Below are positions 1-64,000 of a DNA stretch of 64,000 nt, piece after piece. This DNA is from Halichondria panicea (lineage: Eukaryota > Porifera > Demospongiae > Suberitida > Halichondriidae): the NCBI RefSeq assembly GCF_963675165.1, contig NC_087382.1, positions 3,635,963 to 3,699,962 of the forward strand. Reading direction: 5' to 3'. The position numbers and the translations under genes were made by a program. Under the pieces are notes generated by a model. It saw only the letters and a list, made by a program, of their open reading frames with translations, made no database searches and had not been told where the DNA came from. Position 1 is the first letter of the stretch. The number at the start of each line of letters is the position of its first letter.

Positions 1-411
1 AATCTGAGCAGCTTGGTGAGCAGCACTGTTCCTAAGACAAGACAAGACACAGGAGGTTCCAGTTGATCACAACACTCTCCATGGCAGTAAGAATGAAGGG
101 ATATTCCCTAACAGTAGTTCTACACTGCACTTACAGGTAGGGTTTTTCCCTATGCAATGTGGCCACCATTGATTGTTGTGCCACTGTCTAGTCTACCTCT
201 GTTTCCAAGAGCTCTCTCACTATCTGCAGTCGAGTCCAAGTTATGCCAAAAGAAAGAAAAAGAAAGGTTCTACTTTAATAGAAATCTAGTGTAGAACTTA
301 CTTTGATAGCCTGTTGCTAGCTAGCTGTAGAGATGTATTTGTTTATATATCTACCTATATAGCTACTGAGTACTGTGCTATTTTACCTCATACCAACACC
401 CACATAACCAG
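1..411. other. Unit left end, no gene seen
   Basis: Matches 21208-21613 apart from small indels. I see no exon or RNA in it. It ends at a possible acceptor before the short exon-like block 412-459. Confidence 0.4.
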
Positions 412-503
412 GAGACTCCTGCTGCTGTAGGAGGAGGCTCTGGCTCCACCATTGAGGAGGTACGTTACTGGCACACACACCTCACACATTGTGTCCACGT
501 AGT

Positions 504-935
504 CTCATGAATCAGCCGCACTAGGAATGTCCGTCTGAGCACCACTTTAGTCTAGAGGTCATTGCACAATGGAATTTTAATTGTCATTACGTCAGTGTCA
601 AAACCAATTAGTTCCAACGCATGCAAAAGGTCAACCGCGAACGCTTGACTTAGCAGCTATGAATTTTGTTTGGCTTGCTCCAAGAACTTGCTAAAAGATC
701 AAGAAAAAAGTTGTACAGCACTAGTGCAGTCAGCATAGCTCCTTGACTGGCTAACAGTAACGCTGACTAGCGCTATAATATGAATGCGTCCTGCTGCATA
801 CACTTCTTGTCATTCTTTATTTCCTTTAATTTTGTCAATCCTTGATCTGATTAGTCAGGTCGGAATTCTGACCTGACCAAAAAGGTTTGTACTAAAGTGC
901 TCAGACGGACATTCCTAGTGCGGCTGATTCATGAG
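504..935. mobile_element. Inverted-repeat element in APEX1 remnant intron
   Basis: Perfect 37-bp inverted ends lie at 504-540 and 899-935; the left end begins CTCATGAATCAGCCGCACTA. The interior shows no ORF, so a non-autonomous DNA element or hairpin insertion is likely. The motif GTGTCCACGTA lies just outside both ends (near 490 and 939). In copy 2 the left end survives (about 21750) but the rest is deleted, together with the start of the next exon. Confidence 0.65.
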
Positions 936-1349
936 ACTAGTGTCCACGTACGTACGTATATATCCCCAGGCACTTCCTGTGAAGAAAATCGAAACGACAG
1001 AAACTACTGATGGAGAGGCTGTGAGCAAAGGGAAGGGCAAGGAAAACAAGACGAACTGGGATGGTATCGAATTGGGACAAACTAAAGACTGGAGGTATAC
1101 ATTCCAACTATGTTATCAACTGATACTGGTCACATGTACTCAGACCATGGACCAGTTCATGGAATGTGAATGGAATCAGAGCGTGGATAAAGGTATCGTT
1201 TCCTCCGTCCTAACCAACCGCATTTTATACACTGTGTACAGAATGGTGGTCTGGAGTACATTGCACGAGAATACCCAGACATATTTTGTGTACAAGAAAC
1301 CAAGTGTATTGAGAAAGAGCTTCCTATGGTAGGACAGCCACTGTACACA

Positions 1350-1593
1350 CACACTCACCCCCCCCCCCACACACATACACTCACCACCCCCCCACACACA
1401 CACACTCACACCCCCCCCACACACACAACCCCCCCACACACACACTCTCACATAACCCCCCCACACACACACACTCACCCCCCCACACTCACACAACCCC
1501 CCCCCACACACACACAACCCCCCCCACACACACACTCACCCCCCCCACACACACACACAACCCCCCCTACACACACACACACACACACACACA
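1350..1593. repeat. C-run/CA compound minisatellite
   Basis: Alternating runs of 6-10 C and (CA)n blocks lie inside an intron of the APEX1 remnant. The copy 2 counterpart (about 22180-22315) is roughly half as long, so the array has changed length since the duplication. Long His/Pro-rich reading frames here are artefacts of the repeat. Confidence 0.9.
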
Positions 1594-1686
1594 GAACCAG
1601 CTCGGTATTCCTGGCTATTTTGTACTAAAGGGGTGCTCAGACAGACATTCCTAGTGCGGCTGATTCATGAGACTTGTGTCCACGTA

Positions 1687-1723
<37 letters not shown>

Positions 1724-2579
1724 ACACACTCTCACATAACCCCACCCCCCACACACACACACTCACAGAACCAGCTCGGTATTCCTGGCTACCACGTCTA
1801 CTGGCACTCCACAGAGAAGAGGCTACAGCGGTGTGGGGTGAGGCATATTCACCAACTGTTGTGTGGTTAGTTACAAGTATTGTGCAGGCTGTACTCCAAA
1901 GAGAAGCCAATTTCAGTGACCAATGGTTTGGGAATTGAGAAGTTTGATTGTGAGGGTAGGATCATCACTGCTGAATATGAGCACTTCTATTTCCTTACAT
2001 CTTGTAAGTTGGTTCTGATTTTATTTAGATTCCTATTGTCACTGTTATGTTGTGCCCTGTGTATATAGATGTGCCCAATGCTGGTGATGGCCTCAAGAGG
2101 CTCTCGTACAAGCAAGACTGGGATAGGGACCTCAGAGAGTACATGAAGAAACTAGATCTCAGTCCTTCTCTGTGGGGACCTCAATGTGGCCCATAAAGAG
2201 ATAGGTACCTTCAGAGTTTGCCTTGACTTTGTGTACATGCATGTATGTATCTACGTGTAGATTTAAAGAACCCCAAGACAAACACAAAGACAGCTGGTTT
2301 CACGCCCGAGGAGAGACAGGACTTCACAGAGCTACTGGAGGAGGGTTTCGTGGACACCTTCCGTCACCTGTACCCCGACCTCTCTGGAGCATACACTTAC
2401 TAGTCATACCGGTTCAACGCCAGAGCCAAGAACACTGGCTGGTGAGTGCTCTCGCATTACTCTAGCAATAGAGTGTATCTGTGTTATCATGTCCACGATC
2501 CTGCTACTAATACCCAACACATGCACACACTGTCTTAGTTATCCACCACCCCACCACCCACACACACCACACACACTAG

Positions 2580-4697
2580 ATGACAAGGCAAAGAAGGTAG
2601 CCTCACAGGCACAAGCAGACGCTCGCTGGATCATAAGAAACACAAAGCCTTGTCCACACTGCAGGTACGTTGGAATAGAGTATAGAATCAATAGAACAAT
2701 AATATTTAGAGTTACTGTACATAATTATACGTTTCATTGTTGTCTGATTTCATATTTCCTTATAGAGCTCCAATTCAGAAGAACGACGGATGCAATCACA
2801 TGCCTTGTAAACAGGTACGGGCTTAACATAATTATTAGACTGGAAACAGCTGCACCTAGTTCATCTTTTGTTGCCTCTAGTGTCGCCATGATTTCTGCTG
2901 GGTGTGTCTTGATCCATGGAATCTACATAACCATAGAACTGGCGGATACTTTACGTAAGTCGTACATTGCCAATATACATTCAAAAACGCTCTTACAACT
3001 GATTGTCATCTATAGCTAGCTATGTGTACTAGTTTTGCTGTTCTCATAACTTTTTCAGTTCATATTTCACACAAATGTCACAAATGATATGGGCAACAGA
3101 TATCAATCTTGTCTATTGACCTAGCTCCCTCCTTTTCCTTCGTAGTGTGAATCGGTACCGTTGCAGTTTTAATTAAATACTTTTTTAGAGGCCATTCCAT
3201 GAAATTCAGTTGTCTATTGACCACCCTCCCCTTTGTAGCTTTAACCGGTTCACTGCTCACGAGAAGGCCAACACGACAGTGGAGAGGTCCAGAGGAGACA
3301 TGGAGGCTGCCTATGTTAAGAAAGCTACAGAGGACCTTCAGTCGCACACTAAGAGATTCCAGCATTATTATGACAGATACAACAATCATCTACACAGTCT
3401 GGATGTAAGTGGTGGAGCGGGAAAAATCTCTAGACAATTCTAGCAAGTTTAGTTTAGCTAGTTTTGAGTGCCCATAACTTGACTTTGGAAGGTCCAATTT
3501 CATGTAGGATGTGTTCTGTAGCTCTAAGAGAGGTCTATTTATCAAAATGGGGTGTGTTTAAATCATGTAGGCTAATTTTTTTCTCCTTGTCAGATTGAAA
3601 TGAAGTTGCTTCCAGAGTCTACTGGTAAGATGAGAGAACTGGAAAGACTCGGACTGGCTCTCGACAAGAAAGGTACGATGTTTGTGCATGTGCATTTATT
3701 ATAATAGCTGCTTAGTAATATTGAAATATGACCTTAATTTGGAAGTTCGTACTGTACATATAATACTACATATTTTTCTTTATAGTGGCTCGGGTCAAAG
3801 GTCAACCTGATGCCACCATTGGGGTGAACTCTCCTCTCACTCCACAAAAGAAAATCAGTGTTTTCACAACTGGAGAAGCGAAAAACTTTCTCGACAATAT
3901 TTTCCGAATTCTGCTGAGAGCGAGGAGAATCCTGTCAGCCTCGTATTGCATGGATACTTCATCCCTGATACAGATGAGGAGGCCCTGGGGGCACATGAAG
4001 TATTGCAGGTGAGGGCAGGTGGCTAATCGTGACAGCAGATTATGGTGTATGGAGAAATAGTGAAGTATTTCTTTAAACGATCACAACTTAAATGTTTATC
4101 TACTTGCGCGAAGTATTCTATTTTGGTAGAATTTACTACGTGTACCATTGCATTGTCGAGTGTAGCAGCGTTGTCTAACAGCCTACTGTATTTGGTATGT
4201 CACTTTCCAACACACACTCACACACACACACGCACACCCACACACACACACACTCACACACACACGCACACCCACACACACACACACCCCACACCCCTCA
4301 GGGCAAACTAGAGGAAGCAGTGGAGGTTGTCTCGGAGATGGTCAATAGACAATACCTCCAAACACCACGCTCTAAAATGAACGAAGCCGCTGGAAACGTC
4401 GACTACCTTTGCAGCGAATATCTCACCGAAATGTCCGTGGTCGCGACAATCGCCGATCTGGCAGTAAAAGAAGCGGAAAAGCCTCCACCTCCACGTGCCA
4501 CCCCGCCCACTCCACGGAAGGACAGCCCGCCCCCTCGTATGGGGGTGATTCCCCTCGGCTTTGGACCAGACGTTCCCGACCAACCGGATGGAGAGAGGCG
4601 CTTCCGTTTGATTGGTCTATTGAATCCCGACGGAACGTTGCATATTTTACGAGTACCAGAAGAGGAGTTTCAATTTCTTAGGGCCCCAGCAGACTAA
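2580..4697 (+). pseudogene. ANKIB1: ANKIB1-type RBR E3 ligase 3' fragment (copy 1)
   Basis: Seven exons: 2580-2664, 2766-2814, 2881-2954, 3239-3404, 3594-3672, 3786-4008 and 4302-4697. They encode the RING2 (Rcat) domain (CPHC, then DGCNHM-PCKQ and CRHDFCWVC with the catalytic Cys region), the TGGYF linker, and a helical Ariadne-type region with NRQYLQTPRSK that resembles human ANKIB1. In that family RING2 forms a thioester with ubiquitin. The ankyrin, RING1 and IBR exons are absent: the fragment starts directly after the APEX1 remnant. Copy-specific damage: one base lost in exon 6 after SASYC (near 3950), a Cys-to-Phe change at the start of 3239-3404, and Thr-to-Pro beside the catalytic Cys. 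The Pro-rich tail (4480-4697) is still open and ends in TAA. Confidence 0.8.
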
Positions 4698-5381
4698 TTA
4701 GCGTTATGTGAATGTACTTGTGAACTACATGTATATAATAATTATGAGTATTCTGTTCAACAATTTAGCTGTGTGTGTGTATTTATAAACATGTTATTTT
4801 TCATGTTGTTTGCACAGTCGTCATTAATATTTTGTTATTAATTAAAAGGCACCTCTGCCCCGAAGCAGCCATTGTGATCAAACTCTGCAGATCCACCCCC
4901 TTTCTATGGTTCGTAACATGCCGACTGTTTCATATTTTAAAGACAGAATAATCACTATTATTTATGATAATAATTATGCTAGACTAGCCAATTAGCGTTA
5001 ATTGCAATGGTATCTCATACCCCCCCCCCCCCACTCAAATATATACCCGAAGCATTTGAACACTAAAAAGCTAGCTGCAAACAAAGCACTGCATGTCAGT
5101 CGTCACTAGCCTGTTTTACCATAATATTATAGTTAGAGAACAGGCATTTTTAGATGTCTGATAATACCCCCTGCATGTACATGTACCCTATGATTTATTC
5201 ATGAACATGCATGCAGTCACATGTGTAATGGAATTCCCCTTACACACAATAGAGGGTGTGTCTGGCATGTCTATGGTGAGGGTATTCATATCATTCCAAG
5301 AATACCAGCTAGTGAATATAATCAGTGAACCAATTCTCTGCAGTCTACACACATATCTGAGTTCCTAGCAGAAACTATAAT
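4698..5381. other. Spacer between ANKIB1 remnant and ROC-COR gene
   Basis: AT-rich DNA with a C-run at about 5020 that varies between copies. It must contain the promoter and 5' UTR of the downstream gene, but I see no clear TATA box or conserved element. Confidence 0.4.
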
Positions 5382-8300
5382 ATGGGACAGGAACAGTCTG
5401 CTGAGTAAGTGATGGTCTTACAGCCTAACATTTTTATTGCTTTTAAACAGGAAACAGGCCAAGGAGTTATTGAATGCTGCTGAGAATGGCAATGTAAGCA
5501 AAGTGAAGTCCCTGCTGGCACGTGGGGCCAACCCCAACCACCCCGAGTGCTATCCATTACACACTGCTTGTAGGAATGGTCACCTGGAGATAGTGAAGGC
5601 ACTTGTTGAGGCTGGGGCAGACACTGAGAAATGGAATGATTGGGGCATGTCTCCTGTTGGTTGTGCAGCCATGAAAGGTCATAAGGAGGTGTTGGTTTAC
5701 TTGATCAGGGATTGCAAGTGCAGCGCTTGTGAGTAGTTTTCCATTCACTAGCAGTTGCTACATAACTCCCCCGGCCAACCCTATATATAGCAATTTTTCA
5801 CATTGCAAATATTTTTGTGGGACTTTAATATCAGTTTAATTTGTAATGAATACGGAATACATGCATGGCTTGGGCTTCTTAATTTTGAATGAGTTGGTTA
5901 TGTACACGAACTATGCGTTCGAGGCCTTGAGGGCCTGGCTTAGGGATGGACATTTAGTTCCTTACAAATGCACCAGTCCTGTAATATTTAAATATTAGTG
6001 ATACCAACATTCACTTGTGTATAGATACCAGGGACCAGAACAACGATACTCCACTCCACGATGCATGCCAGTATGGTCACCTAGGTGTGGTGCAGTACTT
6101 GGTGGAGGAGGCCCACTGTGACATCAGTGAGTGTATCATAATTTTGTCTGTCCTTGTGTACAAATTTGTTGTTATGAACACTTTCAGATCTACGGAACAA
6201 CTTCAACCAGACTGTACTTCATACAGCCTGTCACTACCTACTTATAATTGGTGAGTCGAAGTAATTAGAGATTATAGTAACTACATAGCCCTAAAAGTAC
6301 TTGTTTGTAACAAACCAGAAATAAGAGTATATGCATGTAATAGATATAGCATGGGAGACCGAGTGTTTTATGAAATATACAGGTACAAGCATAAGGGTGA
6401 AGCTCCGAGGGCGAGTTGCTTGCATATTTCAATAAAACACGAGGATTCTCATGCTATAATATTATGCAGGACGACCCCTTACCAAAACGTGTAATAAGAA
6501 CACGGAAGGAACTGTATGACTTTTATTACATCCTTGTAACCGATATAAAATTATAAGATCCTTACAATACAGTGCATGTATTATTATAACCAACTGCATT
6601 CCCGTTCAATACTGTAACTTTAGATACGATATGGACGCTTTCCGGTAAGCTTGCAGTGGTGAAGTACTTGGTTGAGAAGGCTAACTGTGACATCAGTGAG
6701 TTTATTTAAATGTAATGTGTATACAATCTCTTGACCATTAACATGCACATCCAGATGCAACTGATAAGCGAGGCAAGACACCACTTGACTTAGCTAGTGG
6801 TTACGAGGACATTGTTGACTACCTCAAGACTCGACAGGAATCATCTAGACAATCAGGCAAGTTATGAAAAAACATTTCACCGGCATCCTAAATAATTGGC
6901 ATAGCTATACATTATAAAGAAATTAGTGATGTGCATAATGTTATGTTTATACGACTCAACAACTGTTACTCATGGCAACCAGTCACGACGTTATGAACAT
7001 ATTTAACCGAAATTGTTATCAAGAGGAATTCCTAGTAAATTGTTATCTGAGTACATTTTCCTCAATGAAGTAAAAAATGTCATGCCAGCAAAGGCTTCGC
7101 CATGCATACAGTAATTATAACTATACTTTACCATAGCTATATATAATTTTATAGTCAGTCACATTTACTTCCTTGTACATTCATGCAGGAAAAGATGGTG
7201 TTGGGAGTCAAACAGCTGTTCCACTCACACAAGACGAGGCTGATGCTCTGCAGAAGCTTCTCGAGGGAGCACAAGTCACCATTGGTCATCCCATTGTTGC
7301 TGGCACAACCACTCTGGAGGATGTTCAGCAGCTGCTTACTCAGAGAGGACTGGAGATTATGGCCAACGACCTCAGGACAAGACTCAGACTAAGTAAGCTT
7401 AAAATTACTATTTTTAGTGCTTATCACATGATCTCCAGTCAATCAGTTTAGCTTAAAGTAGTCACACGACCGTGATTTGTAATCTCCACACTTAATTGAT
7501 TACTTGCCGAATGGTTCTCGCTAAAATTTCAATGTTTGTTATTTTTCATATGATCAAAGTAACTTAATCTCTACTAATTTCTCCATAATTATAGTTATGA
7601 CTGAGCAACAAAGAAACCTCGAGATACTCAACAATCTAATGACAGATGAAGACACTATCGATGTTTGCTACCCAAGGCTATTTCTTGTTGGGCCGCCATC
7701 TGTTGGCAAGACGACCACACTCAATCGACTGCTGGGGGAGTTTGAGAACATTGACTCTGCTGGAGACAAAGCCAAGCTTAGAAGCACACTGCTTGCTAAC
7801 TGCAAACAAATACTTGCCTTCGTTAATGAAAACACAGCAAAATGGTTGTCATCCAAAGATGTTGACGAAGAAACAAAGCTGTTGTTTGGCTACTTGCGTG
7901 AATCTAAGTCTGAAACCACTCCTAACAAAAAGAGAAGCATCGCAACCTCAACCGATTCTCCTGTATTAATACCCAAGCAAAAAACTCGATCTAGACATCC
8001 CACAAAAGGGTTTCCGAAAGAAAGCAGATCACCACTACACCAAGCCACAGCTACTCAGCGTACAACAATAAGTCAACCAAGAAGCAAACTACTACCAATA
8101 AAATCAAAATTACAACAGCTAATAAAGAATGCTGACTATTCCAAAATGGCCGATTTCCTTGGCGATATTTTACTGAACATTCACGACATCGGAGGTCAGC
8201 CAGGCTTTTTGGAAATGCTACCAGCCCTGAGCACTGGTCCGGCCATGTATCTAGTGTTCTTAGATCTCAGTAAGGAACTTGACAAGCTGTACAAAATACC

Positions 8301-11026
8301 TTTCAGTCGAGATGGTATGGAAATTATTCCCTTCAATTCTGTTCACACTACAGAAGCCACAATCTCTCAAATCCTCACCTCTATTGCCAGTGTCCATTGC
8401 ATCTCAAGAGATCCCACTCCTCTTATTGATGTTGGCAGAGCTAGTGATGCTCTTAAAGAAAGAATTAAAACATTTAAACAAGTTAAACCGGTAGCAGCCT
8501 TGATAGGCACACACAAAGACAAGCTGACCGACCCCGAGAGACAAATCAGCGAGAAAAATGAGGCACTTACAAAAGTTATCAATAAATTCCCCGAAATTAT
8601 TATTTCTCCAAGATCAAAACAGCAGAATATTGAGCACAGCGAACCTATAGACGGAGCCCATACACAATCAGGTTCAAAATCTTGTTTCTTCTCAGTAGAT
8701 AACCTCAATGGAACTGAAGTGTCTGACATCGGCCCCGTTCGTAATTTCTTAAGTCGAATAATTTTGTCTCGCTTCAAAAATGCTTCTCTTCCGATTCGAC
8801 CGAAATGGCTCATTTTTGGGTTGCTTCTTCGAAAACAATTTCAAATAGCTACAATTGAAGATTGCTTTGAATTAGGAGAAATGCTAGAAATGCAGAAAGA
8901 AGAAGTAAAAGTGTGTCTCTGGTATCTTCACAATTGTGTTGGTACGATCCTCCATTACACCAACGTACCTGGTGATGACGGTTGGCTCAAGGGTCACGTG
9001 ATCTGCACTCTTCAAGCTATCTTTGATAGTATCAGCCAGTTTATTCTTCTTTCTATGCGAACGCTTCACTCAGGAGGTCCAGTTACCGACTACGAGCAAG
9101 CCGAGTTGGTTAAGAAGGGACAGTTCTCGATCAAATCCATTGAGATGTGTTGCAGAAACGTGGAAATGTCTGAACTTATTCCCGCAAAGCATCTCATTAA
9201 GTTATTGGAGCACGTCAAACTTCTGTCCCCGATATCTCATAAGGATAAATCATCAGTGGAAGTTGTTCGCACTACCTACTTAATGCCGGCTGTTTTGGAA
9301 TGTGCTTCACAAGAGGAGCTGGCGAACCCACCTCCATCAGACACCAATAACCCAGAACCACTCCACATCACGTTCAGCTTTGGTTACGTACCAACAGGAG
9401 TCTTCTGTGGGCTCATCACTCGACTAGTTTCCCAAGGCCGCCATGGAATACTCGGATTGACGTGGGAGTTGGTGGAAGATGGTGTCAAGAGAAACTGCGT
9501 CTCTTTTCTGATTGCGAAATCAAATAAGATAACGTTAATATCGCATGAAAGAAGTTACGAAATACGAGTTACTCGAAATCACGCCCGTCTCTCCCTGCAC
9601 GACCTTTGCACCTATGTTCTCTCGGTAGTTCTCTACACTCTCACGAGCATGTACGAGCAGCTAGTCCCACAAGTGGCGTTCCAGTGCCCATGTCCTGGTC
9701 ACAGCTCAAGCAGAGATCACAATTCCTTGTGTATTCTGACAGAAGATGTATGGATTCAGTTTCTGTGTGGCAGTAATCCCGTTACCTTGAGGAAGGAGCA
9801 GACAGTTTGGCTTGGAAAGGTGTGTGTACAGTTAGCGTACGTAGAATTATGTTCATGTGTTCTTGCATAATGTTTCCATTCATTCTACAGACCAAGAAGG
9901 TTGGTGAGGAAACTAAACTAGAGGTGCTAAAGTTTTCTAAGGATAGTTTCTCCTTTCACTGGATTAAAGAGGGTCAGATCAAGACAACTGATGATCGGCC
10001 CAACACTCTGAGTTTCCCGAGTGTGAGAGAGGAGGACTTTGGTCACTACCAGTGTGAGGTGAAGGATACAGCTGCTGGGAAAGTGCTCCTCACTGTCTAC
10101 AGAGCTCTCTACAAAGAGAAGACAAGTCAGTTAACTGAGTATGATTAAGGATGTACTTACTTTTAACATCACATTTACTTTAGATGAAATCTCTACTAAA
10201 AGGAATGAAGAGCCAAAAAGCTATGACACTACCAGTACATCTATTGTAAAGATGCCATCATCAGGTTTGATTGTTTCTACGAACTGTTCGACAAACACTG
10301 TTGTTCACTGATCACTCCTATATAGATGAGGGGTCCCTGTCATCAGAAAGGCTCAAACCCTCAGCAGATCCAGTCCAGAGAGTTGGAACTACATCAGCTG
10401 GTGAAGACAATCAAGTCTGTACTAGAATATTAGGTATATTTCCTGAAGTAGCTATGTATGTATGTATGGTTATTTAATGTCTGTCCCTCTACAGGATCAC
10501 CTGCTAATCAAGTCGCTCTCCAAGAACTAATGAGGCGATACAATCTGACTGACGAGCAACTCAACCGTGAAATAGTGGACTCCGATACTCCCATAATGGC
10601 CTTAAATTTTGATGATGTGGAAATGTATTCAACTACAATGAAACTAGCTATTGCTGAACAAGCTGACGTAAAGAGGTTGAACAATAGCGAAGGAAGTCGA
10701 GCAGCCATGATGAAGTGCCTGCAAGTCTGGAAAGAACGTGATCCTTTTCAAGCAACTTACAGAGCTCTACTGGATATCGCACTGAGATTGGGGAAAGGAG
10801 AAACAGCTGATAAAATCTGTCGGCAATTGTCCCAACGTAAGTACATGTGTATCAGTGACCCTCCCCCTTTTCCTCTCCCCTCTAGAAAGCAACGAGTATA
10901 GCTATCCAAACAGTTTGACTGCAATCACACCTTCTATATAATTAATTTTTACAAAACACCTGCATACATAATTATATACCGTGATTATTTCCACTTTTCC
11001 TGATTGCAGATCGTACACTGGACTGA
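5382..11026 (+). CDS. ANK-ROC-COR-Ig-death protein, copy 1
   Basis: Exons: 5382-5404, 5451-5728, 6025-6126, 6188-6250, 6624-6695, 6755-6856, 7189-7392, 7595-9819, 9891-10125, 10184-10264, 10326-10433, 10495-10836, 11010-11026. They join in one frame of 1283 residues. Residues ~8-215 are ankyrin repeats (protein-binding sensor). The exon 7595-9819 holds a ROC GTPase: P-loop GPPSVGKT (~314), DIGGQP (~479), THKD (~587), with a basic Ser/Thr-rich insert between the first two. A COR dimerisation domain follows from ~680. Exon 9 is an Ig-like fold (FHWIKEG, then DFGHYQCEV); the usual B-strand Cys is absent. Exon 12 is death-like (W..RD..QATYRALLDIALRLGKGETADKI). The order recalls DAPK1 without its kinase and with an added Ig module. 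The N-terminus MGQEQS fits N-myristoylation. The intron after 6856 uses a GC donor. I infer an intracellular signalling or innate-immune scaffold. Confidence 0.9.
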
Positions 11027-11640
11027 TGAAGTGATTACACATGCAGTGTGTCGGATTATACAAAATACTCATTAGAATAGATGTGTGTGCTAGCTAGCTG
11101 TAAAATAGCTATCCATTTTTAATTTAGTACTGCATGGACAATCGATTCCCATTAGAGACGTCATGATATGTTTCATTATTTCAGAAACCCATTGAGAGTT
11201 TCATGTACATAGTTTTAAGTTGATTATGACTGTTTATATTATCATTCATGACTGTTTAATTTTAACGATTCGCCTGCAAATGTTAGTTTACTCCTCTACA
11301 AGCATATCATAATTAATTATGGCCAGCAGGTTTATAATAATTATTTATAAATTTGTTCCTCCGCCACCATTACCAATTAATTATCTAATATATAGCAACA
11401 CTTCACTGTAACATAAATTTGCCAGGAAAAAGAATACTAGTACATGTACTGCAATTATTTATAGTCTCAAGTATTCAATAAACCTCAAGTCATGCCACCA
11501 AATTTAAAAAGGTGCCAACAATAGCAGCTATAATGCTATATAAGGTATCTCTGTTTCTGAGCAAAATTGGCGAAAATAAACTACAATAATTATCATGCTA
11601 ACTAACTCTACAGCCTACAAAGTCCAGTCTCTACAGACGG
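11027..11640. other. Convergent 3' intergenic region
   Basis: Lies between the stop of the + strand ROC-COR gene and the stop of the - strand CNPPD1 exon. An AATAAA near 11477 could end the + strand transcript. The rest is AT-rich with no coding signal. Confidence 0.5.
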
Positions 11641-14600
11641 TTACCATGCCAACACGCTGTGTGCTAGCATGCCTAAAACATGTTTCAGTGTGAAATTGTT
11701 CTTTTCCACTCTCAACGGAATTTTGTAGTCCCACAGTTCCGATGCTGTAACCATGGGAATGGTTTCTATAACAACCACAGGGGATTGATATTCTTTCCAA
11801 TTCTGCGATGGTTGCCCGGAAATATCGATATTTGGGTCGTTATGACGAAAGTGCTCCTTAGGTCCAATGTAGTTAGTTTCTATTTCACGATCAGGTTGCT
11901 CTACACGAGGATATTGAGGGATAGTGGGGTTAAAATATCCGTGGTCGGAGGTCAAATTCCAATTATCTTGTCTATTAATTTTAGCGTTAACTCTTGTAGC
12001 ATTCGAAATGACGTCTTTGGTAGCTGCATCGATACGAGGGTTAAACTGATTATTTCGAGCCTGCTGCTCGTCAGGATGAATTAATAAAGAGACCAGAGGG
12101 TTAAATTGTTCCAGAGACGAAATAGCGTTTGAGTGGTTGTCAGGGGTCAAAAGTTCAGGCAATGTAAGAACAGCTGTTAGATTGAATAACAAAAACAGTC
12201 CAGGGTCCAAATATCCGTTGCTAAGCACGTTGCTAGGCACGTTGCTTGGTTCGTTTGATGTGATATTCAAGATCTCTGATTTGCGGGAAATTTCTTCAGT
12301 TTGAATTTTTGGATATTCATCAAAAATGGGGTGTCCAAAATCGTTCTTAGTTATAGATTTTAGTGAGGAATTTTCAGGAAGATTTTTCTTTGGATCGGAA
12401 CTCGAAAAAGTTTTCAGTAATGGCTTCAAATTTGACAGATCAGGTGGTAGCTTTGAGTGGTTGTTAAACGAAACAGGTGGGGTCGCTTGGGGGTCAAAAA
12501 TGGCCACGTTCGTAGAGAGTTCGTTGGAGAGGTCGTTTCCGAGAGACATCAGGGGACAAAGGTCGTTGCCAGGTGGTGTGGGGGTGGAGGCAAAGAGGGT
12601 AGCAACACACATCAGATAGAGCAGAGCACTTCCACAGGCAACCTGGAGTGTGGGAGTTATTGTGATGATCTTTACCACACAAACAAAAATGCTAACAGCT
12701 AAGTCAAAATTATTTTGTAGGTATGATGATCTTTACTCGAATAAATCAAGTATGATGGTCGAATAAATCAAAGTATGGACGGGTATTTTTGAGGGTATAA
12801 ACTTTCGCAGATTTAATATAATTTTCACCGGAATAGCAGCCTTGTTGCAGCATGCAATATTAGATTCGCGGGTGCATGCTTAATCGGTGAAAACCACAAA
12901 CATAAAATTAATTATACCCTCGAAATATCCCGTTATACGGTAATTACGGCCAAAATATGGTTATGTAACATTGCGATGGAAACACATTATTTTTTATGGT
13001 ATGTACGTAGCTTCGTTACTATACCTTAGCAGTGGTCTTGGAGGTGGTGGCCATGTTATCTGACGCCCCCCACACAGCGCAAAGGTCAGTGTACGAGAAC
13101 CACCCCCTCTGACACGCCTCGTTAAGTGCAACTCTGTGAGTGGGCGGGACAAATAGCAATGGTAGCAATAAATTTAATACAGAATAATTGTTACCTACTT
13201 CACTTCTCACACACCACCCACACACTCCACACACACCACCCACACCCACACACACGTACCTCCCTTCCACACTTCTGACAAACTGGTAATACTCATCCAT
13301 AGATACGAACAGCCTCCAATCCTGCACGATAAAACAACAGCAGATCACATGACACAAGCTCGCATACCCATTGGTCCATCAAACTACAAGTGCAACTTAT
13401 GACAAGCCATATACATGTAGATCATTCTCTTTCTATGCTTTTAGAAAATCAAAACATAAATTTTTTGAATTTGATACTAAAGTTATGGCTGTTCAACTAC
13501 CCCCTGCCCCTCCCCCTCTTCCAGCTGCCATAACTCGAATTCCGTGGATCCAATTTCAACGATTTTATGGAAAGAGACCTTTCAAATAGTGTCCTCAAAA
13601 TTCATATTTGAGAGATAAAAATATTCGCCAATTTGGCCGTACCATGGTCCAAGGCCAAAAAATGACAAATTATGGCTCCGATGAAATTTTGGATTTAGAA
13701 AGGTCTCTTTCTTAGCTTTCAGAAAATCATAACATATTTGAAATTGGATCAACGGTACTCAAGTTATGGCAGCTGGAAGATTACACCCCCCCCCCCCCCC
13801 CTCCGCTTATCATCTCTTTTTCTCTGTACACTCTAATGTGAAATTCATTTGATGTACTTATTGAATTAGTATTTGTAAAGATGATCATGTCATAATAACG
13901 AATGTTTCACATTTCTCTCCCAGATGCACGCATGCTATTGCTAAGTAACAGCGCTAGTTATAGTGATAAAAGATTAAGAATTAGAGACCACACAAAGAAA
14001 AGAATTCAATGAAAGAATATAGCAAAATGTTAATAATTGGGTAGTTTATTTTACACATCTGCCGTACACGTACGTGTTGCCAGGCAACAATCCCACTGTG
14101 GAAATCAGTATAATAATTTGCAACATGTTTTCAAACAAACGTCAACATAACGAAAGGATTTCACACATTAAAAATGTGATTTGAATATTTGAATTGAGAG
14201 GAATATGAAGTTATGCGCAAGGCTTAAGGCAAAAACACGGAAATAACAAGTCATAAATAGTAATAATGATCAAAGAAAACGCATTTTATTGATCCTTGAG
14301 CAGCCGTATATGTAGCAGTCTACACACACACACACACAACGCATTGATTTTCTACATAAAAGCTTAAAAAAGCAAGCAAAAGCCAAGAAGCTTGAACTTG
14401 CAAGGACACGCACACACACACACACACACTACCGTATGCGCACACAGAAGCATAACAACACAAGCTCCAGTATAAACGTATCGCATGTCCTGTACATGTA
14501 TTTAGCTTCAGATAGAGAATGAACCACCACGACTGAATAAAGAATTTTTCTTAATGGGTAAGAATGCCACAATAAAATAAATACAGGAGTGTTGTGATAG

Positions 14601-17600
14601 CATGCATTACCGTGGCGACACTACAAGTGAATGGGCCACCCTCAATGTGTACGTACTGATGATACAAACACGGAGATCACAAGACTTGCGTACAAGCAAC
14701 AATAGTTAGTTGATATAGAAGTTTTTGGTCATGCAATAAACAAACAATGGATCTATTATGGCAACAAGTTTAAATGGCGGACATGCCTCTCCTAACTTAG
14801 ATGTAGTTTACCTGAACTAAGATCCGGTTATGGCGAACTTCTTTTATATAATTATTGTACTAGTTTGGAAGTTCTGAAGTAAGAAATAAATTTTGCAGTG
14901 CTCTGAGGGAAGTCTATCAAATGAGGTCAGAAAGGAGGACAAATTAGGCGCTTAGTTTGATACGGTGGCCCAGCATTAATTTGCCGAAATAGTAAGTCTA
15001 TAATAGTCCTAGTATGGCTTCATGCATGCACTGTGCACACATGCACATGTCTGCTATTACACTGAGACAACACATGTCGTATATCGGGTTTCGAACGTGA
15101 GGTTAATTGATTGCGAATGACACTGTACAAGCATTGATTGATTGCATTTCTAACTATTGTCATGAATTGCATGTAAAGCATGGGAAATTGCATGCTCACT
15201 CTTTGCGAGTCTTTCCCTTGTGATTTATGCGAAAAGTCGTAATTTGAGTAATTTAAGAACCACACAATGGAAACACGATATATACAATACTACACTGAAA
15301 CAACCAACACACACACCTTCTAAATGACAAACAACGACAGGTTAGTGTTACAGTATAGTCTGCCCCCACTCCACCCTGCCGTGTATTGCCTGGGGCTATC
15401 TGAGCATGCACCAACTATACACATGATCGCACAACACAACACAGCCGATACTGACAACAAAACCAGATTACATTTCATCAAATTTGGGCCTACTTATAAT
15501 AATAGGCTCTAACAAGACCGTGTATAGACAGTATCATTGTACCGGTACTATTCCAATTAAAGGAGGAGCTATTAAATTTCAGAGACACACCATATTTGAG
15601 GGCAAATACATGAACCCTACCTAGCATGTGCAAAAAAGTATAGCAGAGAATGGTTTCGATCCATCGACCTCTGGGTTATGGGCCCAGCACGCTTCCACTG
15701 CGCCACTCTGCTACATGAGTATACATGTCGGAGATAGGGAGAGCTAAGTGCGATCAAACCTAGTGAACTACGAATGTGCAGAATTTGACCTCTTGTTACA
15801 GTTGGGAAGGAGTATAATACATGTTTGAACACAAACAACAACTTCCTAGAAAATTGAAATCCAATCGCCACATTCTCCCAACAATGGCAGTAGAGACATG
15901 GCTCTCAGTATACCAATAACATTGCAACGTATGTACGTGTATGGAGATCAGTGATGCCTGTCTGTTGTGGTGTCCTATAAGCAGGAATGGCCCAAGTCTC
16001 TCCATGGAATGTGTTTGGACCTGTGTTAGCAGGCCACCCTCTATAATACAGCCAGGTTAATGGGCCTCAAAGTCTCTCCATGGAATGTGTTTGGACCTGT
16101 GTTAGCAGGCCACCCTCTATAATACAGCCAGGTTAATGGGCCCCAAAGTCTCTCCATAGCATGTGTTTGGACCTGTGTTAGTAGGCCACCCTCTATAATG
16201 CAGCCACTGTTGGTCTACCCAAGGAGCTACCACTATGACATTACTACAGTTGGCCTAAAACTACGAGAGGTACTTAAGAGGTCATGACCAGAAATATGCA
16301 GAATGATTGAATCATCACTATAGCTATACATACAATAATGAACGGATGTGGAAGTAAATATCGGGACAACCTCCACACGTAATGTTGATTCAAGAATGGA
16401 CGGTATTTAGCTCCCAGCTGCACTAATAATGACGTTCAGCATGTACTACGGTCGTATAATAATTATTATTATCATGATTATTGAGAATGTGAGTGAAACA
16501 TACCAGAAGATGCCCACTTGCGTAGGTAGCTAAAAGGTCACCGTAATTGACCTTACGAATCAGATAGGCTACTCAAAAACATGTCAAAAATATTTAAGAA
16601 ATGTTCGCCCTCCCCCCCCACACACACCCACACGCGCAGAGCAAATTATGATAATTACGCACAATGGCATGTATGCATGTATGCATGTTATAAAATTATA
16701 TCTATAGTTTAAATATCATGGGTAGTTGTACTAATAGCGTAAATCAGTGGCCTCAATAGTGGACCTAGTGTGTGTGTGTGTGTGTGTAATGGTGTATGAA
16801 ATTGGCCGATAGCAGCCTCGTTAAAGGTTATGGATAATGATGATAGCATCATCGATAGCAGCCTCGTTAAAGGTTATGGATAATGATGCTATATCATCAT
16901 TATCCATAACCTTTAACGAGGCTGCTATCGGCCAATTTCAATTATCACAATGAACTGTATAATTGGACAATTGGTGAATGAGCCTTTTGAAATTTGAACT
17001 GACTTAGCGGTTTTTAATTTGGTGTCTCAAGCGTCTATACTACAGCAATGACATTGTGTCCACTGGAAAACTTTAATTTGGCCAAATATCTCCAAATCGT
17101 CAAATTTTTCGTTCAAGAGTGGAAATGGTAAAAGATTATGACGGGTCATTATGTAATGTAAAATTAGTATTAAAATGGAGTAATTGATTGGACCATCTGA
17201 AAAAATTCCCACTGAAAAATATATCGTATTTTGAACGAGTTGCTATGGAAACAAGAACATAATTAGCACATGGACTACATGGACACGGAGATTATCGTGA
17301 ATATCTAATTACACGCAATTAACGAAAACAAAATATGAAAATGTGGGAAAACATTCGACATACAAATTGCTCAACTATAAATGGAAGTCAACAAAGAAAC
17401 AAGAGATGGGAAAAGGAATAATTTCAACGATCATATTTCAGTCCTTAAGATCATGGGGTTTTAATGAAGTATTTTGATTGGACGACTACAAAACCACACA
17501 CCTGTCGCCAGAGTGGCTACACACAGGAACGTATATTACTCATTAATAACATTCACAGCACGTACAGATAATTAAATCAATCAATTCTCTAACATTTTTG

Positions 17601-19181
17601 AGTGTAGTCTAGTTATTGTCCATCAGACTTTATGGCAGTACACCTCCGAGGCCAAAGACGAACAAATTAATTTGAATGTAGTTGACAATAACTGTTATAA
17701 TAGCCACTGGAATGAAAACTGCCTGCTACCTAAGCTATCTCACCTTGGATATAACTAGCTAACAGTCTCATAAACTATTGAAAAGAAAAGCTTGTCCGTA
17801 TACAGCATGTAGCCAGTGCTAAGCTTCTAGCTCTACGCTGCTAACTTGTCCATGTCCAAGCAGTGAGCCCCACCCTTCCTCCAGCCTTCCTGGTGTTTAA
17901 CAAGCCCCACCCATCTGTTCTGCCCTTGTCAACAAGTGTCTATATCTAGTATAAAATTAGTGCGCCCTCAACGCTTTTTGTTGATGTTGCAAAGATTCGC
18001 CAAAACCCTGTTGTTAAACCCCACCCAGTTGGTACGATACAGACCCTTACGTGAGGTACATTACAGCATAAAATAATCATACGCACTCTAGTTACGCTTG
18101 AGTAAATGACACTTAATTCACAATAATTGTTTTTTAATTGGAGAATTAATAAATTGCGTGTTTAGGCAATTCCTGTAGTTTACAGAATCTATGACACGTA
18201 ATGTACATCGTACTTCCCTAAAAATTAATTGCTGACTGTACCCCCCTCCACACACACACCCACCCACTCACACCACACACACACACACACACACACACAA
18301 CACCACCACCCACACACCCACACACACACACACACACACAATCATGGTTCACTGCAACACAAAGTGAAAGTCCGCTGAAATCATATAAACAAGACAAACA
18401 TGCAGAGTGCATTCTCAGACTAACAACAATAGTCTAATAGGATCAGCAATTAGCCAGTCTGGACAATGGACCACCACCTTACAACACACACCTTGATGAG
18501 GTAATAGCATATCAGTACACAACTGCCCACGCTACAGTATTAGCAGGCCACCCTCTGGAATACAGCCAGGTTAATGGGCCCCAAAGTACTATAGAAGGTA
18601 ATTTTCGTGGGGTAAAATATTCGTGGTTTTCGTGGTTGAAGCACTGACCACAAATATTTTACCCACGAATGAAGCGACCTTGTCTACCTTTACCTGCAGT
18701 GCAAACAGCAACCACGAAAATATTATCCACGAAATGACTAAATACTGCTCAACCACGAATATTTTATCCCCCGAAAATTACCCGCTATACGGTATCCATA
18801 GCATGTGTTCGGACCTGTGTTAGCAGGCCACCCTCTTATATCAATATCAGCATTAACTCACAATTGCTTGCAAGAATCTGATTTCCAAGTGATCCAGTCG
18901 ATTGCGTGGGGTGGAGCCTGTGTGTGGGCGAATACATCAAAGGGAATAAACCACACCCACTACAACACATCAAAGTGAGTGTGCTAAAGCTAGCTATGTA
19001 CAAGAGTGCTGTGATGTGATTGAGAGTGAAAATTAACAAAATAAACAAAATAACAATAATTATTATAAACATCAGACGCTTCATCTCGTCATGTACACAT
19101 TAACGAACCGATGGTGGAAAAATCCGTGTTAGTGAGAGCTTCCATTTCCCCTTCATCGTTGAGGAACTTTGATGCCACCAG
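11641..19181 (-). CDS. CNPPD1: CNPPD1-like cyclin protein, 5'-truncated copy 1
   Basis: Located - strand exons, 5' to 3': 19109-19181 (LVASKFLNDEGEMEALTN), 13260-13321 (DWRLFVSMDEYYQFVRSVEG), 13025-13133 (GWFSYTDLCAVWG) and 11641-12642 (terminal, 333 codons). These match the order in human CNPPD1 (VASKYLYDEGE, then DWHLYTD, then GWYTYTDLC, then a hydrophobic segment), a Pho80/Pas1-type cyclin-fold protein of poorly known function. The last three exons join in frame (phases 0, 2, 0). A likely transmembrane helix starts the terminal exon (VACGSALLYLMCVATLFAS), followed by an Asn/Pro/Ser-rich tail. At least one exon between 19109 and 13321 was not found, and the 5' exons are absent because the duplication cut the gene. 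The terminal frame is intact, with about 3 residue differences from copy 2. Whether this copy is expressed is unknown. Confidence 0.7.
12779..12942. mobile_element. MITE with ...CGTTATACGGTA end
   Basis: Imperfect inverted ends: GGGTATTTTTGAGGGTATAA at the left, and the reverse complement of TTATACCCTCGAAATATCCC at the right. Related elements lie at 33271-33429 (copy 2) and about 43314-43462. No coding capacity. Confidence 0.65.
13517..13780. mobile_element. Long inverted-repeat element (copy 1)
   Basis: The left arm 13517-13587 (TCTTCCAGCTGCCATAACT onward, ending near AAAGAGACCTTTC) is an imperfect reverse complement of 13693-13780. The 105-base centre is unique. It sits in the presumed CNPPD1 intron. 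The motif TTTCAGAAAATCATAA recurs near 62910, so the family is dispersed. Confidence 0.6.
13781..15640. other. CNPPD1 intron DNA, no gene seen
   Basis: Intronic to copy 1 CNPPD1 if exon 19109-19181 belongs to it. It contains a C-run (13785-13802), CA tracts (14323-14338, 14410-14428) and, at about 14860-14935, a degenerate member of the TGTAGCTCTAAGGGAGGTC repeat family. The missing CNPPD1 exon may be hidden here or in 15713-19108. Confidence 0.4.
15641..15712 (-). tRNA. Initiator tRNA-Met (CAT), copy 1
   Basis: The reverse strand starts AGCAGAGTGGCGCAGTGG, has anticodon-loop context GGGCCCATAACCC and T-arm ATGGATCGAAACCAT, and is 72 bases including the discriminator A. This is the eukaryotic initiator pattern: an A1-U72 pair, three G-C pairs flanking the anticodon loop, and AUCGAAA instead of TTCGAAT. 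The acceptor stem pairs fully, with one G-U in the T stem. A run of six T follows within a few bases, as a Pol III terminator. Probably functional. Confidence 0.95.
15995..16222. repeat. 76-bp tandem repeat, three units
   Basis: AGTCTCTCCATGG begins at 15995 and again at 16071; the third unit begins at 16147 with AGTCTCTCCATAG. Each unit contains GACCTGTGTTAGCAGGCCAC or a one-base variant. Copy 2 has a single unit (about 36489-36550). Partial units also flank the MITE at 18589-18792. Confidence 0.9.
16798..16939. repeat. Hairpin element with duplicated left arm (copy 1)
   Basis: The right arm, ending GGCCAATTTC at 16939, is the reverse complement of the left-arm sequence. The left arm occurs twice in tandem: once from GAAATTGGCC at 16798, and a partial second copy from about 16854. 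Copy 2 has the simple two-arm form. Confidence 0.85.
18589..18792. mobile_element. MITE inside a repeat unit, TA target duplication (copy 1)
   Basis: A 204-bp element with imperfect inverted ends of ~38 bp (GGTAATTTTCGTGGGG at the left; the reverse complement of CCCCCGAAAATTACC at the right, then GCTATACGG). TA dinucleotides flank both sides. The host sequence is the AGCAGGCCACCCTCT repeat: CCCCAAAG ends just left of it and CCATAGCATGTG resumes just right. This fits Tc1/mariner-type TA insertion. Confidence 0.75.
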
Positions 19182-19221
19182 CTGCGAGGAAAATAGATGG
19201 TTACTTAGTGACCACACACAC

Positions 19222-19269
19222 GTTAGAATGAAGATCTAAAGGTCCCTGGTTCGATCCCGGGTTTCGGCA
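19222..19269 (+). pseudogene. tRNA-Phe 3' half fragment (copy 1)
   Basis: From GTTAGA it contains a complete anticodon arm with GAA in the loop (ATGAAGA; the usual first loop base C is A), then AAGGTCC and the T arm CCTGGTTCGATCCCGGG, ending TTTCGGCA and a T6 run. The 5' acceptor strand and D arm are missing and replaced by CA-rich DNA, so it cannot fold as a tRNA. Confidence 0.85.
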
Positions 19270-19641
19270 TTTTTTATATCTCTGGGTTGACACGCACGCA
19301 CGCACACGCACACGCACATGCACACACACACACACACACTAAAACAGGACACAAACAGTCTACCTAGATAATATGATCAACCTTACAGCACACACAGCGA
19401 TTAGTAACAGACACACAGACATAACTGAGCAAGTTTATTGTTTTTATTAGCACTTGCCAAGACAATAGCTAAGGTTACCAAAGGTTAGGCTCGCTACTGT
19501 TTCAGACTCCACACACAGATTGGAATGTACCCCCCCCTCTAGAAACATTGACATCACTAATTAGTACGCTACCATGTAGGAGGTTGCATCATCAGCACTA
19601 CGGTAAACAATATTGGTCATTCATTACCCAGGGCAATGCGT

Positions 19642-19800
19642 GTAGGGATGTGCCTCCACTGGTCAGTGGTGGTGGTGGTTGGTACTAACCACCTCTAGAC
19701 ACAATCAACCACCTCCTAGGCAAGTTTACCACATATTAAGCTATAAAAATGCTGAATTGAGATTGAGGTTTGAAAATAGCACTTCGAATATTCCAGGCAC
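19642..19800 (+). repeat. Dispersed repeat family, ACTGGTC-GTGGTGG type
   Basis: Shares GTGCC, then ACTGGTCAGTGGTGG and AACCACCTCTAGAC, then a second AACCACCTC and TTAGG-type stretch, with 39938-40097 (copy 2), 41639-41761, 53760-53880 and 58123-58250. The first part contains a near-palindrome GGTTGGTACTAACC. Confidence 0.75.
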
Positions 19801-20412
19801 ACACATCCAGCTGCCCATTTTAAGTGATTGAGAATGCCGATAAAAATACACACATAAGACTGTGATTGTGTGTATCCATCTATTGTGTACAACGTGTGTA
19901 TAAGTAACCACATCCATTTCCCACGTTACATCTTTACTTACTTAAGTTGCTCCACAAGACCATTACAACAGTGAAGCCTTATTATTAATTGGTTAATTTG
20001 CAGCAGTAACGAACGTGTCAGCTCATTTAACGCTGAACATACCTCGTCAGTCAGTCAGTGGAGTGATAGTCACTACAAACATTCCTAAAATGTACTGTGT
20101 CTCATGACATGGGGAAATATTAGCAAGTGTTAAAAGCACAGCCTTCAACAAACAATGACCTCATCTAAACACTGTACCCATCCAAACACTGTACTCATCC
20201 AAACACGGTACTCATGCAAACACGGTACCTACCTACTGGTGGAGCCCACTTTAATGGCCACTCATGAAGAGAGGCTAACTGCGATACCAAGGCCAGGTCC
20301 ATAATCAACAGTTTGTGTACAAAACAACCCCTCAACAAAGGTCACCTCTGTATAAAGGCCAACACATTGTTCCCAAAGGTGTTCGTTATAGAGGTACTAT
20401 GTATGTTTACTT

Positions 20413-20685
20413 TGACTGCTCGTAACTTGAGTCGGGAAGATCCGATTTCAGAAATAAAAAATGCATTCTGTAGCTCTAAGGGAGGTCTATCTAATTATGG
20501 GTTTAACTTGAGGCTTTTAATCGGGCCCAAATTTGCTGACACAGCACAGGTGTATCGTCTTCAAATTTTAGCCGATTTTTTGCTAGCTAACTGGCCATAA
20601 TTTAAGTTTGGAAGGTTCGCTTCTAGAAAGAGAAGATGTATTATGTAGCTCTAAGGGAGATCTATCTAATGGTGTGTTTAGATCC
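20413..20685 (+). repeat. Two TGTAGCTCTAAGGGAG dispersed repeats
   Basis: Two diverged units (20413-20503 and 20596-20685) of the form GTAACTTGAGT..GGAAG..CC, then ATTCTGTAGCTCTAAGG, then GAGGTCTATCTAAT. Further members lie near 3467-3560, 14860-14935 and 24035-24120, and in copy 2 at 40714-40800 and 40890-40975. Confidence 0.7.
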
Positions 20686-21613
20686 ATGATTGCTAATTGA
20701 CCAAAATAAATACATCCCTTCCACTAAATTAGGCTATCAATTAAAACACACATTACCAGCATGTACACAAACATTCGCTCGTTAACTGGCTAATCATCAC
20801 AAGACAATTGCTCATCAAATACCAGCTAGGAAAACAAGTTGTAAAGGCTTCACATTTCCCAGAGCTACTGTAATTGAACTGCGAAGGTTTCTTAGCAATG
20901 AGGGGACTATGAATTTTAGAATAATGTGCAGCGTCAATAGATACTTGTTAAGCAAGTTAGTGCTGACAATGCCAATAACATGATACACTCAGCATGAACA
21001 CTAGAGTAGAGGTACACACATTCATCTTGCAAACATAGTATTGTAATGAAGGGCCTCTCTTCCAATCAACAGTCCAGTAGACTACACACATGATGACTAG
21101 AGCTAGTACCAATACACCAACTAGATACGTGTGTTAAAACTATATTCCAGCATCTAGACCAGTATAATTATAGTAAACTGACTTTGTTAGATAGCTTGGG
21201 ACTCCAAAATCTGAGCAGCTTGGTGAGCAGCACTGTTCCTAAGACAAGACAAGACACAGGAGGTTCCAGTTGATCACAACACTCTCCATGGCAGTAAGAA
21301 TGAAGGGATATTCCCTAACAGTAGTTCTACACTGCACTTACAGGTAGGGTTTTTCCCTATGCAATGTGGCCACCATTGATTGTTGTGCCACTGTCTAGTC
21401 TACGTCTGTTTCCAAGAGCTCTCTCACTATCTGCAGTCCAAGTTATGCCAAAAGAAAGAAAAAGAAAGGTTCTACTTTAATAGAAATCTAGTGTAGAACT
21501 TACTTTGATAGCCTGTTGCTAGCTAGCTGTAGAGATGTATTTGTTTATATATCTACCTATATAGCTACTGAGTACTGTGCTATTTTACCTCATACCAACA
21601 CCCACATAACCAG

Positions 21614-22993
21614 GAGACTCCTGCTGCTGTAGGAGGAGGTTCTGGCTCCACCATTGAGGAGGTACGTCACTGGCACACACACCTCACACATTGTGTCCAC
21701 GTAGTCTGCTCTTTGCTCCCACCTTGTTCAGGTATTCGCTCGTTTTCTCATGAATCAGCCGCACTAGGAATGTCCGTCTGAGCACCACTTTAGTCTAGAG
21801 GTTATTGCACAATAAAGAAGCTACTGATAGAGAGGCTGTGAGCAAAGGGAAGGGCAAGGAAAACAATGGGATGGTATCGAATTGGGACAAACTAAAGACT
21901 GGAGGTATATATTCCAACTATGTTATCAACTGATACTGATCACATGTACTCAGACCATGGACCAGCTCATGGAATGTGAATGGAATCAGAACGTGGATAA
22001 AGGTATCGTTTCCTCTGTCCTCAATAATTACAATTATTAACCAACCGCATTTTATACACTGTGTACAGAATGGTGGTCTGGAGTACATTGCACGAGAATA
22101 CCCAGACATATTCTGTGTACAAGAAACCAAGTGTATTGAGAAAGAGCTTCCTATGGTAGGACAGCCACTGTACACACACACTCACCCCCCCCACACACAC
22201 ACACCCCCCACACACACACACTCACACCCCCCCACACACACACACACACACACACTCACCCCCCCCCACACACACACACACAACCCCCCCTACACACACA
22301 CACACACACACACAGAACCAGCTCGGTATTCCTGGCTACCACGTCTACTGGCACTCCGCAGAGAAGAGGCTACAGCGGTGTGGGGTGAGGCATATTCACC
22401 AACTGTTGTGTGGTTAGTTACAAGTATTGTGCAGGCTGTACTCCAAAGAGAAGCCAATTTCAGTGACCAATGGTTTGGGAATTGAGAAGTTTGATTGTGA
22501 GGGTAGGATCATCACTGCTGAAGATGAGCACTTCTATTTCCTTACATCTTGTAAGTTGGTTCTGATTTTATTTAGATTCCTATTGTCACTGTTATGTTGT
22601 GCCCTGTGTATATAGATGTGCCCAATGCTGGTGATGGCCTCAAGAGGCTCTCGTACAGTACAAGCAAGACTGGGATAGGGACCTCAGAGAGTACATGAAG
22701 AAACTAGATCTCAGTCCTTCTCTGTGGGGACCTCAATGTGGCCCATAAAGAGATAGGTACCTTCAGAGTTTGCCTTGACTTTGTGTACATGCATGTATGT
22801 ATCTACGTGTAGATTTAAAGAACCTCAAGACAAACACAAAGACAGCTGGTTTCACGCCCGAGGAGAGACAGGACTTCACAGAGCTACTGGAGGAGGGTTT
22901 CGTGGACACCTTCCGTCACCTGTATCCCAACCTCTCTGGAGCGTACACTTACTAGTCATACCGGTTCAACGCCAGAGCCAAGAACACTGGCTG
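21614..22993 (+). pseudogene. APEX1: APEX1-type AP endonuclease fragment (copy 2)
   Basis: Same exon series as the first copy and the same shared lesions (frameshift before GYSGVG, frameshift before [12 protein letters not shown] after YTY near 22953). It has further damage: the start of the second exon is deleted together with the right part of the inverted-repeat element (break near 21815), five extra bases (AGTAC) lie after CTCTCGTAC near 22660, and the last donor has changed from GTGAGT to GTTAGT. The extra truncated exon copy seen at 1595-1613 in copy 1 is absent. No C-terminal catalytic exons follow. Confidence 0.85.
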
Positions 22994-23121
22994 GTTAGTG
23001 CTCCTGCATTACTCTAGCAATAGAGTGTATCTGTGTTATCATGTCCACGATCCTGCTACTAATACCCAACACATGCACACTGTCTTAGTTATCCACCACC
23101 CCCACCACCCACACACACTAG

Positions 23122-25230
23122 ATGACGAGGCAAAGAAGGTAGCCTCACAGGCACAAGCAGACGCTCGCTGGATCATAAGAAACACAAAGCCTTATCCACA
23201 CTGCAGGTACGTTGGAATAGAGTATAGAATCAATAGAACAATAATATTTAGAGTTACTGTACATAATTATACGTTTCATTGTTGTCTGATTTCAATATTT
23301 CCTTATAGAGCTCCAATTCAGAAGAATGACGGATGCAATCACATGACTTGTAAACAGGTACGGGCTTAACATAATTATTAGACTGGAAACGGCTGCACCT
23401 AGTTCATCTTTTGTTGCCTCTAGTGTCGCCATGATTTCTGCTGGGTGTGTCTTGATCCCTAGAGTCTACATAACCACAGAACTGGGGGATACTTTACGTA
23501 AGTCGTACATAGCCAATTTACATTCAAAAACGCTCTTACAACTGATTGTCATCTATAGCTAGCTATGTGTACTAGCTTTGCTGTTCTCATAACTTTTTCA
23601 GTTCATATTTCACACAAATGTCACAAATGATATGGGCAACAGATATCAATCTTGTCTATTGACCTAGCTCCCTCCTTTTCCTTCGTAGTGTGAATCGGTA
23701 CCGTTGCAGTTTTAATTTATTCAACAAATACTTTTTTAGAGGCCATTCCATGAAATTCAGTTGTCTATTGACCTCCCTCCCCTTTGTAGCTGTAACCGGT
23801 TCACTGCTCAGGAGAAGGCCAACACGACTGTGGAGAGGTCCAGAGGAGACATGGAGGCTGCCTATGTTAAGAAAGCTACAGAGGACCTTCAGTCGCACAC
23901 TAAGAGATTCCAGCATTATTATGACAGATACAACAATCATCTACACAGTCTGGATGTAAGTGGTGGAGCGTGAAAAATCTCTCGACAATTCTAGCAAGTT
24001 TAGTTTTGATTTTGCTAGCTATAGTTTTAAGTGCCCATAACTTGACTTTGGAAGGTCCAATTTCATGTAGGATGCGTTCTGTAGCTCTAAGGGAGGTCTA
24101 TTTATCAAAATGGGGTGTGTTTAAATCATGTAGGCCAATTTTTTTCTCTTGTCAGATTGAAATGAAGTTGCTTCAAGAGTCGACTGGTAAGATGAGAGAA
24201 CTGGAAAGACTCGGACTGGCTCTCGACAAGAAAGGTACGATGTTTGTGTGCATGTATTATAATAGCTGCTTAGTAATATGACCTTAATTTAGAAGTTTGT
24301 ACTGTACATATAACACTACATATTTTTCTTTATAGTGGCTCGGGTCAAAGGTCAATCTGATGCCACCATTGGGGTGAACTCTCCTCTCACTCCACAAAAG
24401 AAAATCAGTGTTTTCACAACTAGAGAAGCGAAAAACTTTCTCGATGATATTTTCCGAATTCTGCTGAGAGCGAGGAGAATCCTGTCAGCCTCGTATTGCA
24501 TTGGATACTTCATCCCTGATACAGATGAGGAGGCCCTGGGGGCACATGAAGTATTGCAGGTGAGGGCAGGTGGCTCATCGTGACAGCAGATTATGGTGTA
24601 TGGAGAAATAGTGAAGTATTTCTTTAAACGATCACAACTTAAATGTTTATCTACTTGCGAAATATTCCATTTTGGTAGAATTTACTACGTGTACCATTGC
24701 ATTGTCAAGTGTAGCAGCGTTGTCTAACAGCCTACTGTAATAGCTAATTTAGTGTGTCACTTTCCAACACACACTAACACACACACGCACACCCACACAC
24801 ACACTCACACACACACACACCCCACACCCCTCAGGGAAAACTAGAGGAAGCAGTGGAGGTTGTCTCGGAGATGGTCAATAGACAATACCTCCAAACACAC
24901 CACGCTCTAAAATGAACGAAGCCGCTGGAAACATCGACTACCTTTGTAGCGAATATCTCACCGAAATGTTCGTGGTTGCGACAATCGCCGATCTGGCAGT
25001 AAAAGAAGCAGAAAAGCCTCCACCTCCGCGTGCCACCCTGCCCACTCCACGGGAGGACAGCCCGCCCCCTCGTATGGGGGTGATTCCCCTCGGCTTTGGA
25101 CCAGACGTTCCCGACCAACCGGAGAGAGAGGCGCTTCTGTTTGATTGGTCTATTGAATCCCGATGGAACATTGCATATTTTACGAGTACCAGAAGAGGAG
25201 TTTCAATTTCTTAGGGCCCCAGCAGACTAA
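23122..25230 (+). pseudogene. ANKIB1: ANKIB1-type RBR E3 ligase 3' fragment (copy 2)
   Basis: Exons 23122-23206, 23309-23357, 23424-23497, 23790-23955, 24156-24234, 24336-24559 and 24835-25230, as in copy 1. This copy keeps CNHMTCKQ, the Cys after TGGYFT and the intact SASYCIGYFIPDTDEE reading that copy 1 lost. It has its own lesions: TGG to TAG after CWVCLDP (near 23460), two extra bases after QYLQT (near 24897), and two bases lost in the Pro-rich tail (near 25125). Different damage in the two copies shows decay after duplication with no purifying selection on either. Confidence 0.8.
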
Positions 25231-25883
25231 TTAGCGTTATGTGAATGTACTTGTGAACTACATGTATATAATAATTATGAGTATTCTGTTCAACAATTTA
25301 GCTGTGTGTGTATGTATAAACATGTTATTTTTCATGTTGTTTGCACAGTCATCATTTGTCATTAAAAAGGCACCTCTCCCCGAAGCAGCCATTGTGATCA
25401 AACTCTGCAGAACCACCCCCTTTCTATGTTTCGTAACACGCCGACCGTTTCATATTTTAAAGACAGAATAATCACTATTATTTATGATAATAATTATGCT
25501 AGACTAGCCAATTAGCGTTAATTGCAATGGTGTCTCATACCCCCCCCCCCCCCCCCACTCAAATATATACCCGAATCATTTGAACACTAAAAGCTAGCTG
25601 CAAACAAAGCACTGCATGTCAGTCGTCACTAGCCTGTTTTACCATAATATTATAGTTAGAGAACAGGCATTTTTTTATATGTCTGATAATACCCCCTGCA
25701 TGCATGTACATGTACCCTATGATTTATTCATGAACATGCATGCAGTCACATGTGTAATGGAATTCCCCTTACACACAATAGAGGGTGTGTCTGGAATGTC
25801 TGTGGTGAGGGTATTCATATCATTCCAAGCTTCCATTCTCAATATTAAACTGCAGCCTACACACATCTCTGGTTCCTATAATA
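25231..25883. other. Spacer before copy 2 ROC-COR gene
   Basis: Equivalent to 4698-5381. It has a longer C-run (25540-25556). A block at about 25828-25883, just before the start codon, differs from copy 1. No clear promoter motif. Confidence 0.4.
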
Positions 25884-28800
25884 ATGGGACAGGAACAGTC
25901 CAAAAGTATGGGACAGGAACAGTCTGCTGAGTAAGTGATCGTCTTACAGCCTAACATTTTTATTGCTTTTAAACAGGAAACAGGCCAAGGAGTTATTGAA
26001 TGCTGCTGAGAATGGCAATGTAAGCAAAGTGAAGTCCCTGCTGGCACGTGGGGCCAACCCTAACTACCCCAAGTACTATCTATTACACATTGCTTGTCGT
26101 AATGGTAACCTGGAGATAGTGAAGGCACTTGTTGAGGCTGGAGCAGACACTGGGAGATGGGATGGTTTGGGCAGGTCTCCAGTTCATTATGCAGCCTTGT
26201 GGGGTCATAAGGAGGTGTTGGTTTACTTGATCAGGGATTGCAAGTGCAGCGCTGGTGAGTAGTTTTCCATTCACTAGCAGTTGCTACATAACTCCCCCGG
26301 CCAACCCTATATATAGCAATTTTTCACATTGCAAATATTTTTGTGGGACTTTAATATCAGTTTAATTTGTAACGAATACGGAATACATGCATGGCTTGGG
26401 CTTCTTAATTTTGAATGAGTTGGTTATGTACACGAACTATGCGTTCGAGGCCTTGAGGGCCTGGCTTAGGGATGGACATTTAGTTCCTTACAAATGCACC
26501 AGTCCTGTAATATTTAAATATTAGTGATACCAACATTCACTTGTGTATAGATACCAGGGGCAATGACAATGATACTCTACTCCACGATGCATGCTTCCGT
26601 GGTCACCTAGATGTGGTGCAGTACTTGGTGGAGGAGGCCCACTGTGACATCAGTGAGTGTATCATAATTTTGTCTGTCCCTGTGTACATATTGTTATTAT
26701 GAACACTTTCAGATGTACGGAACAACTACAACCAGACTGTACTTCATGCAGCCTGCTACAGTAACATCCTATTTATAATTGGTGAGTCGAAGTAATTAGA
26801 GATTATAGTAACTACATAGCCCTAAAAGTACTTGTTTGTAACAAACCAGAAATAAGAGTATATGCATGTAATAGATATAGCATGGGAGACCGAGTGTTTT
26901 ATGGAATATACATGTACAAGCACAAGGGTGAAGCTCCGAGGGCGAGTTGCTTGTATATTTCAATAAAACACGAGGATTCTCCTGCTATAATATTATGCAG
27001 GACGACCCCTTACCAAAACGTGTAATAAGAACACGGAAGGAACTGTATGACTTTTATTACATCCTTGTAACCTATATAAAATTATAAGATCCTTACAATA
27101 CAGTGCATGTATTATTATAACCAACTGCATTCCCGTTCAATATTGTAACTTTAGGTACGACATATTCCGGTTACCTTGAAATGGTGCAGTACTTGGTTGA
27201 GAAGGCTAACTGTGACATCAGTGAGTTTATTTAAATGTAATGTGTATACAATCTCTTGACCATTAACACATGTATGCAGATGCAACCGATGATGAAGGCA
27301 GAACACCCCTTGACATAATTAAAGGGAGGAGTGGTTGCGAGGACATTGTTGACTACCTCAAGACTCGACAAGAATCATCTAGACAACCAGGCAAGTTATG
27401 AAAAAACATTTCACCAGCATCCTAAATAATTGACATAGCTATACATTATAAAGAGATTAGTGATGTGCATAATGTTATGTTTACACGACTCAACAACTGT
27501 TACTCATGGCAACCAGGCACGACGTTATGAACATATTTAACCGAAATTGTTATCACGAGGAATTCCTAGTAAATTGTTATCTGAGTACATTTTCCTCAAT
27601 GAAGTAAAAAATGTCATGCCAGCAAAGGCTTCGCCATGCATACAGTAATTATAACTATACTTTACCATAGCTATATATAATTTTATAGTCAGTCACATTT
27701 ACTTCCTTGTACATTCATGCAGGAATAGATGGTGTTGGGAGTCAAATAGCTGTTCCACTCACACAAGACGAGGCTGATGCTCTGCAGAAGCTTCTCGAGG
27801 GAGCACAAGTCAACATTGGTCATCCCATTGTTGCTGGCACCACCACTCTGGAGGAAGTTCAGCAGCTGCTTACTCAGAGAGGACTGGAGATTATGGCCGA
27901 CGACCTCAGGACAAGACTCAGACTAAGTAAGCTTAAAATTACTATTTTTAGTGCTTATCACATGATCTCCAGTCCATCAGTTTAGCTTAAAGTAGTCACA
28001 CGACCGTGATTTGTAATCTCCACACTTAACTGATTACTTGCCGAATGGTTCTCGCTAAAATTTCAATGTTTGTTATTTTTCATATGATCAAAGTAACTTA
28101 ATCTCTACTAATTTCTCCATAATTATAGTTATGACTGAGCAACAAAGAAACCTCGAGATACTCAACAATCTAATGACAGATGAAGACACTATCGATGTTT
28201 GCTACCCAAGGCTATTTCTTGTTGGGCCGCCATCTGTTGGCAAGACGACCACACTCAATCGACTGCTGGGGGAGTTTGAGAACATTGACTCTGCTGGAGA
28301 CAAAGCCAAGCTTAGAAGCACACTGCTTGCTAACTGCAAACAAATACTTGCCTTCGTTAATGAAAACACAGCAAAATGGTTGTCATCTAAAGATGTTGAC
28401 GAAGAAACAAAGCTGTTGTTTGGCTACTTGCGTGAATCTAAGTCTGAAACCACTCCTAACAAAAAGAGAAGCATCGCAACCTCAACCGATTCTCCTGTAT
28501 TAATACCCAAGCAAAAAACTCGATCTAGACATCCCACAAAAGGGTTTCCGAAAAAAAGCAGATCACCACTACACCAAGCCACAGCTACTCAGCGTACAAC
28601 AATAAGTCAACCAAGAAGCAAACTACTACCAATAAAATCAAAATTACAACAGCTAATAAAGAATGCTGACTATTCCAAAATGGCCGATTTCCTTGGCGAT
28701 ATTTTACTGAACATTCACGACATCGGAGGTCAGCCAGGCTTTTTGGAAATGCTACCAGCCCTGAGCACTGGTCCGGCCATGTATCTAGTGTTCTTAGATC

Positions 28801-31536
28801 TCAGTAAGGAACTTGACAAGCTGTACAAAATACCTTTCAGTCGAGATGGTATGGAAATTATTCCCTTCAATTCTGTTCACACTACAGAAGCCACAATCTC
28901 TCAAATCCTCACCTCTATTGCCAGTGTCCATTGCATCTCAAGAGATCCCACTCCTCTTATTGATGTTGGCAGAGCTAGTGATGCTCTTAAAGAAAGAATT
29001 AAAACATTTAAACAAGTTAAACCGGTAGCAGCCTTGATAGGCACACACAAAGACAAGCTGACCGACCCCGAGAGACAAATCAGCGAGAAAAATGAGGCAC
29101 TTACAAAAGTTATCAATAAATTCCCCGAAATTATTATTTCTCCAAGATCAAAACAGCAGAATATTGAGCACAGCGAACCTATAGACGGAGCCCATACACA
29201 ATCAGGTTCAAAATCTTGTTTCTTCTCAGTAGATAACCTCAATGGAACTGAAGTGTCTGACATCGGCCCCGTTCGTAATTTCTTAAGTCGAATAATTTTG
29301 TCTCGCTTCAAAAATGCTTCTCTTCCGATTCGACCGAAATGGCTCATTTTTGGGTTGCTTCTTCGAAAACAATTTCAAATAGCTACAATTGAAGATTGCT
29401 TTGAATTAGGAGAAATGCTAGAAATGCAGAAAGAAGAAGTAAAAGTGTGTCTCTGGTATCTTCACAATTGTGTTGGTACGATCCTCCATTACACCAACGT
29501 ACCTGGTGATGACGGTTGGCTCAAGGGTCACGTGATCTGCACTCTTCAAGCTATCTTTGATAGTATCAGCCAGTTTATTCTTCTTTCTATGCGAACGCTT
29601 CACTCAGGAGGTCCAGTTACCGACTACGAGCAAGCCGAGTTGGTTAAGAAGGGACAGTTCTCGATCAAATCCATTGAGATGTGTTGCAGAAACGTGGAAA
29701 TGTCTGAACTTATTCCCGCAAAGCATCTCATTAAGTTATTGGAGCACGTCAAACTTCTGTCCCCGATATCTCATAAGGATAAATCATCAGTGGAAGTTGT
29801 TCGCACTACCTACTTAATGCCGGCTGTTTTGGAATGTGCTTCACAAGAGGAGCTGGCGAACCCACCTCCATCAGACACCAATAACCCAGAACCACTCCAC
29901 ATCACGTTCAGCTTTGGTTACGTACCAACAGGAGTCTTCTGTGGGCTCATCACTCGACTAGTTTCCCAAGGCCGCCATGGAATACTCGGATTGACGTGGG
30001 AGTTGGTGGAAGATGGTGTCAAGAGAAACTGCGTCTCTTTTCTGATTGCGAAATCAAATAAGATAACGTTAATATCGCATGAAAGAAGTTACGAAATACG
30101 AGTTACTCGAAATCACGCCCGTCTCTCCCTGCACGACCTTTGCACCTATGTTCTCTCGGTAGTTCTCTACACTCTCACGAGCATGTACGAGCAGCTAGTC
30201 CCACAAGTGGCGTTCCAGTGCCCATGTCCTGGTCACAGCTCAAGCAGAGATCACAATTCCTTGTGTATTCTGACAGAAGATGTATGGATTCAGTTTCTGT
30301 GTGGCAGTAATCCCGTTACCTTGAGGAAGGAGCAGACAGTTTGGCTTGGAAAGGTGTGTGTACAGTTAGCGTACGTAGAATTATGTTCATGTGTTCTTGC
30401 ATAATGTTTCCATTCATTCTACAGACCAAGAAGGTTGGTGAGGAAACTAAACTAGAGGTGCTAAAGTTTTCTAAGGATAGTTTCTCCTTTCACTGGATTA
30501 AAGAGGGTCAGATCAAGACAACTGATGATCGGCCCAACACTCTGAGTTTCCCGAGTGTGAGAGAGGAGGACTTTGGTCACTACCAGTGTGAGGTGAAGGA
30601 TACAGCTGCTGGGAAAGTGCTCCTCACTGTCTACAGAGCTCTCTACAAAGAGAAGACAAGTCAGTTAACTGAGTATGATTAAGGATGTACTTACTTTTAA
30701 CATCACATTTACTTTAGATGAAATCTCTACTAAAAGGAATGAAGAGCCAAAAAGCTATGACACTACCAGTACATCTATTGTAAAGATGCCATCATCAGGT
30801 TTGATTGTTTCTACGAACTGTTCGACAAACACTGTTGTTCACTGATCACTCCTATATAGATGAGGGGTCCCTGTCATCAGAAAGGCTCCAATACTCAGCA
30901 GATCCAGTCCAGAGAGTTGGAACTACATCAGCTGGTGAAGACAATCAAGTCTGTACTAGAATATTAGGTATATTTCCTGAAGTAGCTATGTATGTATGCA
31001 TGGTTTTAATGTCTGTCCCTCTACAGGACCACACTCTAATCAAGTCGCTCTACAAGAACTAATGAGGCGATACAATCTGACTGACGAGCAGCTCAACCGT
31101 GAAATAGTGGACTCCGATACTCCCGTAATGGCCTTACATTTTGATGATGTGGAAATGTATTCAATTGCAATGGGGCTAGCTATTGCTGAACAAGCCGATG
31201 TGAAAGAATCACGTGGAAATCAAGCAGCCATGTTGAAGTGCCTGCAAGTCTGGAAAGAACGTGATCCTTTTCAAGCAACTTACAGAGCTCTACTGGATAT
31301 CGTACTGAGATTGGGGAAAGGAGAAACAGCTGATAAAATCTGTCAGCAATTGTCCCAACGTAAGTACATGTGTATCAGTGACCCTCCCCCTTTTCCTCTC
31401 CCCTCTAGAAAGCAACGAGTATAGCTATCCAAACAGTTTGACTGCAATCACACCTTCTATATAATTAATTTTTACAAAACACCTGCATACATAATTATTT
31501 CCACTTTTCCTGATTGCAGATCGTACACTGGACTGA
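25884..31536 (+). CDS. ANK-ROC-COR-Ig-death protein, copy 2
   Basis: Exons: 25884-25930, 25977-26254, 26551-26652, 26713-26781, 27155-27220, 27280-27390, 27723-27926, 28129-30353, 30425-30659, 30718-30798, 30860-30967, 31027-31359, 31520-31536; 1291 residues in one frame. A 24-bp in-frame duplication gives two MGQEQS starts (25884 and 25908); the second gives 1283 residues. The ROC-COR exon is almost identical to copy 1: I see one residue change (Glu to Lys in the basic insert). The ankyrin exons and the first two thirds of the death-like exon differ strongly, including in-frame length changes in exons 4, 5, 6 and 12. All splice sites, including the GC donor after 27390, are kept. An intact frame in both copies argues that both are functional. 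Confidence 0.9.
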
Positions 31537-32132
31537 TGAAGTGATTACACATGCAGTGTGTCGGGTTATACAAAATACTCATTAGAATAGATGTGCGTGC
31601 TAGCTAGCTGTAAAATAGCTATCCATTTTTAATTTAGTACTGCATGGACAATCGATTCCCATTAGAGACGTCATGATATGTTTCATTATTTCAGAAACCC
31701 ATTGAGAGTTTCATGTACATAGTTTTAAGTTGATTATGACTGTCTATATTATCATTCATGACTGTTTAATTTTAACGATTTGCTTGCAAATGTTAGTTTA
31801 CTCCTCTATAAGCATATCATAATTAATTATGGTCAGCTCAGCAGATTTATAATTTATAAATTTGTTCCTCCGCCACCATTACCAATTAATTAGCAACACT
31901 TCACTGCAACATAAATTTGCCAGGAAAAAGAATACTAGTACATGTACTGCAATTATTTATAGTCTCAAGTATTCAATAAACCTCAAGTCATGCCACCAAA
32001 TTTAAAAAGGTGCCAACAATAGCAGCTATAATGCTATATAAGGTATCTCTGTTTCTGAGCAAAATTGGCGAAAATAATTATCATCAGTGCTAACTAACTC
32101 TACAGCCTACAAAGTCCAGTCTCTACAGACGG

Positions 32133-35100
32133 TTACCATGCCAACACGCTGTGTGCTAGCATGCCTAAAACATGTTTCAGTGTGAAATTGTTCTTTTCCA
32201 CTCTCAACGGAATGTTGTAGTCCCACAGTTCCGATGCTGTAACCATGGGAATGGTTTCTATGACAACCACAGGGGATTGATATTCTTTCCAATTCTGCGA
32301 TGGTTGCCCAGAAATATCGATATTTGGGTCGTTATGACGAAAGTGCTCCTTAGGTCCAATGTAGTTAGATTCTATTTCACGATCAGGTTGCTCTACACGA
32401 GGATATTGAGGGATAGTGGGGTTAAAATATCTGTGGTCGGAGGTCAAATTCCAATTATCTTGTCTATTAATTTTAGCGTTAACTCTTGTAGCATTCGAAA
32501 TGACGTCTTTGGTAGCTGCATCGATACGAGGGTTAAACTGATTATTCCGAGCCTGCTGCTCGTCAGGATGAATTAATAAAGAGACTAGAGGGTTAAATTG
32601 TTCCAGAGACGAAATAGCGTTTGAGTGGTTGTCAGGGGTCAAAAGTTCAGGCAATGTAAGAACAGCTGTTAGATTGAATAACAAAAACAGTCCAGGGTCC
32701 AAATATCCGTTGCTAAGCACGTTGCTAGGCACGTTGCTTGGTTCGTTTGATGTGATATTCAAGATCTCTGATTTGCGAGAAATTTCTTCAGTTTGAATTT
32801 TTGGATATTCATCAAAAATGGGGTGTCCAAAATCGTTCTTAGTTATAGATTTTAGTGAGGAATTTTCAGGAAGATTTTTCTTTGGATCGGAACTCGAAAA
32901 AGTTTTCAGTAATGGCTTCAAATTTGACAGATCAGGTGGTAGCTTTGAGTGGTTGTTAAACGAAACAGGTGGGGTCGCTTGGGGGTCAAAAATGGCCACG
33001 TTCGTAGAGAGTTCGTTGGAGAGGTCGTTTCCGAGAGACATCAGGGGACAAAGGTCGTTGCCAGGTGGTGTGGGGGTGGAGGCAAAGAGGGTAGCAACAC
33101 ACATCAGATAGAGCAGAGCACTTCCACAGGCAACCTGGAGTGTGGGAGTTATTGTGATGATCTTTACCACACAAACAAAAATGCTAACAGCTAAGTCAAA
33201 ATTATTTTGTAGGTATGATGATCTTTACTCGAATAAATCAAGTATGATGGTCGAATAAATCAAAGTATGGACGGGTATTTTTGAGGGTATAAACTTTCGC
33301 AGATTTAATATAATTTTCACCGGAATAGCAGCCTTGTCGCAGCATGCAATATTTGCGGGTGCATGCTTAATCAGTGAAAACCACGAACATAAAATTAATT
33401 ATACCCTCGAAATATCCCGTTATACGGTAATTACGGCCAAAATATGGTTATGTAACATTGCGATGGAAACACATTATTTTTTATGCTATGTACGTAGCTT
33501 CGTTTACTATACCTTAGCAGTGGTCTTGGAGGTGGTGGCCATGTTATCTGACGCCCCCCACACAGCGCAAAGGTCAGTGTACGAGAACCACCCCCTCTGA
33601 CACGCCTCGTTAAGTGCAACTCTGTGAGTGGGCGGGACAAATAGCAATGGTAGCAATAAATTTAATACAGAATAATTGTTACCTACTTCACTTTCTCACA
33701 CACCACCCACACACTCCACACACACCACCCACACCCACACACACGTACCTCCCTTCCACACTTCTGACAAACTGGTAATACTCATCCATAGATACGAACA
33801 GCCTCCAATCCTGCACGATAAAACAACAGCAGATCACATGACACAAGCTCGCATACCCATTGGTCCATCAAACTACAAGCGCAACTTATGACAAGCCATA
33901 TACATGTAGATCATTCTCTTTCTATGCTTTTAGAAAATCAAAACATAAATTTTTTGAATTTAATACTAAAGTTATGGCTGTTCAACTACCCCCTGCCCCT
34001 CCCCCTCTTCCAGCTGCCATAACTCGAATTCCGTGGATCCAATTTCAACGATTTTATGGAAAGAGACCTTTCAAATGGTGTCCTCAAAATTCATATTTGA
34101 GAGATAAAAATATTCGCCAATTTGGCCGTACCATGGTCCAAGGCCAAAAAATGACAAATTATGGCTCCGATGAAATTTTGGATTTAGAAAGGTCTCTTTC
34201 TTAGCTTTCAGAAAATCATAACACATTTGAAATTGGATCAACGGTACTCAAGTTATGGCAGCTGGAAGATTACACCCCCCCCCTCCGCTTACCATCTCTT
34301 TTTCTCTGTACACTCTAATGTGAAATTCATTTGATGTACTTATTGAATTAGTATTTGTAAAGATGATCATGTCATAATAACGAATGTTTCACATTTCTCT
34401 CCCAGATGCACGCATGCTATCGCTAAGTAACAGCGCTAGTTATAGTGACAAAAGATTAAGAATTAGAGACCACACAAAGAAAAGAATTCAATGAAAGAAT
34501 ATAGCAAAATGTTAATAATTGGGTAGTTTATTTTACACATCTGCCGTACACGTACGTGTTGCCAGGCAACAATCCCACTGTGGAAATCATTATAATAATT
34601 TGTAACATGTTTTCAAACAAACGTCAACATAACGAAAGGATTTCACACATTAAAAATGTGATTTGAATATTTGAATTGAGAGGAATATGAAGTTATGCGC
34701 AAGGCTTAAGGCAAAAACACGGAAATAACAAGTCATAAATAGTAATAATGATCAAAGAAAACGTGACTAGAAGCTCTTATAGTTGCATTTTATTGATCCT
34801 TGAGCAACCGTATATGTAGCAGTCTACACACACACACACAACGCACTGATTTTCTACATAAAAGCTTAAAAAAGCAAGCAAAAGCCAAGAAGCTTGAACT
34901 TGCAAGGACACACACACACACACACACACACACTACCGTATGCGCACACAGAAGCATAACAACACAAGCTCCAGTATAAACGTATCGCATGTCCTGTACA
35001 TGTATTTAGCTTCAGATAGAGAATGAACCATGACTGAATAAAGAATTTTTCTTAATGGGTAAGAATGCCACAATAAAATAAATACAGGAGTGTTGTGAAA

Positions 35101-37104
35101 GCATGCATTACCGTGGCGACACTACAAGTGAATGGGCCACCCTCAATATGTACGTACTGATGATACAAACACGGAGATCACAAGACTTGCGTACAAGCAA
35201 CAATAGGTAGTTGATAGAAGTTTTTGGTCATGCAATAAACAAACAATGGATCTATTATGGCAACAAGTTTAAATGGCGGACATGCCTCTCCTAACTTAGA
35301 TGTAGTTTACCTGAACTAAGATCCGGTTATGGCGAACTTCTTTTATATATTGTACTAGTTGGGAAGTTCTGAAGTAAGAAATAAATTTTGCAGTGCTCTG
35401 AGGGAAGTCTATCAAATGAGGTCAGAAAGGAGGACAAATTAGGCGCTTAGTTTAATACGGTGGCCCAACATTAATTTGCCGAAATAGTAAGTCTATAATA
35501 GTCCTAGTATGGCTTCATGCATGCACTGTGTACACATGCACATGTCTGCTATTACACTGAGACAACACATGTCGTATATCGGGTTTCGAACACGAGGTTA
35601 ATTGATTGCGAATGACACTGTACAAGCATTTCCAACTATTGTGAATTGCATGTAAAGCATGGGAAATTGCATGCACTTTGCTCACTCTTTGCGAGTCTTT
35701 CGCTTGTGATTTATGCGAAAAGTCGCAATTTGAGAACCACGCAATGGAAACACGATATACAATACTACACTGAAACAACCAACACACACACCTTCTAAAT
35801 GACAAAACAACGACAGGTTAGTGTTACAGTATAGTCTGCCCCCCACTCCACCCAACTGTGTATTGCCTGGGGCTATCTGAGCATGCACCAACTATACACA
35901 TGATTGCACAACACAACACAGCCGATACTGACAACAAAACCAGATACATTTCATCACATTTGGGACTACTTAAAATAATAGGCTCACACAAGACCGTGTA
36001 TAGACAATATTATTGTACCGGTACTATTCTAATTAAAGGAGGGGCTATTAAATTTCAGAGACGCACCAATATTTGAGGGCAAAGATAAGAGGCATGATAT
36101 GATATCCATGAACCCAATAGTCTGTGCAAAAAAATATATCAGAAAATGGTTTCGATCCATCGACCTCTGGGTTATGGGCCCAGCACGCTTCCACTGCGCC
36201 ACTCTGCTATATGAATGTACATATTGGAGATAGGGAGAGCTAGCTAAGTGCGATCAAACCTAGTGAACTACGAATGCGCAGAATTTGACCTTTGTTAATC
36301 AGTTGGGAAGGAGTACACTACATGTTTGAACACAAACAACAACTTCCTAGAAAATTGAAATCCAATCGCCACATTCTCCCAACAATGGTAGTAGAGACAT
36401 GCCTCTCAGTACATTGCAACGTATGTACGTGTATGGAGATCAGTGATGCCTGTCTGTTGTGGTGTCCTGTAAGCAGGAATGGCCCCAAAGTCTCTCCATG
36501 GAATGTGTTTGGACCTGTGTTAGCAGGCCACCCTCTATAATACAGCCACTGTTGGTCTACCCAAGGAGCTACCACTATGACAATACTACAGTTGGCCTAA
36601 AACTACGAGAGGCACTTAAGAGGTCATGACCAGAAATATGCAGAATGATTGAATCATCACTATAGCTACATACATGTACAATACCGAACGGACGTGGAAG
36701 TAAATATCGGGACAACCTCCACACGTAATGTTGATTCAAGAATGGACGGTATTTAGCTCCCAGCTGCACTAATAATGACGTTCAGCATGTACTACGGTCT
36801 TATAATAATTATTATTATCATGATTATTGAGAATGTGAGTGAAACATACCAGAAGATGCCCACTTGCGTAGGTAGCTAAAAGGTCACCGTAATTGACCTT
36901 ACGAATCAGATAGGCAACTCAAAAACATGTCAAAAATATTTAAAAAATGTTCGCCCCCCCCCCCCACACACGCAGAGCAAATTATGATAATTACGCACAA
37001 CGGTATGTATGCATGTATGCATGTTATATAATTATATCTATAGTTTAAATATAGATATTCTTCATGGGTAATTGTACTAATAGCGTAAATCAGTGATAGT
37101 GGAC

Positions 37105-37158
<54 letters not shown>

Positions 37159-40100
37159 GGTGTATGAAATTGGCCGATAGCAGCCTCGTTAAAGGTTATG
37201 GATAATGATGCTATATCATCATTATCCATAACCTTTAACGAGGCTGCTATCGGTCAATTTCAATTATCACAATGAACTGTATAATTGGACAATTGGTGAA
37301 TGAGCCTTTTGAAATTTGAACTGACTTAGCGGTTTTTAATTTGGTGTCTCAAGCGTCTATACTACAACAATGACGTTGTGTCCACTGGAAAACTTTAATT
37401 TGGCCAAATATCTCCAATCGTCAAATTTTTCGTTCAAGAGTGGAAATGGTAAAAGATTATGACGGTTTATTATGTAATGTAAAATTAGTATTAAAATGGA
37501 GTAATTGATTGAGCCATCTGAAAAAATTAAAATTCCCACTGAAAAATATATCGTATTTTGAACGAGTTGCTATAGAAACAAGAACATAATTAGGACATGG
37601 ACTACATAAACACGGAGATTATCGTGAATATCTAATTACACGCAATTAACGAAAACAAAATATGAAAATGTGGGAAAACATTCGCCACACAAATTGCTCA
37701 ACTATAAATGGAAGTCAACAAAGAAACAAGAGATGGGAAAAGGAATAATTTCAACGATCATATTTCAGTACTTAAGATCATGGGGTTTTAATGAAGTATT
37801 TTGATTGGACGACTACAAAACCACACACCTGTCGCCAGAGTGGCTACACACAGGAACGTATATTACTCATTAATAACATTCACAGCACGTACAGATAATT
37901 AAATCAATCAATTCTCTAACATTTTTGAGTGTAGTCTAGTTATTGTCCATCAGACTTTATGGCAGTACACCTCCGAGGCCAAAGACGAACAAATTAATTT
38001 GAATGTAGTTGACAATAACTGTTATAATAGCCACTGGAATGAAAACTGCCTGCTACCTAAGCTATCTCACCTTGGATATAACTAGCTAACAGTCTCATAA
38101 ACTATTGAAAAGAAAGCTTGTCCGTATACAGCATGTAGCCAGTGCTAAGCTTCTAGCTCTACGCTGCTAACTTGTCCATGTCCAAGCAGTGAGCCCCACC
38201 CTTCCTCCAGCCTTCCTGGTGTTTAACAAGCCCCACCCATCTGTTCTGCCCTTGTCAACAAGTGTCTATATCTAGTATAAAATTAGTGCGCCCTCAACGC
38301 TTTTTGTTGATGTTGCAAAGATTCGCCAAAACCCTGTTGTTAAACCCCACCCAGTTGGTACGATACAGACCCTTACGTGAGGTACATTACAGCATAAAAT
38401 AATCATACGCACTCTAGTTACGCTTGAGTAAATGACACTTAATTCACAATAATTGTTTTTTAATTGGAGAATTAATAAATTGCGTGTTTAGGCAATTCCT
38501 GTAGTTTACAGAATCTATGACACGTAATGTACATCGTACTTCCCTAAAAATTAATTGCTGACTGTACCCCCCTCCACACACACACCCACCCACTCACACC
38601 ACACACACACACACACACACACACAACACCACCACCCACACACCCACACACACCCACACACACACACACAATCATGGTTCACTGCAACACAAACTGAAAG
38701 TCCGCTGAAATCATATAAACAAGACAAACATGCAGAGTGCATTCTCAGACTAACAACAATAGTCTAATAGGATCAGCAATTAGCCAGTCTGGACAATGGA
38801 CCACCACCTTACAACACACACCTTGATGAGGTAATAGCATATCAGTACACAACTGCCCACGCTACAGTATTAGCAGGCCACCCTCTGGAATACAGCCAGG
38901 TTAATGGGCCCCAAAGTACTATAGAAGGTAATTTTCGTGGGGTAAAATATTCGTGGTTTTCGTGGTTGAAGCACTGACCACAAATATTTTACCCACGAAT
39001 GAAGCGACCTTGTCTACCTTTACCTGCAGTGCAAGCAGCAACCACGAAAATATTATCCACAAAATGACTAAATACTGCTCAACCACAAATATTTTGTCCC
39101 CCGAAAATTACCCGCTATACGGTATCCATAGCATGTGTTCGGACCTGTGTTAGCAGGCCACCCTCTTATATCAATATCAGCATTAACTCACAATTGCTTG
39201 TAAGAATCTGATTTCCAAGTGATCTAGTCGATTGCGTGGGGTGGAGCCTGTGTGTGGGCAAATACATCAAAGGGAATAAACCACACCCACTACAACACAT
39301 CAAAGTGAGTGTGCTAAAGCTAGCTATGTACAAGACTGCTGTGATGTGATTGAGAGTGAAAATTAACAAAATAGACAAAATAACAATAATTATTGTAAAC
39401 ATCAGACGCTTCATCTCGTCATGTACACATTAACGAACCGATGGTGGAAAAATCCGTGTTAGTGAGAGCTTCCATTTCCCCTTCATCGTTGAGGAACTTT
39501 GATGCCACCAGCTGCGAGGAAAATAGATGTTTATTTAGTGACACACACACACGTTAGAATGAAGATCTAAAGGTCCCTGGTTCGATCCCGGGTTTCGGCA
39601 TTTTTTATATCTCTGGGTTGGCACGCACGCACACACACTAAAACAGGACACAAACAGTCTACCTAGATAATATGATCAACCTTACAGCACACACAGCGAT
39701 TAGTAACACACACACAGACATAACTGAGCAAGTTTTGTTTTTATTAGCACTTGCCAAGATAATAGCTAAGGTTACCAAAGGTTAGGCTCGCTACTGTTTC
39801 AGACTCCACACACAGATTGGAATGTACCCCCCCTCTAGAAACATTGACATCACTAATTAGTACGCTACCATGTAGGAGGTTGCATCATCAGCACTGCGGT
39901 AAACAATATTGGTCATTCATTACCCAGGGCAATGCGTGCAGGGATGTGCCTCCACTGGTCAGTGGTGGTGGTGGTTGGTACTAACCACCTCTAGACACAA
40001 TCAACCACCTCTTAGGCAAGTTTACCACATAATAAGCTATAAAAATGCTGAATTGAGATTGAGGTTTGAAAATAGCACTTCGAATATTCCGGGCACACAC

Positions 40101-43100
40101 ATCCAGCTGCCCATTTTAAGTGATTGAGAATGCCGATAAAAATACACACATAAGACTGTGATTGTGTGTATCCATCTATTGTGTACAACGTGTGTATAAG
40201 TAACCACATCCATTTCCCACGTTACATCTTTACTTACTTAAGTTGCTTCACAAGACCATTACAACAGTGAAGCCTTATTATTAATTGGTTAATTTGCAGC
40301 AGTAACGAACGTGTCAGCTCATTTAATGCTGAACATACCTCGTCAGTCAGTCAGTGGAGTGATAGTCACTACAAACATTCCTAAAATGTACTGTGTCTCA
40401 TGACATGGGGAAATATTAGCAAGTGTTAGAAGCACAGCCTTCAACAAACATGACCTCATCCAAACACTGTACCCATGCAAACACGGTACTCATGCAAACA
40501 CTGTACTCATGCAAACACGGTACCTACCTACTAGTGGAGCCCACTTTAATGGCCACTCATGAAGAGAGGCTAACTGCGATACCAAGGCCAGGTCCCAAAT
40601 GAACAGTTTGTGTACGTATAAAACAACCCCTCAACAAAGGCCACCTCTGTATAAGAGCCGACACATTGTTCCCAAAGGTGTTCGTTATAGAGGTACTATG
40701 TATGTTTACTTTGACTGCTCGTAACTTGAGTCGGGAAGATCCGATTTCAGAAATAAAAAATGCATTCTGTAGCTCTAAGGAGGTCTATCTAATTATGGGT
40801 TTAACTTGAGGCTTTTAATCTGGCCCAAATTTGCTGACACAGCACAGGTGTATCGTCTTCAAATTTTAGCCGATTTTTTGCTAGCTAACTGGCCATAATT
40901 TAAGTTTGGAAGGTTCGCTTCTAGAAAGAGAAGATGTATTATGTAGCTCTAAGGGAGATCTATCTAATGGTGTGTTTAGATCCATGATTGCTAATTGACC
41001 AAAATAAATACATCCCTTCCACTAAATTAGGCTATCAATTAAAACACACATTATAGCATGTACACAAACATTCGCTCGTTAACTGGCTAATCATCACAAG
41101 ACAATTGCTCATCAAATACCAGCTAGGAAAACAAGTTGTAATGGCTTCACAATTCCCAGAGCTACTGTAATTGAACTGCGAAGGTTTCTTAGCAATGAGG
41201 GGACTATGAATTTTAGAATAATGTGCAGCGTCAATAGATACTTGTTAAGCAAGTTAGTGCTGACAATAGCCAATAACAGGATACACTCAGCATGAACACT
41301 AGAGTAGGGGTACACACATTAATCTTGCAAACATAGTATTGTAATGAAGGGCCCCTCCTCCAATCAACAGGATACACTGAGCACGAACACTAGAGTAGGG
41401 GTACACTAGCAGCCCTAGTGATGAAGGGCCTCTCCTCTTCCAATCACAGGCCAGTAGACTACACATAAAGACTAGAGCTGCAGTGCTAGTAGAAGGGCCC
41501 CTCCTCCAATCAACAGGATACACTGAGCACGAACACTAGAGTAGGGGTACACTATTAAATCTTGCAGCCCTAGTAATGAAGGAGGGTCTCTCCTCCAGTC
41601 GCAGTCTACATGTAGTAGACTAAACATGAAGACTACTAGGGGATGTGCCCACACTGGTCAGTGGTGGTGACCCTCTAGACCACCTCTCTTAGGCCTAGTT
41701 TGCCACATGTTAGAGATTGAAGAATGAAACTAGCCACCACTTTTGAATATTCCGGACACATCACTGAAGTAAGGTTTTGCAATAAATTGACCAATACGAA
41801 TACTGTGAGCCTGAATATAATAATTATAAGCACAGGATGACATTGTATATAGGCTGCAAAATTAATTACAAAATAACTCTCTATTCACGTTAATGGACCT
41901 ACAGTATCATTACTAGTAGACAAAGAACACATTATTAATAAGCTATCAGTCAACGATTGACCTTTAGGTTGACCCCATTAACCCCGCAGCCACTCTTGTG
42001 GGGTTACATCAATGGGGTCCTGTTCATTTCGTACATGACACCACGCACGAAATGAACCACACACGAAGCATAAGATTACATTAATAAATGATACTACAGC
42101 GTAGGTCAGAAGAATAGCATCAAAGGATGGTCACTTTAGGGAGGGCTCTGGTTCTCACCACACCAGGTATCCATGGCAACACAATACAGGTGTGTTGCGT
42201 GAACCCACCGGACACACAACTTCTACTAATTGCGCTAATTAAAAGTTAAAAGCTTTGATCTGCTCTAAATGACAGCGGTGAATGAATCTTTGAAAATGCA
42301 GCTGATGAGAATGGAGCCACGTTGAGACTGTGGTATAGAACGAAAAACACAGAACAGACTGAGAGTCTACGCTGTAACGAACTATGCCCATAGAAAATTG
42401 ACTGGTCCCTTACTTAAACCAACGCCCTAGACCACTCGGCCACACTGCCATATAGAGAGAGCTCACTGGCTACAGTTCTATTTGCGTTGAGAGGTTATGT
42501 GGTCAATGTATGGCTTCAAGTATGCTTTATGTGGTTGAGGTGCCTGACTTTTAGCTGGTTGTTTACCGCCATATAGATAGAAGCGCTTTTACAAGGAATT
42601 CAACGGTATATAAAAACTTTGAATTTCAGGGAAATATGACAAAGTTATGACACTTTATGAGGGAAAACTCAACACAAAATGAATAGACTTGCACACTTGC
42701 ACATTGTGGAAAGCAACCGTCTCTATTAGTAATATCAAGAGTTCATTAGGAAGAGTACGCAACTCCACTTAAAACCACAGGGGGCGTACTCTTGATAATA
42801 TTGATGAACACTACACAAGTTGACGAACATTTTCGGCTTATTGAAATAATTATATACATGTACATGTGGTGACATATCGTATAAATGTGAGCATGGAGTC
42901 AAAATATCTTTGTTTTCGGCTTATTCAAATGTAGGTGACATACAGTAAATAACAATGTGACCAACCAGGTCATGCATGACATGTACGTCCATAACATAAC
43001 AACCTTCAGTGGACATTCTGAAACTTAAACATAACATCCTTCATTGGAGATATATTTATATAGTCGGAAGCAACCCGTAATTTTGTTTACGTTGAAAACA

Positions 43101-44123
43101 TTTAGCTTCTAATTTAGCTAATTTGGGCAAAATCACACCACCCAGCAACACCTAATTAAAGGACAAGTGGAATTAAATTGAAACGAAATTCCTGACAATC
43201 TTGAGCGAATTCGATTAGCGATCCCTCCATGCCTTACAAAGGGAGTATAATTATCCCAGTAACGATCTTGACTATGGTATCCCATGGAAGGAAACACAAA
43301 ACATTTGTCAACAACACAATCATGTAGGCAGCCTTTTTGCAGCATGCATGCATGCGATATTAAATTCGTGGGTATAAAAATGCTCGCAATGCATATACTA
43401 TGATACTTATGATCAGCAAACACCGCCATTTTATACCCTCGAAATATACCCGCTATACGGTACCTACTCGACAGTAGCCATTTGCATATAGAGTGGGCCT
43501 ACACACATATAAGAGACGGCTCACCATGGCAACGAGAAACAGTTCCCTTGATGAGAGAGTATTGAAGAAGGAAGGGTTGGAGAGTGACAGTCGCTTGATA
43601 TAGAGCAGAGCCAGAATCACAGAGCAAGGGGAAAACCCTCCCTCCCTGTGTGTGTGTGTGTGTGGGTGTATGGGTATGGTGTGGGTGTGTGTGTGTGTGG
43701 TGTGTGTGTGGGTGTGGGTTAGTAAATGCTAGTTTCTCATAAAGTAATTACTGAGGAATAGCCATCTTGTATCAACACCTCAACCTGCAGTGATTTCGTA
43801 CCTACTAAGATCCACAATATATCCAGTCTTCAGTCTCTTACTGTTGGTCTTACTGGGTATCACATTCAGTACGGTGGACAGTACAAGATCTGTAGAGGAG
43901 GGGTGGGGTAGTGGGCAGAGGGTTAATCAAATAAGTATATTGCTTGCAGACCCAAAATACCGTAATTTAAATATTTGATATTTGTAAACATTTTTTGCTT
44001 TTTGAAAGATTGACTCTGAACTTCAACGACGTGTGTGTGTGTGTGTGTGTGTGGGGGGGGGGAGTACATATAGTAGGTGGTGGGGTGTGTGTGTGGGGGG
44101 GTGGGTGCATGCAGTAGGTGGTG

Positions 44124-44158
<35 letters not shown>

Positions 44159-45009
44159 GTGTGTGGGGGGGGGGGGTGCATGCAGTAGGTGGTGGGGGGT
44201 GTGTACAAATGCTCTCTGCCTTACAGTAATTACTAATTACTAGCATGCACACTGGTACACTGTATCCAAGGCAAGTACTAAAAATGTACTGTCAAATAAA
44301 ACACACACACACAAACACTTCACAAGGGAAGTTTTGAATACACTTGTAATAATCATTGGGCAATGACACTATCGCTAATTACTAAGTCACATGATTACTC
44401 TAATATTAACCGGTTACCTCGATCAATAGCTAGCTAATAAAATTCTAAAATCTAAACCATCTCATCCAAACTCTTCTCCCCTGAACATGGTTGGGCTTCT
44501 ATATGCATAGCAGTATTCTTAATATGATACATACCGGTATGGTGTTACATTGCAAGGATGTTTACTGATACAGTAGGAAAGGAAGTCAGTTATACAATCA
44601 TTAGTCACATGGCATAATATACTTATACACACAGGCGCTAGGCAAGATCAGAACATAACAGGTAGGTGGGGTGGATTGCCCAAACTAGATTTCGAGGATT
44701 TTATCTTCGAGGATGAGGTTCTATTTAAATGTTCGTGTTTCTGGGTCGATCCTCGAAAATAACCAGCTAATAATTCTTGTGAGCCAATGGTACAATACAG
44801 TGTCACAGTGTGTGTGTGTGGTGTGTGTGTGTGGGTGTGTGCAGAGAAGTGGTGTAAGTGTTGTTTGTTGTGTGTGTGTGCGGTATGGACCACGCCCACC
44901 TACCATTTAGGGGCAGCGAGCTTCCGTTGTACTCGTCAACATCATTGCTCATGTATAAATGTTTCTTTACTCGTAGACTTTCTTTAATGGACACTTGAGA
45001 AAACGCCAT
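32133..45009 (-). CDS. CNPPD1: CNPPD1-like cyclin protein, full-length copy
   Basis: - strand exons found: 44904-45009 (start codon, MAFSQVSIKESLRVKKHLYM), 43802-43889 (DLVLSTVLNVIPSKTNSKRL, aligning with [20 protein letters not shown] of human CNPPD1), 39439-39511 (LVASKFLNDEGE), 33749-33810 (DWRLFVSMDEYYQF), 33513-33621 (GWFSYTDLC) and 32133-33134 (terminal). Phases agree where adjacent exons were found (1, then 2; 0, 2, 0). Two stretches are missing: the cyclin-core exon between 43802 and 39511, and the one before DWRLF. The start has a good context (CAAGATGG). CNPPD1 is a Pho80/Pas1-type cyclin-fold protein; a hydrophobic helix begins the last exon. The first two exons lie outside the duplication, so only this copy has the native promoter. 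It is followed upstream by Wnt on the same strand, 677 bp away. Confidence 0.78.
33271..33429. mobile_element. MITE with ...CGTTATACGGTA end (copy 2)
   Basis: Counterpart of 12779-12942, with a few substitutions and a short deletion in the middle. Confidence 0.6.
34009..34272. mobile_element. Long inverted-repeat element (copy 2)
   Basis: Counterpart of 13517-13780, with inverted arms around CTTCCAGCTGCCATAACT. The C-run that follows is shorter than in copy 1. Confidence 0.6.
36137..36208 (-). tRNA. Initiator tRNA-Met, probably decayed (copy 2)
   Basis: The body is identical to the copy 1 gene (GGGCCCATAACCC anticodon region, GATGGATCGAAACC T arm), but the 3' acceptor strand reads TTCTGAT instead of CTCTGCT. 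That gives an A opposite G2 and a G-U at the seventh pair. A T7 run follows. It may be a pseudogene, or tolerated. Confidence 0.75.
37106..37155. repeat. GT microsatellite
   Basis: (GT)n of about 23 units. The copy 1 site (16769-16788) is much shorter. Confidence 0.95.
37166..37261. repeat. 96-bp near-perfect hairpin (copy 2)
   Basis: Arms of 45 bases (37166-37210 and 37217-37261) with a 6-base loop CTATAT and one G-T mismatch. The left arm begins GAAATTGGCCGATAGCAGCC. No coding capacity. It could be a foldback MITE or a hairpin small-RNA source. Confidence 0.85.
37262..39438. other. CNPPD1 intron DNA (copy 2)
   Basis: Equivalent to 16940-19108. Contains CA tracts (38578-38670) and the MITE at 38919-39122. 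No other exon seen. Confidence 0.45.
38919..39122. mobile_element. MITE inside a repeat unit, TA target duplication (copy 2)
   Basis: Counterpart of 18589-18792 with the same flanking TA, so the insertion predates the duplication. Confidence 0.75.
39553..39600 (+). pseudogene. tRNA-Phe 3' half fragment (copy 2)
   Basis: Identical to 19222-19269, including the GAA anticodon loop, the GGTTCGATCC T loop and the trailing T6 run. The 5' half is missing. Confidence 0.85.
41278..41620. repeat. Minisatellite at right duplication boundary
   Basis: GGATACACTGAGCACGAACA-type units start near 41278, 41369 and 41514. Each is followed by CTAGAGTAGGGGTACAC and a GAAGGGCC-CTCCTC block, with degenerate spacers. 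Copy 1 has one unit (about 20988). Confidence 0.8.
42412..42449 (-). pseudogene. tRNA-Leu 5' half fragment
   Basis: The reverse strand GGCAGTGTGGCCGAGTGG, then TCTAGGGCG and TTGGTTTAAG, is the acceptor 5' strand, D arm and start of the anticodon arm of a tRNA-Leu. No matching variable arm, T arm or 3' acceptor follows. Confidence 0.7.
43314..43462. mobile_element. MITE, CCGCTATACGGTA end, single-copy region
   Basis: Shares GCAGCCTTTTTGCAGCATGC, then GATATTAAATTCG and TTATACCCTCGAAATATACC, with the element at 12779-12942. The right end is GCTATACGGTA. Confidence 0.6.
44030..44215. repeat. GT/G-run minisatellite in CNPPD1 intron 1-2 region
   Basis: (GT)n tracts, G-runs and GTAGGTGGTGGGG blocks alternate, with three to four degenerate units. 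Reading frames here are artefacts. Confidence 0.85.
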
Positions 45010-45685
45010 CTTGAAGCAGTACGCTTAGTCGTTCGGGGTGATATATAACTGAGTCCTAAATCTCTCTGTACTAGCTAAAACTTTGGTTACTTTATTAGCG
45101 ATTTTAGAAAGTAGCCATCTTTTTTGCTAAAGCAGATACGCCCACTTGACACTACCGGCATGGTGATGATGTCATCATGACATGTGACAGATATACGCCC
45201 CCACTTAGTGATGATGTCATCACAACACCAACGACTTGTTGCTAATTGTACAACAGTTCATACTGCGCATGTGCAACAGGCAACTGAGCACCCGTTTTAT
45301 GTGTGCAGCAGTATAATTATACAAACAAAATTATCAACTCAACAATAAATAATTATATATAGTGCAGAAACACTAGCTTAGTACTTGTAAACAAATTTGA
45401 ATACACAAAAAAATTTGCTTTTTATCCTGCGCAAACAGATGAAAATAATGATTTATATATACAATGTAATGTAAATTCATGTACTGATCGGGATTACTTG
45501 GTGAAACTGAAGTTAGTTAGTGTACGTTTCAAAACGTATGTAGTGGGTACTGACGTTATAATAATTAAATGGAGTTTAAAAATAATGAAATGAATGATAA
45601 ACTGAAAAGTTAAGAAACAGAATGCCTTTTGGATGGAAAATAATACCTGAAACCTGATTTGGACTATACTCTAAATGTTCTGTTG
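45010..45685 (-). promoter_or_regulatory. CNPPD1 upstream region, paired TGATGATGTCATCA sites
   Basis: Lies between the Wnt stop and the CNPPD1 start. Two identical 14-mers, TGATGATGTCATCA, lie at 45164-45177 and 45209-45222, 45 bases apart. Each contains the palindrome TGATGTCATCA, a bZIP (ATF/CREB-like) site variant, about 155-215 bases upstream of the start codon. Promoter function is inferred from position and exact duplication. Confidence 0.5.
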
Positions 45686-48600
45686 CTATGCACATATGTG
45701 GTACATACTCTGACTCTCAACCACCTCACACGTTATATCACAGCAGAAATGAAAACGACAGTCTCTCTCTTCTCGAACTAAATGCGTCACTTTGACAATT
45801 TCTTTATTGCATTGTCGGCACACTTTTTCACAGCTGTCTGGCCCATTAGTGTGAGGCTCACAGATACGACCCACCACTCCTGTTGACCCGAGAATGGGGT
45901 TGGGAATGCAAAAATCGTAAACACCTCTGAAAATCAGGTCGTTTTCGGTGAAACTCGAACAAACTCCGTTTTTCTTGGGCACCCAAGAGCTCACCGTATG
46001 ACCGTTGGATTCGACGTGGCAAGCTGAACTGAACTTCTCTTTGATTTTGAGGGCAATGGTGTCAATGTCTGTTAGTGGACTGTAGCAGGTCTTCACTGTG
46101 CATGTGCCAGAGACCCCGTGACATTTGCATTGAGCACTTGCGTCTAGAACAGAAGCTCGAATAATCTGTGTGAATGATGAGAAGAAAATAAATAATAGTA
46201 AAGTCTGCAAACACAGAACCAAATTAGCTAGGAAACAGCGGATATTGCCCGCACACCCACACACATGATGAGCCCTACCTGACTCAAATGACACTATCTA
46301 TGGCAGAGAATTGGCTACAAACAAGAGAAACCTTGCCACTAAAAGATCATGCTGACTTTGTTGAATATAAGGCTCTGAGGACCAACTGTATCCCAGCAAA
46401 TTAAGACTAAATTTGGACATATAATAGCATCAATGATCTTAGGCCTAAATCACCCAAGGAATGATAATATCACTGCCTAGCTTGTCAACAAGTTAGATAA
46501 TTATTTTGTGGTTCTAAAAAAATCCCTTTTGTTATTGGCCGTGGGTGCTGTTTCGTTTAATCGATGGCGCAAAGTATTAAATACTTCGAATAAACGTCCT
46601 CTCACACACATACACAGACATGTGCATTCAGTGCTCCGTCGACATAATTAAATAATTAAGGCTGGTAGACTCAAATTACCACAAATATGCAATAACATTT
46701 TTCGCTCAAAACAAACAGCACAACTAGCAAACCCAGTGAATGAACACCTGAACTAGCAGACACACAGGAAGCCATGCAACTCGAGTTAACGACTATTATT
46801 TATGTGAAGCTATTTTTTTATACGTGAGGTTACCATGGAAAAACGAAAAGAATTAATTAATTAGGGTGTCACCTATGTTAATTAAGTGCAGTCCCACAAC
46901 ACGTAGCATAAGGTTAGTGACAACACAAACAGAGGAAGTCCCCCCACCCACTCCACCCCCACACACCCACTCCTCCCCCGCACACACACTTACGTTTTTG
47001 GTTGCCTTAATGTTGTGATCAAAAAGCTCGTCCTTCAGGTCTTTTCCTTTTTTGGAGTCTCTCAATCGCAGAAACTTCTCGGCCACTTGTATTCCATATT
47101 CATCAGAGCAGTGTTTTAATGTGACGTCCTCTTCCACAGTGGTAGGGCCTTCATCACACGTGCATGACTCCAGCTCCCCCAGGGCACAAGCTTGTGTGAC
47201 AGTGTGGGCAATGACCGCCATAGACAGGGCATACACATAGGCACTCTCCTTAAAGACTTCTGTAATGAGTGATGCGTGTGTGTGGGGGGGAGGGAGGTTA
47301 GCGCATGATCTATGTCAAAATGGAACTTAAAAAACTTATAATCATAATAACGCTTGGTTACCATCCGTATTGGTATACCGACACATGGAAACAAGCCACA
47401 TTAAAAGATCCGCATAACGACATATGGAAACCAACCATAACCACGTTATAGTGATGGTTGATTTTAGCCTTAGTTACAAATAGTTGAGGTCAACATCTAT
47501 TGTCATTCACTCAATCAAGAGAGAATTTGAGCAATGCGTATACAAATGATTAGCGGTCCTAATCTGTACTCCGGGTCAATGCAGGTTGTGGCAAACAGAG
47601 GCCAGTGCTGACATCGTACTATGTATGTCCACTGTGGGAGGTCTCTACACATTCCACTCTAAAGCAATTAGTAACTAACTTGACACACCTAATCTCAATC
47701 TCACTCAAGCAATTTCTAGTGTTACACTTTAGGTACGTAAGTACTTAACCATTTATTGGGTACAAATTGTAGCTTGCCAAAGAGGAGATAATGGTTTATT
47801 TTTAGCCGTAAAACTAATTGTTGCATTCGTTTACTCTTATTTAATGTATCCCATGATATGAGGTAAGGTATGCCTATCACATCATTGAGCATATGGAATA
47901 TTAGATAGATATCAAATAACAAGACCTGCGTTCCTATGTACACAGGGTCGGAAGTCGAATCAATCGGAAGGATTGTCTTTACAATTATCATAACATTGAA
48001 CGCTAGCTGTTTAGCCAGGCCATTAATTAAAGGTCACATTCTGAGAAACGAATGCTGTCGGATTATACCCTCGCCTACCTAACTTGGTAAAATGGAAGGG
48101 AAATTTTAATTGTTGAAATTGAACAAATTATTCGATGAATTTATTATTACGAGGTTATGTTAATAAATTATCCTTCTAGCAAATGATTTAATAATAGCTA
48201 CCGACTATTTCAAACGTATTTGCAATGTAATCAAACGTAATTAAGTCTTGAATTATTTATCATTGAGTAGCAGGTGTTCTAGTTGAGCAAAAACAACACA
48301 TTCTTAACCGCTCCAATTGTTCCCTAGTTGCGCACACACACCACCCCCAATCTGTGCGTTTGTATGACCTCTTAGACGCCACGGAAACAATGCACCAATC
48401 GGATTAGGCTAGCCCTAGCTTAATTATACTGACAGAGCTAGAGATCTAGATGTCTGCTTTAGATAGCACATTCTTCAGTACATTGTCGGAATTGATTCAT
48501 GCAGCTATCACAACTCTTGGGTAATTCCTGGGAGCCAAATGTGTTGTTACTATTCAATGCAACGATGCATTTTCGATAATAAAATTAATTATAATAATAC

Positions 48601-49501
48601 GGGAAACAAGAACTGAGCGAAGAACTTCTATTGGCCTAATAATCGTTAACACAATTAAGCATGGCTACGAATAATATCAAGAAATATGCTATCAAGCTAC
48701 TTCATTCATCAAGCTTTGCAACCAAATACCATGCTATTTATTTGTTTGAGATGACAGTTTAACGAAGCTTCAAGGGAAATTAAATTCTAACAGTAGAGTT
48801 ACTTGCTGTATTTATATGCCCATGCCCGCATGCCACCATGGCAACATCGTATACATCATTGGTTGGGGAAATCAGCCGAAAAATACGACCAAACCTTAAT
48901 TATAAATACGGTTAAAAAAGTTTGTTTAAAGTCAATAGTGCCACATTACACCACAGCTTCATTTGATGAAGGCTTATTATCAGTGAAGCACTGCAGCCTT
49001 TCAGGTCCATCTAATCCTTTGTGCTAAACGCTTGGGCCTCCCTTTATCTTGCTACAGATGTAAGAAACTGTTCTTTCTTTACAAAGGTGCTAGCTTAGTT
49101 AACAAGTCACTTCAAGGGAGCTTAGTTTGCATAAACAGCAATATCAAAAACATGTTGAGGTACAAGCTAACTACAAGCTGAATACATTCGTAGATGAGTA
49201 ATTAAAAATATCAGGGACACCAAAATTCATACCAAGATATTCACTATAATTCTTATACACAGTTTACTCACCTCCTCGGGTCACTTTTGGTTCTTTGAGA
49301 ATGGAGAAATCAGTACAGTTCCAGTGATGGTGCTTGAAAGCTTTTTCGCAAATCTCCTTTCCCTCCTGCTCAGCATATAATAGCAAAGGTAGAAGCTCTT
49401 GTTTATCCGTACATATGTAAGCGGCTTGTCGTCCGTTGTCCACTCGAGCGTAACAGTCGGCGAAGTTGAGCGACTTGGGTGCAGTGTAGATAGTTTGTCG
49501 T
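45686..49501 (-). CDS. Wnt: Wnt ligand, 5' end lost in scaffold gap
   Basis: Secreted Wnt signalling ligand. - strand exons: 49272-49501 (open into the gap; ends EICEKAFKHHHWNCTDF), 46994-47259 (KESAYVYALSMAVIAHTVTQ, then GELESCTCD) and 45686-46165 (terminal). The joins are in frame (phase 1, then 0): the second join reads KATKN, then IIRASVLDAS, then QCKCHGVSGTC. CHGVSG carries the Ser that is palmitoleoylated in all Wnts. The Cys-rich C-terminus (GRICEP, CRQCNKE, CRFHFCCDITCEV) ends 159 codons into the last exon. It is divergent: the usual W-x-WGGCSDN stretch reads VTLKHCSDEYG, and LCCGRG is replaced by VCRQCNK. The signal peptide exon is in or beyond the gap. Which Wnt subfamily it belongs to cannot be told by eye. 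Confidence 0.95.
46166..46993 (-). other. Wnt intron 2
   Basis: A GTAAGT donor at its 46993 end and a CACACAG acceptor at 46166. AT-rich, with a CA/C tract at 46940-46990. No other feature seen. Confidence 0.7.
47260..49271 (-). other. Wnt intron 1 (as seen)
   Basis: A GTGAGT donor at 49271 and an ATTACAG acceptor at 47260. About 2 kb of AT-rich sequence without recognisable repeats or exons. Confidence 0.6.
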
Positions 49502-49701
49502 NNNNNNNNNNNNNNNNNNNNNNNNNNNNNNNNNNNNNNNNNNNNNNNNNNNNNNNNNNNNNNNNNNNNNNNNNNNNNNNNNNNNNNNNNNNNNNNNNNN
49601 NNNNNNNNNNNNNNNNNNNNNNNNNNNNNNNNNNNNNNNNNNNNNNNNNNNNNNNNNNNNNNNNNNNNNNNNNNNNNNNNNNNNNNNNNNNNNNNNNNNN
49701 N
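49502..49701. other. Scaffold gap, 200 N
   Basis: Exactly 200 N, so probably a fixed-size placeholder. It interrupts the 5' part of the Wnt gene. Confidence 1.
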
Positions 49702-50259
49702 ATTAATTTTAGGGATTTTTGTATAAGTATAGCATTGTCTATAATTATAGTAGCTAGCACTATAACTCAATACACAGGACATCCCCAGAGGTTGCATTTA
49801 TGGAGCATCTTCATCCAGCCACAGGGTTCATGTGGTTGAAGGAACAGCTGAGCACACTTAGTGCTCAACATCCCCTTTTGAGTTTGTTTTGACTACAGAC
49901 CAGGAGCTTACATCACATATGCTCTTTGTAGCTCAGCATGCATGTAAATATTATATACACAGAACTACTGCCTGCATGCACATGTATAGAGCCTATGCAG
50001 CTATAGCTATAGCAAGTCTATATCATGATTACCTGCTGGCCATTGTATGTACTGATAGCTTGGTTGAGTGCTGTGTGCTCTGAGATGTTCTGTGCTTGCA
50101 AATAAGATGACTTTGTGCTGAAGTTTCCTTCTGGAGGGATGCTTCTTGCACTGGATGACACAATCTAGCTGACATATTGATTTGGTTTCTTTGCAAATAT
50201 TGATCGATTGATGTGACTCACTGTTGTGAAGGTTAACTAGCGATAAGATCCACCAGCCT

Positions 50260-50268
50260 CCTTTTATA
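50260..50268 (-). promoter_or_regulatory. Candidate TATA box for Wnt
   Basis: The reverse strand reads TATAAAAGG between the Wnt exon side and the GOSR2 stop codon, on the right strand for Wnt. Downstream, a candidate first exon with ATG ends at a possible donor (CAGCAG then GTAATC, near 50035). Weak evidence, based on motif and position only. Confidence 0.3.
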
Positions 50269-50496
50269 CTGGATGCACATTCCAGGCTGCATAGCATTCC
50301 ATGTGGCATGTGTGCAAACATGCAATATAAAAAAGGGGAGGATCTAGCTCAAAAGCAAGCAGTAAGTTTTGTTAATTGCAAGATAATTATTGGAACAAAA
50401 AACAAGTGATATAAATTTTAATTGAGACATGCATGCTATATATAATTATAAGTCAGTCTGATTGTCTTCACTGTATCCCCTCATGCAGGGCAGACG

Positions 50497-53057
50497 TTAA
50501 AAAATGAAGTAGTAGAGTAATAGCAGAATGATGAGGGAGCTGACGATGAGACAACCAAAAAACAGCCACTTGTCCTACACAGGGGAGAAACAATGGTGAC
50601 AGTAACACAAAATAATAATCATAATTGGATATGTACAGTACAGGTCAGCTGAAAGTTAAACGTTATAACGAAGCCTTACCGCGTTACAATAAAAAAAATC
50701 TGCGTGTAAAACGCTTAGCTAACGCTTGTCTAACGCACCGACCCGCGGGCATAACGAGCGGTTTCTTAGTAACTTTGAGTAGGCAGGCTCAATCTTCCAG
50801 GAATTTGCAGCTAGCCTTCATGTGCTAATTACACTAGCTAGTAAGTTCCTGGAACTCTCTATCTCCTGGAAATCCACTTGAACTCACTATATATATATAT
50901 ATATAGAATGAGACTGAAGCACCCACCTAAATTCCATGCGTGGGCTGGTATTTCGAGGAGAGGCGCCACTCAAGTTGTCATTTTTTCTGGCACAAGATAT
51001 GTGCAAATTCTAGAAGCATCATTAAATATACCCCATTTTCGTATTGCAGAGCATATTCCGAAAATTAAAACTGCGAAAACAAAATGTGGCACGTCACAAT
51101 TTTGAGCTGTACGAATATTTGAAATATTGAAATTAAATATTCGTCATAAATTTTGCACCAGTGACGAAAATTACCCGCTATACGGTAGTCGATGCTGAAA
51201 GCAAGTTTTAACATTCCGGAGAATAAATAAATTCATGCGTCATTGAGCAGCAACCAAGCAGGCAGAATAAAAATACATCAGAAATTCAAAAATGATATAA
51301 GAACCCAAACTGCTGCGTCTCATTAACTTCCCTGCAGTATAAGTGTACGCTTCATTGACATCTGCTTTTGATGCAAGCCATTATAAATGAGCATTGACCA
51401 CAGGTTACCAAGCACCACTATACCGGTTACCATGCAGACACACCATAGAGAGGAAGTCACTAACACAATAAAGCATACTTAGAAACAATCGGAACTAAAA
51501 CTAATTGCCCACAGATTTTTGTTAAGCATATCATTATACAAGAGATTGGTCATTTCCTGTGGGGTAACCGTGGTGTATGCTGACATAGTAAAGCCTTTCA
51601 AGAATGTACGGTTGGTAGATTATGCTGGTGATGACCATCATTCAATAGGCATATTTTTTGGGTGAGAATTATGCAACAAAATAGGAACATTTATAAGTTA
51701 TTTTTGTATATGTGGATATTTTCTCGTCATACGACTATCCTGAGCCGTACAAAAATTTGAAATTTAAAATATTAATTTGGGTAGTTCATATGAAAATGTT
51801 CACCAACAAAATTGTCGTTACCCGCTATACGATAATAGGCAGGTTTTGGAATACAGGTTAGTCGAGTCAGTAGTAAAAACATTTGTAGGCCTGATGGAAG
51901 TTTATATTGATTATCACCTTGGTATTCTATATTCTAGTGTTAATAGATGGAGTCCATTATTCATAGTTTGATGTTACTTACTTGTGTGACGACATGTACT
52001 TTGGAGGGAATAATAGACGATTTGAAAAGAATAATGGACCGTTAACTTGAGCATAAAAGAATAGAATAATAGGTGATAAATATCTCGAGCAAAATCTATA
52101 TATCCCTAGCATCAAGTAATCTTCCATCAGCTTTAAAACCTCACCAATATAGAGTTGGCAAATAGCTCTTCATCCCATTACTGTGTGTGTGTGTGCTGGG
52201 TCATGGATCCATATCAACCTTCCTTTTCCACCTTCCCAACTATTATGTAAAAACACTTATATTGGGGAATATCCACTTTCCCCATAAATGTGTGCAATAT
52301 GTGTGTGTGCCATGCACTGACTCAAGAATGCAATCTAGTGAAAACACTGGGAAAATAGAAACCTTCCGTACATACAAACTTCCCCAATAGCCATGCAAAG
52401 AAAGCTTAAGAGAAGCCGTACAAGAAAGCTGCTAAACCCGCATTACGAGGAAAAAATAAGATCCTGACATACTTTTATCACTCCCGTTTTTTAAAAAAAT
52501 TGTCTTGTGTCAACTCAGATAAGAGGAAACTAATGAAGGAAGTCAAATAACTTGTATGTTATCTGTTGACTTAATATTAGTCCATACCAATAGTTACAGC
52601 AGTACCTGTCAGTATAGTTTGTAATTTTTGAAGGTTATTTTTTGCGAATTGGACTTGTAATCTCGCTTTGACATTATTTTTGCGGCTTTCGTGTTTAAAT
52701 CAGCGAAATTCATGGAAATTTGTTACACAGTGTGTGTGTGTGTGTGTGTGTGTGTGCACGCACAGCACTTTTTCACATCACTTGAAATGCATATTAGACA
52801 ACGTAAGTCAACCACTAGCTACAGTACACAGTGGGACCACACTATAGGCTCTGTACACTAGTCTACACACTGCAGGTCAATCAGTAATCTATAGCTTTTT
52901 GTTTTTAAACTTAAACATATATTCCAAGCGAGGTGAAGGCTTGTAATTTCATCACCATTACTAGGTACCTCTGTAGTCCTCTTCTCTATGAGCCTCATGA
53001 CTGTCGTTGATAGTCCCAATGTGTTAGATACATCCAAGATCTTGGTCCGTACGCCCT

Positions 53058-53113
<56 letters not shown>

Positions 53114-56100
53114 TACGCCCTGTGTGTGTGTGTGTGTACCGTATATCTTCTAATTACCTTAATGTTACTATTATAGACGGGTAGTATAATTTTAGCGTGT
53201 TCAGATTTTTCTCTGTTTTTAAGGTACTAATTTTGGCGGATTTGTAGCAAATTCATTACCACAATATAATTATCTCAAAAGATGTACAAGTATGAGTTTT
53301 AGGAAAGTTTAGAGTCAGATACAGATGAAGAAAGGACTAGCTTGCTTAGCATACTCTCAAAAGTACATTACATTATACGAAAGTACATTAGAAAAAAGAA
53401 AAAAGAAAAAAAAACAATTTTTAATTTTTAATTTTTAATGATATTCATAATTTTTTATTGCATTTTATTATTAGCGCGTACTTAATTTAGCGTTAATTAC
53501 AAATTCACTAAAATTTGCTAAAATTAGTACCGTTTACAATAAGGTATATATCCTGGACACTTTTCTGGGAAATTTTCATTGTTCTAATAACAGCATTTGT
53601 TCTAAATATCCCATTCCAAGCAATGTAGCTTTATATAATTATACTAGCAACTATTACGTTCTAATTATTCCGGACATCTCACATGGGTTGTTCCAATTAA
53701 ACACAATTTGCAGCCTGATAAATTTATACGGTATGTGCGTGTGGGTGGTGTGTGGTGTGTGTGGTGTGTAGACTGCCCACACTGGTTGGTGACGGTGGTT
53801 GGTACTAACCACCTCTACACGACGATAACCACCTCTTAGGCTAGCTAGTTCACCACATGTTAGGCTACATAAAAGAGGCAAATGTGTGTTTTGAATCGAG
53901 ATCAAGGATTGATAAGAGCCACCACTTAGAAAATTGAAGGCACATTCCTGTGTATATACGTGTCAGCAAATAGAGGTTTGGAGGAGGCAATCAAACGAGC
54001 ACTTTTGGGGGATTAAATACCAAGCAGCCAAACAACACCGCACACACACCCACACACCCACACATTACACACACTACATACGCGGTGTCCATTTGAATTA
54101 TTTGAATTTCACTCACTTTCTAAGAAACGTATACCACAAGCACTTGAGGTAAAGATGTGGCGAGATAAGTTGCTAGGCAACCAGGCTATCGGCTATATAG
54201 CACAGTATAATAGAACACATAAAACGAGCTCCCTTACCAGTACATCCAAAAATGGTAAAATTCCGTTCTCCGCAAAATTCAATTTTAGGACAATTTCAAA
54301 AGTGGCCAATAAAATTTCTTAAAATTACATAATGTCATGCAGTTGTACACGTACGGTCTGTTCAGTATGCTCAGTATACATAACATACATGACTTGTACA
54401 TACACATAGGCTAGCTATTCGCAGAAAAAATTATAGTTAATAATGATAATTTACGAAGGCAAATAGGTTATTAAGATTGATTTCATGGCTGGCATGAATG
54501 GACTCCTCCGCATGAACAAATAAATAAATAAGTCAGTGTCTGATGAATTATCAGTGTCGCCAATTTTAGAGTTATGTATATCGTGGGGTAGGAGTGGGCT
54601 CCTCATAACAACGCATTGTAGAGCTCTTAGTTTATGAAACGAGGAAGTGATCTAGACAATATATACACACACACAGTGGGGTGGGTTGTTCTTAGTGTTC
54701 TTAGTGTGGTTACGTGTGTATAATAGGATGAAAACTAAACACAAACAGACAGAGAGAGAGTGAGGGTTTGACCAGATAAGGTTGCAACTGTTCACATGTA
54801 CGTACGCACATGCACGCACGCACACTCACACTATACACACGTGTCCATTGGAATTTCACTCCACATCAGATTATTAGATTAAAGAGGTCAAGTGCAGACA
54901 TTAGCAAAATCAAGTGGCTAGAGTATTTGAGGTACACAACCACAAGCCATTAAAATTCAATTTCTATAAATGCCATAGAAACAACTTCAGTAATACATTA
55001 AGACTTGGGGTAATATATTCACTCTATAGTGCACACATGACCTTAAGGTAAACACTGCTGCTGCTGCAATTAGCTCTGAATTAGAGTTTCTGACAGTGTG
55101 TACATACACAGTCTTTAATCTGTGCCGGCATCAAAGTCATACCAAAGGATAGACTGAGGTGCTAGAGCAGCCACTAAATCAAAGCATCAAGAATAGTTTA
55201 AAAGTCTATTTAATTAGTGTGTGTACAACTGTTATAACAGGTTATTAGCAACTGAACCCACCACCTCCCCCCCCCCCGTGTTTTATAATTATATTTGTGC
55301 TGAACCCCCCCCGTGCTCCTATAAGGTCTCTCTGTGTTGAACCACCCCCCCCCCCACCACTGCTCAACCCCCCCGTGCTTTGTAAGGTATATTTATGCTG
55401 TATACGCACACATACACGTAGGTATAATAGTACCCCTCAAATGGAACAATTAAAGTTTTTAATAACAATTAATGTTAATTAATAGGTTTAATACAGGGGT
55501 GAATTTAACCCCTCTCCCACTAGTGATCTCACAGGGGGTGTGCATTTAACCCCTCTCCCACTAGTGACCTTCTTCGGGGGAGGCCTGGGAACACCACTTG
55601 TTGGTACAACCACATGCAGAATAAGCAGAAATCAAACTACATGTACATGTACATGCACATGTACATGTACATGTGCATGTACATGTACATGCATGAATTT
55701 GTACAAGTCGTAATAATTATGTATAATTATATTATAAGTGCAGGTTGTCAAGGATACTGGAAACACTTAACAAACTTGTAATTGGAAGGAAGGAAGTGTG
55801 TTCAAGTCACAGGAATGGCGCTTCAGCTAATCAACCCTAACAACAAAGAAGAGCTTATTGTGCTGAAATATGATAACCAAGGGTGGGTATAGTTTCGATG
55901 GTGGACAGTACAGCTTCTTTGTCTAGCCACAGAAGATCTACGCAATCTGTGATCTTTGAATGGGAATTAACAATTAAAGGAAATATACGACCCAAAATAT
56001 TTATAACGGGAAAATCTACAAATTAATTAACATACGTAAGTGAGGGGGCGTGAGCTACAAAATGCACTCTGCCGGAAACATGTGCCCTGAGGTAATGACT

Positions 56101-59100
56101 GGATGGAGCCAGCTAGGGAGGATGGAATGTCTGGTGGATGTACAGTCATGAGTGTCGGCTAATGTCAGGTTCTATTAGCTTCCCCCCCCCACAGTGTAGC
56201 TGCTTACCCCCCACCCAGACTAAGTTGTAGCGTCTCTGGCTGCTCTAAGGAGGATGGTAGTTAGTCTCCCACCAGCAGAGACAGTTAGGCTTCACGTTCT
56301 TGGAAAAACAGGTAACACTATCTTTAACGGACGAAGGATGGGAACTGACAGGAAGACCCACAAATTATCATACGTGCAAGTACAGGGCGTGGTGTTACAT
56401 TATTGCGAACATGTACTCATACATGAGTAATTCTGATAGTTTTATAATTTATCGGATATAGTACAGTTTCATCGTCTAGACTATGAAGCCTGAGGGCAGC
56501 TCTCCAGGAAGAACAAGCACTGCTAGCTTTGAAAGGTATGAGAGACGGAAACACCTTAAGGAAATTAAGTAACCAAAAATATGTCCAACAGTAGGAAAAC
56601 CCACAAGCACGGGTAGGCGAGTTTCAAAATGCACTATTGCAAAACTTGTACACTGATGTGTGCTCCCCACTACAAGCCTGCTGTTAGCAGCATGTAGGTA
56701 CGTTCATATTTAGACAATTTGTATCGTACGCTTCCACGATATAATCACTGACAGGAAAGGAACGCACACTCAACGTAACACACGTGACAGTGCACCCTGT
56801 TGTTATCTATAATTATAACTTTGAGTCGGATAATTTGTCTCAGGCCTTAATTAACTACATTATTATACATAACAATTATTGGGCGTTACAAGAGCTTATA
56901 AACTGATAGGTTTTTTACTGTACACAGATATTCAATTTTTCACAACACACACGCATCAAGTTGTCAAACAATTAGAGAGAATACTTCATTCTAGTAATTA
57001 GAACGTACGCAAGCACGAGAGGGGGGGGGCAAGACATACCTATAGGAGTAGCTGAAGACAATAACTGGTTTGGTAAACTTTACGCTAAATATACACGTTT
57101 GTGTTCGTGTCATCTTACAGCTGTGTTGTAGTTCTGGGTTATATTGATAAATATTTAGACATGAGATCACTCAAGTGTGGAGCTTATACTCTAGCATGTA
57201 TTAAACACTCGGGGCTACCACTTCGTGACATGTGGCTTATTACAATTCCAGACATAACTTCTTGACTCCTGCCACAGGTCAAGACTAGCTTGCATCAGTG
57301 ATATTATGTTGTACATTTAAAACCGCTGCATGCACTAGAAATAGACACATGCGTGTGTACACAAACTATTATCATAACATGTCCTGTGCTTTTATTAATT
57401 GTAAATTGGCATTTTAAGAAGCAATTAAAGTATTTAAGTTATTAACAGCGCATAATTATACGTACATGTGTATCACCACGGTTACTATGGCTAGCTATAC
57501 GATATACACATGTATAGTGGATTGCACAACTGTAAAATAATGGCCTAAATTAATACTTAACCAACCTTACAATGGCGACAAAATTGCTGGCTTTCAATGC
57601 GGATAATATGGTGAAGGATTTCTCAAAACAGAATTACAGCGAGAGTACACACAGACAACTTGACTATTTCAAAATTTCGAGAAAAACAAATTTAAAAAAT
57701 GTTTGGAATTTTGAATTTAGGCGGACACAAGAAATACAACGTTTTTTAATACCAAATATGGAATTGAGGTGTCGCATTTTTTACGTATATATAAATTATT
57801 ATCGTACGTTCGTGATTAGTATTGACAACATATGTAACGTGAACACGAGAGACAGTTAGTTACCAACCACCACTACTGACCAGTCAGCAAGTCTATGTGT
57901 ATTGGACTCGCCCTAATCTAAAAAACCAAACCTTCAATTAAACTACAATAATTATGCCTGTACACTGGCACACACCTCTCAGAAATGCAGGTGTGATTTC
58001 GGAGGAGGATTGCACGCACATAGTTCATTAGGTAAACACAAATTTATACGCCCTCAGGAAATGCTCGCAAATTAGTTCTACAACAATCGTCATAATTACA
58101 CACATACATTTACGTTGTACAGTGATGTGCCCACACTGGTCGGTGGTGGTGGTGGGTATTAACCATCTCTAGACAACAATAACCACCTCTTAGGCTACAT
58201 ATTAGGTAGTTTAGAAACAAAAAAAGTAAATTTGTGAGTTGAGTTGAGAGATTGATGATTAAAAATATTCACCAATTTTAGAACATTCTCTCTGACAACA
58301 TAAAACATAATGCTCTCACTTCTCACACACACGCCCACACATACACACTCCTCACACACACCTTGAGAGTGAACCCCTGGTCTCGGAGGCTCGTCAGAAC
58401 AGCTGATCCATGGTCGAGGAGAGAGTCGAGATCTTTGTTAGCAGTGCTCATCCGTTGGTTCTGGTGAAGGGAGTCATCAATTGTGATGCTACTCTCCGAC
58501 TGTGTGTGTGGGGTGTGTGTGTGTGTGGTGTGTGTGTGAGGGGGTGGTGTGGATGTGTGAGGGTGTGTGTGTGGTGTGTGTGTGTGTGTGTGTGTAGAGT
58601 TAGTACGTACTGCAATCCGCTACTGCAGAGATAATTATATTGGTAACTATGATTATGGAATTTCGGATTTTGAGTGTGCAAACAGTTAGTGATCTAATGA
58701 CAACACACACTTATCACACGTAGCTGCTCCACTCAAGCTACATGTATGAGCCCCCACAATATTGATCTGGGGAATTATTTGACCATCAAAATCTAAACAT
58801 GACACCTTATAAAGCTAGTAAGAGAGCTGAAAGAATTCATCTTCTAGTTTGGTAATAGGACATTCTACCCTCAAGTTATGAGCCATCAAAGGTTGCTCCT
58901 TACATGTACACATGCATGTACAATGGCATACATACATGTACACATGCATGTACAATGTCAGCCAAATATCACATGTGCCTCGATCGAAACCCATTAAGCA
59001 ATTTGCTGCAATCAACTCGTTAAAACGTTAGTTCTCATTGTACACACAGCTGCAAGTGGTGTCACAACTTTGGAGACCAACTCTATATATAATATATCCA

Positions 59101-62100
59101 CGCTACTAAGGCAACGAGTACAGATGTGCATACCACCTTACGAGCAACAGATGACATACAAGCACAGTGGCACGGGTCACACCCAAGAAAGCACTACAAT
59201 GCTACTAGTAGCAGTGGTCATAGCAATTACGGGACTACTCTAAGAGAGTGAAAACAACAGATGCTCGTGCTCACATGTGCAGTACAGGTGTGAGAACGAG
59301 TGGGCGGTCGGGGTAACTAAATATGTAACCGACTCTAGCACAGTTGCTATGGTGAGGATAACCGTCACTACAGCTGGAAAATTTGGCGGGTACTATATTT
59401 GGCGAATGATTCATTAATTTGAACCAATTTGTCGTCTCAGGCGTGGTTACTACAGCAATGACGTTGTGTCCACTGGAAAACTTGTAATTTGGCAGTTTAA
59501 AAAGTTACCGACCTTGGGTAAAATGCACCAAGTCGTCAGTTATCTGGTGAATGGTGGTAGCACGTACGTCGATCATTGCCTGACATTAATCGTCACTGGA
59601 ATGCATTACACAACACACATAGGAGGAACTGAAATTCCTTAAAGTCGACTAATCCCTATTACATGTACTATATGGGATGGATATTGCAACTAGAATACAC
59701 ACAGTGTATAGTTTAAGTTACAACCTGTACTTACAACTGTGCACTTTCATATAAAGTGTTCCAGCAGCTCTAATCACTATGATATTGCTGCCTATTCTAT
59801 ATTGAATAGTTGCGGTTGTTTGGGGTAAACACATGTCAACAGTTCATACATTGAATAGTTTGTTTGCTATGAGAGTGGGTGTATGGTAACAGAAGGTATG
59901 TCATCCAGAAGTATACACGGGCAGTCCATTGAATTATATGATGACCTTTAGGGAACTAGAGCATATGCATACTAGATAACTGACACGACTTGTGGGTGGA
60001 AGACTGAAATCAACACATGTCAACAGTGCGTGCATGCACTGAATAGTTTGTTTGCTAAGAGGGTGCAAACATTAGATAGAACAAGATGTCACCAGAAGTA
60101 TAATTTTACAGTTCAATTAAGTACGGGGACTTTTAGGGAACTAGAGTAGAGCACACGCCTAGAGAGAAGAGACGTGACTTGTACAGACAAGATTGAAATC
60201 AACAAACAAAATAAATGTCAACAGTTCATGTACTGAATAGTTTGTTTGCTAGAGAGTATGCGAGCTTGGTACTAACAGAAGAAAGAGATGTCACAGAAGT
60301 GTATACATGCAATCAATACGAATAATGATTATGATGACCTAAACTTAGGAAACTGACAGCCATGCATATAGTTATTGAGAATACGTGACTTGTGTGTAGG
60401 CAGATTGCAGTCAACACACAACCAAGATCATACAGGGCACATGATGGGATAGTAGTTATTGTATCAACATGAGTGGGCGTGCACCAACACGAGTGGGCGT
60501 GCGTTCCTTAGTTACAACATGTGCACAAGCCAGAGGGGGGGTCCCCCTATTATTACAACACCATTAATAAATTTAATTAAATTTATTGCATCATTAATTT
60601 ACATACGTAGATCTTCCGTCTTAAAGCAGTCCGACTAATTACGAGCTATTTCCTAATCACCTTGACATCATTATACGTATTAACTAGAATGTTTTGCGAG
60701 CATTAAACATAATATGCAAACTTTGATCACTTGTGCAAAATAAAATCGCAAAACCTAAACTAGCACTGGTAATTAAATTATACACGACCCTTGCCAGAAC
60801 TCAATAATTATACAGATAGCAAAGGGTCAAGTTTTCTACTGATTTGGCTCATTTGCAAAGGTTTTTCACCAGCAAAATTAGCTGACAGCTGCAAAACCAC
60901 TTGTTAGATATTTAGATATGAACAATAATACTCTTAATTCTAGCCTAAGAGCTTGCATTTTTATTAGGGCCAGACTGAATGATTTAGCGTAGTTGAATAA
61001 TTTCAGCCACTTCAAAAAAATTAATAAAGACAGAACCTAAAAGGGTAAGTTGGGTCGTCGCCCGGTTTCTGTGAAACTTCGTTTCACAGAAACCGGGCGA
61101 CGCCCCAACTTGATTATGTACTTGAGAAGGAGTATGATGACTTCAAAATTTAGGGAAATTACTAACCGATTTGTAAAGAAGTGAAGAAAAGTCCCCCAAG
61201 AGGGAATCGAACTCACGCCTAATCTATAATCTGATCTACGAAGCCACCACCCTAACCACTAAGCCACACCTATTCTGTCCCTACAGATACATACAGTGGA
61301 TTGCAGACTAGCAGTGCACTTGCAAAAGAAAATTGCCATGTAGTATAATTATCATTTCATTCTAGCCTTACCTGTACATGTAAAGCTTGCTCTTTTATTA
61401 GGGCCAAGATACCTATAATTTATGATAGCATTCTTGAAAACCTTAGTATGTACATGTACCTGTGCTTTCAACAATGCTTGCAACGATTTGACTGACTGTA
61501 GACGTAATTTTTTAGGGGGAGAGGGCAAGCCCATGCCTAGAGCCCATCCTAGAGCCCATCCTAGAGCCCATCCTAGAGAGGTTTAAAGACAGTCTGCATG
61601 CTGAAAAATGGTTACCAGTTCAGTTTGCTTTCTGTACATACATGCTACCTAGACAGTACAGGAATCCCTCTATAACAAACTTCCAAGGGTAGTTAGTGGT
61701 TAGTATTAGAGACCACACTGAAAGCCAAAACCATTCATCAGAAGACCACCATGGACACATTACTCATGCTGTTTCATTCATTACATGCCCCCCCCTCCAG
61801 CTTGCACATACTAACAACCATACGTCAGTAAATATTAGTCATCATTATTTTATTGAAACTACCGTGTAGTAGTGATTCTCGCATGACATATGTACAATAC
61901 ATGATATACAGTATTGGGTTTCGTATATACACAGTTGAAAGTGGACATAGAGAACATATGTTGAACCGCGTAACAATAGCAACAATCAGATTATAAGTAC
62001 CGAAGCTTACGTCAGCTATTGACCATGTCTAACGCAATACTATCCAACACTGAAACTGCACACGCACACAACACGGAATATTTTCTAAGAAAAACCAATA

Positions 62101-63611
62101 GAAAGATACACAACAAACTTAACTTTTGTCATTCTATTCGCACCAATAGGGAAACCAGTGTTAGGGGGAATCCCCTATTTGTTACGCTACATTATACCAC
62201 AACATGATTTTTTAAGAGGATTTTAAATTACGTTATCATTGAAAAATGAGGCTGCTATTTGCACACAGTCTATAGTAACCACAGCAAGCTATATAGTACT
62301 TACAACATTGTTGACCCTTTACCAGTTTTACAAAACACTCTATATAGCACTAATAACATTGTCGACCCTTTACCAGGTAAACACCGAGCTATATGGTACT
62401 TATAACATTGTCGACCCTTTACCAGACGACTACCAACGCTAATATTGTGGTTATCTATTAAACGCTCTTTACCATACACACATAACCCTAGAGGTGGGAC
62501 TCACATTGGTAGTGAATCTTCTGGAGAGAAGCTCTTCTCTTTGTTTCTGTTCTTGCTCCTAAGAAGAGTAATATAATAAAAGTAAAACCTGCCTACATAC
62601 ATATAAACCATTGTAACATTGAACATCAATTTGGGCACAATCAATAAAGTTCCTTTGGAGGGCATGACCTCCCTGATATCGAAAGGGGCATGTCTTTATA
62701 CAACAAGGTATTTTAACTCCACCCGTACAAATACCAGTAATGCCTAGCCTAACAAAGAAGTAATGTACTGTCATAAATATCCCCTCCCCTGCATAAATTA
62801 TCATTATCATGAGAAAATTAACCCGATGTTAAACACTTACAGGCATGGGCTATAGCCTACGATATTTTGTCATTGATTTTAAGACACCATCTTATTGAGC
62901 TCATTGTAAGCTTTCAGAAAATCATAAAATTAACAATATTGGACCAACAGAACTAAAGTTACAGCCGTTCAAAGATGCTCTATTGTGTGCTTACAGCTGC
63001 TGACTTCCTGTGCTGGTAGGTGTGGTAGGCATGTTGTATCTGTTGAAGATCTGCTCTCAGCTGATCAACACGGCTGTGTAAGTGGGGGTGGGGTTAGAGA
63101 GTGGGGGGCAGTAAGGGGGTGGGGTTAGAGAGGGGGGGGCAGTGAGTGGGGGGGGCGCAGTTAGAGAGGGGGGGGGGGCAGTGAGTGGGGGGAGGGGTTA
63201 GAGAGTTTTAGTATGTTGTGTTGGGTACAGTGGAACTCATCTTAATGGCCAACTGTGATATAAAGACCAGGTCCCAAATGAATAGTTTGTGTACAAAACA
63301 GCCCCTCAACAAAAACCACCTCTGTATTAAGGCCAAAACATTGTTCCCCAAAAATAAAAAAAGGTATCCAAAGAGGTTCCAGTCTGTTCTCATTAGAATA
63401 ACAGTTGGCCTACGTACATTACAAAACAGAGGGCCAGAATTTGCTTAATTATAATTATAAAATACCCCACTCAGTGTATATGTGTGTGTGTGCGTGTCAC
63501 TCACTTCCTGGCAGCTTGCCGTTGTGTGGGCGGTTGCTTTTGAGCAAATATTTGTAATCTGTGACAGTCTTGCTCCAACTGCTGTAGACCATCTCCTATC
63601 CGGGATTCAAG

Positions 63612-63613
<2 letters not shown>
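50497..63613 (-). CDS. GOSR2: GOSR2/membrin Qb-SNARE, N-terminus missing
   Basis: ER-Golgi vesicle-fusion SNARE. - strand exons: 63505-63613 (LESRIGDGLQQLEQD, PPTQRQAAR), 62995-63073 (RVDQLRADLQQIQHAYHTYQ), 62505-62558 (EQEQKQREELLSRRFTTN), 58362-58499 (SITIDDSLHQNQ ... SLRDQGFTLK), 52969-53055 (TKILDVSNTLGLSTTVMRLI) and 50497-50574 (DKWLFFGCLIVSSLIILLLL, then YYFIF and stop). All joins are in frame and follow human GOSR2 from about residue 33 to its end, including the SNARE motif with its central Gln (RDQG) and the C-terminal membrane anchor. The first ~30 residues are not found; a tiny ATG exon at 63984-63996 (MDET, phase 1) would fit the phase but lacks the expected sequence. Introns are large (up to 5.3 kb) and full of repeats, unlike the compact neighbours. 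Confidence 0.92.
50575..52968 (-). other. GOSR2 last intron
   Basis: AT-rich. Contains two MITE-like stretches ending in the CCCGCTATACG motif (about 50925-51187 and about 51690-51832), and a GT tract (52731-52755). No other gene seen. Confidence 0.5.
50925..51187. mobile_element. MITE-like element with TTACCCGCTATACGGTA end
   Basis: The right end, CGAAAATTACCCGCTATACG then GTA, is the same as the end of 18589-18792. The left end is less clear. A second, shorter relative ends near 51832 (GTTACCCGCTATACGATA). Confidence 0.5.
53056..58361 (-). other. GOSR2 intron, 5.3 kb of repeats
   Basis: Contains GT tracts (53061-53140), dispersed repeats (53760-53880, 58123-58250), C-rich repeats with GAACCCCCCC (about 55255-55375), a direct repeat of TTTAACCCCTCTCCCACTAG (about 55505 and 55545), an (ACATGT)-type palindromic array (55637-55697) and degenerate blocks sharing GGAAGACCCACAAATTA-like cores (about 55900-56700). 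No exon seen. Confidence 0.5.
55637..55697. repeat. ACATGT palindromic array
   Basis: About nine hexamers of TACATG/CACATG/GCATG type in tandem. It is self-complementary at many registers. Confidence 0.85.
59834..60425. repeat. Three ~185-198-bp tandem repeats
   Basis: GTCAACAGT starts units at 59834, 60019 and 60217. Each continues with TGAATAGTTTGTTTGCTA and later an AGAAGTATA and a GACTTGTG block. The units are degenerate, so the array is old. Confidence 0.8.
61047..61111. repeat. 65-bp near-perfect hairpin
   Basis: Arms of 31 bases (61047-61077 and 61081-61111) around a 3-base loop TTC, with one mismatch. The arm core GTCGCCCGGTTTCTGTGAAA is GC-rich compared with its AT-rich surroundings. 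Confidence 0.9.
61195..61270 (-). ncRNA. tRNA-like element (SINE head or tRNA relic)
   Basis: The reverse strand has an A-box-like GTGGCTTAGTGGTTAGGG and a B-box-like GAGTTCGATTCCC at tRNA spacing. The acceptor and T stems do not pair well, so it is not a working tRNA. It could be the Pol III promoter of a SINE. Confidence 0.45.
61536..61578. repeat. 12-bp tandem repeat
   Basis: CCTAGAGCCCAT is repeated three times, with partial units at both ends. Confidence 0.9.
62288..62425. repeat. ~50-bp tandem repeat, three units
   Basis: Units start with CTATATAG/CTATATGG near 62289, 62340 and 62389 and share AACATTGTCGACCCTTTACC with small changes. Confidence 0.85.
63081..63205 (+). repeat. G-run repeat beside GOSR2 exon
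   Basis: Four or more degenerate units of GGGGTTAGAGAG plus GGGGGGCAGTGAG on the + strand, with many runs of 4-12 G. It lies a few bases upstream (gene sense) of the exon 62995-63073, so the transcript is C-rich there. Confidence 0.85.
63227..63370 (+). repeat. GTGGA(G/A)C..TTAATGGCC dispersed repeat
   Basis: Shares ACAGTTTGTGTACAAAACA-like, CCCCTCAACAAA and CACCTCTGTAT..AGGCC, then ACATTGTTCCC, with about 20240-20400 and its copy 2 counterpart at about 40533-40700. Confidence 0.7.
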
Positions 63614-63679
<66 letters not shown>

Positions 63680-63689
63680 GTGTGTGTGT
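63614..63689. repeat. GT microsatellite at GOSR2 acceptor
   Basis: (GT)n of ~35 units. On the gene strand it is (CA)n running directly into the acceptor CACAG of exon 63505-63613. Confidence 0.95.
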
Positions 63690-64000
63690 AATTTCGTTCA
63701 ATTGTTGAAGCAATCTTGAAACAATAGGCAGACCCATTTAGACTAGTTACTATGGTAACCAGTTTACTATGGTAACCAGTAGACATTACAGTACACACCA
63801 TCGACAAAGCAAGTTTCAGTACCAAAATAGAAAACCACACGAAATGACACAGCGTTAACTAGGGGATAGTCAAAATATGCTCAACAGAAAGGTTGTGTGC
63901 GGTAAAGATCATCAAATAAAATTCAAATCCCATTCTACACGTTGATTACGCCACTATAATATTATATGCCACTGGGCCGGTACCTGTTTCGTCCATACTC
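63690..64000. other. Window end, no exon confirmed
   Basis: A short tandem pair, ACTATGGTAACCAGT, lies at about 63748-63782. On the - strand a possible ATG micro-exon lies at 63984-63996. Nothing else is recognised. Confidence 0.35.

Follow-up and report, generated by a model that had tools for sequence, protein, structure and literature searches.

Analysis of a 64,000-nucleotide window (C6:3635963-3699962, in a genome of 131 Mb and 39 contigs) revealed what, judging from the sequence, is likely to be a tandem gene family whose proteins join ankyrin repeats to a Roc-like GTPase, an Ig-like and a Death-like region, with the ankyrin face under diversifying selection and the copies exchanging segments. 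Our comparisons demonstrate strong diversifying selection on the ankyrin binding face, at a few codons per repeat, and show little divergence among copies in the ankyrin scaffold codons and the GTPase or in the introns and the linker exon. The predicted ankyrin-GTPase-Ig-Death-like proteins are probably recognition receptors.

The gene model of the copy examined most closely, copy A, was built from splice borders and the reading frame, the joining of the exons being predicted. On the plus strand, it places in order exon 1 with the start codon, five ankyrin exons (5451-6856), a linker, the GTPase (from 7595), the Ig-like and the Death-like region. Exon 1 (5344-5404), recognized by its AG/GT borders, its frame and the start pattern shared by all copies, contains the 5' UTR and an ATG at 5384, from which the predicted protein begins MGQEQSAE. 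Exon 2 (5451-5728) encodes the ankyrin N-cap and repeats 1-2, and exon 3 (6025-6126) encodes repeat 3; both are hypervariable by the codon table and the M2a fits, with Pfam and AlphaFold2 further supporting the former and splice borders the latter. Between them lies intron 2 (5729-6024). Repeat 4 is divided between exon 4 (6188-6250), which holds its first half and has a hypervariable end with in-frame length changes, and exon 5 (6624-6695), which holds its second half and has a hypervariable start. Exon 6 (6755-6856; borders, codon table and M2a) encodes repeat 5 or the C-cap and uses a GC donor, while the linker, exon 7 (7189-7392; borders and codon table), is conserved at 94-99.5% identity across the 15 other close copies. 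The GTPase exon (7595-9870), the Ig-like region (9777-10145) and the Death-like region (10452-10898) are open frames, where the 3' end of the first, the start of the second and the borders of the third represent open-frame limits only. The encoded protein certainly contains ankyrin repeats: exon 2 matched five Pfam ankyrin models above the cut-off, and AlphaFold2 modeled it as an ankyrin fold of three helix pairs with a pLDDT of 92.6. The best PDB match by sequence is a DARPin (6mol).

A tandem duplication of ~20.5 kb contains a second copy, copy B, whose exon 2 (25977-26254, plus strand) and exon 3 (26551-26652, plus strand) were identified by direct comparison and share the AG/GT borders of copy A. 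The original prediction had estimated by eye about 25 differences in the 278 bases of exon 2, about 12 in the 102 bases of exon 3 and a single one in the 296-base intron between them. Direct comparison at an offset of 20526 returned exactly these numbers, namely 25/278 (5451-5728 vs 25977-26254), 12/102 (6025-6126 vs 26551-26652) and 1/296 (5729-6024 vs 26255-26550), and chance was excluded for exon 2 against the intron (Fisher p 1.3e-7). In the 276-base codon core of exon 2, Nei-Gojobori counting gave 19 nonsynonymous and 5 synonymous differences, and the 25th falls within a split codon; the estimate that roughly 20 of them change amino acids was thus right, and the exon changes are not mostly synonymous. 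The proposed ~30-fold excess of exon over intron divergence, on the other hand, holds against the quietest intron only. When all six introns were pooled (24/1166 bases, 2.1%) and compared with the five ankyrin exons (67/611 bases, 11.0%), divergence was still unequal, with a ratio of 5.3 (bootstrap 3.4-8.8). Across the 20-kb A/B duplication, 28.5% of 824 stretches of 296 bases contain no more than one difference, so that a near-identical intron is ordinary here and it is the exons that stand out. Taken alone, this pair gives a dN of 0.094 and a dS of 0.087 in exon 2, and 0.148 and 0.076 in exon 3; since dN is close to dS in exon 2, the pair by itself is no proof of selection.

A DNA search with positions 5401-6900 showed that the gene recurs farther upstream in the same orientation. 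Close copies carrying both exon 2 and exon 7, numbering at least 16, lie on one strand at C6 3.402-3.664 Mb (~260 kb), accompanied by four older copies at C6 3.349-3.377 Mb and one more on contig C5. Because copies A and B belong to an array of at least 16, the claim of exon divergence could be tested family-wide. Among these copies, the lengths of exons 2 to 6 differ by multiples of three, and repeat number varies, g3415 carrying a single additional exon-3 unit and g3593 two. There is a stop within an insert of exon 2 in g3540 and no GT after exon 4 in g3402, and g3475 and g3570 (C6 3477642-3477998 and 3572358-3572714) may be damaged or head-only copies, as their GTPase match extends over only the first 124 residues and falls in two frames. 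Just 5' of copy A, a 172-residue frame at 4179-4697 has 16 matches across the array and no match in a Pfam scan, and may represent the last exon of a neighboring gene that was duplicated with the unit. Downstream of copy A, a 363-residue open frame is located on the minus strand (11641-12732).

Across the family, the five ankyrin exons displayed a dN of 0.151 and a dS of 0.098 (bootstrap of the ratio 1.19-2.07), and exons 2 and 3 together gave a ratio of 1.92 (bootstrap 1.29-3.12). The linker exon gave 2.54, with a bootstrap range of 0.86-13.4 and rates of only 0.043/0.017. For these codon tests, we dropped the g3540 exon 2 and the g3402 exon 5, kept the extra exon-3 units of g3415 and g3593 out of the counts, and trimmed exon 5 of g3475 and g3502 to an inner AG. 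Site models were then compared for exons 2, 3, 6 and 7, leaving out exons 4 and 5, using our own implementation of M1a and M2a with fixed per-exon FastTree trees and several starting points. M2a was favored for exon 2 (2 delta lnL 154; ~17% of codons at omega 11.7), exon 3 (52.6; 34% of codons at omega 10.7) and exon 6 (23.4; 34% of codons at omega 4.9), and weakly for the linker exon (10; 11% of codons at omega 7.6, one site), within-exon recombination being a violation of the assumptions of this codon model. On these fits and the exon/intron comparison, neutral drift at one rate was rejected, as the original prediction had maintained. Its proposal that selection favors changed amino acids on the ankyrin surface, to be seen in dN/dS per exon, is supported by the 16-copy family and not by the pair of copies A and B.

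The GTPase exon behaves differently and is under purifying selection: among the full frames of 8 copies, omega was 0.25-0.41 in 22/28 pairs with dS of at least 0.07, and the other six pairs, too similar to tell, gave 0.29, 0.32, 0.33, 0.49, 1.47 and, in one case, 4 nonsynonymous against 0 synonymous changes. Silent sites were also compared, using the 12/16 copies that were likewise used for the recombination tests (without g3517, g3593, g3415 and g3540). Divergence was 0.052 in the ankyrin exons (46 clean fourfold sites) vs 0.027 in the introns (1105 sites; permutation p 0.03). At about twice the intron level, part of the ankyrin excess must have a source other than amino-acid selection, and the doubling is compatible with a degree of linked or imported diversity. 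Among the introns of the family, intron 2 is the most conserved, with a pi of 0.012 against 0.025-0.064 for the other introns in the 12 copies (mean 0.025 for intron 2 in all 16); its conservation perhaps results from conversion or a regulatory element.

Four or more amino acids were found among copies at 39 codons, 38 of which lie within the ankyrin exons, and it is because these 38 hypervariable codons are fast that the ankyrin exons look fast. Pi at hypervariable codons reached 0.50 at first and second positions and 0.26 at third positions, compared with 0.03-0.04 at every position of codons that show no more than two amino acids. With the repeats numbered according to the ankyrin consensus, hypervariability was seen in 16/23 cases at positions 2, 3, 5, 13 and 14 and in 11/143 at all other positions (p 2.5e-10); adding position 10, a choice made after the data had been seen, gave 21/29 vs 6/137. 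Positions 2, 3, 5, 13 and 14, together with 33, are those we take to be randomized in DARPin libraries. At these contact codons, pi was 0.53 and 0.48 at first and second positions vs 0.24 at third positions, and the commonest residues were arginine, asparagine, tyrosine and tryptophan, while framework positions 8, 11, 12, 24, 27 and 28 scarcely vary. The mapping of variable residues onto an ankyrin model, suggested in the original prediction, was carried out with the AlphaFold2 model of exon 2, in which all 13 exon-2 sites with a posterior >0.95 occupy first helices (9 sites) or loops (4 sites) and none is found among the 28 second-helix residues. Positive selection is thus confined to the predicted binding face of the repeats. 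Nearly every copy carries its own set of contact residues in repeat 2 (15/15 copies distinct), repeat 3 (15/16) and repeat 1 (14/15), with fewer distinct sets in repeat 0 (12/15) and repeat 5 (8/16).

Downstream of the ankyrin repeats, the domain assignments are of graded strength. The GTPase exon contains P-loop, DIGGQ and THKD motifs seen by eye, and its best PDB profile matches are LRRK2 Roc chains (E 0.04); Pfam Roc scored 17.4-19.9 bits, below the cut-off of 27, in 4/4 copies scanned, and COR-A (14.3 bits, cut-off 35.3) and COR-B (16.0 bits, cut-off 27) appeared weakly but in the correct order in 1/4. We describe it as Roc-like. NCBIfam profiles gained nothing for the two GTPase exons searched, AlphaFold2 gave no usable model (pLDDT only 32), and one related GTPase frame showed a sub-threshold nSTAND3 match (E 0.02). 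The Ig-like region passes one Pfam cut-off (ig) and is conserved in related copies, and the Death-like region, conserved in relatives as well, matches Pfam Death below the cut-off (E 0.004 in copy A); its counterpart in copy B (30990-31421, plus strand) is 85% identical. The five scanned frames of copy A, of which 4179-4694 is the only upstream one, gave neither a NACHT nor an LRR match with E as high as 1, and no kinase match. The GTPase frame is open over at least 737 residues in 11 array matches among those listed, including A, B, g3436, g3448, g3402, g3606, g3559 and g3627. Genome-wide, the GTPase exon has no fewer than 67 matches (59 of 337 candidates scored, some genes giving two), on C1, C4, C6, C8, C10, C11, C13 and C14, and NACHT matches number at least 102 (102 of 265 candidates scored); as sequence matches, these point to large expansions of putative signaling NTPases. 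The assignment to an animal was based on the Ig-like and Death-like domains together with these NACHT matches; innexin profiles gave two weak matches.

The predicted protein start, placed in exon 1 directly 5' of the ankyrin repeats, reads MGxxxS in 16/16 copies, a pattern we take to be that of N-myristoylation. A unit MGQEQSKS is present in two tandem units in both copy B and g3448, and in three in g3502, where the last unit is varied. The retention of this pattern and the repetition of the unit suggest that N-myristoylation is selected, and it could thereby anchor the protein to membranes.

Taken together, we infer a cytosolic, possibly membrane-anchored receptor that binds through its ankyrin face and signals through its Death-like region. 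The ankyrin face would bind variable targets, the Roc-like GTPase would act as a switch, and the Death-like domain would recruit a cell-death or inflammatory output. In such a system, tandem duplication would be the source of copies, conversion would homogenize the remaining sequence and shuffle pieces, and selection would keep rewriting the contact residues. The most serious competitor, which we nevertheless consider unlikely, is that the proteins are fast-evolving non-immune adaptors whose ankyrin face co-evolves with expanded internal partners, for instance in development or gamete interaction. Ankyrin domains do bind proteins of all sorts; by analogy, however, the Death-like and GTPase domains, the tandem expansion and the turnover would be typical of immune or allorecognition genes, which favors the receptor reading.

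A second explanation, raised in the original prediction as import from other paralogues, is that exon-sized tracts were imported by gene conversion from diverged paralogues or alleles, so that no amino-acid selection would be needed. Mosaic exchange among the copies is real. In the 12/16 copies, the PHI test rejected an absence of recombination (p 0.0005), 8/66 pairs share identical tracts longer than in 95% of shuffles, and pairwise distances show no correlation from one hypervariable block to another (rho -0.31 to 0.24). The GTPase exons of copy A and g3436, 205 kb apart, show zero silent differences while their exons 2 are just 87.7% identical, indicating that pieces travel between copies. 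Between copies A and B, only 4 of 2858 aligned bases differ at 7393-10250 vs 27927-30784, a stretch that includes the GTPase exon region of copy B (28131-30401, plus strand; 757 codons), which departs from that of copy A at 2 nucleotides; this stretch and the silent identity with g3436 have the appearance of a recent conversion or duplication tract. Further in favor of import, exon 6 of copy A (6755-6856) differs from that of g3570 by one substitution and one gap, A and B alone share an identical stretch over the initial 84 bases of exon 2, and both the exon-2 dS of this pair, as high as its dN, and the doubled silent divergence described above point the same way. Yet a comparison with the 15 other close copies turned up no close donor either for exon 2 of copy A after base 84 (best 8/106 and 9/88) or for exon 3 (best 7/102 differences), the two exons for which import had been proposed, and ready-made exon import as the sole cause was rejected on this ground. 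Import alone also leaves unexplained why dN exceeds dS family-wide, why change clusters at contact positions, and why silent diversity is unrelated to how far a site lies from the hypervariable codons (rho 0.006, p 0.83; 12 copies). Exchange accompanies selection on the ankyrin face; import is supported in part, and as a full replacement for selection it is quite improbable.

Targeted hypermutation that writes changes into the contact codons is less probable again, at a very low likelihood. Change is indeed very localized, with 2 or 3 bases altered per codon in 1190 and 384 of 4190 codon comparisons at hypervariable codons, and where such codons encode the same fourfold residue their third bases differ in 34/240 cases, above background, a figure that takes in the ends of exons 4 and 5 where length varies. 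A hypermutator would vary third bases too, however, and their variation is only half that of the other two positions (0.26 vs 0.50). At contact codons with the same fourfold residue, the third base differs in 7/111 cases only, near the level of ankyrin silent sites (0.052) and somewhat above that of introns (0.027). Hypermutation was rejected on this low third-base change, the 34/240 being partly contrary.

An assembly artefact, in which alleles or haplotigs were laid in tandem, is just as hard to credit. The assembly derives from a single individual and the window contains a 200-N gap at 49502-49701. This gap lies outside copies A and B, the array comprises at least 16 copies that are distinct and have contact residues of their own, and A and B differ at 292/17,117 aligned bases (1.7%) outside the ankyrin region and yet are nearly identical over the GTPase stretch; it was on this divergence pattern, taken from the assembly sequence and not from reads, that the artefact was rejected as highly improbable. 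Least credible of all is relaxed constraint or pseudogene decay, for despite the damaged-looking g3540, g3402, g3475 and g3570 it was rejected on ankyrin exon lengths that shift in threes, long open GTPase frames and a GTPase omega of 0.25-0.41, with an ankyrin omega above 1, not 1, under M2a and retained scaffold residues likewise opposed to it.

Assuming that the proteins are receptors, a broader reading can be put forward tentatively. In what would be an early-branching animal, possibly a sponge, the ankyrin-GTPase-Death genes might constitute an anticipatory, germline-encoded repertoire for non-self recognition or allorecognition, resembling a DARPin library, in which conversion would shuffle repeat faces and selection would rewrite the very positions that engineers randomize. 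If true, ankyrin repeats would be a third natural scaffold, beside LRRs and Ig domains, for diversified animal recognition, and nature and engineers would have picked identical residues. In many invertebrates, Death, NACHT and ankyrin genes are greatly expanded. Here, the candidate contact residues are specified down to the single codon, and binding, population variation and a link to immunity or graft rejection are thus directly testable.

Among known proteins, the human ROCO protein DAPK1 has the architecture kinase-ankyrin-Roc-COR-Death, and its order of ankyrin, Roc-like GTPase and Death is that predicted for the present family. In contrast to DAPK1, the family showed no kinase in the scanned frames and has its predicted start just 5' of the ankyrin exons, and it possesses an Ig-like domain, a tandem array and hypervariability. 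Possible relatives occur in sponges, where genes with ankyrin, Ig and Death domains are described as upregulated after microbial cues (PMC6208332), and where Amphimedon is reported to have a large Death/TRADD-N family whose members often end in ankyrin repeats (PMC8195603). In the literature searched (best matches, with few subscription journals or preprints), we found no hypervariable ankyrin faces in animal Roc-type proteins.

Closer parallels come from outside the animals. In Podospora anserina, the ankyrin repeats of NLR (STAND) proteins are described by Dyrka et al. 2014 (PMC4986451) as having about five positively selected positions that, one exception aside, lie on the concave surface, in the inner helices and the hairpin. 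As here, these fungal genes change repeat number and undergo exchange among members of the family; they likely serve non-self recognition. According to the same study (PMC4986451), they carry NACHT or NB-ARC domains with C-terminal repeats and were compared among alleles and repeats, whereas the animal family has N-terminal ankyrin exons, a Roc-like GTPase and Ig-like and Death-like regions, and was compared among tandem paralogues of one genome. The brown-algal LRR-ROCO genes, as Teng et al. 2024 (PMC11378527) describe them, are proposed receptors with N-terminal repeat exons under diversifying selection and exon shuffling, and resemble the present family, with its Roc-like GTPase, in uniting a Roc-type GTPase with diversifying N-terminal repeat exons. 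Their repeats are LRRs, each encoded by a 72-base exon, with alternative splicing, and LRR-ROC-COR is their sole architecture (PMC11378527), while the present family has ankyrin repeats, exons of several sizes and an Ig-like and Death-like tail. It is possible, though doubtful, that the DARPin-like repertoire is an animal counterpart of both, independently reached. Finally, the paratope positions randomized in DARPins (PMC3602593, PMC8683736) coincide with the natural hypervariable positions found here, the residues of PMC3602593 having been mapped to repeat positions in this analysis; DARPins are engineered libraries, unlike this natural family.
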